From Trichodelitschia bisporula (lineage: Eukaryota; Ascomycota; Dothideomycetes; Phaeotrichales; Phaeotrichaceae), in NCBI GenBank assembly GCA_010356995.1, contig ML996701.1:3160-67159 (forward strand): 64,000 nucleotides of DNA. The letters run 5' to 3'. This document shows positions 1 through 64,000 of this stretch, one piece after another. Under the pieces are notes generated by a model that worked only from the letters and a program-made list of their open reading frames with translations, did not search any database and was not told where the DNA came from. Position numbers and translations under genes: made by a program. Numbering within the stretch: the stretch's first letter is position 1; each line of letters begins with the position of its first letter.

Positions 1-747
1 ACGACGACCATCGTCTTGACCACCACGGGCACGACTACGACTACGGTGACCGAATTTGGCACGACCACGACCGTGACTTCCGTTTCCACGTCAGTCGTGA
101 CAAATTCCGGGGCCATAACGACCGTCACCAACGCTGGGCTGACGACGACCGGCACAAATGCTGAGAGTACCTCGACAGTGACGTCGATCTCCACGTCGGC
201 TTCTGCGTCGGTCGTAACGAATGCCGGACAAACTACAACCATCATCAACGCCGGCCAGACAACCACGGTCACTGATGCGGGCAAGACCGCTACCAACGCC
301 GGCCAGACGACCACCGTTGCTGGCCAGATCACGACAGTCACGGACGCTGGCCAAACCACCACCGTCGCTGGCCAGACCACCACAGTCACAGACGCCGGCC
401 AAACAACTACTGATGTGGGCCAAACGTCCACCGTGACTTATACCGGCAAGACCACCGCCGTCACCGGCCTCACGACGACCATTACCGACGCTGGCAAGAC
501 GAGCACCGTCACCGTGGCCAACACCACCACCACCAGCACCAGCTTCGCCGGCACGACCACCGTCACCATCAGCCACACCCTGACCCTCTACGACTTTTCG
601 TCCGCCACGGCCCCTCTCTTCGATTTCTGGCCGACGGTCACCTCCAACGCCATCCCGGCGAGCCACGGCCCCTGGGACATTGCGCTCATTGTGCTCCTGG
701 CTATCCTCGCTGCCCTAGCCGCGCTTCTTGCGGCGGCATTCGGCTAG
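1..747 (+). CDS. Thr/Ser-rich cell-surface protein, 5' end missing
   Basis: The frame is open from base 1, so the start lies outside the window; about 248 residues are visible. Nearly all of it is a low-complexity Thr/Val/Ala/Gly array built from degenerate units such as TTTVTDAGQTTT and TTTVAGQ, clearest at 220-470. The last 25 or so residues are a hydrophobic run (DIALIVLLAILAALAALLAA) ending at the stop, after a short segment with small residues, which is the layout of a GPI-attachment signal or a tail anchor. Thr-rich repeats plus such a tail are typical of fungal wall mannoproteins and adhesins, where the repeats carry O-glycans. The specific family is not recognisable. The complementary strand is also open for 191 codons, a by-product of the biased composition. 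Confidence 0.7.
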   Translation, partial: TTTIVLTTTGTTTTTVTEFGTTTTVTSVSTSVVTNSGAITTVTNAGLTTTGTNAESTSTVTSISTSASASVVTNAGQTTTIINAGQTTTVTDAGKTATNAGQTTTVAGQITTVTDAGQTTTVAGQTTTVTDAGQTTTDVGQTSTVTYTGKTTAVTGLTTTITDAGKTSTVTVANTTTTSTSFAGTTTVTISHTLTLYDFSSATAPLFDFWPTVTSNAIPASHGPWDIALIVLLAILAALAALLAAAFG

Positions 748-986
748 GCTCTCCGCCGCCCGTACTGCTCTGCGTGTCGGCGGCGGCACGCCCCGAAGAA
801 ATGTCCCGTGATGCGGCTCTATATGCCGGCGGCGACGGCGGGCCGGGGACTGGTTATTAATAGCCGAGTGGGGCCGGAACTGGTGACGGGCTGTCCGCTA
901 GTGGCAATGCCTATAGGCAAGCTCCGACGGGAGCTGACTCTGGGCCACCGGCCGTCGGCATTGGCTATGGCGTGCCTGCTCCGACA

Positions 987-1429
987 GGCAAGCAGCTGGC
1001 GTCGGCATCGGGCGACAGGACGGTCAGGCTGTGGGATGCCGGCTCGGGAAAGGCGCTGCAGACGCTCGAGGGCCATTCGAGAGAGGTCTGGGCCGTGGCC
1101 TTCTCGCCGGACGGCAAGAAGCTGGCGTCGGCATCGGGCGACAGGACGGTCAGGCTTTAGGACGCCGGCTCGGGAAAGGCGCTGCAGAAGCTCGAGGGCC
1201 ATTCGAGAGAGGTCAGGGCCGTGGCCTTCTCGCCGGACGGCAAGCAGCTGGCGTCGGCATCATGGGACTCGACGGTCAGGCTGTGGGACGCCGGCTCGGG
1301 AAAGGCGCGGAAGAACGTCTTTGGCTTCCACTCGAGTATCGCAGTCCGGATGCCGTCGCCATTCACGGGGATAAGATTGGCTTGGGGTATAAGTCTGGTC
1401 GAGTGCTGTGTATGGAATTCATTTGCTGA
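987..1429 (+). pseudogene. WD40-repeat tail of a NACHT-WD40 (NLR-like) gene, decayed
   Basis: Three WD40 units begin at 987, 1113 and 1239 with an exact period of 126 bp (42 codons) and near-identical sequence; the core reads [20 protein letters not shown]. They are followed by a C-terminal segment ([12 protein letters not shown], then GRVLCMEF) of the kind that closes fungal NACHT-WD40 proteins. The reading frame is broken twice: a TAG at 1158-1160 stands where the other units have the Trp of LWD, and the closing segment is in a different frame, so a shift lies near 1310-1330. No NACHT or effector domain is visible upstream. High-identity WD repeats mark the recently amplified NLR families used in fungal non-self recognition. 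I read this as a 3' fragment of a dead copy. Confidence 0.75.
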
Positions 1430-1559
1430 AGTGTCTCTTAACCTCCTCCCCACCCACCTCCGTTGCGGCCATTGTCTTTTTATGCCTTTTTTTAGAGCGA
1501 AAGTGGCAATGAATTACGTATTGAAATGGGACAGCTTTGAAATTGAATGCTCCAATTAA

Positions 1560-2035
1560 AAATAGTAGCAATGGCGGATGAAAACATCACCATCAGTGAT
1601 GTAATAGCTTCAGTGCATTGTGAATCTGGAAGTATCTGAAATTAGCCATTCCTTCACAACGCAGGGAAGATATGATGGAATGTGGTGGCTGTGTTCAAAG
1701 TTTGCCATGTTGAAAGGGGACGAGTGATCAATGGAAACATCACAGCATCACAAGTTGGACCGAAGGTCTGTCCATGAGCAAGTTGCTTGATTGTCAAAGA
1801 GGTGGGGATCCCGAGTCTACTTATACTCGAGCCCTGTGGCTGAAACGGGGTAAGGCTGAACACAGCCACCGCTTTCCAACATGCCACTCCCAGCTTCATG
1901 AGGCGTTGAAATAGTCATAGCTTTGAGCATTGAGTCTGCCATGTCTGCCTAGAGCTTTCCCCTTGACTTAAGTACCCTGCCTGCTATGAGCCTCAAACCT
2001 CACCTCACTTCGGCAAAGCCATCAAAACATTCACA
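1560..2035. other. Intergenic, no gene seen
   Basis: AT-richer spacer between the WD40 remnant and the MOG1-like remnant. The short open frames here match nothing recognisable, and no repeat stands out. Confidence 0.5.
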
Positions 2036-2775
2036 ATGACCACCTTCACCACCGTCCTGCTCTTCGGCGGCGCTCTCACAGCCAACCTTCCCCGCGACTT
2101 CGCAGACGTTAGGTGAGATTCACGGAAGCCTCGACTCTGCGCCTAACTAACCCTGCAGCACCATCCGCCAGGTTCCTGACAACCAGGAAGTCTTCCTCCA
2201 CACCACCGGCCTCACGAGCATCATCTTCGACATAACTGAGCGCGTCATCCAGCTGAACGACAGCTCGTATCAAGCCGCTCTGCGTTTTCATTGCGTTTCC
2301 ATTACACCGATATTGTGACCAGCAGCGCCGACGAGACGCGCATCTGGGTGGATTTTGCCCCAGCGGCGCTGGGAAAATGCCGTATGTATGCCCCGCTAAT
2401 ATAAGTGCAGCTCTCCTTTACGCGTTAACTACCTCGTCTGTGCCCCATTCCCCACCTAACCTCACTCCGTAGGTCGATCCCAGCGTTCACTATGTTTGCT
2501 ACCCAACACCCAAGTGCCGCGCCCTCCCGCTCTCCGCAGGCCGACTTCACGGGCATCCTCCTGGTGCTCGTGCGGCTCGCGGCGCAGAAGACCGACATTG
2601 TCATTTCGATTAATGTCCCACACGTGGCAGACGAGTATGCCCGTGAAGATGTTGACCTCAAGGCGCGCAAGCCGGGCCCGCTTCCCGGGGCAGTGATACA
2701 GATGCGCGACCGCATTTTGGAGACCTTTGAGGTCAAGGATTGGACCTGTTTGTCAACGAGGAAGAGGAGGCATAG
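2036..2775 (+). pseudogene. MOG1: MOG1 (Ran-binding nuclear import factor) copy, frame-broken
   Basis: Exons 2036-2112, 2159-2381 and 2473-2775 have good splice signals (GTGAGA...CTAAC...CAG; GTATGT...TAG). Translation in pieces gives a clear Mog1 protein: LFGGALTANLP start, IRQVPDNQEVFL, FTGILLVLVRLAAQKTDIVI and the ending LFVNEEEEA. Mog1 binds Ran GTPase and aids nucleotide release in nuclear import. The frame is broken three times: an 11-bp imperfect tandem duplication near 2285-2306 (gttttcattgc / gtttccattac) leads to a TGA at 2315; one base is missing just before the second intron (the family reads GKMPSIPAF); and one base is missing near 2743, before the final LFVNEEEEA. Splice sites and conserved blocks survive, so loss looks recent. 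Sequencing error is possible for the two single-base gaps but not for the duplication. Confidence 0.8.
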
Positions 2776-3354
2776 ATAGCTTTGTGCGTATGGTGCTTGA
2801 TTTCACGAGTGCGACGCGGGCGAAATTCCCACCAGAATGCCCTCGAGACTGAGACCAAGCTCGGTGAAGCCCTATCCTATTCAACATCAGTCTATTATTT
2901 CGTCCTCAAGGTCCAGCACAAGTACCGCCTCTCTCATCCAGAGCTACTGTACAGTGACAAGGGTGGCTGAAGCTCTTGCCCCACCTCGCAGTATATATTT
3001 ACGGCTTGGCACGGGGTTTATCTTAACCCCGCCAACTCAAGTTAAAGTTCACTCTCACCTACTACGTACAAAGCCAGAAGGTTGAGGGATCATTAGAGCT
3101 GACATTTTTCATACCGATCAAGCAGAGTAACCCTTTGAGGATCATCCGACATATCTCCGCTTCCCGCACCCTACCACCCTCCTCGCTTACCGCGAGCTTC
3201 GCTCGACGAGACCAGGCAACCTTCAAAGTGACCCCACGTCAACCTCTGCTCCACCCCCCAGAAAGCCCAGACAGCTTCATTGCAGCACACATACCGGCTG
3301 GCAGTGTCAGAACTAGCCTTGCTAAGCCTCGAAGACCTACAGTCACACTCACGA
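2776..3354. other. Intergenic between the MOG1 and BET2 remnants
   Basis: Several overlapping short frames without recognisable content; presumably 3' flank of the MOG1 copy and promoter/leader of the BET2 copy. Confidence 0.4.
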
Positions 3355-4162
3355 TGTCCCTCGTCGCCGGCCCCGGCCGCGGCGGCGCCCTCTCCTCGGC
3401 ACCCTTCCCACAGTAACTTCACACCAGCGCCCACGTGCGCTACATTCAAACGCTAGACAAGCGGCGCGACGAATTTGAGTACTGGTTGACGGAACATCTA
3501 CGACTAAACGGATTATACTGGGGCTTGACCGCGCTGCACCTGCTCGGGAAGCCGGACGCCTTGCCCCGCGACGAGGTGCTCGACTTCGTGCTCAGCTGTC
3601 TGCATGAGTCGGGCGGGATGGGTGCTGCTCCAGGACATGATGCGCATATGCTGTATACTGTGAGCGGAGTGCAGATTTTGGCGCTGGTGGATGGATTTGA
3701 GGAGCTTGAGGCGAGAGTGCCGGCGGGGAAGGAGAAAATTGCTAAGTGTGAGTTTGCTGGATAGATGTGGACTGGACTGACGGAGCAGTTATTGCGGGGC
3801 TGCAGGACCCAGCTACGGGGACGTTCTTCGGCGATCAGTATGGAGAGCCTGACACGCGCTTCCTGTACGGAGCGCTGAATGCGCTGTCACTCCTTGGTCG
3901 CTTGGATCTCGTCGATGTTCCCCGTGCGGTGACATATATCGAGTCCTGCGCTAATCCCGACGGTGGATATGGCAATTCGCCTGGTGCAGAATCGCATTCG
4001 GGCCAGATATTCACCTGCTTTGCGGCGCTGTCGATTGCGGACCGCCTTGATACAGTCGATACGGAGCACTTGGCTGGGTGGTTGAGCGAGCGGCAGGTGT
4101 CCGAGGGCGAGGGTAAGGGTGGATTGAACGGACGGCCGGAGAAGAAGGATGTCACGGTATGA
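3355..4162 (+). pseudogene. BET2: BET2 (Rab geranylgeranyltransferase beta) copy, truncated
   Basis: Exon 1 starts with ATG at 3355 (MSLVAGPGRGG) and meets an in-frame TAA at 3414; in the same frame the protein then continues as YIQTLDKRRDEFEYWLTEHL and GLYWGLTALHLLG. An intron at 3748-3788 joins KEKIAK to FIAGLQD. Exon 2 carries the prenyltransferase repeats ([45 protein letters not shown]) and stops at 4162, at the point where the family has the zinc-binding DVCYSWW. The last third, with the remaining zinc ligands and repeats, is not found downstream. The family enzyme attaches geranylgeranyl groups to Rab proteins and is essential in yeast, so a working copy should exist elsewhere. An intron at the final GTATGA cannot be excluded, but no matching exon is visible. 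Confidence 0.8.
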
Positions 4163-4800
4163 CACCCGGTTTCTGCTGCTCCATGGGCTCGCACCATCCC
4201 CGGGTTTGTATGGGGCTTGGCGCTGTGCCAAGCCCCCACATTCACACTCATACACCAGGCCTACTTACCCGCAGTCCCTGACATCCTTGCTCCGTAGCTT
4301 TACAATCTACGTCTTACCCACATCTTGATCGTGCATGCGTGATTGTTGACGGTGACACACCCGGAAGACTGCCGATGAATCATGAATACAAGATGGCGCT
4401 CTACTCCGTGGGATTGAAGACGACTCGGATCGAAGGACTCGCTGTGGACAACGACCGACCGTGCGAATCCCACCCTTCGGGGTGCCAACACGTCATGAAC
4501 GTTGGACTTGGGGAAATCATGCACCTTCGGACGTTCCACTCGAGAGTCCCGGAAGACCGAACCTCGTTGACATGTGTCAGGGGCGCACAAATCACTGGTT
4601 GCACAGCATTGGTTGTGGAATAACATTCATTGAAAGCTTGAAGAAGTATGTAAGTGTCATGGTTCTGGCCATACACGGTATGATGCCTCAGGCCAAGATG
4701 TGGTCTGGGTGGCAGCACAGTACCGAGGTGACGTATGGAGACTAGCGCAGTCATGTGACTGGCGCCAAGCCCCCACACTGCGGTTATGCTTTTGCACCCC
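4163..4800. other. Gene-free stretch after the BET2 break, with possible terminal inverted repeats
   Basis: TGGGGCTTGGCGC at 4211-4223 and its complement GCGCCAAGCCCCCA at 4762-4775 face each other about 565 bp apart. The left end is itself a hairpin, GGGGCTTGGC (4212-4221) against GCCAAGCCCC (4227-4236). No target-site duplication is visible and no transposase is present. It could be a non-autonomous DNA element or chance. Confidence 0.35.
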
Positions 4801-4971
4801 CATCCCTGTAGATTACTTCTCCAACTCTTTATCATCGTCTCGAAGCAATCCATGGTTTTTGCACCGCTCTTCGCTGGCACCGTGACATCCATGTAGATTA
4901 CTTCTCCAACTCTTTTATCATCGTCTCGAAGCAATCTAAGGTTTTTGCACCGCTCTTCGCTGGCACCGTGA
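4801..4971 (+). repeat. Tandem duplication, unit 85-86 bp, two copies
   Basis: The units at 4801-4885 and 4886-4971 differ at only a few bases; both contain GATTACTTCTCCAACTC and end in GCTGGCACCGTGA. No coding frame is conserved. Confidence 0.9.
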
Positions 4972-4996
4972 CATCGAGGGCTACACGCAAAACTCG

Positions 4997-5091
4997 CTAA
5001 GTACCGGGAAATTAGCTGAGTACCGGGTAATCACCTGAGTACCGGGTAATCACTTGAGTACCGGGTAGCTAGCTAAGTAGCGATAGTCGGC
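4997..5091 (+). repeat. 19-bp tandem repeat, about five units
   Basis: Units start at 4997, 5016, 5035, 5054 and 5073, exactly 19 bp apart, with consensus CTGAGTACCGGGTAATCAC. The last unit is degenerate. The array ends about 200 bp upstream of the GFA gene and could be part of its promoter or a plain minisatellite. Confidence 0.9.
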
Positions 5092-5287
5092 TATCACTTT
5101 TCCGCCTAGCCCTTCCGACCCTAGCATCAGAATCCCTCTCCGATCGAATCTTGTTTCCCCCGCCTACTCCCGAATTACTGTCTCAGCATCCTACATTTAG
5201 CGACTCCAACGTCCTCGAGCCGTGTCATCTTAATCCCCCTTCGATTCCTCTTAAATCAACGGCCTCGTCCAAAACCCGGTATCAAAC

Positions 5288-5761
5288 ATGACGGACCAAC
5301 TTCGCGTGGTCTGCCAATGCCGCAACGTCTCGTTCCCCGCACCTGAACCACAGCCACGCGCCCTCTACCATTGCCATTGCCTTGAGTGTCGCAAGCAGTC
5401 CGCGTCAGCTTTCGGGACGACCGCCATATTCCCCGCGGAGCCGTTTTTCCCTTTGGCGCCCGAGCTGAAGGCTAAACTCAAGATCTGGCAGCGGCCGACG
5501 GAGACTGGCGGCACTATGGACTGTTACTTTTGTCCGGAGTGCGGGGTTCGGGTGTTTCACCGCATCTGCAATGCCGATGGAAACTGGAGGGATGTAATCA
5601 GCGTCAAAGCGGGCTGCATTGAGGGCCTGGAGTGGAACGCGACGGCACATCTCTTTGCGCGATCGGCTGTGTTCCCAATTCCGGCGGACCACCAGGCTTT
5701 TGACACGTACCCGCCGACAATGGAAGGTGGGCACGGCGCCGTCGGTACGGAAAAGAATTGA
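5288..5761 (+). CDS. GFA/CENP-V domain protein
   Basis: A complete single-exon gene of 157 residues. It has the zinc-binding cysteine pattern of the GFA family: CQC at residues 9-11, CHCLEC near 28-33, and CPEC near 84-87, with LKIWQRP and TGGTMDCYFCPECGVRVFH in the usual order. The family is named for glutathione-dependent formaldehyde-activating enzyme, but most fungal members have no tested reaction, so a role in formaldehyde or aldehyde handling is only a family-based guess. No signal peptide or membrane segment is seen. It converges with the cyclase gene, whose end is 211 bp away. The 19-bp tandem array lies about 200 bp upstream. Confidence 0.85.
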   Translation: MTDQLRVVCQCRNVSFPAPEPQPRALYHCHCLECRKQSASAFGTTAIFPAEPFFPLAPELKAKLKIWQRPTETGGTMDCYFCPECGVRVFHRICNADGNWRDVISVKAGCIEGLEWNATAHLFARSAVFPIPADHQAFDTYPPTMEGGHGAVGTEKN

Positions 5762-5972
5762 AGCAGCTTCGGTTTTCTCGGCAGTTTGATGTATGGGTGG
5801 AAGGGATTAGCTTCCATCAGGCCGGTAGCAATGTCGGTGAAGCGCTTGCACGGAACACAAATGGACTCATTTGCGCAAAAAAACATGTGTACCGTTCTGT
5901 GTCCGGCCTGAGACCCGCTGCAGGCTCAGCTTGTTCAACATCGAACTCGTTCTGAGACAGGGTGGTTCTAAC

Positions 5973-7134
5973 TCATGCCGCTAAGCTCACGCTCTGCAGC
6001 TCTTCCTCCAGCTCCTCCATGACGCCCCTTTTGACGTCACCTGCCACGAGCGCCACACCCTCGCATGTGTCATCGTCAAAATCGACACCGGCGACCTCCC
6101 ATGCAACCCACTTCGCCGTCTGCGTGTGAAGACTTTCCGCACCCGCCGATACCGCACTCCGCCCGCGCGCGACCGCCTGAAACACCACCAGCTGGTCATG
6201 CATGTGCTCATCGACGCATCCGCCATGTGCCAGTTCGCTGCTCAGTTCTTTGACCACGCACTTAACCATTGCCGCCACGGCAACCTCGCCCGTCGCCTTC
6301 CGGTCGAACAGCCAGTCGCGCCCGAGCCGGCAGCCGGTGCTCGTCACCGCGATTAGCAGCAGGTACAAGCGCTTCGGGTGGCGGGAGTCCTCAAAAGCCT
6401 CATCGACGGGGATACCGGGAAATGCACGCCCGAGCGCGGGTGCTAGCTCGGTGGTGAACATACGAGCTGTCGATGAAGGGGCCACAATGCGTGTAAGAAC
6501 GCGGACCACCTCCCCGCGCTCGACCAGCGTAAACGCCGGCAGACTCTCGTCCCGGGCAAGAGGTGTGATCCCGAAAGTCACCTCGCCGACCTCGTTGCGG
6601 CCGGTGCTCCAGCCGCGACGGTGCAGCCTCACTGTAAGCGGGGGAAGACCGATCAAGTGCAGCATCGGGACCAGCACGTGCGTGACGTAATCGATTGACG
6701 GCGAGTTGGAGACGTTAGTGCCGCCATGGATGGTCAGAGCCGCGTGGTTTTCACTCGCAAAGAGAATAAACGGCAACAAGGCCTGGAAGACCAGCGTGAC
6801 GCTGCCGGGGCTGCCGATATCGATGGGCGGCACGGATGTGAGGCGGACATGTGTCTGCGGCGTCAGCCTTGCGATGGAGCCATTGCAGACGTACCTTCGG
6901 CCGGAACAGTAGCTCACGGCTGCCTTTGGCGTCGCCTTCTACCCGCGCGGAGCATGCGTCCGCCAGCCAGCGCACGGCTGAGAGGTGTTGGCCTTTGATG
7001 CCGCGCGGGCCGCTGCGGTTTCCGCGGATGTCGGTGATGCGGACTGGAGTGCCGGTTAGGGCTGACAGGCCTACGGCGAGGCGGAGGAGTTGGCCGCCTC
7101 CTTCGAGTGTGGTTCCGAGTAGGTCAACGACCAT
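5973..7134 (-). CDS. RTC1: RNA 3'-terminal phosphate cyclase
   Basis: Two exons, 7134-6895 and 6854-5973, joined across a 40-bp intron (GTACGT...CTGAC...CAG), give 373 residues. The N-terminus has the cyclase signature LEGGGQLLRLAVGLSALTG and the block RGNRSGPRGIKGQHL; exon 2 continues VRLTSVPPIDIG. Near the C-terminus HMHDQLVVF supplies the His expected as the adenylylation site in true cyclases, which favours the enzymatic RtcA type over the ribosome-biogenesis paralogue Rcl1. The family converts RNA 3'-phosphates to 2',3'-cyclic phosphates using ATP. The ATG at 7134 places the signature at residues 11-17, as usual. The gene symbol is given by family and is not certain for fungi. Confidence 0.85.
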
Positions 7135-7569
7135 AATTGAAGTTTCGGTTTTTCAATTTAGACGTCGGAAGCATGATAGATTAAATGCAGGTGTGGCTGT
7201 TACACCGCCACATCAATAGAGACACCGGTGTGACTCAGCCTCCCTCCACATCCCGACCTCTTAGCCTTGCAAGGATTCAGCGGCACATTGACAAAGACAG
7301 GACACTCAACAGATACTTTAGCTCATTCTGCATTGGTTTCGCTCTGGCTATCTTTAAACTCAATGCCACTGAACTTGGCCCTCGTATTGAGCATCTGGGC
7401 CGAGACGTTTTTATCTATTAACCTCTCGGCGGAGCTCCATCCCCGAGACAGACGGCAAGTCGCTCTCGAGGATATCCGCAAGGGCTTATCGGTACCCTCT
7501 GGCCAGTCACGAAGATGCCTTAATTGAGTAAGCGGGACCGAGACGTTACCCGGCTTCCTTTCCAACGAA
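7135..7569. other. Spacer, no gene seen
   Basis: Between the start of the cyclase gene and the 3' end of the small cysteine-rich gene at 7570. Only short unrelated frames. Confidence 0.4.
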
Positions 7570-7743
7570 CTAATTCCGCAACGGTGTGCATTTTTCACAG
7601 CACCAATCCTCCCGTGCAACCTGCCTGCTCAATTCGACGGTGAGCAGGCACCAAACAGGTTTGCAGGTTCCCAAAGTGCATGGAAAGTAGTGCTGATACA
7701 CCGTGGGACAGTAGATACACCTGAGGTTGACAAATTGACACAT
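7570..7743 (-). CDS. Small cysteine-rich protein, array copy 1 (57 aa)
   Basis: ATG at 7743, TAG at 7572-7570. The 57-residue product has nine cysteines (residues 2, 9, 12, 22, 27, 32, 48, 49, 52). It starts MCQFVNLRCIYCP and has FPC at 20-22 and DWCCEKC near the end. Copy 2 of the array (8349-8519) shares the start pattern MCxxVxLRCIxCP, the PC at 21-22, the Cys at 27, and the ending W-x-C-x2-C, although the two DNAs are well diverged; this selective retention of cysteines argues for a real protein. A TATA box lies about 60 bp upstream. The paired CxxC motifs suggest a small metal-binding or disulphide-knotted fold. No signal peptide is evident. Function unknown; it may relate to the many short fungal Cys-rich proteins that begin with MC and end in a CxxC. 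Confidence 0.6.
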   Translation of the reverse strand: MCQFVNLRCIYCPTVYQHYFPCTLGTCKPVWCLLTVELSRQVAREDWCCEKCTPLRN

Positions 7744-7800
7744 TTCGGTTGAAAATCGACTCTTAGATTCGTCGTCATCAAGAAGGGCAGCTGCGGCGTT

Positions 7801-7808
7801 ATTTATAG
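7801..7808 (-). promoter_or_regulatory. TATA box of cysteine-rich copy 1
   Basis: The minus strand reads CACTGAATATGGTCTATAAAT, matching in order and spacing the CACTG...CCTATAA segments before the other two copies. Confidence 0.55.
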
Positions 7809-8348
7809 ACCATATTCAGTGACAAAGACCACTGAGTCTCACTTTGGTGACGCGATTATCCGGTGAAGCAGGGCCGGTATTTTTCACAGTGAGTACGACA
7901 CATACAGACCCAGAAGGAGGACTGGTTCATTAAGGTTGCCTATGACTTAACTCTAGTCTGTCTCGGTGTAAACGCACAATGAGGAGCCGTAGGGCTATTG
8001 TGATAGGCCCGGCCCGACATCATCCAGCGGGGCGCAATACCGATTCGCCTGAAAGCCCCCATGCTCATCGAAACGACATATCCTCTCGGGGATGGAACAA
8101 GGCTGCCTAGGACATTCGTCAGGCGCTACCGTTCTTCCGGAAGCATCCATCTCGGTGGCCTAGCATACCTCAGCGACGGGAACGCCTCCAAGCTCCCTTG
8201 CTCGTTGAAACAGCAAATCGTCAGTGAGGATGGTGCAATGCTCGCCTAAAACTCTTGTCCGTCGCTAAAGTTCTCCTCCGAGCTTTCATCGCAGCGGAAT
8301 GGCCTGCTCAACGGCGGCAACCGCCGGCCTCCCAGGGACTTACCAGTC

Positions 8349-8519
8349 CTAAGAACCCCCGCAGCAGGGACAGGCCCATGCTGATATCGGGATTCGCTCG
8401 ACAATGTCCGGGGTAAGCAGTACTTCATACTTCGTAATGCACACCGGACGACCACAGGGAAGAACCCACATAAATTGCTGTGGGCAGGAGATGCAGCGAA
8501 GCTTAACCTCGCCGCACAT
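8349..8519 (-). CDS. Small cysteine-rich protein, array copy 2 (56 aa)
   Basis: ATG at 8519, TAG at 8351-8349, 56 residues with eight cysteines (2, 9, 12, 22, 27, 50, 52, 53). It begins MCGEVKLRCISCPQQF and ends WACPCCGGS, matching copy 1 at MC, V5, LRCI, CP, PC22, C27 and the terminal W-x-C-x2-C. The upstream frame can be extended through a GTG but the ATG aligns exactly with that of copy 1. A long CT-rich leader of about 140 bp separates it from a TATA box, and that leader contains an internal duplication of about 60 bp. Just after the stop a GTAAGT occurs that is also kept in copy 3, so a spliced form with a different C-terminus is possible. No relative of known function is recognised. Confidence 0.6.
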   Translation of the reverse strand: MCGEVKLRCISCPQQFMWVLPCGRPVCITKYEVLLTPDIVERIPISAWACPCCGGS

Positions 8520-8662
8520 TATGCATAGCACTCAACGGTAGGAAGTCGTTTGGGTTGTTGGGTTGTAAGGAAACGGGAAAAGGAATGGTATTCGCTAGTA
8601 GGAAGCGTTGTGGGGGTGTTGCGTTGTATGGAAATGGAAAAGGAATGGAAGAGTTGGCGAGC

Positions 8663-8669
8663 TTTATAG
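8663..8669 (-). promoter_or_regulatory. TATA box of cysteine-rich copy 2
   Basis: The minus strand reads ACCTATAAAGCTCGCC after CACTGAGTGC; the same arrangement precedes copies 1 and 3. Confidence 0.55.
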
Positions 8670-8875
8670 GTCGCACTCAGTGATGGGTTCCATTGACAGA
8701 TAGGGAGTGAACGGTCTACCTGTTGAGTACATGAGTTCACGGCGAGGTACGACAAATCGTCAGTGAGGCTGGTGCTAGGGTCGCCTATAACTCCCGTCAG
8801 CTGCTAAAGTTCCTTGAAGCTCTCATCCAGGCGAAATGGCCTCTCCAGGGCGGAAGCCGCGGGCCCACCAGTAAC

Positions 8876-9058
8876 TTACCGGTTAGGAGTCCCCTTGCAG
8901 GTGGGAAAGTGCCAGTCTTCTAGCGAGATTCGATCGTAGAGCTCTGAGGTAGGACGTGTACGTCTGAGCCACCGACAGCCTAAGTGACTATCACGTGGGA
9001 TGAAAAGCTCATACTGTTCTTCACAGCGGATGCAGAAAAGCCAAACCAAGTGGCATAT
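8876..9058 (-). pseudogene. Small cysteine-rich gene, array copy 3, start codon lost
   Basis: The frame homologous to copies 1 and 2 begins with ATA at 9058-9056 where they have ATG, followed by TGC, and has no in-frame ATG upstream. It keeps LFCIRC, IP near residue 21, a Cys near 28 and DWHFPTC near the end, but has lost the second Cys of the terminal pair and the CP after the first CxxC. It ends at a TAA (8878-8876) inside GGTAAGT. The leader and TATA box are intact, so it may still be transcribed. It could be a dead copy or start at a non-ATG codon. Confidence 0.5.
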
Positions 9059-9143
9059 CGTGAGTGGTATTCGATGGTAGGAACCGTTGTGAGGTTATTG
9101 CGCTTGGATGGGAAACGGGAAAGGAAATGGAACAATTAGCGAG

Positions 9144-9152
9144 CCTTATAGG
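9144..9152 (-). promoter_or_regulatory. TATA box of cysteine-rich copy 3
   Basis: The minus strand reads CCTATAAGG following CACTGGATACGT, the same order as in the other two copies. Confidence 0.5.
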
Positions 9153-9225
9153 ACGTATCCAGTGACGGGCGCCATTGACAGACAGCAAGTGAACGGTCCA
9201 TCGACCATGTAAGTTCGCAGCCAGG

Positions 9226-9765
9226 TGAAGGTGAGTTGCTACCGCCCTTTCACCGGAACAAGTATACCGAACAGACTCACAAATCCAGTTCGTCAAACGA
9301 GCTTATGAGTGAGTCCGTGGCCTCTCACGAAAGAGCCAGAATTTGAACTTACAGGTACCATAGGAATTGCATTTCCCTCCGGAATATCTCCAAGCACAAA
9401 ATGCATTATACATAGGTGTAAGGACATGCTGGAGACGCTGGACGGTTGTGGCTGTGATGTCGAAGTGGATGGAGCCCGAGCAGGCCTTGGTAGTCGCGGC
9501 GATGACATGTCCGAAGCGGATCCAGCATAAGGCTTAGGTACCTGAAGCCGCCAAGGGTGTGAGGGTTAAATTTTCTTGTTGAGGGGAGGTTCGCCTCTCT
9601 CCACTCCGGTCCAAAAGGGTGATGGTCCATTGAGGCGTAACCGCTTCGTATCCGAGGACGCAAACCCAGCTTAACGACAGAAAAGCCCGAGCCAAAAAAA
9701 AATCGTATCCATCCACCCAGTCCTGCCTGAGCAGCCCCTGTGCAAGTCAAAATAGACAAAAGAAG
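9226..9765. other. Spacer between the cysteine-rich array and the tRNA
   Basis: No convincing gene. A minus-strand frame starting at ATG 9427 (MSLHLCIMHF) loosely resembles the start of the array proteins but lacks their other cysteines. Confidence 0.35.
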
Positions 9766-9846
9766 CGACAGTGACAGGATTCGAACCTGTGAGGCCGAAG
9801 CCATATGATTTCTAGTCATACCCATTAACCACTCTGGCACACTGCC
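9766..9846 (-). tRNA. tRNA-Ser (AGA)
   Basis: The minus strand folds as a type II tRNA. The 5' GGCAGTG pairs with CACTGTC at the 3' end (one G-U), the D-loop contains AGTGGTTAA, the anticodon stem TATGA/TCATA encloses CTAGAAA with anticodon AGA, and the T-arm is ACAGGTTCGAATCCTGT. The variable arm GGCTTCGGCC is long, as in serine tRNAs. No intron. It lies alone in a gene-poor stretch. Confidence 0.93.
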
Positions 9847-10662
9847 TGGACTGTACTGCAAAGGGCGTTATGCTGTATACAGTGAGGACCTGAGCCGGAC
9901 CATTATCGCCAAAAAGCCAAAGTCGCGCTGCGCCAACTCTGAAAGCGAGCATCGGAATCTCGCAAGGGCTTGTACGCGGACGAGCACCCATTGAACCCAT
10001 TGAAGAGCCACTTCAACAGAGATCCTTCTGCATGGCTAGGAGACAAAGGACTCACGAACATCCCGCTTGTGCCATCTAAGCCATGTGCACATACGAGTCG
10101 GCGATGAGGCTGCGCGAAGACAATACGCCAAAGCGTTACCGTCACAGTCGAGGAGCGGTCATTCCTCCACCTTCTCATATTGCCCCGACGGTCCTCGCAA
10201 TGCTTTAAAAACATGCGGCATCGGTTTGCCGACGGTTATCAAAACTGGACAGTAGGTTGAACAGGGCGGACATCGCATGACCGCATCGCATAATGCCTTC
10301 CCATAACGTATTCCATCGTTGTCCGAAGTCATAGATTGTTGCAGCTCTCAGATAACATAACCGACTCCGAGCGCCGCCATCCATGCCTCCATTTGTGCCA
10401 TATCTGCAGATCTTACTCATGCTATGTCGTGAAACCTGTGCTCGTTAGTGATGTCCAGCTAGCTCACAGGACAACCGCGCCCATCAGTGCTCTCTTTGGT
10501 CGTCATAGCCAGAGGATACCTCCGCTCAGACCCCGTGCCGGGCTTCGGACGGAAACCACAGCACACGAGGCTTGAATTCATCCTTTGGGTGTGGCAGGAA
10601 GTAAAGTAAAAAATAGACTTACCACGTATCATGTACCGTCAACCACCGTCAACATTCTCAAT
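9847..10662. other. Spacer, no gene seen
   Basis: From the tRNA to the 3' end of RIO1. Short frames only, without recognisable content. Confidence 0.4.
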
Positions 10663-12305
10663 CTAGCGCTTCTTCGTCCGCGCCGATCCGCTGACAAGCT
10701 GCTTCTTGACGTGCTTCGGTATCTTAACCTTACGCTTCTCGCGCTTCTCCTCCTTGACCGCATGCTTGTGCGCCTAGCCGGTCAGTACCCCGCAGACAAA
10801 CCTGGCGACAAAGTCAGACTAACCTTCTTCTCCTCCTTGTCGATGAAGCGCTTCCCCCGCGGCGGCCCATCCTCGCGCTCCTCCCACTCCTCGCTGCCAC
10901 TCTCGTCACTATCCGTCTCCTCCTCCTCTTTCTCGTCCCCTCCCACCGCCAGCAGGTCCTGATACACCAAACCCCCAGCGCTGGCCTCAAGCGTGTCGCG
11001 CTCAATGTCGTACACCTGCTCCAGATTCTGTGGAATGTACTGCTGGCGGAAGACCTCATCCTCGACCGAAGCCCGCTCAGCACCAGCCTCATCCAGCGCC
11101 GCGCGCTCCGCCAGCAACCCCTCCAGCTTCGCGAGCATATCCGGCTCCGACGCTGAACCCTCCCCGGTGATGAATGCGTACACCTCGCGCTCCGAAAGCA
11201 CGTCGACACCCTTGCGGCGGAAGAAGTCGGTCACGTTCTTGATGTCCATGCGCAAAAACTCCAGGCTCTTCGGATGGTCGTGCTCAACGCTCTGGCTCAC
11301 ATCGATGATGTACACCTTATCCTTCCAGTACATCATGTTGTACTCGCTCAGATCGCCATGAACCAGCTGGCACACCTGGTGCATACGCCGCATCCACCCC
11401 AGCGCCGACAGGTACACGCCGCGCCACCGGCTGTCGTCCTCGAACACGACATCCTTCAAGCGCGGCGCCGGGTAGCCCTTCTTATCACCGAGGAAGGACA
11501 TGACGAGTACGTGCAGGCGAAGGTACAGCGGCTCGGGGCATGGGATTCCAGCGCCGTGGAGCCTCTTCAAATTGCGCATCTCCTTGTCCGCCCACACCTT
11601 GACCATCGCGCGGTTCGAGCGCTTGTTGTAGCCGTGGCGAAAGCGGTGCTCGCCGATGATGTACTTCGAGCGGTCCTTGAACTCGAGAATGGCCGTCTTG
11701 TACACTTTGATGGCGCGGTGCAGCGGCGGATGATCCATGTCATCGTCCGGCAGCGTTACAGCGTGGTAAACATTCGCCTCTTTACCGGTCGAGATGCACC
11801 CGTTGATCTCGCTCACAACCCCACGGTTGATCATCTGCAGCAACAGCATACGCGTCCGCGGATCCAGCACCTGCTCGCTCGTGGCGCGGTCGCTCTTGTC
11901 CTTGTCCCGAGTGCGATCAGAGGACGGGCCGGACTCATAAATCTTGATCTTCCCGGCATGTTTTGCGAGCGACGCGATCTGGTCGTCCAGTGCGGCCGTT
12001 GTGTTCGCCGAAGGCTTCTGCGGGTTCGTACGCGGCTTGTACTCGTCCGGCACACTGGGGTCGGCGAGGCGCCGCGCGCGATTGTATGCTTTGGTCAGGT
12101 CATTCGGGTCGCCGGTGAAGTCTTCCTCATCGGGATCATCAAAGAGGTCATCGTAGTCGGTGTTGGAGTCACTGGTATCGTCGTGGGAGTCATGGGTCTT
12201 GTTGTTGCGCGGCACGGTTTGAACGTTGTCGGTCTCGGCAAAGTGCACGGACTTGTCGATGAAGGCGGGCGCAGCAGCAGCGGCGATTTGCGCTGGGTGC
12301 GGCAT
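10663..12305 (-). CDS. RIO1: RIO1 family atypical protein kinase/ATPase
   Basis: Exon 1 (12305-10824) and exon 2 (10773-10663) join across a 50-bp intron (GTTAGT...CTAG) to give 530 residues. The RIO1 landmarks are all present: the ATP-binding loop STGKEANVYHA, IKVYKTAILEFKDRSKYI with the catalytic Lys, the FRHGYNKR flexible loop, the catalytic HGDLSEYN and the metal-binding IIDVSQSVEHDHP. The N-terminus is acidic and disordered; the C-terminus ends in a Lys/Arg-rich tail (KREKRKVKIPKHVKK). The intron falls just before that tail. Rio1 acts in late cytoplasmic maturation of the 40S subunit (20S pre-rRNA processing). ATG17 follows upstream in the same direction with a 527-bp gap. Confidence 0.96.
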
Positions 12306-12832
12306 CGTGATCTTGGGGGGAGGCTTTCGAAGTTGCTCGCAGAAGAGTTACAGCTTGGTGGTTTGATTGTCTGGCAGGGGTGGCAGGTGAAGCGGACGCA
12401 GAAAAAATACCCCGCAGGGTTTGCCCCACCGGAGGTGCCAAGGGTGCTTGGTGACGATGTGACGCACGCGGCGATGATTCATGCGATGACAGCAATGACA
12501 AACAAGGCCATGGCAAGCCAGCACATAGAAAGGCGAACGGATTGTCAAGTAGTAAAATATAGGAGCAATGCAGAGCCCATTTCCGCAGAGTCAGCCCCAA
12601 ACTCCAGCCCATGGCCGAAGACACTACCACGGTACAACAGTACTCCTGTGGCAAGCTTGACCGAGCCAGCCTCGTCCTCAGCCGACGCCAGTCAGAAACC
12701 CTCAATCACTGAGATCGTGTCCCATTCGCTCTTCACGCCTACACATAACACTCCCTCCATTACCCTTCCATAATCCTCCTCATTCACCGGCTTCACATCC
12801 TACCACTCACTCACTCAGATTTCGACTCCCCC
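12306..12832. other. RIO1 promoter and ATG17 3' flank
   Basis: No gene is supported here; long frames on the plus strand are reflections of RIO1. Confidence 0.5.
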
Positions 12833-14374
12833 TCATCTCTCTCCCCTTTTCACCCCACCCAGCCGCTTGACCGCACCCTCCAAGGCTGCTGCCCCAATCT
12901 CAGGACAGTCCCCTTCCTCCAGCGCTACCGTATACGCCGGAGGCGGCCGCGTCAGTCCCGGCCAAAGGTCGCTCGGAATGTACTCGGCCTGCGCGGCGCG
13001 AAACTTCTCGCGCTCCTTGAGGTCCGCTGCAAGATTTAGCAAAAAGTGAGCTGCGAAATGAATAGAACCCACCTTGGTATAGCCGCTCGATCTGCACCGA
13101 CGCCGCATGCACGACCTTCTCCATCTCGCGCTTCACCAGTAGCCGCCGGTGCGCCTCCACAAGCAGTCCGTCATAGGCTCCGGCAAAGCCGCTGTAAAAC
13201 TCGCGCAGACCCTCCACCTCGTCCATCTTCGCACGTAGCACGCCCTTCTCCTCCTCCCACGCACCCTGAAAGTCGAGACACGCAGCAATGTACGCCGGCG
13301 TTGCTGTCGCCACCTGTTTCACCAGTCGCAGCGCCGTCTGCAGCTCGCCGTTCCTGTCGTGCAGCCCGTCGATGAATGCCCGGATCTGAGCCAGCTGCTC
13401 CTCCATCTCTGCCAGACGGTCCCGGATCTCCGCAACCACGTCGTCCACCTCCGCTGCATCCTTGACGAGCACGGCGAGCATCCCCGCGCGCTCCTCGTCG
13501 CTGATGCTCGGCGGCACCGTATCGTCAACTCTCAAATCCACTCCTAGACCCGCCAGCGCTGAAGCCTGCTGATCATCCGCCGACGCACGCGTCATCGCAT
13601 CACCGCCGCCCTCCGTGTGCTTCAGCGCCGACACGCACAGGTCGTAGTGCTTGACCAGGCCCTCCAAGTGCGATGCCGTCTCCGTGGCGTGTGTCTCCAA
13701 CGCGTAGAACAACGCCGGTACCACGCTACCCTCTGTGTACACCTCACCCTTATCGCGCACCGCACCTCTCAGCACCACCTGCACGCGCTCCAGATCATCG
13801 TCAAACGCCTGCGCCGTGACGGTCAGTGCCGAGCGCGCGCCGTCAAAGCGGTCCATGCTGGCTTTGATCGACGCGTACAGCTCGTGCACCCCCGACTCGT
13901 CGACAAAGTCAAACAGATGTTTTGGTGGCTCGGTCCACGGCCGTAGCGCCGGCTCGACGGCGGTCTCACGAAGAACGTCCAGGGTGCTGTTGAGCCGGGT
14001 CGACGCAGCGTCTAGTGCATCGACCATAGTCTGGCCGTCAGTATCATCTTATCTCGCAAGGATCGACCCACCTTAAAGCCCTCGGCGCCCTCGCCGTCCA
14101 CCAGCGCCAACCCATGGCGGATGCCCTCAAGCTTCGCGACCTGACGGCCGAGGGCGTGGCGCAGAAAGGTTATCTTCGCTGCAAGTACGGCATTCTCCTC
14201 GAGCGCAGCACGCGCAGATTCCACAATCTCCCGTGCGTGCCAGACGTGTGAGATGGATGAGAGGGAGCGCTTCGACACGAGGTAATACTCGACAAGCTGG
14301 TCGAGCGACGGCGGACCGTCATTTAGGCTGCCGGCGGATGAAGCCGGCGAGGCAGGGGCCGAAGGGGGAGCCAT
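12833..14374 (-). CDS. ATG17: Autophagy scaffold protein Atg17
   Basis: Three exons (14374-14072, 14030-13073, 13026-12833) with 41- and 46-bp introns give 484 residues. The N-terminal block LDQLVEYYLVSKRSLSSISHVWHAREIV, then ALEENAVLAAKITFLR and LFDFVDESGV, is characteristic of fungal Atg17; the rest is long alpha-helical, coiled-coil-like sequence rich in Glu/Leu/Arg. Atg17 dimerises into the S-shaped scaffold that, with Atg29 and Atg31 in yeast, organises the phagophore assembly site and works with Atg1-Atg13. The ATG at 14374 was chosen because upstream in-frame residues are unlike the family. Exon 2 resumes as TMVDALDAASTRLN, in register with homologues. No sign of decay. Confidence 0.9.
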
Positions 14375-15053
14375 GGTGTGTGAGCGCAGGGAGGCTCTGG
14401 GACATGTTTGATGTGAGGCTGGATGACGATGGTGATCTCGTTGAAGCTCCGTTTGCGCCCGCGAGGCTCCGTTTCCAGGGTCCTCCATCGGCGCCAGCCG
14501 GGATGGGTCATTGTTGATCCGCACGCTTGGCGCCCAAACGATTATCGAGACACTGCGACTCCGCTGTCAACCCTCCCAATCACTCCGCAATCACTACAGG
14601 TACAGGCGTTTTAACCTTTGCTCTCGCCAGCTTTTTCTATAAGTGCTCCACTATAGCCTCATTATGGTGCCGGAATGAACACGGTGCGCCGGCGTCCTAC
14701 GCTGTGGACGCAATGTAGGCAGTGATGGATGCGGGCGTGGTTCAGTTCACCCCACTCCATCTTGAAGTATACGTCCCAACTATGATCGGCCGGCTTCAAC
14801 GTCGCTGCAAAAATCGCTGCCATAGCCGCCATTTTCGTTCGCTTGACCACACATTGTCATTCTAAAGAAACCAAAACCACTACTCCATCCTCGATTCCAT
14901 CTTCCACCGATAAAACCCTCCGGTGTAATAAATCATCATCGTACCTGAAGCAAGCGTTATCAGCGACCACGTGAGTCTCCGCAAGCAGCCCTTACGGCCC
15001 GCTTACCACAAGCGCAAGGCACATCCTCCATCAGTGTCACATTGACTCTTGCG
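14375..15053. other. ATG17 promoter side, otherwise empty
   Basis: Only short frames on either strand; no conserved motif noticed. Confidence 0.4.
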
Positions 15054-15512
15054 ATGATTCGCTTCAGGATACTTGCCATTCTGATCGGCACGGTCCTTGC
15101 CTTTATCCGGACACACCTGTACGGCGTCTCCATGCCGACGCTCGCCCACGTACTGGAAGCCACCAAGTTGTTCATGCTCCCAATCACAGTCGCCTACTGC
15201 TGCTTTGAAGCCAAAAACTCGAAGCAGCAAAGTGACCGGACCATGCGCCGCGCCGGACTGGACCCGACCTGCGAGATATGCTTGGATATCTTCCGCCTGC
15301 TACAAGTACGCGCGACCATACTCGCCCGGAAAGACCACATGCGACGAGCTATGGAGACCAGGGCCAAGGTCGCCCGCATTGATTGGATGAGGATGGCGAA
15401 TTCGGGAACTTATCTTCGCCGGAGCATCAACGAGCATTGGCGCCTGGGAGAGCATGAGGTTGCTGACGTACCCGCTGCCCTATATAGCATGAATTTGCTC
15501 TTCCGCCACTAG
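15054..15512 (+). CDS. Hypothetical 152-aa protein with N-terminal hydrophobic segment
   Basis: An uninterrupted frame from ATG 15054 with a hydrophobic start (RILAILIGTVLAFI) that could be a signal anchor, a second hydrophobic patch (LFMLPITVAYCCF), a CEIC pair near residue 77, and an Arg-rich remainder. I do not recognise a family. No intron is needed. Nothing similar lies nearby. The opposite strand is also partly open, so this may be chance; the main support is the sensible placement of the hydrophobic N-terminus. Confidence 0.3.
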   Translation: MIRFRILAILIGTVLAFIRTHLYGVSMPTLAHVLEATKLFMLPITVAYCCFEAKNSKQQSDRTMRRAGLDPTCEICLDIFRLLQVRATILARKDHMRRAMETRAKVARIDWMRMANSGTYLRRSINEHWRLGEHEVADVPAALYSMNLLFRH

Positions 15513-17000
15513 TCAGATCTTCCGTCATCAATCGTCCGCCGAATTTTGTTCTGTTGTGAGTTGAGGTCGCGGTTGACAAGCCGCAAACGACCTTGCCCGT
15601 GGTCCGCTGTGTGCCTGCCAACACCGTCCTCGTCCCTGTATATCGCCAGTTTTCATCAAAATTCGTCATCAACCTTTGAGTCGCACTTTATTCTCTTTCT
15701 CTATAGCTGCGTCGTAGCAGACCCGCGGCCTCAGATTTTTACTTAAGCACCCCCATTCCCTCCGCAAAAGCTCAGAGCTATGATGATGGTATCCGACATC
15801 TGTCCTGCGGTGGTATATTCTTGCAGTATCCAGACCAGATCTCGGACTGACTTCGTCGGTGCGTCTCCGACCGCAAGGAGTCGCAAGCTTCAAGTCCCAA
15901 CCCGGACACCTAAACCTCGCCCTGACACATAAAATAGACACTCGCTCCACATTGCATCTAACTCGCCCCCCGTATGCCAAAATCCGTTGGAAGCCCGCAC
16001 GCGGAGGCTCAGGCACAGGCACAATCGCAAGAGCAACTCTAGCAGTCGACTATGCCCGCACATGCCCAGTCGCAAACACAAACACGTCAGACGAACACAG
16101 TCACGACTTTGCAACAAAGAGCAATGCCGACACAAGGCCAGGCGGAAGCGGCGGCGTTTGCGCACAGAGCAGCGCACGTCCGAGGAGGAGTTGGTTTGTT
16201 TTTCTGTTCGCCGGTTTGAGAGACAAGTGCTAAGTGTTTTGCGCATATGCAGATACTCATCCTGTTCAGTTATATATGGCCTCACCGCAAACACGTCGTT
16301 TACGGTTCCAGAGACCGAAAGCTCGACGACTGTTCCTGGCCCATTTCAAATGGTCTACGCGCAGTTGACTCCATTTTACGTCTTAAATTCCTAGCATCTT
16401 CCCACACCGCACATCAGCACCTCCATCCCCTCCCACCACATTCGCTATACACAGCATCCACAGGTCAGCAGTGATTAAACAGTGTCTTCGAGGTTCTCTC
16501 GACCCTTTGAATCAGACCACGTGCCGACAGTAACGCCGATGATGATACTCTATACCTGGGCTTTCATCAATTGTCAGCTGGGATATAATTGCTGTAAATA
16601 TGTCAACTTGCTACTCCATTTGCCATGCATTTTGAAGAACGGGTGATTTTCATGCTTCTTCTCCAAATTCATTGTCAGCATGCTTCCCTCAGCCGACTAG
16701 GCTTGCATCGCCCGCTAAGCGTTCATCAAGAGTCCAAAGTCTTACAATTATCCAGGACTGCAAAATTATCCAGTGCAAGCCTCTGAAAGCAAGGGCCTTG
16801 CCGGATCACCAACGCTACGGGTGAGTGAAAAAGTCACCGCCATTATGCTCTGCAAACAGATCCCGATCTCGAGCAGCGACTTACCCAACGTACCCCACAC
16901 ATAAGGCTGCGGGGTTGAGGCCCCACCCGCAGATAAGCTCGAAGCTATTCCAACCTCACCCCACCTCCCACACCCATTACCATCCCATCCCCCAGCAACA
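15513..17000. other. Gene-poor stretch upstream of the FAD oxidoreductase
   Basis: A possible Gln-rich frame with one internal TAG lies at 15974-16219 (see findings). Otherwise only short unsupported frames. Confidence 0.4.
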
Positions 17001-18595
17001 ATGGCATCCACTACCTCCGCGCCCGCTGCCCACGCCGCACCCACCACCTTCGCCGACCCAACACCAGATCCCATCCCCACCGTGCCGCTCCCGGTCCCCA
17101 AGCCCAGCGCGCCCTACTGGCTCTCCGAACCGGATGCATTCCTCGAGAATCACCGCACGACGCCCGAACTGCCGGCTTATGCGGACGTGGTGGTTGTGGG
17201 GAGTGGGTTGACGGGGGCGAATGCGGCACGATATCTGGGTGAGGAAGGGAAAGGATTGAGGGTTGTTATGCTTGAGGCGAGAGAGGCGTGTTCGGGGGCG
17301 ACGGGGAGGGTGAGTACATCTCTTTCGCTTTTTTACGGTGGCACCAAGAGAATTGAACAGCATCATAAACTCTTAGCCTAAAATACATCCTCCCCATACT
17401 TGTTCCCCTTCCTCCTACTCTGCTGACTCTGCAGAACGGCGGCCACCTCCAACCCCTCCTCCTCGAACGCCCTCCCTCAGTCGCCCACTTCGAACTCCGC
17501 AACTGCACCACCCTCGGCACCCTAATAACTTCCCATTCCATCCCCTGTGCCTACCAACCCCGCCCCAGCATAAGAACCTACTGGCAACCCCCCGCCTTCG
17601 CCGCCGCAACTGCCGAGCTAGCCGAGCTCCGCACAAAGGACCCGGACCTCGCCGGACGAATGCAGGCTCTCACATCTCCCGAGGATCTAGCTGCCTGGGC
17701 CGTGAAGCCGGAGTGCGTGGGCGCGATACGCACAGAGGGCGCCGCAGCCGTATGGCCGTATAAACTCATCGCCTGGATGTTACGCCGGGAAATCGAGGTG
17801 GGGCGGCTAAACCTCCAAACCAGCACACCAGTCACATCCCTCGCACCCTATTCCGGCGACAAGCCCGGCGCGCGCTGGAGCCTATCAACACCCCGTGGCG
17901 CAATTACCGCACGACACGTCCTCCTCGCGACAAATGCTTGGACCGCTCATCTCCTCCCTCAATTCGCCGGCCTCATCGTGCCCGTCCGCGAAACCATGAG
18001 TGCGCTTATCCCACCCCCGGCCATGCCCCCCCTGAATGGCACGTACGGGTTCGTCGGCCTAGGACCCGCAGTCGGCTTCGCAGATGACTATCTCGTGCAA
18101 CTCCCTCCACAGGACAATGGGTTGCTCATGTTCGGTGGCGGGCGCGGGGCGGGGGTCGAGGGGAGTGTAGGCGAGGCGGATGACGCTGTTGTCGATGCTG
18201 GGTGTGTTGATTACCTGAGAAGGAGTTTGGGGGAAGCGCTTGCGCTGGGCGTGGAAGGGGATCTCGAGGCCAAGAGCGCGTGGAGTGGGATTTGGGCTGC
18301 GAGTCGGGATGGGCGGCCGTGGGTTGGCGGTGTGCCAAGACAGGACGGGGTATGGCTTGCGGGGGCGTACTCGGGGCATGGGATGCCAAATGGCGCGCTG
18401 TGCGCCCGGGCAGTTGTGCGGATGATACTCGGCTCCGAAGCCGGTGAAGAACCGGACTCGGTGGTGGAGGGACTGGTGTCGCGGGGCGACTTGCCAGAGA
18501 GCTACGTCCTCACGCCGGAGCGCATGGAAGCCGCGCAGCGCGTGGACAGTGTGTGGATTCAAGGGGTCAAAGGCCCGGTGCGGCTTAAAGAGTAA
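17001..18595 (+). CDS. FAD-dependent oxidoreductase (DAO family)
   Basis: Exon 1 (17001-17309) and exon 2 (17435-18595) join across a 125-bp intron to give 489 residues. The dinucleotide-binding motif VVVVGSGLTGANAARYL sits near residue 63, followed by SGATGRNGGHLQP spanning the splice junction, the usual FAD-contact region of D-amino-acid-oxidase-like enzymes. Later blocks include HVLLATNAWTAHLLPQ and the C-terminal GVWLAGAYSGHGMPNGALC, which closes the FAD site. It resembles the fungal OrdL/gamma-glutamylputrescine-oxidoreductase-like group; the substrate is unknown. No targeting signal is obvious. It converges with the ribonuclease gene, only 35 bp between stops. Confidence 0.88.
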
Positions 18596-18630
18596 ATGAT
18601 ATATCCATTCCTCGACGGCCAGCGTCAACC

Positions 18631-19070
18631 CTACGCCGTACCCAAGCACCCCACGAATTTATTCCCACTCGCGCCGCTGTGCGTGATTTCCCCGCCCACG
18701 CCGCACGCTGCATTCACCACGACGCGATCTGGGCCTGGCGAACCTGGTCCAGTCTATTAGCCTCTGTTCCCGAGCGCGGACCCGCATGCTTACCGCCGGT
18801 GTACACTTTCCCGCCCTTTAGGAGAGGGAACTCGTAATACGGCCCGGCGACGGCGAAGGTGAAGCCTTCTTCGTCGCGGTATACGTGCGGATATGTGCTG
18901 CTTCCTGCTGTGTCGCCGGTTTGGACGTAGTTGCATGCTGCCTGTGCTGCGGCGGCGATTTGGGTTGATGTGTAGGAGCTCTTGCCGCAGGTGATATCGG
19001 CGCGCTCCGTGAGGGAAGTGGGGAGCGCGAAAGCCGACAAGGCAACGGATAGAACGGCGAGGAACAACAT
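18631..19070 (-). CDS. Secreted guanyl-specific ribonuclease, T1/F1 family
   Basis: Exons 19070-18794 and 18743-18631 with a 50-bp intron (GTAAGC...CTAAT...CAG) give 129 residues. A signal peptide ([17 protein letters not shown]) precedes a mature domain of about 105 residues. All T1-family catalytic positions are in place: Tyr and His in STYPHVY, Glu in YYEFPL, Arg in GPDRVVV and His in ITHSGASGN. Cysteines near the start of the mature part (ITCGKS), in AACNYV, AACGVG and the terminal FVGCLG support the disulphides. Such enzymes cut RNA 3' to guanosine outside the cell for nutrient scavenging or antagonism. The intron was placed because it restores the GGSPGPDR block exactly. Confidence 0.95.
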
Positions 19071-19780
19071 GGCGACCAGAAACGAGAGAATGGAGCGAGT
19101 GAATGTGCCTGAGCTTTCGTGGTCTAGACACTCATATGCCAGCCGAATATATACTATATCCATCGCCACACCCAACATGGGTATCTCACGATCACCGCCC
19201 CATCTCCCTGCGGGGGCCAATCAGCCTTGCCCAGTCGCACGCCCCCTTGCCGTCCCGCAACAGCCGCATCCGTGGGGAGCGGGAACTAGCTGCATGGGGA
19301 AGGTTACAGTACGTGCATTGTTTAAGGTGTGTTCACGTTGCGGGTTGGTGGGTGCTGGTTGGGATGGGTGGTGGGGTTTTGCGGGGGATTGGGGCGGGAG
19401 ATGGGTCTGCTGTGCGGAGGGGGAGACGTGCACGTGCGGTGTGATTGGTGAGGCGGGCACGAATTAGACATGTCGAGAGATCTTGCATGACAGGATCTGA
19501 AAACGGTATTGCCTCTTCGAGCGTTACGGCCGATGGAAATCATTCTCGCGAAGCGCAATTGGTTCGGCCGTGGCCGAAACATCACAGCGACTTCACAAAA
19601 TCCCGATGCAACAAGCTCAACACAATTACGACTACATTCTTCGCCAACTAGATACTACATTCTCCACCACTAAATACTACATTCTTCGCCGAAATACACA
19701 TTAATCCGCCTAGCACGGCTCCAAGAAGCCAGTTCGCCTGAACCTACACCTCACCCCCACAAATATCCTTCTCCACCGAC
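19071..19780. other. Ribonuclease promoter and 3' flank of the giant gene
   Basis: No gene supported apart from the TATA-like element at 19147-19158. Near 19648-19700 a short phrase (CTACATTCTTCGCC / CTACATTCTCCACC) recurs. Confidence 0.4.
19147..19158 (-). promoter_or_regulatory. TATA-like element before the ribonuclease gene
   Basis: The minus strand reads ATATAGTATATATT about 80 bp before the ATG at 19070, a usual TATA distance for a secreted fungal enzyme. Confidence 0.4.
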
Positions 19781-22700
19781 TCACTTCTTCAGCCCCAGAG
19801 CCCTCTTGAAGCTAAACCCCTTCTTCCCACCCTTGTCCTCCTTAGCCTTCGCCGGACGCTCCTTCTCCGTGACGCGGACCGCATCGCGTGCTTCCTTGAC
19901 CACCTTGCGGCGGGTAGTCTGCTCGCGTTGAACGGCTGGAGGATCGGTCCGGGGCTTCGGTTCTTCCTTGGGTGCATCGCCATACGCGGCACTCGGCCCA
20001 TCCTTCCGTCTCTCCCCCTTGTCATCCGCATACACTTCTCGCTCATCGTGTGGCCGCCTTGTCCGGCTCTCCCGGCGCACCTGCTCTTTCCTCTTGTCAT
20101 CGTACCCAGGTGGATTATCCGACACCCGACGAGAGTCGCGTGTCCTTGTCTCATCATTCCTTTTCACATCATCGTACGCTCGCTCCTCTTTGCGTACTTC
20201 TCTTTGCTCTCTTCCACTCGCCTTCCGCGGCGCGTATTCCTCACGCGCAGGTGGCGGAGACGCCTTGCGCGCTGGCCGGGGAATCTCTTTACGTTGGATC
20301 GGAGCTGGGGCGGGCGGGTATTTGTCCGCCCAAACGCTGGCATCCAGGCCGCTGGGCTCGCACCGGTAGCCGCGCTCCACACCCGCAGACTCATCATAAT
20401 CGGGGCTATCGAAGCGACTCTTGAACCGCGGTGGAACCGGCAGCTCGTCATCGTCGTCGTCCGAGAAGCGGCGGCGAGGCTTGGGCATCTCCTTGGCGAA
20501 CCCGCGATTCTCCGGTGCGGGGCGGCGGACTTCTCTGGCGGGCGACGCCTCATGCTTCACACTCTTTGACGTCGAGCTGCGGCTGAAGCCGAAGATAGAT
20601 CGCCTGGTGGGCTCGGGAGCTGGCATGCTGTCGCGCATTGTGGAGCGCATATGTGGCACTTTCGGGGGCTCCGTAGCATGCACAGGTGATATCCCAGCCG
20701 GGGAGCGGCCAGTGGACGAGTCACGCAGGCTCCTGCGCAAATTAACGCGAGGACCCTGTGAATCGTGTGTGGGTGAGAGCTCCCGTGGGCGGACTGGATT
20801 AGCTGGCTCCGCAGGCTCGAGCTCGACGAAACCGACATGACGTGAGATAGTGGCGGGCTTGCCAGCACTGGTGCTGTAGCCCGAGTGTCCGTTCGTCTTC
20901 GGAGCGGGCGCAGTGTTTGATGGGAATTTCTGACCCTTTTGGCGGGGCGCTGGGGCATGTTTTGAAGAGAACAGACCACCGAAGCCGGAACTCGGCGAGC
21001 GCTGGGAGCTTGGTGGCTTGATGCCAGTAATGCGTGCGCGGTTCTCTGTGCCGTAGGATGATGTGCGATTTGCCTGGCTGGGGGGGCTGACGGGTTCCAC
21101 TGGCGGCGCAGTCGAGTAGGATGGGAGGCGCGACGTTTCTGGGCGTCCGGATCCCCGCGATGGAGTTAGCTGAACTGTAGTCTCAGCTGAGCCGTACTGC
21201 GACTGCGTTCTGACCGGCGGTCTCGCAGGTGTAGTGTAGTCCGACTCGGCCCGTTTCTCAACCCTCAACGGTCTCGCGTCCCCGGAAGCTTCCTCCAGCG
21301 GATGATGGCTCGCAGCAGCAAGAATCGCAGGCACATCCTCTGGGCGTTCGGGCGCATCGACGAAGACGTCTGCGCTGTCGGACGACCTGCGGCTGTGGGT
21401 CGACGCGTTGGACATCAGCTTGGGGCGCATGGCCTCGCTTTTGCTTCCACTGCGCCGCGGCCGGTCATCGCGCGAGTCAGAAGGCAAGGAACGGTACGAC
21501 GAGTGGTGAGATCCAACCGGTGAGCGGTCGGGAGACGGCATGTTGCTGCTCTTGTGCTGAGGAGCGCTGAGGTGCGTATCAAGGTTCGGTGGAGGTGCAG
21601 CAGAACTCGTGGCAGGAGCGTTGTGGCCCGGCGGAATGTCTTGGACCCTGCTAGAACTCGAACTTCTGCCTGAGGAGCGACGGCGCTCCATGTTGGTGGG
21701 CGGCATCTGGGAGTCAACCGAATGTATTGACGAGCGTTTGTCGGCTTGCTCCTTCTCGTACTCGCTTAATCGGCTGCTTGCGGCGGAGCGCCGTTGGCTC
21801 GCTTCCCGGCTCATCTTGTTGGTGTCGAAGGAAATAGGCGGTCCGGAAGAGACACGTTGGCGCCTGCTTGGTGTACTGTCTTCGGCTTTCGGGGGATCCC
21901 AAGGCGCTGACACCGAGCTGATATTGGAGGAACGCTTTCGCTCATCGTCCCGAGGATATGAGCCGGGAATTGATGTCCTGGATGGAGGGTCATAGGGCGA
22001 CTGGTGATAGGCAGGGACTGGTGGAGTCACCGGCACCACGATGTTAGAATAGCGACGCTGTCTTGCTTCATCAGAGAGTGCAGGTGGAATGGGTGCTGTC
22101 CTTTGGGGCGGATCCGCTATGTCGCTGCCTTGATAACCAGTAGGAATCGGAGGTCTATGCACCGAACGCCTGTACCCCGGTTGATCATTCTCGGGTAGAG
22201 GCTGCGCAAAAGATACTCCACCACTCCTCACGCGCCGGTGCTGAGATTCCCTGGGCGGAGCTGGGGCAGGAAGTGAGGACCGATTGGGACCCCGCCGCTC
22301 GTAGACTTCGTTACCTGATGAAGGACCAGAAGGATGCGACATCCTACTCTGTGCAGGATAGTGTGATGGTGCGTCGTCGTGCCTGATGGGCTGCGATTCT
22401 GGAGCTGCGGAGGTGGCTGAATAGTGAGGCTCATCCTCTGTGGGTTGGGGAGGAACAACCGGACCGGCAAGCTTAATCAAGCGTGAGATTTTGTCCTCCC
22501 GAGCGGGCTTAGACGCGATGGACTGCCTTGGGTGGCGTGCCAGCGGGCCAGGGGTGTAACCGTGATCAGCCTGGGCGACTCGCGCACGCACCGCCGCTTT
22601 TAGCACAGATGCAGGCGTCTCTGCCGTTCCAGCCTCCGTATAGTAAGGAGGAGCAACGTCCACGGGTGTAAGGCGCTGCTGTGGGTCTTGCCTACTGCGA

Positions 22701-25700
22701 CGTGCGATTGCTGATGCCGTAATCGTACCAGGTGACGGACCGTAATCAGGTCGGGAACGCACAGGTCGTGTCTTCGCCACAGGCACAGACGTTCCTGCTG
22801 ATTCAGTTGTCCCAGAGTCAGGAGGAGAGACCTCGACAGGCATACCTGCCTGCTGGGAGTCGCGCTTATCGCCTCGTGGGGTAGCTGGGGCCGTAGTCGC
22901 ACTCAAAGGGTGGTGGTCGGCTCCATTCACCGGCCTGGCTTCATTCACAGGTAAGGAAGCTGGGAGGGCGGACTTAGGAGTTGATGGGCGTTTGTACTCC
23001 AGTTGAGTAGCTTCCTGTTTGCGAAGGGATGTCGGCAGAACAATTCTCGACTCGCGCTGTTGGTCTGAAGTCCTCGATGGGTGTGTTGCTCCAGCCTCCG
23101 CATGCTGTACAGGACGCAATGTCTTGGGAAGTGAAATCTTCGAATGACGCTGTCGATCAGCCTTCGGGGACTGAGCGAGGGGTAGCTTAGAGCCAGGCGA
23201 GGAGTCAGCCTGTGGCTCATTGTCCAGACTGTGGGGAACGGGAGTAGTGGGCCTTGGAGTCTTCGGACGACTGCTTTCCGGTTCCACGTTCTGGCGCTTC
23301 ACGAGGCGAGATCTGGCAGGCGAGGTTGGCGGCTCAGACTGGATGACAATCTCCCTCTTCGGGGACGCAACGGGAAGAGAAGACCTCTTGCTCGGGGAAG
23401 TCTTGACCAAGGTCGAACTATCCACAACACGGTTGACGGGAGTTATAGGTCTTTCGGTCGTCGGGCGCGTATGCACCGTCTCAGCGCTATCAGGTTCCAA
23501 AGGTCGTGGAGCAACCGGTATGAAGGTTACTGACTCCAGACGCGAATAAAGTTCCTTCGATGTCTGGGGAGCTATGGGTGAAGGCTCCAGCTGAGCAGGA
23601 GCCATTGCCGGCGCCTCGTTCTTTGCGGAACTCGGGACAGGCGTCGCAGGGATTGCGGCCGTTGAGTCTGCGATGTCCACTTTATCGCCACGATGCTCCG
23701 CAGACCGTGGAGACACTGGAATCGCACTTTTCAACTGCCGCGAGACGTAAACCTCTTCCACCGGCTGCACCGCTACAGCTTCAGGCTTCGAACTCAACTC
23801 AGGCTTTCCCAGTGCCTTACCGTCCAAAACCTTGGGAACAGGACTGGAAGGCTCCGGACTCGTGGGTTGCTTGGGCTCCTGAGAGTCATCGGACGCAGCG
23901 GGTGGCAATGCAACCCCTGAAGGAAGATCGAAAAGGGATTGACGGGACACCTTCGGTGGGGAGGCAGGGAGGACGGGCTTAGGGAAGGGGGGTCGCCCAC
24001 TTTCGCTATCAATGCGCTCAATGGCTCGCTGGGTCACTAGAGCTGCGCTGCGAAGCTCCGCCTCCTCGGGTGAAATAGCATTGCTAGGTGCGCGGGTCGA
24101 TGAACGCTTGGAATCCTGGGTCGCATCATGCTGCGCTGGTCGTGATGCTGCGCCGGAAGGGTGAAGTTCAACCTCGCTCGGCTGTGAGACGGTCAGGACG
24201 GCAGGCTGCGCAGAGGGGGAACTTGAGAGCTCTTGAGCATCTGAACGTCGGCCAGATGAAGCCGGTATCTCCGTGTTGGCAAAGCGCAGCAACTCCTCCT
24301 TCGGTAGCGCGACACCCGCCATGGTAGGCTTAGCCGTCGCCGGGCGTTTGATCTCTTCCGCATGCCCATGCCCAAAGAGTGGTTGCGCGGTAGGCACCGC
24401 CGTAGTGGGCCGTCGCTCATCTTTTGAACCAAACGAGACGGCAGATTTCGAGAGTGGCGGTGGTTTCTCGTCGTTTTGGGACAGCTTTCTGAACCGTGAG
24501 GTGAAAAATCCTTCCTTCTTCGCGGGCTCAGCAATAGGGGGGGGGCGCCCAGCATCGACCTGGTGTAGATCTGGTGGCTGCGATACCGGACGCGCGGGAT
24601 CATCAAGAGGCGCAGCCTGCTTCGTCTGGCTGTCGGCAATTCTCCTGCGAAGGCGAGCGATCACCGAGGAAGACTTGATGCCAAACATAGAGTCCTCGTA
24701 GTCCTTTGCAGATTCGGCGGCGGAAGCAGATTGTCCATCGTCGTCCTTTCTCGGGGCGTCCTCCGACCGCGGCGGAGGACTAAAAGGACCAGATTCGACG
24801 GTGGCCGACTTCTCCGTGTGGCTATTTTTCCTGCTTCTAGGCCGCGGTATGACCGACGGAGATCTCATGCCGAAGAAGGAATGGTCATCCTTGCTGTTTG
24901 CGGACTCTGCAACGGACGCAGGCCGCTCCTCGACAGCCTTCTTTGATCCATCGTTTGGCGGCGGAGGAGCCCAAGGCTGAGAATCAACGCCAGGCGTTGT
25001 TCGTTCCGAGTAGCTGTTTTGTCTGCTCCGAATCCTGATGCCGAAGAAGGAACGGTCATCCTTTTCGTTAGCGGACTCAGTAATGGACGCAGGTCGCCCC
25101 TCGACAGCCTTCTTTGGTCCTTCTCTTGACGGGGAAGCAAATGGTTGAGAATCACCAGCAGGCGATGATCGTTCCGAGTAGCTGTTCTTCCTGCTCCTCA
25201 GCAACGACAGGACGGATCCCGAGCGGCGCTCTTCCTTTCTCTTCAGTGACTCGGTGATCGAAACAGCGGTAGTGGGTCGCTCGTGCTCTTGTTTCGGAGG
25301 CACGAAATCTTCACGCTCGGTTCCTTCCGGCTGCTGTGAAGACGGCCAGCGGCTCGGGGGCGTCGGTTCTGTGTCTTCCGCCATCGAATGGGGATGCTCG
25401 CTTTTCTTCTCCGGCACGGGGGGTTCTGAAGACTCAGAATTCTCCTTACTGTGCGGCAACAGGGCCGGAACGCGTCTGATCTCGATCTCAAAGGGAGGAG
25501 GCGGCGGATCGCTTGGCTTTGATCCTGCGTTCTTATCATCAGAATCCGCCAGTCGATCAGCCGGTGGTTTTGGATCCGCGGGATGCTCCTCAACCGGTAC
25601 ACCATCCAGCCTTGGAGGCTCAGCTTTCTTACCAACATCCCGGTCGCCCATGACATCCGGCAGCACCACCGGTATGTCTTCACTTTCTGGGGACTTGTCA

Positions 25701-27204
25701 TAATCCAGCCCGTTCGTCGGTCTGTCACTCGCCGCATTCTCGCCCCTCTTTGACTTCTTGCTCTCGTCGTCTTGACCATCCTTCGATTTCGGCTTGGCGG
25801 GCGGCTTGAACGCTGACTCCTGCTTGTGCGGCGTGGGTGGCCTGTCCCCACTCTTGCGAAGCCGAGTAACCAAATTATCACGCTTCCGCGGCTCGCCCTC
25901 AACTGATTCGCTCTTCTTCTTGAGTTTAGGAAAGTTGATTTTGAAGCGGCGCGCTTGAGGCTCATCGGACTTCAATGGGGCGCCCCCCTCCTCTTCCTCC
26001 TTCTCATCTTCCGAGGAGCTGCACCAGTTTTGACCGAAACCCGTGTATATCGTCGTCATGCCCTCATCAAAGCTCACGCGCGAGCGCCCAGTGGCAGGGC
26101 GGTTCGGATCCCGGATTGCCGATTTCATCGGCGATTCGTCCCGCAATACACCGCGCGAGGCCGGCCGGGGCTTGGTGATAACGTTGGGTCTAGCAAATGG
26201 AGAAGTATTGTGCGTGGGTGGAACACTTGCCGAAGGCGGAGGAGCTGTAGGTGGCGGATGGCTGAAGATTCGTGGAGGAGCACTTCTAGTCCCACCGAGA
26301 GCCGCCGCCGCCGCCGCCGCCGCTTGTCCGACAGCTGCTAAATGGGCATCTCCACTGGACTGCATCGTGTGGCGCGTCGTCGGCTCCGGTTCTGTCTCCG
26401 GATGCGAGTCGCCGAGTGCCACTCCATGCTGAGTCTCTTTCGTCCGTAGGGACTTTGATGCCGCTCGAGCGACTTGCGCCGGGTGATGAGGGCTCGTGAT
26501 AGCGCCAGCGACGATAGGCGACGTATGCCGGCCGGGGTTGCGAATTTCGGGCGACATAGGCCTCGAAAAATTGGGCGGTTGCGGGATCCTCTCATCGGAC
26601 CGCGGGCTGACACTCTTTTCGTTACGCTGGCCGTCCTCCGCCTCATGCACGCGGCTCTGTCGCCCGTCAGTGCGCCAGCCATCCTCACGCTTCTCGTCGA
26701 CCTTGGGCATCCTCACCGCGCCCGTATTCGCCGTCGCAGGTGTCAACCCTATCGCCGACCGTGGGCGCTCTCCCGTCCAGCCCTGATCCACACTGACAGG
26801 CGGAGATGGGTACGCCGCGCGCTCACCGCCGCGCATCAGCGTATCGTTGCTCCCGGCGTGGAGGTGCTTGAATTCCGGGACGGGCGGGATGGGTAGGGGT
26901 GGTACGGGTGGCGGGCGGGTGTCGCGCGGATGACCTGGGGACGAGGATCGCAGCGTGCGCGAGGACATGGAGCCAGAGCTTGCGCGGCGACGCACAGTGC
27001 TGCCATTCATGTCATGGACGTGCCGTTCTGTCCGCTCCGGCGGAGGGGTGCGTGCGCGCAGGGCAGCTGTCGCGGCGGAGAGGGCGTCGCGAGAGCCTTT
27101 GGGTAGAAGGAAGTGCGACACTTCGGCCGGGGGCTGAGAGGTTAGCGAGGAAGAGCGAAGAGCGGTCTACCTACATGATGAGATGCGCGGCGCTGATGAA
27201 ACAT
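19781..27204 (-). CDS. Very large disordered Ser/Pro/Arg-rich protein (about 2460 aa)
   Basis: A 10-codon first exon (ATG 27204 to 27175) is joined by a 41-bp intron (GTAGGT...CTAAC...CAG) to a single 7353-bp exon. That upstream ATG was chosen because the long exon lacks an early ATG in the conserved start (PPAEVSHFLLPKGSRDALSA). The protein is almost wholly low-complexity, rich in Ser, Pro, Arg, Lys and Glu, with no enzymatic domain that I recognise. Short ordered-looking islands occur: VSFDEGMTTIYTGFGQNW near residue 350, a tripled module around 655-830 (SRKNSYSERSSP...SFFGIR), and the basic tail KKGFSFKRALGLKK. Many RxxS and SP sites suggest phosphorylation and a scaffold role, which is only inference. 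An open frame this long without a break argues for selection. Confidence 0.75.
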
Positions 27205-28556
27205 GCTTGACAATGCGCGATGCGTGCTCGGCACGGCGTCCGCGTGTGCTTGTGAGGTGCGTACAGCTGGCGGCCTGTGTCGGGTGTCACAGGCTGCTTG
27301 GGCAGGGCGAGCGAGGCATGGTGAATGAGCCAGTCAGGACACGCAGCAACGGTTGGACAGACGATGAGGCGAAGAGCTGCGATGGGCAGCAAGGGATGGA
27401 CGAGTAGGTGATGGATGAGCTGCGGGAGTTGTTGGGCGGATTGGGCTTCGGGAGCGAAAGTTGGCTTTGTGGCGGCCGCGCGATGGGGAGTACCCCGGCC
27501 AACGTGGCACACGTCAATGACGTATCACGAAACGGGAATTGCGATTGCGTTTCTGGAGAAGAAAGTCTATTATCTCGAGCATTCTTCTATGAGGTTCAGG
27601 TTGAGCAGTACCTGCAGATAGCGCTAATCGCGTCACTCTGGCTGATGCATCACTTCAGCTGATCGCGTTACTATCTTTCACCTGGATAAGATCGTTCTTA
27701 CAGGAACTGCATGCCACTGATACGCGCGGAACCCTGCACATTTAATTCCGATCACCATAGTTGGCATGGGATGGGGATACTATACGGATGGCGTAAGTTG
27801 ATTCGTTCCGCAACGGGTGTAAAGGGCTCTTTTGCTCCTTTGGATATGCACAGTTCGAACTTATTAGCAGCTTCAGTAGATTCACTGTAGAACCGAAAGC
27901 CCCGCTCGCTGCGCCCCGCTATGCTAGATATCTCTGCAAACTTACCTCAGAACTTTAAGCCGGAACAAAACTCTCTTAGGGGTGACAGGGTGTTTGGGTG
28001 CTACGATCCTCATCTCTGGTCCGCTCAGAATGTAAGGGCCAGTGACAGATGCGACTCTACATGCGGGAATAGCAATAACCTTAGCAGGAGGACAACTGCA
28101 GGACAGGTGTCAGCCAGCAGCCGTGGAATCAGGGAGCTAATAGAGTTGCCAGTGGGTGGGACATAAAATCGCATCGTGGCCGTTTGGAAAAGCTGCTGGC
28201 GAAGGCTGAAGGTTGAGGGAAAGTAGATGGTCAGATATTCTCCTTTGAGATCCTACAGTTGCTGTGCAGGATGTGAAGCAAAAATGATGCTTCGTATAGC
28301 TGTCGTCGCATTTGGCTCAAGTTCAGGGTCGCTCCTCCGTAGGCGTACGGGTACCGGACCTCACACTTCTGTCAGTTCTCTAAACAAGCATCGGCTCTAA
28401 AAGACCTTAGAAAGTTTGCTGCACAGAACTCGATATTCGTGATGCTGTAAGACCTGTTGGCCAGCGTAGAAGAAGCTCTATCATGAACACTTGTGCGGCG
28501 TGTATGTCCGTAGATGTTCTAAAGCTCAAAGCTTGAGAGCCAAGGGCCAAGGGTTA
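27205..28556. other. Gene-free stretch upstream of the giant gene
   Basis: Promoter side of the large gene, then unstructured spacer. Nothing recognisable beyond short frames. Confidence 0.4.
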
Positions 28557-28637
28557 AGGGCCGTCCGAAAAAGTCGTGACCGCCCATATCGGCAAAGGCC
28601 TTCAGGCAGGGTGGCCACGACCTTTTTGGATAGCCCT
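28557..28637. mobile_element. MITE-like short inverted-repeat element (81 bp)
   Basis: AGGGCCGTCCGAAAAAGTCG at the left end pairs with AGGGCTATCCAAAAAGGTCG read inward from the right end, continuing to about 28 bp. The mismatches between the arms are almost all transitions, as repeat-induced point mutation would leave. There is no coding content and no clear target-site duplication. Family not determined; a Tc1/pogo-derived MITE is possible. Confidence 0.5.
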
Positions 28638-28754
28638 CGGGTCAAGGGCCAAAGCGCTTGAGAACCGGGACTTCACGCCAAGGTGCGGCTCAAGGGACAA
28701 CCGAGTGGAAAAACATTATCCCGCCTCCTAAGGGCCTGTGCGCCCGCCGAACCC

Positions 28755-28800
28755 AGAGGGTATAAAAGCCCCCAAACCTCCCCTCCTCTTCTTCTTCTTC
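28755..28800 (+). promoter_or_regulatory. Promoter-like segment without an evident gene
   Basis: GGGTATAAAAGCCCCC is followed by a CT-rich run (TCCTCTTCTTCTTCTTCAG), a good fungal core promoter. Downstream there is a possible intron (GTGAGC at 28814 to GCAG at 28868), but the first ATG after it opens only nine codons. It may drive a non-coding RNA or be what is left of a lost gene. Confidence 0.4.
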
Positions 28801-29334
28801 AGTCGACTTTACTGTGAGCATTCCTACCCCCAAACAGCGCCTCTTCCGCATTGCTAACTCCATCGCAGTCATAGAATCATTTCTATAGTAAACGTCCTCT
28901 TTCGAGCTCCTAACCAGAGCCTCAACCTACAACCTGGCTGATGATCTCTGACCGCGCTGCCCTAGAGTGACACCCTTTGTGCGCCTCGCTTCGGCGGACG
29001 TGGAGATGATCTCAACCCAATTCTGGTGTCTGACTTCGGTCGACTGGTCTTGGTGGGCGGTGTCGGTGGTCTGACAGGCGTTTGATGGATGATGGTTCTT
29101 GTGGGGCTTGGAAGGATGGAATACGGAGGATTTGGTTCTTGTGGTAGAGTCGCTCAGAAATGAATGCTTATGGCATCATCCTTCTCAATTGCTGTCGTGT
29201 TTTGTGCTCCGTCTTCGCTTTGAAATCTTCGACTGTGACTCAACTCAGCCCTAAAAAACTGCGACCCCTGCCCAAAATTTCCTATCTTCAAAGTCCCCTC
29301 ACCTTTGCCCCACCATATCTCCCCACAACTCGCC
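28801..29334. other. Spacer before the PdxT gene
   Basis: No supported gene; includes the region downstream of the orphan promoter and the SNO/PdxT promoter. Confidence 0.4.
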
Positions 29335-30203
29335 ATGCCCCGAACACGCATAACAATTGGTGTCCTCGCACTGCAAGGCGCCTTCACTGAGCACATTGAG
29401 CTCTTGCATGCCGCTGCCGCTACCATCCCCGACCATGACTTCTCCTTCCCAGAGGTGCGCACCCCCGCCGAACTCGCCCGCTGCGACGCCCTCATCCTCC
29501 CCGGCGGCGAGAGCACAACCATGAGCCTCGTGGCCCAGCGAAGCGGACTTCTTGAGCCTTTACGAGACTTTGTCAAGTGCGCACTCACCCTCTCCCCCGC
29601 CCTCTCCCATCTTCATGCGTGAACTAAACTAAACCCCCCAGGGCCGCCCGCAAACCCACCTGGGGCACCTGCGCCGGCCTCATCCTCCTCAGCGAGTCCG
29701 CGAACCGAACCAAGGCCGGAGGACAGGATCTCATCGGCGGTCTGGACGTGCGCGTGTCACGGAACCATTTCGGGCGGCAGGTGGACAGCTTCGAGGCGGG
29801 CTTGCATCTCGATTTCATCGCCGACCCGCAGCGGCCGTTTCGCAGCGTGTTCATCCGTGCGCCGGTTGTAGAGCGTCTGCTGCCACACGTTGAGGGCGTG
29901 CAGGCTGAGGAGGCGAGCAAGGAGGATACGGTTGTTGCGCCGTCTGTGCCGGTGAGGGAGGAGGGTAGAAAGGCGCTGTCGGATCATGTTGAGGTTCTGG
30001 CGCGGTTGCCGAGGGAGGCAAGGGCGTTGGGCAAGTCGGCTACGGCGGGAGAACTGGGTGAGGCGGGGGATATCATTGCCGTTAGGCAGGGGAACGTGTT
30101 CGGCACGAGTTTCCACCCTGAATTGACGGGCGATGCGCGGATCCACGCGTGGTGGCTCAAGGGTGTAGTTGAAGCGGTGGAGCAGCGGGATCGGGCCTCG
30201 TAG
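29335..30203 (+). CDS. SNO1: Pyridoxal 5'-phosphate synthase glutaminase subunit (SNO/PdxT)
   Basis: Exons 29335-29576 and 29642-30203 with a 65-bp intron give 267 residues. The start ITIGVLALQGAFTEHI is diagnostic. The class I glutaminase triad is complete: Cys in WGTCAGLILLS, and His and Glu in TSFHPELTGD; GGESTTMSL supplies the oxyanion strand. The subunit releases ammonia from glutamine for PdxS/SNZ, which builds pyridoxal phosphate from ribose 5-phosphate and glyceraldehyde 3-phosphate. The protein is longer than bacterial PdxT by an insertion rich in Glu/Val between the two halves (about residues 170-210), as is usual in fungi. It converges with the CBP20 gene, 114 bp apart. The SNZ partner is not in this window. 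Confidence 0.95.
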
Positions 30204-30317
30204 CAGTATACATTTAGATGGTAGGCCCATAGCTACATATTCCATAAACAATAGTCTACACAGCTATGATACACCAGCGCCCTAACGCCCCGTACCCAAT
30301 GACCCGAGTCAACCCAA

Positions 30318-30969
30318 TCAGCGCCCCTTCTCGTCGCCCTCGGAATAGGCACGTCCAAAGCCGCCACGCCCTGGGTCGTACTCGTCACGGTACTCGTCGC
30401 GCACTTGGCCGCCAGACTTGCCGCGTCTGAGCAACAGTTAGCCGCGTCCTCCCAGCGGAATATCAGAAACTCACCCGTACTGCCGGCCCTCCACGAAGCC
30501 CTCGTCGAGATCTGTTCGGATCTGGCGCTCGTCCAACTTGGTGCCGCCAACGTACTTCATGCAGTCCAATGCATCCTGGTGCGTATAGTACTCTACGAAA
30601 CAGAAGCCGCACGGCGTCTTCTGGAAGCGGTCAAGGCCCATGACCAGCCGCTTGATTTCACCGCACTTGGAGAAGAGCTCGTGGATCTGCTCTTCAGTCG
30701 TGTAGAAGGACCTGTGACATCAGCGTTTGAGGCAGGGTTTAGTGAGTAGGAGGGCATACAGATTCCCTACATAAAGGGTGGTCGCCTCACGTAGCTTGTC
30801 ATCTAAGTCAGGCGATCGCTGCTCTCGCTCGTCGTTACGACCGCGCTTGCGCTTGCGGTTCTGTCATTGTTAGCTCGGTCATTGTGACGGTTCAGAAGCG
30901 TACCTTGCTTGCATAGGAGCTGGGCTTGTCGAGCCGATCTACAGTACTGCGGGTGCGAAGTGGCGGCAT
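30318..30969 (-). CDS. CBC2: Nuclear cap-binding protein subunit 2 (CBP20)
   Basis: Four exons (30969-30904, 30860-30760, 30711-30475, 30426-30318) with introns of 43-48 bp give 170 residues. An RRM is plain: RNP2 [10 protein letters not shown] and RNP1 CGFCFVEYY, with the Tyr-containing N-terminal part (SSYASK) and the C-terminal cap-site segment [16 protein letters not shown]. The tail is Arg/Gly-rich. With CBP80 it binds the 7-methylguanosine cap of nascent transcripts and serves splicing, 3' processing and export. All splice sites conform and the frame closes through every junction. It is divergent from NUP82, with about 280 bp between the two ATGs containing a CACGTG box at 31048-31053. 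Confidence 0.95.
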
Positions 30970-31047
30970 GGCTGTGGATGTCGTGATGGGCGCAGCTTCA
31001 ACGATGTTGAAGCTCAAGTCGCGCTGCAGCTCGCCGCACAGCGTAAT

Positions 31048-31053
31048 CACGTG
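31048..31053. promoter_or_regulatory. CACGTG E-box in the CBP20/NUP82 divergent promoter
   Basis: AATCACGTGTT lies 79 bp upstream of the CBP20 ATG and 196 bp upstream of the NUP82 ATG. CACGTG is bound by bHLH factors such as Cbf1 in fungi; binding here is inferred only. Confidence 0.4.
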
Positions 31054-31248
31054 TTAGCGTGGCTGGTGCGGCTCTGGATCCGGATCAATAATTATCCATA
31101 ACGCGCCGGCCCAGAACGCGGGAGGCTGAAGTGGCTGGCGAGCATGGACATACAAACGGTGAAAAGGCAAAGCGACTCCAACTTCCAGCTCTCACCACCT
31201 CCCACCTGTCAGTCTCCCACGAAATCCTGCATCCCGAGCGTATTCGCT

Positions 31249-33707
31249 ATGCCGCGCGTGATGCATCGCACTCCGGACTGGCTTGCGCCTCCGCGAGCTG
31301 GCCACCGCCTCTTCTCCGCGCCGGCCAGGATGTCTGTGTCGCGCGTCGTGAACACCGATCAACCGCTTCGCACCATTGCCGCCATCGACACAGAAGTCTT
31401 CGTTGCTGTCAACAATGAGCTGCGCTGGTCTGATATCAGGCTGCTGCGGGAGGAGAGCCAGCTGCAGAAGGATGGCCACGATCCGGGCTATGGGGTAGCT
31501 ACTTTCGCCTGACGTTTGAGCTCTGCTAACCGCCACAGGTTCTCAGAATCCCCGGCATGGGCGACATACTACAGCTCGCCGTGTCTCCCCTCGGCGACTA
31601 CATTGCCGTCGTGCGGTCACACACAGTCCACGTCATTGTCCGTCCCGACGTAGAGCTCCTTCAGCAGCGTCTTCTCGGCCCTATCAAAGTCACTAGCTTC
31701 CAGCTCGGACCGACCGCACACGTTCTCGAGAGTGCGCCCATCGTCTCTGTCCTCTGGCATCCCCTCGGAGAACAAGGCCGCTGTCTTGTAACAATTACAT
31801 CGGACGCGGTGGTACGCCTGTGGGAGGTCAACCGGAAGGACCGTCTCTCATTCGACAAGCCGACAACAGCCATCGACCTCAAGAAACTCGCCAACGCCGT
31901 GTCAGCCCAGCAAGATCTCCGGGCATCTACCTATGGTTCCGGTCACAACTTCTCTCCCGATTCCGCCGAGCTCGTGCCCGTGGGTGCGTGCTTCGGCGGC
32001 TCCGGCGCAGAGGCTCAGTCCCCATGGCGCGCCATGACGCTGTGGATTGCGATGCGAGAGGGCGGCGTTTACGCGCTCTGTCCTCTTCTGCCACGCCGTT
32101 GGCAGACTCATCCCGACACACTGGAAGCGCTGACGCTCAGTGCCGAGCTGGGCGGCGACAATGCCGACACGCAGAAGGAATGGGTTGCCGAGCTCGCTGA
32201 GCAAGAACCGTTCTTCGTTGGCGAAGAGCCGTTTCTCCGTCACGTGTATACGCGTCCGAACCGGCCAGGCTTTGTCCCGCGCCTTCAAGGCCCGTTCCAG
32301 ATTGACTCCGATCTACTGGAGGAGCAGGGACTAGCTGACATCATGGTCTTCAGCGTCGGGGACGACAGGCACGGCAGCGATGAACGCTTCGTACCCCTCG
32401 CCTGGCCCGGCCTGATCGTCACCCTCCTCACGCAAGGCGGGCATCTCGTCATCGCACTCGACATCGACGGCGTATCCCCCGCCTGGCTGCCGCTGCAAAC
32501 GCCCCACAACAGTCTCAGCACGCCCGGCAGAACCCCGATCTTCGACGACTCCCGCCCGCTCCTTGTCTTTGAAACAATCTACATGCCCGAATGTCCCACC
32601 GACAAGGGCTCCCCATCGCTGTCGCGCAATCCGACCCTCGCGCACGGCTGCCTCGTCACGCGTCCAACTGGCGTGTCCCTCGTCGACATGACCTGGGTTG
32701 AGACACTGCAGAACGAACTCGCCGACCCCACGGCTCCGGGCAGCGCCTTCCGCGCGGACGTCTTCGTCGCCGAAGCACACAGCAACGTGTCGCACCTCGT
32801 GACGTTCCGCAACCCGGCAGCGCACCCCGGGCTCCCGGACGTTGTCCGTGAACCCGGTCTCCCAGTCACAGCCATTATCCTCGAGAATCCAGGACTCCCA
32901 AACCTCCTCCTCACCGCCACTGGCAAGGTGCCTTACGGTGTGCACTTCGACTCCGCCGACGCCGCCACCGACCCGCTGGAGGAGAACTTCCCTGCTCTGG
33001 CTGCGGCCCGGGATCCATACCTCCCGGACCCTGTCTTCTTAGCCCCGTCGAACATGCGCATCATGCTGGAGAGCAAGATCCCACCGAGCAAACGCTTCCT
33101 CCTGCGCGACGAGGTCCGCCTGTCACCGTGGGTGCTCGAGACCCTGGCGACTGCCCATCGTGTCCTGAGCGCCGAGACGTACGCACTGGGCATTGCAGCG
33201 GGCGATCTGTTCGCGCGGTGCGAGCGCATGTTGGGCGAGTTTGAGGCGCAGCGGGAGGCGTTGCGTGAAGTTGGGCTGAGGGTTGAGCAACTTGTTGGCG
33301 AAGACGGGGTGGGACGGGTAGAAGGGAGGCTAAGTGAGGTTAAGGCGCGGCAGGCGGGTATCGTAGAACGGGAGCGGAAGTTGAGGATGAAGCTTGCTAA
33401 GCTGCGGACGCCGAGTTTGAGTGAGAAGGAGAAGGCGTGGAAGGGCGAGGTGGGGCGGATTGAGGGGGAAGTGGAGAAGGGTCTCGTGCGGCGCTTTGAG
33501 GGGGTGAGGGAGTTGGCGGGGCAGGTTAAGGGGTTGGCGAGTGAGGTGCAGGAGGAAGGGGAGAAGGAGAGGGAGAAGGGGGGAATTCGGGTCCCGCCTG
33601 AGGTGAGGAAGAGGAGGATGAAGGGGGTTATGGAGTTGTTGGAGAGGGAGACGGCGCTGGTTGAGGGGGTTATGGAGAGGTTTGGACGGCTGAAGGTTGG
33701 GGAGTAG
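31249..33707 (+). CDS. NUP82: Nucleoporin Nup82 (Nup88-like)
   Basis: Exon 1 (31249-31494) and exon 2 (31539-33707) join across a 44-bp intron to give 804 residues. The start MPRVMHRTPDWLAPP matches the fungal family, and an ATG further upstream in the frame is not conserved-looking. The N-terminal two thirds are a beta-propeller (LQLAVSPLGDYIAVVRSHTVHV, VSVLWHPLGEQGRCLVTITSDAVVRLWEV) and the C-terminal 200 residues are a Glu/Lys/Arg-rich coiled coil. Nup82 holds the Nup159/Nsp1 complex on the cytoplasmic face of the pore for mRNA export. Residue use and domain order are normal; no breaks. Identification relies on domain order and propeller motifs rather than a unique signature. Confidence 0.85.
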
Positions 33708-34058
33708 TGGGTTCTCGGCTAGTGTTGCTCGTCTGTACGCTAGGTGTACTGGGATTGTGGCGGGGGACTTGAATACAGGTGTCTATTGAGTGTGTTTGCG
33801 GCGTCATTGTCACGAAGGATGTACCATCTATTTATGAGGGATTGGGCACGCTTTTCGTCTTCGGATTGAATGGATTGGGTGCTTCCAATCTCCCGTCTTT
33901 TTCTTACGTGATTACCTGGCTGCTTCACAATATACTCCTTAAGTCGGTTCTCCAGCACTTGAGGCTGCACCAATTCGAACACAGTCTTTCGGAGGAAGGT
34001 AGTGATATGAGCTGTTCAAGGAAGAACCTCAAGCTACTTGTAACTGTAGTGAAATCTC
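33708..34058. other. NUP82 3' flank
   Basis: No gene seen. Confidence 0.4.
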
Positions 34059-34174
34059 TGACTTCGAGCAATTGTTGGCCCGGTCTGAGTCCTAGATAGC
34101 TTATGCCCGAGGGTGAGCGACCTCGAGCCCTGGCCATTTAAGACCCTAACCCAGCAAACAATTGCTCGAAATCA
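34059..34174. mobile_element. MITE-like inverted-repeat element (116 bp)
   Basis: A 39-bp left arm (34059-34097) pairs with a right arm (34136-34174). Both contain TTCGAGCAATTGTT, and most mismatches between arms are C/T or G/A transitions. There is no coding content, and no target-site duplication could be assigned. Confidence 0.55.
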
Positions 34175-35957
34175 AAGCGCTTACTTTAGTCATACATAAG
34201 TTTCTGCAGTCATACAAACTGTAGTCATACACTCCTTCCCTATCCGCCCCCAGTATCCGGCGCATGAAGCGCTCTCTCCGTCCGACCGATCGAAATCGGC
34301 TCAAACATCACCGTCAAGAAGCATTTGAAGCCATTTCGATTGCCACGGCAGGCCCGTCCATACCTCCCGCGATCCCAAAGCAAAAACAATCTGGATAGCG
34401 CTCCTGGCCGGGACTCTCCCAGTCTTGATCCTGCTCATTCAGAAGAGTCCTCAAGCTGTTGATGTCGCCACCAGCAACCAAGTCCGACGTTCAAAGAAGC
34501 GCCTGAGTAGGCAATTCCAAACATCGCTGCCATATTCCAAGACACTGTGAGGTCCAGAATTGGCCAGATACTGATAGTGCATGCGTCTATGCAACTTTAG
34601 CACGATAAGGGCCAGAGTTGCACGGACGCATCCACTATCAATGTCTAGCCGGTCCTCGACCTGACAGTATCTTGGAAGGTGACGACGAAGCTACAGCTAC
34701 GTTTTTTGTCATTGTGGTCCACGCTGTTGGAGTAGCGAAAAGCGCTGGGTGATTTTGAACCATGTGGGACGGCCATAGAGCTGCTGAGTGGCGTACCGAA
34801 CCAGTTGGTGGTGATGCGGTGTGAACCAACAAGTCGACTCTTTCGGGAAAGATACAGATCTCAGAGTATGGGACTGAATATCAAACATTGCGGGCGCGGA
34901 GGCAACGTTCAATCGGGCTGTTCAGGCGTTTGCACATCATGGGAATTGAGTCTTCGAGCTTGAAGCCACTTCTCAGTATTAGTACACGTAATGTGAAGAT
35001 ACGCGGCCTGACCTACCGCTCAGTCCAAAGCAGCTGAGTTGAACCCGAATTCGAAGAGGGCCAACAACAACATCAACTGGGTCCGCCCACTCCCGTCGCC
35101 GAAGTCACCGGCCAGGCGGTCACTGTCGAGCGGCCAGCCCCTCCATTGCCCTGGCGGCTGCTGCATCGATGGCCTGAGGGCGAAAGGCCGGAATGAAGGA
35201 TCTTTAAAGATCACCCAGGTCGAGATCGGTGACATTTGACAGGAACTCCATGGATGATTGCCGTTCGTATGGTCGATTTGAATGTTGGCGTAGAGCACAG
35301 TAAGCTAGGACTGGGCTGTGTCATGGTGAACTGGTGCACTGGAGGACTGAAGGCATTCTGGAAGAAGTTTCTGGATGGTCAGACTAGTGGATATATGCCG
35401 CCCGATTCCAAAGACGTCCGCAGCGTGCCGACATCCAGGGAACTAAGAAGCCGCTGAATACCTCCACACTGCCGCGTGACCTGTAACCCATAGGTATACC
35501 TACCGGTTGCGGGTCGCGCGGCAGTATGGATGGCAGCAACGGCTGCTCAGTTCGCCTACAATGATCAGCTCGTTGCGTATGTTCCCAAGCACCGAGGCGG
35601 AAACGAGCTGGAAGTCTTTCAATGGCTTGCTTCGCCGCGTTTTTGTCAAGAGAACAAGCCATTGAAAAACTTGCAGTAGATGGCCGCGTCGGTACTGGAG
35701 AATGAGCCGTATCATTGCATGCACCCCGTCGAGGCGTGAGCAGGTGCAGTTTCTGAAGTGCGGGCGTTGGATGTTTCCAGCTTCACGAATTAGTTGAGTA
35801 ATGCTTTCTGAGGGCGCCCACTCACCTTGAGAGAAAATTGTTGAGCTTTGTGTGCCACTGCGAGAGGAGTTAGCCTGTTCGATTATAAAATGCGTGAAAG
35901 CTGCTCACCTCTCCGTGCAGGGCAGCGAGATGGTAACTGAGACAAGGTGTCTACGGA

Positions 35958-36059
35958 GGCTTTGGCTTGTTCTTTGAGCCGCGGGGATGACTTCCGCCGC
36001 AAGGACGATTGCCACCGCCGCGAGAGTCGTCTCCGAGGCTCGAAAAACAAGCCAAAGCC
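35958..36059. repeat. Inverted repeat, 23-bp arms
   Basis: GGCTTTGGCTTGTTCTTTGAG at 35958 faces GGCTCGAAAAACAAGCCAAAG at 36037, enclosing about 56 bp. It could form a long hairpin or be a tiny MITE. Confidence 0.7.
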
Positions 36060-36119
36060 CCTGAAGAGCATGTCGCATGTAGCCGCCCTCAATGCGCGAC
36101 GTCGTAGAGTTGCCAAAGT

Positions 36120-36640
36120 GGCGTATGTGAAGCGGAGGCCGAGACAGCTGATGAAGGCAATGGTTAGCCAGAGCGGGGATTCAGAGAGCGCGAACTTACC
36201 TACAAGAACACACAGGGCCCCTGGGTATCGATATGGAGATCTCATCCCGACGCCGTCCTCGCTGTCGCGAAAGAAGCAGTGGACACAGCACGTCGCTCCG
36301 GCGACTTTTCGAGAGCGCTTTATCATAGAGTGGTCGCCTTCGATGCGTGACGCAGTGCGCTGGTTGGCTGCGAGAGATGCGTTGATCGTACCTTTCGGAC
36401 GGCCTTTGGATTTCGCGGGAATGGGATTATCGACATAGGGAATGCTTTTGCTGGCAATGAGGAACGTAAGGCGGAGACCGAGACGACTGAAGCAGGCGAT
36501 ATTTAGCCAGGACAGGAGTGAGCGAGAGCGTACTTACCTACGGGGTCCCTGCGGATAGATGCGGAGAACACATCCCGAGCCCGTCATCGCTGTCCCGAAG
36601 GAAGCAATGCATGTGGCCATGCAGTCGAAAGCTCTAGTCC
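36120..36640 (-). repeat. Two diverged copies of a gene-like segment with shared splice sites
   Basis: On the minus strand the segments about 36640-36463 and 36310-36120 share TTTCGGGACAGCGA-type sequence, then a donor GTAGGTAAGT, a similar intron with TGGCTAA, and an acceptor CAG followed by GTCTCGG. Coding frames are not maintained equally. I read them as remnants of a duplicated unknown gene. Confidence 0.5.
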
Positions 36641-37798
36641 TCGGAGGCCGCTGGCTGGATTAGACTTCTGGAAAGACAAGTGATCCTTCCCAAACATGAT
36701 GTCTCCAAATGTGCCGATGGCCCATTTCTACGATGAAGCACTCACTTTGTCCAAGAAACAGAAGGCCGCCGGGAAGTTCGTTGTATAGCTCCTCGTCGTC
36801 GTCTGGCGATCACTCAGGGAATGATGCCGCCGAAGGACATAAGGGCATGTTGTATTGGTCCGTTGAGTCGTAACTGCAAGGACGAGAAGGGAGTGGACTG
36901 GCCTCGCTCACTGCTGTACTCCACTTTGGGATCGGTTGTACGCCGAGAGCGGAGACCATGAGATCTGGTCAGGCTGGACAGTGGAAAAGATGGAGAACTT
37001 TCGGACAAAACTGAGCGATGAACATTTCGGTGGCGGTATATAGAAGTAAGAATGCTGGTGTAAAGAGATAGGGATGCTGGCTCTCGAAGCAAGTGCGACG
37101 GAACGACAAGATATACGTTCGATCTCAGCCTGGTGACATCAGTACACGCCTCCGCAGTCAACAACACGAAACTCCGAGCAAACCAGCTAGTCCGACTTCA
37201 CGCACATACAGGGCGTCAATTCATTTGACCGACAGGCTTCCCAGTACCCGTCTCTTTCTCCCTCTGCGCCGACGCAGGGACAGACGCTTTCGGCGCATCG
37301 CCGCGGATACCGGTCACAACTGCCGCCATGAGAAGTGGCGCAATGCTTTGAGCGCTGCCGGACGTCGGCCGATTCTGATACTTGCACTGCTTTTACCCGC
37401 CGGAATGCCGTCTGAACTGGTCCTTGCACTGCCTTTACCCGTTAATAAGAAGGCCGGGTAAACGCACTTACCCGGCAACCACGCCTACTCAGCCCTTTTC
37501 AGCGCTTTTCTCGCGACTTACCGGCTGAAAACCGGCAGACGGCTAAGCTGAAGCGATGAAAGCAACGGGAGCGCGCTCCTTATGGAGATACAAAGGCTGT
37601 ATGCAGTACGGGTATGCGGAGTGAGTAGGTCGGGATCGGGAACGAACAGGTCGGGATCGGGCAGCTCGGAATCGCGAGGGCATGTCGAGATCGGGAAGCG
37701 GCGCTAATGGAACACTTCGCCGGCCAACAACATCGCGCATCTCACCCCCACCGCAAGCGCCCCCCGTGAAGAACAACAACATCTTCATTCCTACTTCC

Positions 37799-39787
37799 CT
37801 ACCCAACCCCCCCCCCCTCAACCTCAACAACCCCCATCCAAGTCTCCAACCCCTTGAGTCCCACCTTCACCAACCCGCCCCTCTCAACCCCCCATCCCTC
37901 CCCGCCCCAAACCACCTCATCCACTGCCCCCACCTTCAGCCCAGGAACAACAACCTCCACTCGTCCAGCGACATCCCCATATCCCAGCACAACAACCGCA
38001 ACCAGCGCCCTACTCCCCATCCTCCAAACCCCCACCTCCACATCCGCCGTCCCATTCCCCCTCACCAACCCCCTCTCCACCCTCGCTCCCGTAAGGAACC
38101 GCTTAACCCCCCTCGTCGCCTCCGCCAATCTCCCCGTAACCTCACCCAGCTCCTTTGTAGTAGGCCACATCCACCCCACCACGCCCTTAGCCCCATGCAC
38201 CAAAAACCCCATCACCATCGCACTCTCCTCCTGTGCCGTCGGGGGTCGGGACCAGTACTCACTCCCGCCAAAAACCTGCGGTACCGCCCAGAGGGGCTTT
38301 TCCACTGCGCGCATCCACCCTTCATACTCCCTAAACATATCCATCCGCCTCGCCACATCCTTGAGTTCCCCAATACAACCATCGCACCCGCAATCGCCAT
38401 ACGTGGCATTACACGGCGTGTCCCAGAGCGTTGAGTAGCTCGCGTTATTCCCCACCGGGTAAGGGTCGGTGAGCAAAATATCCGCGCCCGCGGCATACGG
38501 CCCAAAGTGAAAATTCGCGCAATTGAGCACCAAGCTAACAGGATGATACGGATCCGCCGTGCGGATCGCATCCGCAGCACGCAGAGGAGCGTCAAGCGCA
38601 TCGCCCCACCCGTCCGGCTCGTCGGCTGTGTACCACAGCAATAACCTCTTCCGATGCTTAATCCGTTCGACTTGCGCGGTCACCGCGGTGAGGTTCTTGT
38701 AGCTCCAGCGCATGTCGTACATGAGCCACAGGCCTAACTCTTCAAGCTGGTCGAGCGCGGCGTCGAAGGAGGCCCATTCGCCCCAGGGTGCGGAGGGATC
38801 GGCGCCGGGGGTCGGGTGGAAGATGTTGAACCCGTGGGAGGCGAAGGCAGATAGGTTCGACGGGGAGCCGGCGAAGTGCCCGCCCCAGTCGCCGTAGAAG
38901 GAGTATGGGAATATAGGCTCCCAGGTCGTTGGCGCCGAGGAGTCGGTGAGAACGTGCAGCCCGCCGTGAAGGGCGTCTGTGCGGGCGGCGCTCCCGTTCT
39001 CCGGGGGCGGTAGGAGGGTCAGGGTCGTGATTGAGAAGAAAGTCGTCTCCGGGCAATGCGGGCTCGTCAGCGTGAGGAGGATTTGCTGTGGCGTGGTGCC
39101 GGCTTTCAGGCCCGTGAGCGGAATGGGGATTTCATTCAGTGTGGTGTTCGCTGCGATGGAGGTTGTGGAGAGGACGGTGGTGCGGTCGAGCAGCGTGATG
39201 GTAAGGCGGAAGGATGTGCCGTTCATGCGGGTTAGCTCCGAGGAAGGGTCCCACTCGGCGCAGTATGGCTCGCCGACTGTGTGTGTTATGGCAGCGGAGA
39301 CGATGAGTGAGGCTTGGGACTCGGTGCTGAGGTAGATGGACATGCGGGGTGCGACTTGGAGGTCTAGGAGGGGGACGTCGGAGAGGGGCGGGGGTTCGAG
39401 TTGGCCTCCCGGGTCGAAGGAGGCATTGCTAGCAAGGCGTTAGCCGATGTCCATCATACCCCACTGTCGTGAAGCAGCACAAAGCCAACGTCCACAACTT
39501 CAAACCCACCTCGCCTTATACGCCTTGCCACACCACGTCTCCACACCAAGCGGCGCATTCTGCACCCTCCCCACCCCCCCATTCCCCACTCTCCGTCCCG
39601 CGCCCAAAAGTCCCCACCCAAACACACCAGCAGCACCAATGCCAGAGCCCCACATATCGAGCAAAACACGTCCAGCAAAGAACGCGCTCGCGAGACCTAA
39701 CGCAAGCAACGCGAAGAACAACGCGGGACGTGGGGGTTGATGCGAGCGCCGCGGCGAACGGTGCTTGGGCCGCGTGGGCTTCGCCAT
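37799..39787 (-). CDS. Membrane-anchored glycoside-hydrolase-like protein
   Basis: Exon 1 (39787-39510) and exon 2 (39428-37799) join across an 81-bp intron (…CTAAC…CTAG) to give 635 residues. A basic N-terminus (KPTRPKHRSPRRSH) is followed by one membrane span (ALFFALLALGLASAFFAG), so a type II orientation with the rest in the secretory lumen or outside is likely. The large domain looks like a TIM barrel: FYGDWGGHFAG, GLWLMYDMRWSYKNL, WYTADEPDGWGD with a candidate catalytic acid, and a Cys-rich loop CNATYGDCGCDGC. Several N-x-S/T sites support secretion. It resembles uncharacterised fungal glycosidase-core proteins; substrate unknown. The C-terminus is Gly/Val-rich and ends in a homopolymer tract. 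Confidence 0.75.
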
Positions 39788-40365
39788 TACACCTGCGGGC
39801 AGCGGTATGCCGGCGAGAGTGCGTGTAATATGGGCGATGCGAGTACGGGGTGATATGTGTTGATGAAGTGTCGTCGATCGCCCTGGAACGGCAAGAGGTC
39901 AGCCTTGGGCCTGGGCGCGGCACGTGGGGCCTAGACCCCGCCGGGCGGGCTGCCATTGGGGGTGGCGTATCACAAGCAAATGCAGCAGCAAATGCGGGCC
40001 GTATCACGGTAGAGCTGAGATTGAAAGCAAGTTTGACTGTCAATTGAGCGATCTGTCTCGCAATGCATTCAATCATGTCGACGCTAATCTGCCGTATCCG
40101 ATTTCTTGCCAAAAAATGCAATGAAGAAGGGGGTATCTGAGGCTGAAGAAAGTGAACGCTCGCAATGTGCCCAAACTCTGCTCTCCTCCTACAAGTGAGG
40201 CCAGCTCTGCCCTACGCTCTTCCCAGCGTCAAGCTGGAGGCATGCAAGCGCGGCCATGATCCCGATCTGTAGCCACGATGCCCATTAAATGCAACGAATA
40301 TTCACAAGACAAAGAAACAGATCGCAAAAGCCCCAGAGATCCCGCTCCAGCGCACACCGCACGCC
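39788..40365. other. Spacer, no gene seen
   Basis: Promoter side of the glycosidase-like gene and 3' flank of the gene at 40366. Confidence 0.4.
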
Positions 40366-40826
40366 TTATACGCCCGGCATGCTCTGGCGCTTCAACTTCT
40401 TTTGCGAGCAAAACAGCCACTGCACTTATTAGCCTCCATCTTTTGAACACTGCGAGAGGAGCAACATACCTGACTGGAGTGCCGTCCGATGGCAACCTTC
40501 TCCCAATCGCTCTGCGTCGGGCTCCGGCTCTCAGTGCTTTCCCGGCTCACCATCGCGGGCCGGCTCTCACGGTCGCCGTTCGCGCTCGTCTTTTCGACAC
40601 GGCCGGAGCTGGGGACGGGAGTGCGGCTGCGGCTGCGGCGGGGCCCGCGGGAACGGGACCGGCCGCGAGGCGCGATGTGTGAGGTGATGGCGTCGAAGAA
40701 GGAGCGCGAGGTGGGTGACATGGTGGAGGAACCCGATGAGGTGCCGGTTGTGGTTGTCATGAGGGGGTCGGCGGAGGAGGAAGTCAAGGGAAGCTCGATT
40801 GCGGGTGGGGGTTGAGCGCGGGTCAT
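40366..40826 (-). CDS. Small Ser/Arg-rich hypothetical protein (136 aa)
   Basis: Exon 1 (40826-40470) and exon 2 (40419-40366) with a 50-bp intron (GTATGT...GCTAATA...CAG) give 136 residues ending SQWLFCSQKKLKRQSMPGV. The start MTRAQPPPAIELPLTSSSADPL and the motif SPTSRSFFDAITSHI followed by an Arg/Ser run (GRSRSRGPRRSRSRTP) resemble a widespread short fungal protein of unknown function. Read without splicing, the frame ends 15 codons later in a Cys-rich tail, so both forms are possible. The leader carries a 57-bp tandem duplication (40900-41015). No membrane segment. Likely disordered. Confidence 0.5.
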
Positions 40827-43800
40827 TGTGGTGATGTTGGAGGTGGTGATTATTGAGATGGTTGGTTGTTTGCTGGAGTGGGATTGAAGTATCTCAGAGC
40901 TGATATGCCGCCTGATTGAAGGTGAGAAGACTCGGTTGAGGAATGTGGACGTGAAGCTGATGAGATATCGTCTGATTGAAGGTGAGGAGACTCTGTGAGG
41001 AATGTGAGGTGAAGCTGGTGATGAAGAAACAATACTCCAGAACGCGCCCCCATCGTCGCTTTTATCATCCCCCACCCATCCAGATCAGCATGCGGCTCCA
41101 TCATCCCAACCCCGCCGCCAAGCGGTCCGCCCTCTTCTTCACCTCCAAATCGATAAGCGTCTTGAGGAGCATGCGGTCAGCCCGGCCCCTCCCCGCCTTC
41201 ACCGCGGCAGCTCATTGGTCCACTCCCACAACAATCCCGCAAACACCCCCTCCCACACCGCAAGCATGACTCCCCATCACTCTCCTCTGCACCCTCGCTG
41301 AGCAACCTGCATGCAGCGGTGCAGTGCGCCCAGGCGGTGGACTCGCGACACGCTGGCCCTCTCACCGGTCCCATGCGCGATACCAGTTCGGGAATCGCAT
41401 GGGCCGCGCGCGGAATGTATTGGTAGAACTGGGGATGCTGTGCGAGGTTGCTTGCTTGCGATGGAGTGAGGGGAGTCTGGAGGATGAGTGACCCTCAGGC
41501 ACGGTGCGTGGCCTCTTGGTCGCACGGAGAGAGAGGCAGCGACATTCCCGCCCCCAAACACGTTCGTTGCGTAATCAATCCTTCCCCGCGGTGACACTCC
41601 GCAATATCGCGCAACGCGAATCGCCCGGAGAGCATGTCCACCACGGTGCAGTCGACAAACTCCCCCCCCCCCATCCGTAACGGTGAACCGCCCCGCATTT
41701 TCATAATCAGTCGGTCTTCGCCGACGCACCTAAAAGTTCAACGCACCCATTTGCCGGCCCTACCGTATCGTGCGTATCTATCGCTGCAAGCCCCGCCGTC
41801 GCGATAGCGCTGATTCGTCGACCGGGTCCAACCGCCCCGCTTTAACTTCGGAACCGGTCTTGCAGCCTCAGGAGCCGTTTTCCGCGGGCGCGGGAGGGGA
41901 GGGGAGCCGCCTCGTTGTTCACGATCCGCTGATACTTCGTCGTTTGGGCCATGAATAGATGAGCATCGTGAGTCCGCACCCTGACTTGAGGGCCAGATAG
42001 AGGCAGCAAAGTTGGCCTCGCGCCTCCCACCACGGGACTCCTTCAGTCGCAACCCGCCCGCCTCGCGCTTCCCTCGTATGGTAAATCCGCGGCCCTGCTC
42101 TACCCACCGCCAAAGATAGGCACTCGTATCGCCAAATACCCCAGCGGCGGTCACGTACCTCGCCAACGTCAATCCACGCATCAATCCCAGCCCCGTGGCC
42201 CATCCCGCTTCATTCCTTGTTTCTCAAAGCCTTCTCGAAGCCCCATCGAAGGACTTCCATGGCAAAGACACCGCCATGCGGGGTGAGGGGGCCCGTGCGC
42301 ACCCACGAGACGAGGCTGCGACGCCCAGGGAGGCTGTGCTGGTGGGTTGGGGGTTCGGGAGTGACGTGTTTGAGCAGCTTTCGGCGGGTATTGCGGCACT
42401 GGCAGCGCGGGAGCGCGTGATTTTGCTCCGCGGGTACGCTTCGAGTGGCCGGTGTTTTCCCGTGACGGGCACTGAAGCGGGAGGGAGGATGCTGATCCCG
42501 ATAATAAGGCCGGGTATGCGGCACTACGGCCTCCGGGCATCATGGGTGCCGGAGCCGCAGAGTGGAGCCTAGCTTGGCTCTTTGGGGTTTGTCTTGGTGG
42601 CGGCTCCTTGAGGAGGCATTTTTTGGAACAGGCGGCTCGTATCACTTGATCTGGTTGCTGCCGGCTGGCTGATTTTGGATTCATAGTGGCCTCCGTTCGC
42701 TTCACGCTTGGAGGTTGGCTCGCTACTCCCCCGCGGAGATACACAAGCAAGCGGGATAACAGTCTTGAAATGAATTATGGGTTACGAGTGTTTCCATTCC
42801 CTACACATCGCCGCTTTGCTACGACAATCACGCAGGGCCTCTTTGTTCCGACGTTATCCAGATGTTGGATTTATCCGCACCGGAGAAGCGCCGTGCTGGC
42901 CGGGAAGCGAAGTGTCATCTGCTAGCTCTTCTGTTCCATCGTGCTAATGGCTGCAATCAAGGAAAAGGCCCCGTTGCGGTGATGAGCAGACGGATGGCAT
43001 CTTTGCTATGGCATCGCCTTCGCTTCCTTTATATTGCTTCGACCTGACAATCATACACCGGGGGAGCTCACAGTTCGAGGACGCCAATGGGAGCATCATC
43101 ACTACGGCAAGTATTCAAACAAAGAGTGCATGATTGAAGGTAAAAGGAAAGGCGAAGAACAAGAGGAGAGGAGCAGCGGGGCTACTCATGTCTACGGTCA
43201 ATCCTTGCCACGTTTGCTTTTTCCTACCTTGCCCATGGTTCCTTCCAGTCTTGCTGTACGGTTGTATGTCTTCCTCAGGTAAGAATGCTCCTTCTAGCAA
43301 TACTAGAGCTCCTTCCTTAGCTCACATCAGATGCTAAGATGATGACGCTGTGCTTGTCTCTTCACGCTCTGCGGGACCATCGGATGGAAGATATCCCGGA
43401 GTGACTGCAATGCAGGGACAACAGGATGCCGAAACTCCGGCTAGTTTCTTGAGATCTCCATCAGTAATCATGCAAGATCCTGCACAACGCGGCTGCAATG
43501 CAAGGGAGATAGGGAGGACGTAAGCTCGGTGTCTCCCCCGCATACGACCATCCAATGCCATAGGAGCGATCTTTAGACGGCTACGGCGCAAGGAACGGGA
43601 CTTCATTGTCTCCTGGCTATCGACCATCGACGGCAAGTCGAGGACAGAAGAATGCCGAAGAACCATGTCCCAATCCGAGGACAACGGTAACATTTGTCCC
43701 TCCATTCGTGGGACTGAAACGTAATGAACGCCATGCAGAGTCGCAGGCAAGAGACCATCGCGACTGAGATGGAAACTGAAAGCGAGATTCCAGGAGCCGC

Positions 43801-44682
43801 ATATCTTCGAAGACTGGCCACCGCATGAGGACAGCGCAGAGGATGGGGCCACAAGGATCCGGATACAACAAGTCTATGCAGCATTGATCCCCAAGTCGGT
43901 TACTGGTGATGACAACGACGACAGCGACGGCGACATAGATATCTAGGTCAGCAACTGCTGATGAGAACGACGACGACGATGACGCCGGCATGAAGCCACG
44001 GCCGCCAATCGGCGACACCGGCAATGTCAACAACTGGAGCCGCAGCCGCCAACGAGACGGCGGCCTCACGAAGCCGACCGGCAGATGCCGACCTCAGTAT
44101 CCCGTTCTCGATTTCCCCAATGCGGAAGTGCGGTCTGCACAACGTGACCCATCACACCTGCGCCAGGGATAGCATCATCCTTTGTCCGGCAACCGGAGCG
44201 CATCCGAAAAGCGAGGCGCCTCAGCCTTGAAGTTAAGACACCACCACCATTCAGGCATATGTATGACGTCGCTAGATGAAAAATGCACGAACGACGCACG
44301 AACGACGGTTCGCAGCAGCGTGCCGTGTCAGTTCGATGCCCGTGCGGACTGTACCTGAGCCAATTTTACTGCGGATCGAGTTCCAGTTCCAGCGCAGCGG
44401 CGCGAGGGGAATTAACGAATTCTGCGGATATCAGCCTTGAGCCGCCATTCGGCTATCAAGGGTCGCTTCAACTTGCAGTTTTTGTTGGCACCTTCGCTCC
44501 CCGGCTCATCGACGGCGTCGCGATACTGAAGACGCCGCTGTATTAAAGGGACGTTTGCTGCGATACCATAACCAGCAGCATCTCACTCCCTCCGTCTCCT
44601 CAGCAGTCACTCATCAACTCAACTCTGATTTTCCATCTTCTCACGCCCTCTTCATTCACCAATCCGCACCCAATTCGTCGTC
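40827..44682. other. Long gene-poor region
   Basis: About 3.9 kb. Frames of up to 189 codons exist on both strands but overlap each other and have no recognisable motif, signal or splice pattern. It holds the tandem duplication at 40900-41015, a C-homopolymer near 41663 and a GAC/ACG-rich simple stretch near 43910-43985. Confidence 0.45.
40900..41015. repeat. 57-bp tandem duplication in a leader
   Basis: Two units of about 57-58 bp share CTGATTGAAGGTGAG and GAGGAATGTG. On the minus strand the peptide SPSIRR recurs 19 codons apart, but there is no ATG for that frame. Confidence 0.7.
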
Positions 44683-44961
44683 ATGCCGAGAAGAGGACGC
44701 GCATCGCACCCCTCGCAGGCCTGGCTTGATAGTGCCGTGAGATGGCATTACGCCCTCCGCGCGAGTCATCAGAGTCCCACGATCATGAGCATCACCGAGG
44801 CGGTCATGACAGAAAAACTGATCAGCCATCGAGTGTGCAAGAAAGAACGTCTTGGGCGGTGGATCATACAGCATTTCGACGCCGTGGGGATTACCGACTA
44901 CGTCGACGACCTGTTCAACGGCAATTACGACGACATCGACAATAACGACGACAGCGATTAG
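44683..44961 (+). CDS. Small hypothetical protein with acidic tail (92 aa)
   Basis: ATG at 44683 in the context GTCGTCATGCC, stop TAG at 44959. The leader looks like that of a real fungal gene: TATTAAAG at about 44541, then 140 bp of CT-rich sequence (CACTCCCTCCGTCTCC). The product begins basic (MPRRGRASHPSQ), has a helical middle (SITEAVMTEKLISHRVCKKE) and ends DDIDNNDDSD. No family is recognised, no signal peptide. Because it is short and single-exon it could be chance; the promoter-like leader and sensible protein composition raise it above the other short frames. Confidence 0.4.
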   Translation: MPRRGRASHPSQAWLDSAVRWHYALRASHQSPTIMSITEAVMTEKLISHRVCKKERLGRWIIQHFDAVGITDYVDDLFNGNYDDIDNNDDSD

Positions 44962-46473
44962 TACGAGGGACAGCTCGCTGCTGCGCTACCGGACGAAGCA
45001 TCTAGCATGCAGTCAGTCAGCAAGTGGTAGCGGCAAGCAGTGGCAGGGGGACGCAACGATATGCACGACCCCTCAGATCCTGCACCAGGGCCAAACACGA
45101 TGTGTGGCGTGCAGAAAATTATTTTCGGTAGTCATTTCGGAAAGGGACATTCGGTGTCTGTTTGGCTGGAGGAAGTGGGGTTGCTGGAGGTTGGAGAGAG
45201 CTGGAGGAGTGAGGTTGTCGAAGTCGCAGCATCACTCCGTCCTCAATTCGGCCTAGGCAGGGGCTTGGCGGGCGGACACAGCTAGGGCCTGAAAGTGAAA
45301 AAGGTCAAGCGGGAACGTCAGTTCCATCTCCATCTCGCCATTCTCTTCCAATCGAGTGCAAAACTTCCTCTCTCCTTTCCAAGTGACCCGTGACCGTGCG
45401 TGTCGACCCATATATATCCGATATATCCGATTTCTCCTACGTCATTTCGTGGTGTTCCCCTCAGTCTATCGACGCCCATATCCTGTCGTGGCTGTCTATA
45501 CGCGTCTGCCGCCCGCCCCAACGCCCTACTTTGACGCCGACCTCCCAGTTGGGTTCGTCTTCTGGTAAAACGTACGATGTGCTTTCTTTTGAACTGCTAA
45601 CCTCTTCCTTCCTTGGCTGTCTTCGGCAGCGTGGACGGTGCTAAGAGTGTTGATGCAGGGTGACCAACCGTTGCGCACTTCGGCGGGACGCCGCACGCTT
45701 TTTGGGAAGCCGGTCTCATCTCATCCAGTCTGATCTCGTCCACTCGCAGTACCCTGATCTGTCGTCCACGTCGCGTGGCCAGCCTGATGATCCATGCTTA
45801 TCGATTTGCTTTTTCCTGGCTGCACGTTGCTTGTCCGCCATGTCGTGCTCCACGGACATCAACCGCACGTCTCACATGTGGACGGAGCTTTCGATCGCAA
45901 CACCGGCTGATGGCACTCGGCTAGACACCCTACGGCTCCCCCCAGTAGCCATTATCGGTGCTTGGTGTTGTTGACAAAAATGATGGCGGATTCGGAGTTG
46001 CAAACTCAGAGTGAGACAAGGCTGAGGCGGAGTGCGCGCACCACCTGCATCTCTACGCCTGGCGCTGAAGACTCGGCTCCAAAATAAGCTCCCTTATTGC
46101 TCACTCGCTGAACCCAAGGCACCTCTCACAGGCCGGTCTCAATATTCCCGGCTCGTTGGGTTGATGATCCTGCCTTTGCCTGTTACGCGAGCCTTCAGCG
46201 GCGAGTCCCAGGCAAAGGTTGATGAACTCTCCATGTCGGCTGCGAGTTCAAAGAAAGAAGCCGGCCGATCATCTCAACGCAGACAACCTTTATCCCGTAC
46301 CTCACGCGTGTTCTACGGTAAAGTCAGTCCCGACAGTCCACGTCCAGCGCTGAGCCTTGTGCATTGAGGCCCATCTGGACTACCCCGCCTTCGTCTGGAC
46401 GCGGTTTCCCGCAATCCACCTCACAACCACAACCGCAGCTCTAACGCTTGTTCAACAGTAAAATCGTGTATGA
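44962..46473. other. Spacer upstream of the RBR ligase gene
   Basis: No supported gene. A short direct repeat ATATATCCGATATATCCGAT is at about 45412. An AG at 46457-46458 (TTCAACAG) could be an acceptor of an upstream leader exon of the next gene. Confidence 0.4.
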
Positions 46474-48834
46474 ATGGGCATCGGCAGGAGAATCTCCAAG
46501 CTCATGGACCTCCACAACAGTCGAAGCCGGGCACCACCCCATTCTGATCTACTCTTTGAAGATCCGCGGCCGCCGCCCACTCCCCCATATCGGCCACCTC
46601 AGCCAGATAGCTCTGCCCCTGCATCTCATCTGGATACCCTAAATCCTAGGCCTCATCCCCCAAATATGCCCAGAGTTACAGGGCCAGCACCTCCGAAGTC
46701 TGTCTGGGACAGCTCGCCGGGTCAGGCCGAGTCATACTTTCTTCGGTACTTTGGCCCCAGCGACGACGTGCTTGAGGGCAAGCAGCCACCCGTTCTTGTG
46801 GTAGGTCGTGTGGGCAAAGATAACATCTATATCACATATTAATGCGCCTAGGACCGAGATGATGATTTCATCCACCGTCTCAGCGGTGCCCTTGTCGAGT
46901 TCGACCCTCAAGCCCGCGTCGTCAAAATTTCACTTGAATCCGACTTCTCCGAGGCATTCATCACTCGCCTGCCTTGGGGCAGCACTCCCATGTCTGTGGC
47001 TGCGGACGTGCGCTCCCTGGGCCTCAAGATCGCACCGGACTGTGTGGAGATATCGTCGGCGGGCATAGCCACCGTTCGCGTTCGCAATCCGAACTTTGCA
47101 ACACTGCTGTACTCGCGGCTTGACTCTATGCCCAAGGAGCGCCACTGGTTAGTCGCTGCCGAGGTGCCTCCGCCGCCGTTGTCTGAGCCCGACCTGCCGC
47201 GCATCGAGTCTTTGAAGCTCCTATGCTCGTGGGCCAAACCTGTCCGCCATGTCGACTTGTACTTCATACGCCAGGACCTCCCCGAAGAGCTGTGCTTCAT
47301 GATTACTGTTGGATTGATCCGAATCCGTGATAAAGTCGTCACGGCCAGCTTCGGAGGGCAGAGCGAAGCTGACGGAGACCTTTTCAATTCTTGGCTAATA
47401 CTATGGAATGTCCCCTTCGACACGACTGAGGACGACATCAAACAGGCCCTCCCACCGGACCACCAACCTAACAAGATGTACTTCTCAGATCCGACCTATC
47501 AGATCAACCAGGAACTAATCAAGCTGGAGGTGAACAATATCCTGGAACAGAAGAGTGGCCCTGAGAGGCTCCGGTGGGAATGTGACTCGAGGTACTGGGC
47601 ACTCGTGCAGTACAACAACGAGAGGGATTTACGACACGCTCAGGAAGAGCTCCGCAGCGCGCTCACGCATTTCTCTGATATTGATTTGAACACCCAGGTA
47701 TTCCACAGCATCAAGTTCCAAGTGTCCGCCAGCATGTTCGCCGCAGTGCGTTCCCAACTCCGCGCCGAGAGCGCCAATTGGGCCCCGGGACTCGAGTTCA
47801 ATATGTCCAGCTACGCTGAAGCGGCGCAGTCACCCCGCATCCTGCAGCTGGGGAGCCTAGACCGCGCATGCCTTGCCGCGATCAAGGGCCGCATAGAAAC
47901 CATTCTCGCCGGCACCGTCCTCGCTACTGGAGACGGAATCCCCCTCTGGGCTCCCCATGGCATCTTCACGGCCCTCCAGAAACTCAGCTTCGATCACCCG
48001 GTCCTCATCACGCGTAACAAGCGCAAGTCTGAGCTGCGATACTTCGGCCGCCCCGATGCTTTCTCCGACGCTGTCGTTGCCGTGGCTTCAGCGCTTGAAA
48101 TCGATATCCCGCCAGCTTATCCCCTGGCCATTCATCCCAAACTCCTCCCCACCATATGCCCCGTGTGCACTTCGCCGGCCGAGGACGTTTTGCACACTCT
48201 CTGTGGACACGTCTATTGCAGAGACTGCTTTGAGAATCTCTGCTCCAACGGAGGCGGAGAGGCGGACGACTACGACGTGGAGTGTGTCGGGGACGAGGGG
48301 AAATGCGGGACGATTTTCACGCTCGCCGAGATGAAAGAGCACCTTCCCGCGGACAAGCTGACCGAGGTGCTGGAGAAGAGTCTGGCGAAGTATGTGTCGA
48401 ACCGGCCGCGCGGGCTGAAGTACTGCCCCACGCCGGATTGTGGGTTTCTTCACCGGGCTAGTGCGCGGATACGGATATCCAAGTGTGGCGGGTGCACGAA
48501 GGACATTTGCACCGCGTGTTTTGGGCCCGGGGATGGGCATGCGGGGAGGACGTGTGCGGAGTGGAAGGACGAGCGGGGGGGTGGGTACGTCGCCTTGCAG
48601 CGGGCGAAGAAGAATCTGGGGATTAAGGACTGTCCGCGGTGTTCGACGCCCATTGAGAAGGTGGATGGATGCAACAATATTCAGTGCTTGGGATGTCGGG
48701 CGTATATTTGCTGGGTGTGCGTTACTGACTGGAGGGGGAATGCGGAGGTTTATGAGCATTTGAATGTTGCGCATGGAGGTAATGGGCTAGTTTTCCGTGG
48801 TCCTCGAGTCCCCGTTCCTGGCCAGGCGATATAA
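46474..48834 (+). CDS. RBR-type (RING-IBR-RING) E3 ubiquitin ligase
   Basis: Exon 1 (46474-46800) and exon 2 (46852-48834) join across a 51-bp intron, giving 769 residues. The C-terminal third is an RBR module: RING1 CPVCTSPAEDVLHTLCGHVYC, an IBR region (YCPTPDCGFL, CGGCTKDICTACF) and RING2 CPRCSTPIEKVDGCNNIQC, in which the Cys of DGCNN is the expected catalytic residue that carries ubiquitin as a thioester. A His-containing tail follows. The N-terminal 500 residues show RRM-like stretches (LILWNVPFDTTEDDIKQAL) as in the helicase-derived RBR proteins of fungi, but no helicase motifs remain. Proline-rich N-terminus. Targets unknown. The first exon start is the first in-frame ATG and could be preceded by another exon. 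Confidence 0.88.
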
Positions 48835-49331
48835 TCCTTTGGGGGGTAATGGTATTGGGAGCGGTTAACGGTATTGATGAGGGGTGATGATTACGAGGTA
48901 TGTGGGACATGGTATGGATAAATGCTAGGTAATGAGGGTCATCGGGCGTTAGGGAGGTGATGAATATATGAATGATGGTGCTTCTAATTCGAAAGGCGCC
49001 TTCGGGTGGTTTTGGCATTTTTTTCCGTGCTCGAGCTTTGCTGCTATCGATCGAGCCCGTCTGTAGTCATGAGTAGCTTGAATTTCGTGCTTGAACATCT
49101 CCAACTCCACTCGCACATCTCTCCCAAGTGTACCGCATCAAAGCTAGCAATTAGTGTTAGTAACGGCCACTATGAGGCTAACATGTGACAATATCTATTT
49201 ACATACCAAGGAACCACGCACTGTGGAAACCTTTTCATTCAGCATTGCCCGTCCATGCCATCTAATGCATCAAAACAACCATAATACCGCCATGCAGCAC
49301 AGCTATCATCCCCATCATTCAATCCCGCCCA
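48835..49331. other. Spacer between converging genes
   Basis: 3' flanks of the RBR ligase and the SRR1-like gene; nothing else seen. Confidence 0.4.
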
Positions 49332-50228
49332 TCATTCCGTCTTCTCCTCCCCCTCCCCCTCCCCCTCCGGCCAAGTAAATATTTTCAACCCATGAAACGC
49401 CATATCCTCCTCCGGCGCCGGCCAATCCGCCACCCTACTCCCCTCAAGAAAACCCCTCATACACCCAAGCACCTCCCGCACCCCCACCGTCACCCCCTCG
49501 ACCTCCACCTCCCCATCCAGCGGCCCATACACACCCGACTCAACCCTCTCCATTACCTCCCTTATATCCAGACACACCACCGCCTTCGGCCTCCCCCTCC
49601 CTTCCGCCTCCCACCACCGTGGCAGAACCTGGGTCAGCATAACCGCCCACCCCAAAAACGGCGCGTACACCACGCTGCCCTCCCCGATCTCAGCCGTTAT
49701 CCCCGGCGCGTCAACAACATCTATCTCTAACGCCTTCAACCCATCTTTATCCGCCCGCCTAAACGCCGGGTCCTGCGCCACTCGCCGCACCACACCAGTT
49801 TTGAAACGGAAGAAGGCCAGAAAGGCAGCGATTTGGGCCTTGCCCCGCGCGTAGGCGGGGCCGGGGAGCGCGAAGGGGCCGAGGCCGACGCAGGCTGCGC
49901 TTGTGATGCCCGAGGGCAGGGGGTAGGGGGAGGGGGGCAGGGCGGTTAGGCGCGCTATGTAGGTGTTGATGTCGTCGCAGAGGAGCATGAGGTCGTGTGG
50001 GGTGAGGGGGAGGTCGGGTTGAGGCTGGGTGGGCATTTGGGCACGAGCGTGGGGGGGCGCAGACCCCGAGGAGCTGACGAGCGACCAGCCGTCGCCGAGC
50101 GAGGTGGTAGTCCGCTTCTGCCGGCGGGGAGGCATATTTTTGTGCTTTGGCGGTTTGGAAGAGGGAGTGGCATTTTGTGATCCGAGGTATTTTATAGCGG
50201 CGTAGTCTATGGTGGGAGCCGGCGCCAT
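49332..50228 (-). CDS. SRR1-like domain protein
   Basis: A single exon of 298 residues from ATG 50228. A second in-frame ATG at 50135 (MPPRRQKRTTTSLGDGWSLV) resembles the start of related fungal proteins and may be the real one. The domain reads CVGLGPFALPG, KAQIAAFLAFF, VAQDPAFRRADKDGLKALEI and SVVYAPFLGWAVMLTQVLP, the usual order of the SRR1 fold. SRR1 was named from a plant light-signalling gene; fungal members (Ber1 in yeast) are linked loosely to microtubules and proteasome-related phenotypes. The molecular function is unknown. The C-terminal tail is Glu/Gly repetitive. A CACGTG box lies at 50388-50393. Confidence 0.65.
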   Translation of the reverse strand: MAPAPTIDYAAIKYLGSQNATPSSKPPKHKNMPPRRQKRTTTSLGDGWSLVSSSGSAPPHARAQMPTQPQPDLPLTPHDLMLLCDDINTYIARLTALPPSPYPLPSGITSAACVGLGPFALPGPAYARGKAQIAAFLAFFRFKTGVVRRVAQDPAFRRADKDGLKALEIDVVDAPGITAEIGEGSVVYAPFLGWAVMLTQVLPRWWEAEGRGRPKAVVCLDIREVMERVESGVYGPLDGEVEVEGVTVGVREVLGCMRGFLEGSRVADWPAPEEDMAFHGLKIFTWPEGEGEGEEKTE

Positions 50229-50880
50229 GATAGGATGGTGGATTTGAAGCCTATGTCCCCGTTTGTCGGCTGGCAATGGAGCGTCGCGTATGTGGTGTCT
50301 TACCTTCGTTTGTGAAGTCGATGTCGCGAAACGGGCCAAAATATGATCCCGGAATATTATTCCCCCGCACTCAATGCCTCGCGCGCTCACGTGCCGTTAG
50401 TGAAGTGGAAATAAGCACTTCCAAGCTTCTGCCCTCCCGCCCGCGCCCTGTGGGGCATCCCGCTCCCGCTGGTGTACCAAAAAGCGCACATAGGGCGTAG
50501 TGCCGTATACGCTGTCTTTCCTATTCCCAGCCCCCGCAGCGGGCCTAAAGGCAGACGTCACGCACGCTGCAGCACCTCGGACCGCATCACTCACCGTCCT
50601 GCCGAGCGGGTGGGCTGACGCTCATCTCGCGAACGAATCGGACCGACGCAGGCACGCAAGGCAGATTTATCATGTCTGAAGTGATGAAATTGCGGTCTTT
50701 CCCTGCAGGTATTCCGGAATAGACTAATTACGCCCCCGTCGGCCGCTTCCGTTTGGAATCAAGGACTAGCTCTCCCTGGCCGCTTTCTGCCCGCTTGAGA
50801 ATCCGCTGTAACGCCCCGTTTTGCCAACGCCATGCTCCTGAAACACGATCCACTCCACACGCCGCAGCCTGTTTGCCCGA
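50229..50880. other. Promoter of the SRR1-like gene and 3' flank of the X325 gene
   Basis: Contains CACGTG at 50388-50393; no gene supported. Confidence 0.4.
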
Positions 50881-51750
50881 TTAGAGGAGGAGCGTGAGGG
50901 CTGTGGCGCCTAGCGCGGCGCCGAGGAGGGTCCATGATGCGGCTGGCCCGGACAGGGCGCCGGAGAGCGCTTTCGTCGTGAAGACGTAGTTGACGCCCAT
51001 GGGGCCGCCTTGGCCGTCGTTACCCGTGCTGTTGAAGCAGTTGGAGGAGTTGACTGGGGCGACGTCGGCAGGGTCGGCGAAGGTTATGTCGACGCACTAG
51101 CGGGGTGTCAGTTCAGCCTCTCTACAAGGTGGGAAATGGGGGTCGTACGCTGTACAGCGCAGCGCCATGCACCGCCGTCTCAATAACCTGGATAGTCGCA
51201 TTGTCGCCGACCTTGACGCTCGCGTTCACGGGCAGCGGCACCTGCGGGAGGCAGAACGTGCCCGGGTACATCTGGTTCGTGGGGCCGGTCATCTGGAAGA
51301 CGGGCACCATGGGATTGGAGTAGTTGAGCGGCTCGGTGCCGAAGCCGAGGTTGATGTAGACGAAGGCGGTTTGGTGGCCGTTGAACCAGCCGGGTTGGAA
51401 GGAGATGGCGCCGCCTTTGACGGGCCATTTGGTGCGGTTGCGCGCGACACCGAGACCGCCGCCTGAAGAGGTGAGTTAGCGACTGTTTGCATTGCGGTTT
51501 TGTGAGATGGAGGGTGGAGGGACTCACAGGGATACATCCACTGCATGCCGTACGGGTACTCGTATTCTCCGGTCGCATTGTTGAAGTTCTCGCCCAGCGA
51601 GCCCGTCGGGATCTGGTCGTCTTGCGTCCGTCCGCTAGTGATGAGATTGTTGCCTCGCGAGCCCGGGTAGACGAGGACGAGATGCGCAGACGCGAGGGCG
51701 GAGAGGAGGAGCGTGATGAGCAGAGCGCTCAACCGTGATGATGAAGCCAT
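50881..51750 (-). CDS. X325/Bim1-like copper-binding protein, GPI-anchored
   Basis: Three exons (51750-51528, 51462-51149, 51096-50881) with introns of 65 and 52 bp give 250 residues. The signal peptide ends in ASA, leaving His as the first mature residue (HLVLVYPGSRGNN), the N-terminal copper ligand of LPMO-like folds. Conserved blocks of the X325 family follow: YGMQWMYPCGG, GAISFQPGWFNGHQTAFVYIN, MVPVFQMTGP, LPQVPLPVNASVKVGDNATIQV and AVHGAALYSCVDITF. The C-terminus is hydrophobic (ASWTLLGAALGATALTLLL) after a small-residue stretch, a GPI signal. The family lacks polysaccharide-cleaving activity in tested members; Cryptococcus Bim1 helps copper uptake. A role in copper handling at the cell surface is inferred from the family. 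Confidence 0.93.
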
Positions 51751-54230
51751 TATCGATGTGTGTGCAGCTCGATCGAGCCAGAAATCCGATTCCAGGAAAA
51801 CACAAGAAAGCCCGTCAGTCCAAACTCTTATCGTCGTCGCCGCTCAACAATTATCGTCGTCGTAAACAACCCTCAAACTCTAGCGTCGTTGATGCCGTCG
51901 TCGTCGTCGTCGTCTTGTCGCCGATGTCGTAAAAAACCCGCTTCCCCTCCCAAGCAACGGGGGGAACCAACTCATTAAAGCATCTCCCCCCCCGTCAGCC
52001 GCCCGCCCCGACGCCCGCCGCCCTGACTGGCCACAACCCGGCGCCGTGATACGCACTCCACGGGCCAATAACACGGCCGCACCGCGCGAGCGCACCAGAA
52101 AGCGGTGCGCCGGGCCTGGCGGCGCGCACGCTAATTCGCGGATGCAAGCGCTGGGGCTGGTGGGGGGGCGGTTGGGATGTTCCGGGGTGGTGGGGGCGGG
52201 GGGGGGGCTGCCGCGCCCGCTCTATCAGCACAACACACTCCCGGCTCACTCAAATACGGATGTAGTCGAATGCGCGAACCACGAACCCGGCCCGGGCATG
52301 GGATTCCATCTTCATGAAATAGATCGTCACCGGGCGCGTCTGGTCTTGAATCGCGACTACCCGAGAACGGTGTTCGCGCTCCAACCTCTCCTCACCGCAC
52401 AGCACCAATCCCCGCCCGGTTGCACACCCAGGACCAGACCCGAGTCACGCCCGTGTACATTCGACCTGCACGCCGGGCCCGCGACCAAGCCGGAGTAGGA
52501 ACGCGCTCTGCCCAACCAGGCCCCTTGGAGCGGTAGGACCGACCCAGGGGGACCGCATGTGGGAGGGGCTACCCCGCACTGCGCGTTGGTGGGCGTGATA
52601 GCAACGACGTCGCTTCCAGCGCGAAGGGCGGCGGACGGCGGCGAGAGTTCGCCGTCGCGCAGTGATGATGAAGCCTTGGTAAGCATTCGACTCGCCTCCA
52701 ACTCCCCGCTCGCTGCGGGTTCTCCGCATCACGTGATATGCCGACCTGGATTGAGACATCGTCAGGCAGGCTCCCGGTAATGAGCCTGACGGCACGCCTG
52801 CGGGACGCGTACATGTCTCCTTTGAACACGTCGTCGTGCGCCCCTCCGCCTCGACGCGGTCTCAGTAAGAAAAGTCTTGCAAAATGGCCGTTTCCTCGAC
52901 CGCCGACCTGCCGTCGTACATGCTGACATAAGCTACGTAAGCGCTGGCGCTATCGAGTGGGAGGCGGGCGTCGCGGTGCCGTCACATATTGCCATTTTCT
53001 TCTCCTTTTTTTTGCGTTGATGTTTTGTTTTGACGTCAGGAATGAGGGTGATGGAAGGTGGAGATGGGTGGGAGCGAATCTTGGTTGCGTTTTCAGCCGG
53101 TGTTGCGCAGTTGGGGGCCTGATTGTTATGCATCGGGACCGAATGATGGAGCATTGGGATCACGTGCTCAGCCTCGTGGTGAGTGGAGCGGGAGGGGAAG
53201 GGCTTGTTTTTGAGCCGCGAGTATGGCGCTGGCTGTGACACTCGGGATTACTGGGCGGTAGGCGACTTCTTCTTGTCGAATCGAAGCATAAATGCAACTA
53301 CTCCGCTTTTGGGTCTTTTGCTCGTCTTCTGCTACAACGAGACAGTTTTGGGGAAGATCGTCGAAGGCAGCGGCTATTCTCACGATGTGCGTTTGAGGCC
53401 TGAATCGATGCCCGACTTGCTCTTAAAGCTATTTAGCTGCATATAATAAATAGGAAATAGAATGTGATTTGCTGTGGGCGGAAGGTATCGCGCGTCTTGA
53501 GGCATCAGCACGGAGCTCCAAACCGTCGATCGGGTTCGCTGGATTTCGGGCCGGGAATAACCATCCGAATCGAGCCCGAGAGTTGAGATTGGCTGCTTAC
53601 GTATGGCTTTGCTTACACCTTCGTCCTATCATTTCGGCGTTTTAGCGACGCCGAAATTCCCGTCCGACTCGGTGAGTTCGGCATGCTGAGGGCTCGGATC
53701 CACTCCTGGCTCAAGACGATACATGAATACAAAAAAGGACATGACGCAATGGCTTCCCGAAGCCGCAGCGGAATGTCTTATGGAACAATCTCAGCCTAGG
53801 CATGGCCTTCCGCTCGGTAGGATTCAAGGCGATGATATACTGATTTAAAAAAGGAGGACAGATATTCAGCTGAACAATAGGATCGAGAGCATAGATCGAA
53901 CCGGGCAAATACCCGGCCTGTTGTTCCCCAGCTTTCCATGTCTGGCATTAAAACTGTACGGACGCACTTGAAATCCTTTTAAACGGCTTGTGATGGACGT
54001 GGATGATCTGACCTCACTGAATATAGCGAGTCGTTGGCAGAAAAGGCTCGCAACTTCAATTCCAACGGGACGTCCTCCGATATGACATCCTCGGTCCGCA
54101 CCACTCTCAATACACCAGACTTCCTGTCCTTCCCACATCCCCAAACATCCCCACAGCCGGAATCACCTCACAAGCGCTCCACAGCACTTAAGTCAGAATG
54201 GCTCCCAGCAATCTCCCAGCCCTTTCCCCC
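51751..54230. other. Gene-poor region with simple repeats
   Basis: About 2.5 kb. It has a CGT trinucleotide run near 51895-51912, a very G-rich tract at 52151-52208, an ATCACGTGAT palindrome near 52731, and a perfect 10-bp hairpin at 53631-53657. No coding frame is convincing. Confidence 0.45.
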
Positions 54231-54787
54231 TCACAAAAACTTCTTCGCCGCCGCCGCCACCCTCGCCCGAAACACAGGACTCCGCACCGGGGCATTGAGC
54301 TGATAAAACGGGTTCATAACCGTCTTGACCCACGCATCGTACACCTCGAGGAAGAAGTTCTTAGTCGCCTCCTCGACGGCCGGGCTCGTGGGGTTGTAGG
54401 CCGCGTAGGTGGAGGCGCGGTTGGAGGATGTGGAGGTGGTGCGGGCGGGGGCGTGGGTATCCGGGTTGGAGAGGAGGATGAATTTTATGTTGGCGCCGGT
54501 GAGGAAGGCGCTGATGTGGTTGTTTTGGAAGCGGTCGAGGGCTTTGAGGTACCTGGCGCGGGTTAGAGGGGTGGGGGATGGAGGGGACGGAGAGGGACGT
54601 ACATGGCCCCGCTGCCCCACTGCACTTCTTCGACAATGTCCAGGCTGCTGTGCACAATGAACTGGTTCAAGTGCCGCTGGTCATCGCGGAAGCGCGACAG
54701 GCCGTCGCCGCCGGCTTTGGAGGTACCGAATTCGTGGGTGAAGATGGGGTTGTCCTTTGTGCCGATTATGGCGAAGTAGAAGGACAT
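54231..54787 (-). CDS. TRS20: TRAPP complex subunit Trs20 (sedlin)
   Basis: Exons 54787-54603 and 54552-54231 with a 50-bp intron give 168 residues. The start MSFYFAIIGTKDNPIFTHEF, the block RHLNQFIVHSSLDIVEEVQW, and the end FFLEVYDAWVKTVMNPFYQ / IRSPVFRARVAAAAKKFL are diagnostic of sedlin. The protein is a longin-fold core subunit of TRAPP complexes, the exchange factors and tethers for Ypt1/Rab1 in ER-Golgi traffic. A Thr/Ser/Ala-rich insertion in the middle (about residues 95-115) is a usual fungal feature. The promoter (158 bp) is shared with the divergent MRPL31 gene. Confidence 0.96.
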
Positions 54788-54945
54788 TTTGGGCTTTGAC
54801 GCATCTATGCGCGCTGCTTTGTCGGAGCCCGGGATCGCTGCTTTCGTGGTGTTGAGGTGCGTGATGTCATGTGACTGTCCCCCCTGTCGCCGGAGGTGCG
54901 ATCTCTTCTCCGCTGCGGACGGCATCTCAAGGAACGACACGCACA

Positions 54946-55372
54946 ATGTTTGGCCCATTCCGCCTCACCTCACCCCTTTCAGGCGGTTTGCTTTGGTGAG
55001 TGCCCTGCGGGAACTAGGATGAAGCTAATGTGGCTAGGAAAATCCCATGGCGCATGTCCCGCCCGCAAAAAGCCCGGCAGCGCGCCCGCCTCCGGCACGT
55101 CGATAAAGTGGTCTCCATTGTGGACCAGGCGCTCGCGAAGAAGGGGACTACGACGGCGGCGGTGGAGCGGTGGAAGGCGGAGATGCCGGTCGAGCAGGAG
55201 ATGCTGCCGCGAGACAAGTACACCATCTTTGATCGGAAGGAGAAGAAGTACCGCAAGGGGATTCACAGTGAGTGGTTTGCTTGCCTGGGGCGGGCGGACA
55301 AGGGAACTGATGGTGCTAGAATTGCCTAAGTGGACGCGGGTGTCGCAGCGGTTGAATCCGCCGGGGTATTAA
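54946..55372 (+). CDS. MRPL31: Mitochondrial large-subunit ribosomal protein MRPL31 (mL60)
   Basis: Three exons (54946-54995, 55038-55267, 55320-55372) with introns of 42 and 52 bp give 110 residues. The start MFGPFRLTSPLSGGLLWKIP, the core QKARQRARLRHVDKVV, the block DKYTIFDRKEKKYRKGIHK and the ending KWTRVSQRLNPPGY match the fungal family over its whole length. The protein is a fungal-specific component of the mitoribosome. All junctions restore codons cleanly. It shares a short promoter with TRS20; GTCATGTGAC near 54868 is an E-box-like site there. Confidence 0.96.
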
Positions 55373-55655
55373 GGTGTGGGTGTGGTAGAGGTGTACACTA
55401 TGGCGTTTCGTGGGATCGTGACGTGGGATGTAGACATGCCGGGAACGGACGAGATATGGGACAATGGAAGTTGTTCTGTTTTCGCTCGTTGCTTCTGCTC
55501 TTTGTCTGCTGCTTAGAAACTGAGTCTTCGCGCCGCTTCGCCGGAGATGATGCATCTCGACTTTTCTCCATCTCCCTCGCTCGCTCCTGTTGCCTTAACT
55601 CGCTGCAGATAAAATCGTTACCAACCAGCATCACCACTTTCACAGCAGCACCATC

Positions 55656-58600
55656 ATGTCCGGCTATCCAACACCAGACACGGAGCCACGCTTCAAGCCC
55701 CCGCCGCGCGGGCTCGGCGAAACCACGCCTGACTCCTCGTCGTTGAAAGTTCCCGCCTCCACGACGCCGGAGGGAACACCACCCTCCCAAGACCTCCTCT
55801 CAGACACCCCGCCAAGCCGCACACTCCTCCCCGCCATGGACCTAGACACGCCCCCCTCGCGCAACCCACGCTCTACAACGCCCCTCGACACCCCCCCCTC
55901 GCACAACCCCCTCACGAGAACTTCAAAACGGCGCTCCCGCGGCAAAAAGCGCCCGCCCGCCTCGCCCTCCGACGACTTCGAAGAAACAAACCTACCCGCC
56001 TCCAGCGCGCCCGGCATAACCTACACGCCCGCAACCGACCCGCCGCCCACGCCCACCGTCATCGAAGGGCCCCGCACGCCTCCTATGCCCGCCAAGCTCC
56101 GCCCCGAGCCCCCGTTCGCTGACCGTCTCCGACCGGCCCACAGCGACACGGCATCGGAGCGCAGCACGCCAAGTCCGCCGCTGAGCGAGGTGAGTACGTT
56201 GGAGGATACGCCTTCGCGGTTGGCGCCGGGGGGGGTGTTCAAGAGGCCTAAGCCGCCGCGGAGTGTGCAGGGTAAGGATGGGAGTCCGAGTCCGTTGAAG
56301 AAGGCGGAGCGGCCGAAGAATGACCGGGAACGGACGTGGAAGAAGAGCTTTGATGATAGTGCTAGTCCTGGGGAAGGGGAAGAGGAGGAGGAGGTGAATG
56401 AGACGCCTGCGATGAATGAGGAGGAGCAGAGGGCGTTTACGGGGTTGTTGCCTAAGCTTATGAGCATGAGTGTTGCCATGCCTACCAAGATGCCGTGGAA
56501 GAAGGCGCTGAAGGTGTGGGCGCACAAGCAGCTCCGTATAACCGCGATTGGGGACGAGTTTTTGTACCGGTTTGGGTATCAAATGCTTTGCGCGTATGAG
56601 TCGGAGTGGAGCAGGCGGGAGGAGGCGAGTCTCAAGTTGACAAAGCTGGAGAGGCAGGATCGCACGAAGATGAAGGAGTTCGAGCAGCTGGAGGCGGATA
56701 AAGAGATTCAGCTGGAACAGATTGCAGAGCTCAAGAGACAGAACGCGGATCTGCGGACAAAGAATGCGACGCTTGAAAATAAGCTCGTTCTCGCGCAGGA
56801 GAAGATCAACGATTCGCAAAACAACCGCGGCAAGAATATTGAGGAAGAGGAGGAAGAACAACTGAAGATCGCCCAGCTGACGGAAGAGGTTGAGGCGTCG
56901 ACGAAGATGAACACCGCCCTCAAGATCGAAATGGCGCACGCCCTCCGCGCCCGCGCCCGAGCCGAAGACGCAGCAAAGGCCGCCGAAATCCAGGCCGTGA
57001 CGATGAAGACCCTGGCCCTGCAGTATGGCGAGATGGCCGCGACGTACGAGAAGGGCATGGGCATGGTGGAGCTGGCCGACGGACTGGAGGCCGAGTTGCT
57101 GGAGCACGGCACGAAGCTGGACGCCTCGCGCCAGGCCGAGCTGATGTACATGGACGAAATCGACTCGATGAGGGAGAAGAACAATGAGCTGGTTGCCAAG
57201 ATCGCGGCGCTTCAGGCTGAGAACGAGAACCTGGAGGATCATCTGGATGATGAGAAGGCGAAGTTGGTGATTTGCACTCGGCTTCTTGGCGAGGCGCGCA
57301 AGGAGCCCGATTTGTCCCTCTCCACGGTGGCGGAGATATCCATCAGTCCTCGCGAGGCGGAGCCGCCGTCACGCATTCCGGATACCAGGGACAACGACTC
57401 CGACGCCGCCGATCCGGATGGCGGTCCAACCCTCGTCAACGCGCCGGAACCACCGCCCTTCCAGCCCAGCTCAAAGGGCAAGGCCCCCGTTCAAAAGACC
57501 TTCCAAAACAAGGACTCCGCCTCCAACGATCCAGACGGCGGTCCAACCCTCGTCGACACGCCGGAACCACCGCCCTTCCAGTCTAGCTCAAAGGGCGAGG
57601 CCCCCGTTCAAAAGACCGTCCTGTACGGCGATTATTACATCGCCCGGCATTTAGCAGCCGCTCCCGAACGCATCCGTCTCCGGTATGAAAAAGCAGAGCA
57701 GGTCATCGACAAGGAGTTAGCAGGTGCTTCCGAGGCCATCCGCAACGAGTATAAAAAAACACAGCAGATGATCGTCTTCGCCGAAGCACAACAAGAATTC
57801 ATCCTCCAACAACTAGACGGCATCCCGGACACCAAGGACAACGATTCCGCCTCCAACGATCCAGACGGCGGTCCAACCCTCGTCGACACGCCAGAACCAC
57901 CGCCCTTCCAGCCTAGCTCAAAGGGCAAGGCCCCCGTTCAAAATACGTCCAAGTACAGCGAGTGGGTCGCCGCGCAATTAGCAGCCGCTCCCGAGGACAT
58001 CCGTCTCAAATATGAAAAAGCACAGCAGTTCATCGACAAGGAGTTAGCAGGTGCTTCCGAGGCTGTCCGCAGCCGTTATAAAAAAGCACAGGAGGCGATC
58101 GCCATGGCCGAAGCACACCAAGTATCAATGCTCAAACAACTGGACGGCATCTCAACCGACCACGACGACCTCCGCACCGCCTTAACTGACCTCCGCAAAG
58201 ACCGCCAACCGCCGCAAGACCGCCGCAAGGCCGCCGAGCCCGAACGCCCCAAGCGTGGCATTCTGTGCCCTGGGGATACCATGCAGCAGAACTTGAATCC
58301 CGACTCTCGTCCCGACTTTAATACCAGCGACTGGACGCACGAAGGCAACCTCGAAGAATACGGATTCCCGCCCCAATACCCGCCCATGCCGATTCCCTCC
58401 TCTGCCACGAATCCGTCCCCACCCAACGCCGCCCCACCACGCGCCCCTTCCGCGCCAGCAGAATCATCAAACGCAGCCGGCAAGCGACCCGTCCTCTCTG
58501 ACTCCATCACCGGGCCCGCCCACCCCCCACCCGCTGACCCCTCAACCTACCTCCCCGCCGGCCACATCTCGCGCGAAGATTTCATCCGACTGAGCAAGGA

Positions 58601-60296
58601 ACTCGCCACCAGGCCCGACGCGGGCGTCGCGCAGCGCGAGCTGCACAAGCGCATGGATGGCCAGTGGGGCGAGCCCGCTGCCCCGGCACCTCGCCAGAAC
58701 CAAGACCCCCCCCCCGCCAAACAGCACCCTCTCGACCCGTCCGCCTCCGCGAGCGGGCCCAACGCCGCCCTGCCCGCTGACCCCTCAACCTACCTCCCCC
58801 CCGGCCTAATCTCGCTCGAAGACGTCCACCGACTTCGCAGGGAACTCTCGCTGCGGCCCGACGCGCCCGTCGCGCTGCTCGCGCTGGCCCAGCGCACGGG
58901 GAAGCAGTTCGCCGAGTACATCGCGCTGCGCGAGCTGTACGAGCGCGAGGAGTACGAGCGCACGGGGCAGTGGGGCGCGCCCTACCCCTTTCTCCCACCC
59001 CAGAGCATCGGCCCGGTGCCCGCCAAACACCACCCTCCCGGCCCCTCCGCCCCCACCGCCGGGCCCGACGCACCCCCGCCCGCCGACCCCGCGACGTATA
59101 CCCCCCTCTGGCCTCTCTCGCACGAGGCCGTCGAACGGCATCTCAAGGAGCTTTCCAAGTGGCCGGATGCCGACGTCGCGCTGGGCGAGCTGTACAAGCG
59201 CACGGTGGAGGAGTGGGGCGCGCCTGGGGCCCCGGCGCCGCACAAGAACAAGGACCCGGTGCGCGGGCCGAGGCCGGGTCCGGCTGCGCCGCCGATGGGG
59301 CTGAAGCCCCACCCGTTGACGCATATTTTTGTGCATCCGATGGACCCGCCGTTCCGGATGTTGCTGCCTGATGGGAAGAGTAGGGTCTACTTCCCCGACG
59401 GTACATTCACTGTGCAGCACGAGCGCTGGGCCTGCCCCACCGGTATTAATGCAGGTGGATGGCCAGGTGAATCGAGCGCGGAGGAGGCAATTCGTGCCGT
59501 GGAGCGGGTGTGGGAGATTAGTGCGGCCCTTTCAGACACCGACGGGTCCGAGTACGGGGATGTAAACGACGCCGGCAGGGCTCCTAAACGCGACGGGGGT
59601 CCTCTGCCTGATGGGGTGAACAAACGCAGCAAGGGTGAGAAATCGAGGGCGAGGTCAAGGGGAAGGAGGAGGGATGGGGGGATGAATTTCGATGGCGCTG
59701 GATCTGTTGTGGGTGAGACGGCGGAGCGTGCGTGGGGGACGGTGGATGGGGTCGATGGGTGGACGGGACTTGACGGAAACGACTCTGTGAAGAGTGCGAA
59801 GCGCGGCCGCAGCTCGAAGCCCAAGACGCGCACTCGATCGCGCAGCGTGGGACCGTCGGTACGTGCCTTGTCGCCGGAGAGTGGGCAGGCGCGCGTTGTT
59901 AAGTTCCTCGAATCATTCCGGCGGTCTCGGTCCGCCGATTCTAGTTCTGCTTCTGGCAAAGATTGGGGTCGGAAGCGGCGCGATATCCCTGAGAACGTGT
60001 TCATCCGCCCGGACATCCGCTACGCGCAGCACCGCGCGACGCACATCTGCCTCCCTAAGCCGAACGAATACGTCCTCGCCTCCATCGCTGTCTTTCTCAT
60101 CAGCTGCCTATTCTGGTTCGTCGAGGGCTTGGTCAATCGAGAGCGGGGGTGGACGGTTAGGCCCGGTGTGCTGGGGTATGGCTGGATGGAGGATGATGGG
60201 TATTGGGCGCGGAGGATTGGGGAGTTGGGGAGGGCGGCGGGGAGGGTGAGGTGGCTTGTTGGGCCTGCTGGGAGGGGGCGGTGGATTGGGGTTTGA
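55656..60296 (+). CDS. Large repeat-rich coiled-coil protein with C-terminal membrane span (1546 aa)
   Basis: Single exon from ATG 55656. Residues 1-250 are Pro/Thr/Ser-rich with DTPPSRN-like units; about 260-330 (FTGLLPKLMSMSVAMPTKMP, KVWAHKQLRITAIGDEFLYR) look folded; 330-560 are a long coiled coil. Residues 573-835 hold three copies of a linker (DPDGGPTLVDTPEPPPFQ) alternating with two copies of a helical unit (LAAAPExIRLxYEKAxQxIDKELAGAS). Residues 955-1215 hold three copies of another unit (PADPSTYLPxGxIS...RPDAxVAL...QWG). Then basic Ser/Arg-rich sequence and a membrane span near 1472-1494 (YVLASIAVFLISCLFWFV) close to the end. I recognise no family. The layout suggests a tail-anchored tether or scaffold on a membrane; that is inference. 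Confidence 0.75.
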   Translation: MSGYPTPDTEPRFKPPPRGLGETTPDSSSLKVPASTTPEGTPPSQDLLSDTPPSRTLLPAMDLDTPPSRNPRSTTPLDTPPSHNPLTRTSKRRSRGKKRPPASPSDDFEETNLPASSAPGITYTPATDPPPTPTVIEGPRTPPMPAKLRPEPPFADRLRPAHSDTASERSTPSPPLSEVSTLEDTPSRLAPGGVFKRPKPPRSVQGKDGSPSPLKKAERPKNDRERTWKKSFDDSASPGEGEEEEEVNETPAMNEEEQRAFTGLLPKLMSMSVAMPTKMPWKKALKVWAHKQLRITAIGDEFLYRFGYQMLCAYESEWSRREEASLKLTKLERQDRTKMKEFEQLEADKEIQLEQIAELKRQNADLRTKNATLENKLVLAQEKINDSQNNRGKNIEEEEEEQLKIAQLTEEVEASTKMNTALKIEMAHALRARARAEDAAKAAEIQAVTMKTLALQYGEMAATYEKGMGMVELADGLEAELLEHGTKLDASRQAELMYMDEIDSMREKNNELVAKIAALQAENENLEDHLDDEKAKLVICTRLLGEARKEPDLSLSTVAEISISPREAEPPSRIPDTRDNDSDAADPDGGPTLVNAPEPPPFQPSSKGKAPVQKTFQNKDSASNDPDGGPTLVDTPEPPPFQSSSKGEAPVQKTVLYGDYYIARHLAAAPERIRLRYEKAEQVIDKELAGASEAIRNEYKKTQQMIVFAEAQQEFILQQLDGIPDTKDNDSASNDPDGGPTLVDTPEPPPFQPSSKGKAPVQNTSKYSEWVAAQLAAAPEDIRLKYEKAQQFIDKELAGASEAVRSRYKKAQEAIAMAEAHQVSMLKQLDGISTDHDDLRTALTDLRKDRQPPQDRRKAAEPERPKRGILCPGDTMQQNLNPDSRPDFNTSDWTHEGNLEEYGFPPQYPPMPIPSSATNPSPPNAAPPRAPSAPAESSNAAGKRPVLSDSITGPAHPPPADPSTYLPAGHISREDFIRLSKELATRPDAGVAQRELHKRMDGQWGEPAAPAPRQNQDPPPAKQHPLDPSASASGPNAALPADPSTYLPPGLISLEDVHRLRRELSLRPDAPVALLALAQRTGKQFAEYIALRELYEREEYERTGQWGAPYPFLPPQSIGPVPAKHHPPGPSAPTAGPDAPPPADPATYTPLWPLSHEAVERHLKELSKWPDADVALGELYKRTVEEWGAPGAPAPHKNKDPVRGPRPGPAAPPMGLKPHPLTHIFVHPMDPPFRMLLPDGKSRVYFPDGTFTVQHERWACPTGINAGGWPGESSAEEAIRAVERVWEISAALSDTDGSEYGDVNDAGRAPKRDGGPLPDGVNKRSKGEKSRARSRGRRRDGGMNFDGAGSVVGETAERAWGTVDGVDGWTGLDGNDSVKSAKRGRSSKPKTRTRSRSVGPSVRALSPESGQARVVKFLESFRRSRSADSSSASGKDWGRKRRDIPENVFIRPDIRYAQHRATHICLPKPNEYVLASIAVFLISCLFWFVEGLVNRERGWTVRPGVLGYGWMEDDGYWARRIGELGRAAGRVRWLVGPAGRGRWIGV

Positions 60297-61191
60297 CGGG
60301 GGGGTTGATATCGGGGTGGGGGGGATGGGGATGGGGATATGTGATGGGTACGGTAGTGTTGATGATTTATGTTGAATTTATTGTCGTTTTTTTCGCTGAA
60401 GAGATGGGGCTGAGATGAGGGCCTTCCTGAGTTGCTGGTTCTCTCTGCTAGTGACTAGGTCCATTGTGCTAAGTTGCGCTTTTACTTTTAACCCCGCTTT
60501 GGAGCATACTTAGTCAAGGAAGGGACATGACATAACGCGCTCAGGGCCAAGGGAAGGAGTATTGAAGGACATCGTGTATATATTTCCCGGCGAGACGAGC
60601 GACGCACTGTCGTGGAGATCAGTCCCTTACGGTAGGGTACTTCGATGACTGCAACTCTCTCACGGAACAGCATCTCTCACCCGCGTCTCCGTTACTGTGG
60701 CCAACCTCTTGGACCTTATGGGCTGGCACCCTAAATATCAAGCTCAAGTTGCGAGGCGGCGCTGATTGTCCAGACCGTGACAGTAACCTGCAATATCTGA
60801 TGCCAGCATATTGGCGCAAGGTGATGGGAGGTTGGCTGTGCTTGATGCGGGGGGGAGGGAACGGGGCTATTATGCCTTCTGGAGTCCGCCACTCTTGATG
60901 CTATTTCCCGACGTGCTTTATCTGTGTGCAAAGCACCACTTGCCAATTTCTGGTCTCGAAAATATGTCTTTACGCGGGTAAAAGGACGCGGGGGGATAGT
61001 ATCAAGAGTTGGAGGGTGGATCGGTGACGCCCAAGGGACCACTTCCATAGAAGTCCATGAAGCTACACGCGCCACCCAAGCACCAAACAGGCTGCCAGTT
61101 CCCAAACCGGCATGCAAAAGTCCAGAAAACACCCAAAACTCCAATCCACCCAACTCCCCTACACCACACACAGCTATACAAAGCTCCCCCC
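60297..61191. other. Spacer between converging genes
   Basis: G-rich just after the stop of the large gene (60296-60340). No gene supported. Confidence 0.4.
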
Positions 61192-63266
61192 CTACTTAGC
61201 ATTAACCCCAATCTCATAACCCAACAGCACCTCCGTACTCGCCCCTTCCCACCCGCGATTCCCCGCCGTAGAAATAAGAAACGAGCACGTCGGGTCGATA
61301 TACAACTGGCTAATCACGCCCGTGCGATGGCCGGGCACGATCAGGAAGGGGACGACGGAGTGCCGGGATGCGTCCTGCTCTTTTAAATCGTAGAGGCGGA
61401 GGATGTCGAAGGACGCACTGAGGAACAGGAGGGGGTTAAAACACGGAACCAGAAGTAGTGGAGGGATAGGAGAGGGGGGAGGGGGCTCACCAAATCAAAT
61501 GCTTCCCATTCGGCATCGCCCTCACCGCGGACACCGGGCCACTCCCCGCCGGAAAGCGAAACGTGCGTCTCGGCTCCCTCAACCCCTTGTGCAAACTATA
61601 CTCATCCACAGCATTATTCCTCCTACCAGCGTAAATGAAGTTCCCGTCGGGGCTCCAGCACGCACTCATACACCACGGCGCATTACCCCGTATCCGCGCG
61701 ATCGGGTTGGACATTCGCCTGTCCCAGACGCGAATTGTGCCGTCGATGGACGCGTCGAGGAATGTGCTGTCGCTCATAGCGGGGGCTTCGTGGTTGGACA
61801 CGCCGTTGGTGGAGAGGTAAAGGTCTTCGGCGTGGGGGAGGGGGGCGCGCGCGCCCCCCGCGCTGGCGCCGTTGGTTTGTGGGTTGGCGGCGGGGGGTGG
61901 CTGGACGGGACCCCCTGCGGGGAGCTCGGGGGGTTCGGCGGAGTTGGGCCGCTGCAGCTCGGATTTCATGGCGCGGCTGAACTCGTCGTCGTCGTCGTCG
62001 ACGCCGGGCATGGTGGGCACTTCCATCATGCCGCCCGCCGGGGACCCGAAGAGCGAATCGTTGTCCGGCGAGCCAGGCGCGTCGTCCATGGCGCTGTCCT
62101 GGAGGGTGAGGCCGAGGCCGTTGGTTGTTTGGGTTGTGAACGCGCTGAGGGAGGAGGGCGCGGCGTCGTTGTTGGAACTGAACGTCCCGTTGGTCAGGGG
62201 CGGGGCGCCGGTTTCTTCGGGGACGGGGAGGGAGGATATAGGTCTTGTTTCTAGGGCAGATATTTGCCCGCCTGAGGTTGCGAAGCGCCGCTTTACCTGG
62301 CCCGTGTTCAAGTCCCAGTCCAGGATCGTTTTGTCCCAGCTCCCGCTCAGGGCGGAGCGTTCGTCTTGCGACAGTTTGAGGACGGAGACGGCAGAGGTAT
62401 GTTCGCGCAGACTCGTGATGCGCGTGCCCTCGGAGTGCCGCACGGATTGCACATTGATCGCGCCGGACTCCGTGCCACTCAGCAACCAAAGCGCCTGATT
62501 CTGCACAGCCAGCGAATAAACCGGACTCGGCGGCGGCGGGTCCGCACCCCGCACGGGCGTGCGCAACGGCGTATGTTCCTCGTTTTCCCAGTAACTAAGC
62601 AGAACCCCCGCCTTGGTCACGGAGTCGACGAAGGGATGCCGCTGCGCGACCGTAAGCATGACTTTCCCGTTCGCCGTGTCGGTCCAGTTGAATTTGCGGA
62701 TGTAGCCGTCCGACCCGCCGCTGAAGACCCAGCGCATGTCGGGGGTTGCGCATACGGAGTTGATGGATGTGCCTTGCGGGGCGGCGATGGTGGGGACTAT
62801 GTCGTAGGAGGGTGCCGAGAGGGCTTCGGGGCGGATTGTGGGGCGGTAAGGGAGGGAGGGGGGTGTGGAGGAGTGCGGGGGGAGGGGGGGCATGGGGGCG
62901 AGGTTGGAGGGGCCTGTGGAGGTGCTTGTGGTTTGGGATTGCAGTGCCTGGCTTGAGGATGTGACGGTGGGAAAGGAGCCCGGGGAGGCGTTTTGTCGGC
63001 GGGCCTGCAGGCGGGCGGTAGACGGCGATTCTATCTCGTCGTTGTCATCATCGTCGTCGTCATCGCCCTCGTCGCCTTCGGCCTCGGCCTCGTCGGGTTC
63101 TTCCGCGTCGTTGTCGGCGTCCGGGTCGCCGTCGCCGTCGTCTACGTCGTCCATGTTTTCGTCATTGTCGTCCTCGGAGCTGTTGACCGAGGCTGGGGGG
63201 TTAGCTGCGAAGGCGTACAAGGGGGAGGAACGTACCATTGTCATCGTCGTCGTCAAAACTGGGCAT
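61192..63266 (-). CDS. SPT8: SAGA complex subunit Spt8 (WD40)
   Basis: Three exons (63266-63236, 63192-61491, 61417-61192) with introns of 43 and 73 bp give 652 residues. The very acidic N-terminus (MPSFDDDDDN, then long Asp/Glu runs) precedes a WD40 propeller: SVCATPDMRWVFSGGSDGYI, SVLKLSQDERSALSGSWDKT, STFLDASIDGTIRVWDRRM, and the end VVPFLIVPGHRTGVISQLYI / AGNRGWEGASTEVLLGYEI. That acidic head plus these blades identify Spt8, which contacts TBP within SAGA. A long disordered insertion (about 350-470) splits the propeller. The first and last exons were placed because they restore the family start and finish exactly. Confidence 0.9.
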
Positions 63267-64000
63267 CTTGCGCCTGGGGGGAAGGGGTTGGGGAGTAGGA
63301 GGTGATCCAAAGTTAAAGAGCGGTCGAGAGAGGTCTAAAGAAGGGCCAACGGGTGTCAGTCCAAGTTGACGAGATGGGAGTCGGTAGGTGCGAAGCAAAT
63401 GCAGAGAAGATAGCCAAGTATATAATGAGAGCAAGGGCAGGGAGGCTACCAAAGTTTCGACGCCATGTTAAGACGGGAAGCGCAACCAAGGCCGGCAGAA
63501 TAACATCGCGGCTTCACCGCCCTCTTTTCCCCAGTGGCGCCGCCATGGAAGGTGAGGCGGTGCAACGAGCCTCTCCCGTTCCGGGGTGAAGCGAGCCGAG
63601 CCGTGCACGCCAAGTTTGGCCGGGATGTTCAAACGCAGCCTCGCGTGCTCGCGTCAACTTCTCGCCGGCTTCCTTTCAACGTCACCTGCGGGATCGCGGA
63701 CCGTCTTTACCATCTTTGCCCACCCACTTGGATCTCTGGGTTATGAGATTGTACCTGAGCGAGTTGGGATCATCCATTGGCGTGCTGAGTACTCTTTTTT
63801 TCGGATCACCGGTCGAACCACGATATGCACAGCTCACCGATCGACCCACGAATGCACTGCAAGCATGAACCGTTCATGTCCTGTTACCGGCGATTGGCCA
63901 GTCATTTCATGTTCAGGAGACTTGATCTCAATATGCTGTGGGAGCCATGTGTACTATGACGAGACGACATCAGCCAAGGACGACAGGGAGGGAATTTGGA
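63267..64000. other. SPT8 promoter and spacer to the window end
   Basis: No gene supported. Confidence 0.4.

Follow-up and report, generated by a model that had tools for sequence, protein, structure and literature searches.

Three short, cysteine-rich open reading frames on one strand of a fungal contig raise the question of whether such frames are genuine genes for very small proteins, and what those proteins might be. They lie in a 64,000-nucleotide stretch of DNA (hereafter the window) on contig ML996701.1 of Trichodelitschia bisporula, a Dothideomycete of the order Phaeotrichales that lives on dung. The contig is 815,436 bases long and belongs to a genome of 25.65 Mb. In window coordinates, the neighbour on one side of the array is a frame with an RNA 3′-terminal phosphate cyclase domain (6917–5973). 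The neighbour on the other side is a tRNA-Ser (9846–9765), beyond which lie RIO1 and ATG17-like frames. The window also carries repeats elsewhere, including units of approximately 90 bases (4801–4889 versus 4886–4975, 96% identity) followed by a 19-base repeat (about 5000–5075) within the tandem repeats at 4801–5075, and a further tandem repeat at 983–1315 (983–1189 versus 1110–1315 and 983–1056 versus 1236–1308, pieces 91–92% identical). In addition, there is a segment of approximately 121 bases at 35437–35557 that matches itself in inverted orientation (77% identity) and a cluster of internal repeats at 57373–58896 (81–89% identity) within a 1,546-codon frame at 55656–60296.

The three copies are arranged head to tail, all on the minus strand, and the coordinates assigned to them in an earlier note on this DNA proved to be right:

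7570..7743, minus strand: copy 1, a 57-residue frame that is apparently intact.
8349..8519, minus strand: copy 2, a 56-residue frame that is apparently intact.
8876..9058, minus strand: copy 3, an open frame of 60 residues that has no start codon at the homologous position and lacks two of the common cysteines; a probable pseudogene.

Copies 1 and 2 have in common the arrangement MC-x2-V-x-LRCI-x-CP at the start, PC at residues 21 and 22, a cysteine at residue 27, a tryptophan, and a terminal CxxC. Their alignment has 18 identical residues among 53, including cysteines 2, 9, 12, 22, and 27, the tryptophan, and the final CxxC. The 8 and 9 cysteines of the two intact copies make up 14 and 16% of their residues. 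This pattern had been claimed for all three copies, but copy 3 keeps only part of it. Specifically, it retains IC-x2-V-x-L-x-CI-x-C, Cys 28, the tryptophan, and the last cysteine. Missing from it are the R, the CP proline, Cys 22, and the opening cysteine of the last CxxC. The residues present in all three copies are cysteines 2, 9, 12, 27, and 53 together with Trp 48 (copy 2 numbering). The description of copy 3 as broken holds in that its start codon is missing and cysteines have been lost, although neither a stop codon nor a frameshift was found: the start position is an isoleucine codon, and its 60 residues are free of internal stops. On these features, copy 3 looks dead and is probably a pseudogene. 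In copy 2, an out-of-frame upstream ATG (8526–8503, minus strand; MHNVRRG) overlaps the main start and could dampen translation.

The resemblance among the copies exceeds chance. Protein alignment scores of 85 for copies 1 and 2 and of 63 for copies 2 and 3 were equalled in none of 5,000 shuffles each, and the score of 56 for copies 1 and 3 was equalled in two of 5,000. A profile built from copies 1 and 2 was run against 4,793 frames of at least 35 codons from 264 kb (the window plus 20 stretches), where it recovered copy 3 with an E value of 1.1e-7; the next frame stood at 0.45. The bare motif is not rare, as frames of 40–90 residues with an MC start and two CxxC motifs occur four times in the same 264 kb, including copies 1 and 2, and it is thus the aligned similarity that counts. 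Around the copies, 18 frame pairs were then scored for each comparison, nine of them forward and nine reverse. When copies 1 and 2 were compared, the score was 85 in the proposed frame and no higher than 28 in the other 17 pairs; copies 1 and 3 scored 58 in that frame, again with no other pair above 28. The test discriminates poorly for copies 2 and 3 (76, then 63 and 58), a pair that is still alike as DNA. By these scores, the likeness between copy 1 and the other two copies is one of protein sequence alone and is seen in the proposed frame alone, which is the best evidence that the copies are genes. They also sustain the claim that the locus holds a family of small cysteine-rich proteins in tandem. 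We conclude that this small tandem gene family, with two apparently intact copies, is real.

Upstream of each copy is a motif that includes a TATA box:

7803..7821, minus strand: CACTG-n7-TCTATAA motif upstream of copy 1.
8664..8682, minus strand: CACTG-n7-CCTATAA motif upstream of copy 2.
9146..9164, minus strand: CACTG-n7-CCTATAA motif upstream of copy 3.

The sequence CACTG-n7-[C/T]CTATAA occurs three times in the window, versus a mean of 0 in 40 composition-only shuffles. A further 200 kb of the contig did not contain it, and within 264 kb it is present only at the array. The arrangement had been proposed as CACTG-n(5-8)-CCTATAA and is real, but the spacer is exactly seven nucleotides and copy 1 has TCTATAA. 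The CT-rich leader ascribed to every copy is less obvious in copy 1 than in the other two, where it is clear. The distance from the TATA box to the start codon is approximately 63 nt in copy 1, 148 nt in copy 2, and 91 nt in copy 3.

The units around copies 2 and 3 carry additional elements:

8538..8648, minus strand: copy 2 leader, which contains an internally duplicated segment (8538–8588 and 8598–8648, 83–85% identity).
8200..8335, minus strand: 3′ module of unit 2, conserved with unit 3.
8753..8875, minus strand: 3′ module of unit 3, with 77–78% identity to the unit 2 module.
8063..8192, minus strand: a further 3′ module, diverged and adjoining the unit 2 module; its score is reached by 0 of 300 shuffles.
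8338..8343, minus strand: GTAAGT just 3′ of the copy 2 stop codon, a putative donor of a 3′ UTR intron.
8874..8879, minus strand: GTAAGT overlapping the copy 3 stop codon, a putative intron donor.

The conserved 3′ module common to units 2 and 3, about 130 nt in length, and what appears to be its decayed extra copy are new here. The profile built from the two intact copies revealed no family coding frame beside the extra module. The idea that the 3′ module holds a coding exon was rejected, as the differences lack codon periodicity (13 of 47, 10 of 48, and 10 of 47). In copies 2 and 3, a 3′ UTR intron may start at GTAAGT, and branch- and acceptor-like sites are present for the copy 3 donor. When the flanks of copy 1 were compared with unit 2, the scores were reached by 227 and 260 of 300 shuffles; the comparison with unit 3 was marginal (7 and 8 of 300 shuffles, in a set of 15 comparisons). 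Whole-unit duplication is thus evident for copies 2 and 3 only, and copy 1 shares just the protein and the promoter motif with the other units.

No further copy of the family was found in the 25.65-Mb genome with protein, hybrid, or DNA queries. With an E-value limit of 10, copy 1 recovered itself and, at E = 0.022, copy 2, whereas copy 3 recovered itself alone; with a limit of 1, copy 2 recovered itself and, at E = 0.17, copy 1. A hybrid query found the three copies and nothing further up to an E value of 10, and DNA queries of 1,051 and 561 bases gave self matches only. These match counts are lower bounds, and the first search stage is not very sensitive, since the copy 3 query missed copies 1 and 2. 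Relatives were found neither among 5.8 billion proteins nor in viral or prokaryotic contigs, and none of the three copies matched Pfam at E values up to 10. The NCBIfam entry NF041197, by name a dual CXXC motif small (seleno)protein, is similar in its small size and two CxxC motifs; however, copy 2 scores only 12.9 bits against its cut-off of 40, over residues 2–16 only, and copies 1 and 3 are unmatched. No recognisable description of the family appeared in the literature within a coverage that takes in only a minority of subscription papers. The earlier description of the family as uncharacterised is upheld by the profile and protein-database searches, in which no described family was recognised. 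The ATG17-like frame (14024–12900) matches a T. bisporula database protein with 100% identity over 85% of the query. Its other matches are at most 61% identical (best 120 of 202), and thus no close relative is seen among them. Because the array has no match in a database that contains the T. bisporula ATG17, the genes are probably unannotated. By these searches, this is a new orphan family of an ordinary, lineage-restricted kind.

How the copies have diverged bears on whether they are maintained. Copies 1 and 2 match at 47, 49, and 32% of first, second, and third codon positions, with pN of 0.52 and a saturated pS of 0.77, and positions 1 and 2 against position 3 give p = 0.06. These values lean weakly towards purifying selection. 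For copies 2 and 3, pN is 0.48 and pS is 0.41, corresponding to dN of 0.77, dS of 0.59, and dN/dS of approximately 1.3. The earlier note had proposed that the family is kept by selection and had named a dN/dS near 1 among the findings that would count against its reading. The proposal thus stands weakly for copies 1 and 2 only, whereas the ratio for copies 2 and 3 counts against it for that pair, in which copy 3 looks dead. Identity between copies 2 and 3 is 81% in the upstream region, 67% across the frame, and 77% in the downstream region. Their differences are more frequent at coding sites (53 of 160) than at flanking sites (62 of 297; p = 0.005), and transitions to transversions number 36:26 in the flanks versus 18:35 in the coding part (p = 0.015). 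Because the coding alignment has several gaps and is uncertain, this contrast is a lead rather than a result. The coding excess may be due to diversifying selection, to constraint on the flanks, or to flanks having been exchanged between the units long ago. Repeat-induced point mutation may also have acted on the units, as the TpA/ApT ratios of units 1 to 3 are 0.87, 0.86, and 1.04 versus 0.61 for the window. A second index is lowered (1.01, 1.12, and 1.03 versus 1.19), and unit 3 is near what we take to be the thresholds for this process. Such mutation would not account for the coding excess, because 35 of the 53 coding differences are transversions.

The earlier note left open whether the proteins are metal-binding or disulphide-rich, and the metal-binding half is now favoured. 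Copies 1 and 2 begin without a signal-peptide-like segment by a crude hydropathy test, in which the best 10-residue value in the first 35 residues is 1.07 and 1.36 for the intact copies and 2.45 for copy 3. For this reason, we take metal binding to be likelier than disulphides in copies 1 and 2, which are probably metal-binding proteins. AlphaFold2, run from the three sequences, gave a best model for copy 2 with a mean pLDDT of 83.1, in which predicted strands at residues 2–8 and 15–20 flank the first CxxC. Weak structure matches recurrently involve small metal-held domains, including S27e and PerR-Zn as well as rubredoxin B, RbpA, and MCM chains; we take the matched RbpA and MCM regions to be zinc-binding. 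As in rubredoxin and zinc-ribbon domains, copies 1 and 2 have two CxxC pairs, with the first predicted to lie in a beta hairpin and W-x before the last. No rubredoxin-like or zinc-ribbon family profile gave a significant match, and the best E value in a PDB profile search was 1.5. The proteins closest in kind to copies 1 and 2, by analogy, are the one-domain zinc finger micro-proteins of Haloferax volcanii, which according to PMC6562870 are shorter than 70 residues, form one domain throughout, carry two CxxC-type motifs, and are predicted to bind zinc through four cysteines. Copies 1 and 2 have this size and these motifs. In that study, 16 of the archaeal genes were deleted, and for 12 of them a phenotype was seen in one or more conditions (PMC6562870). 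The likeness shown is one of kind: the archaeal proteins have two C(P)XCG motifs, whereas CPxCG occurs here only in the last motif of copy 2, and cysteines 2, 22, and 27 are additional conserved residues.

Our preferred reading, to which we give a probability of roughly 55%, is a tandem array of small genes that arose by local duplication, in which copies 1 and 2 would be intracellular C4 zinc microproteins transcribed from their own TATA promoters and copy 3 a pseudogene. Each intact copy would be a one-domain protein in which two CxxC pairs, one at residues 9 and 12 in an N-terminal beta hairpin and the other at about 50 and 53 near the C-terminus, jointly hold one zinc ion. The fold might be zinc-ribbon- or rubredoxin-like, with the further conserved cysteines at 2, 22, and 27, and the protein could serve as a protein- or nucleic-acid-binding module. 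The presence of a TATA promoter at every copy suggests regulated expression. Our confidence is reduced by the lack of a clear relationship between the copy 1 flanks and those of the other units, and by the possible repeat-induced mutation.

Several of the same observations can be read differently. The array might be a decaying relic that still worked at the time copy 1 diverged from the ancestor of the other two copies and of which some or all members are now dead or unexpressed. The state of copy 3, the decayed extra 3′ module, the dN/dS of copies 2 and 3, the raised TpA/ApT ratio, and the lack of a database match are all compatible with this reading. We consider it unlikely yet deserving of some weight, as copies 1 and 2 retain a start codon, their length, both CxxC pairs, and the promoter motif even though their third codon positions are nearly random. 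It is less probable still that the genes are real and encode secreted proteins whose cysteines form disulphides, with a signal-peptide exon that was missed. Many conserved cysteines in fewer than 60 residues and the rapid divergence of copies 2 and 3 would be in keeping with secretion, but the only hydrophobic start is that of copy 3, which has no start codon. Moreover, copy 1 offers just the short TATA-to-start interval noted above, and CxxC pairs seem better suited to metal binding.

The divergence of copies 2 and 3 could be taken further, as a sign that the coding part outpaces the promoter and 3′ region by diversifying selection. The family would then be a lineage-specific one for intracellular recognition or conflict, built on a minimal zinc-held scaffold and directed at viruses or transposons or involved in self-recognition. 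We regard this as a long shot. We give even less credence to a metallothionein-like metal buffer, which would fit the small size, cysteine richness, and tandem copies. Metallothioneins have a higher cysteine share and fewer aromatic and aliphatic residues than copies 1 and 2, and the copy 2 model is a folded domain. Equally improbable is a non-coding tandem DNA or RNA repeat in which the frames are incidental. The flanks of copies 2 and 3 are indeed better conserved than the frame, but copy 1 resembles the others in one translated frame only, and an Rfam search of positions 4000–12000 at E values up to 1 returned the tRNA, a sub-threshold match at 4185–4238, and nothing else.

If the preferred reading of zinc microproteins is true, T. 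bisporula has very small genes that, despite their recognisable promoters, are missing from a database in which other proteins of this species are present. The array would also illustrate compactly, within a single contig, how a small orphan family duplicates, diverges, and loses a member. If relatives and zinc binding were demonstrated as well, the array would establish a family of fungal microproteins not described before.
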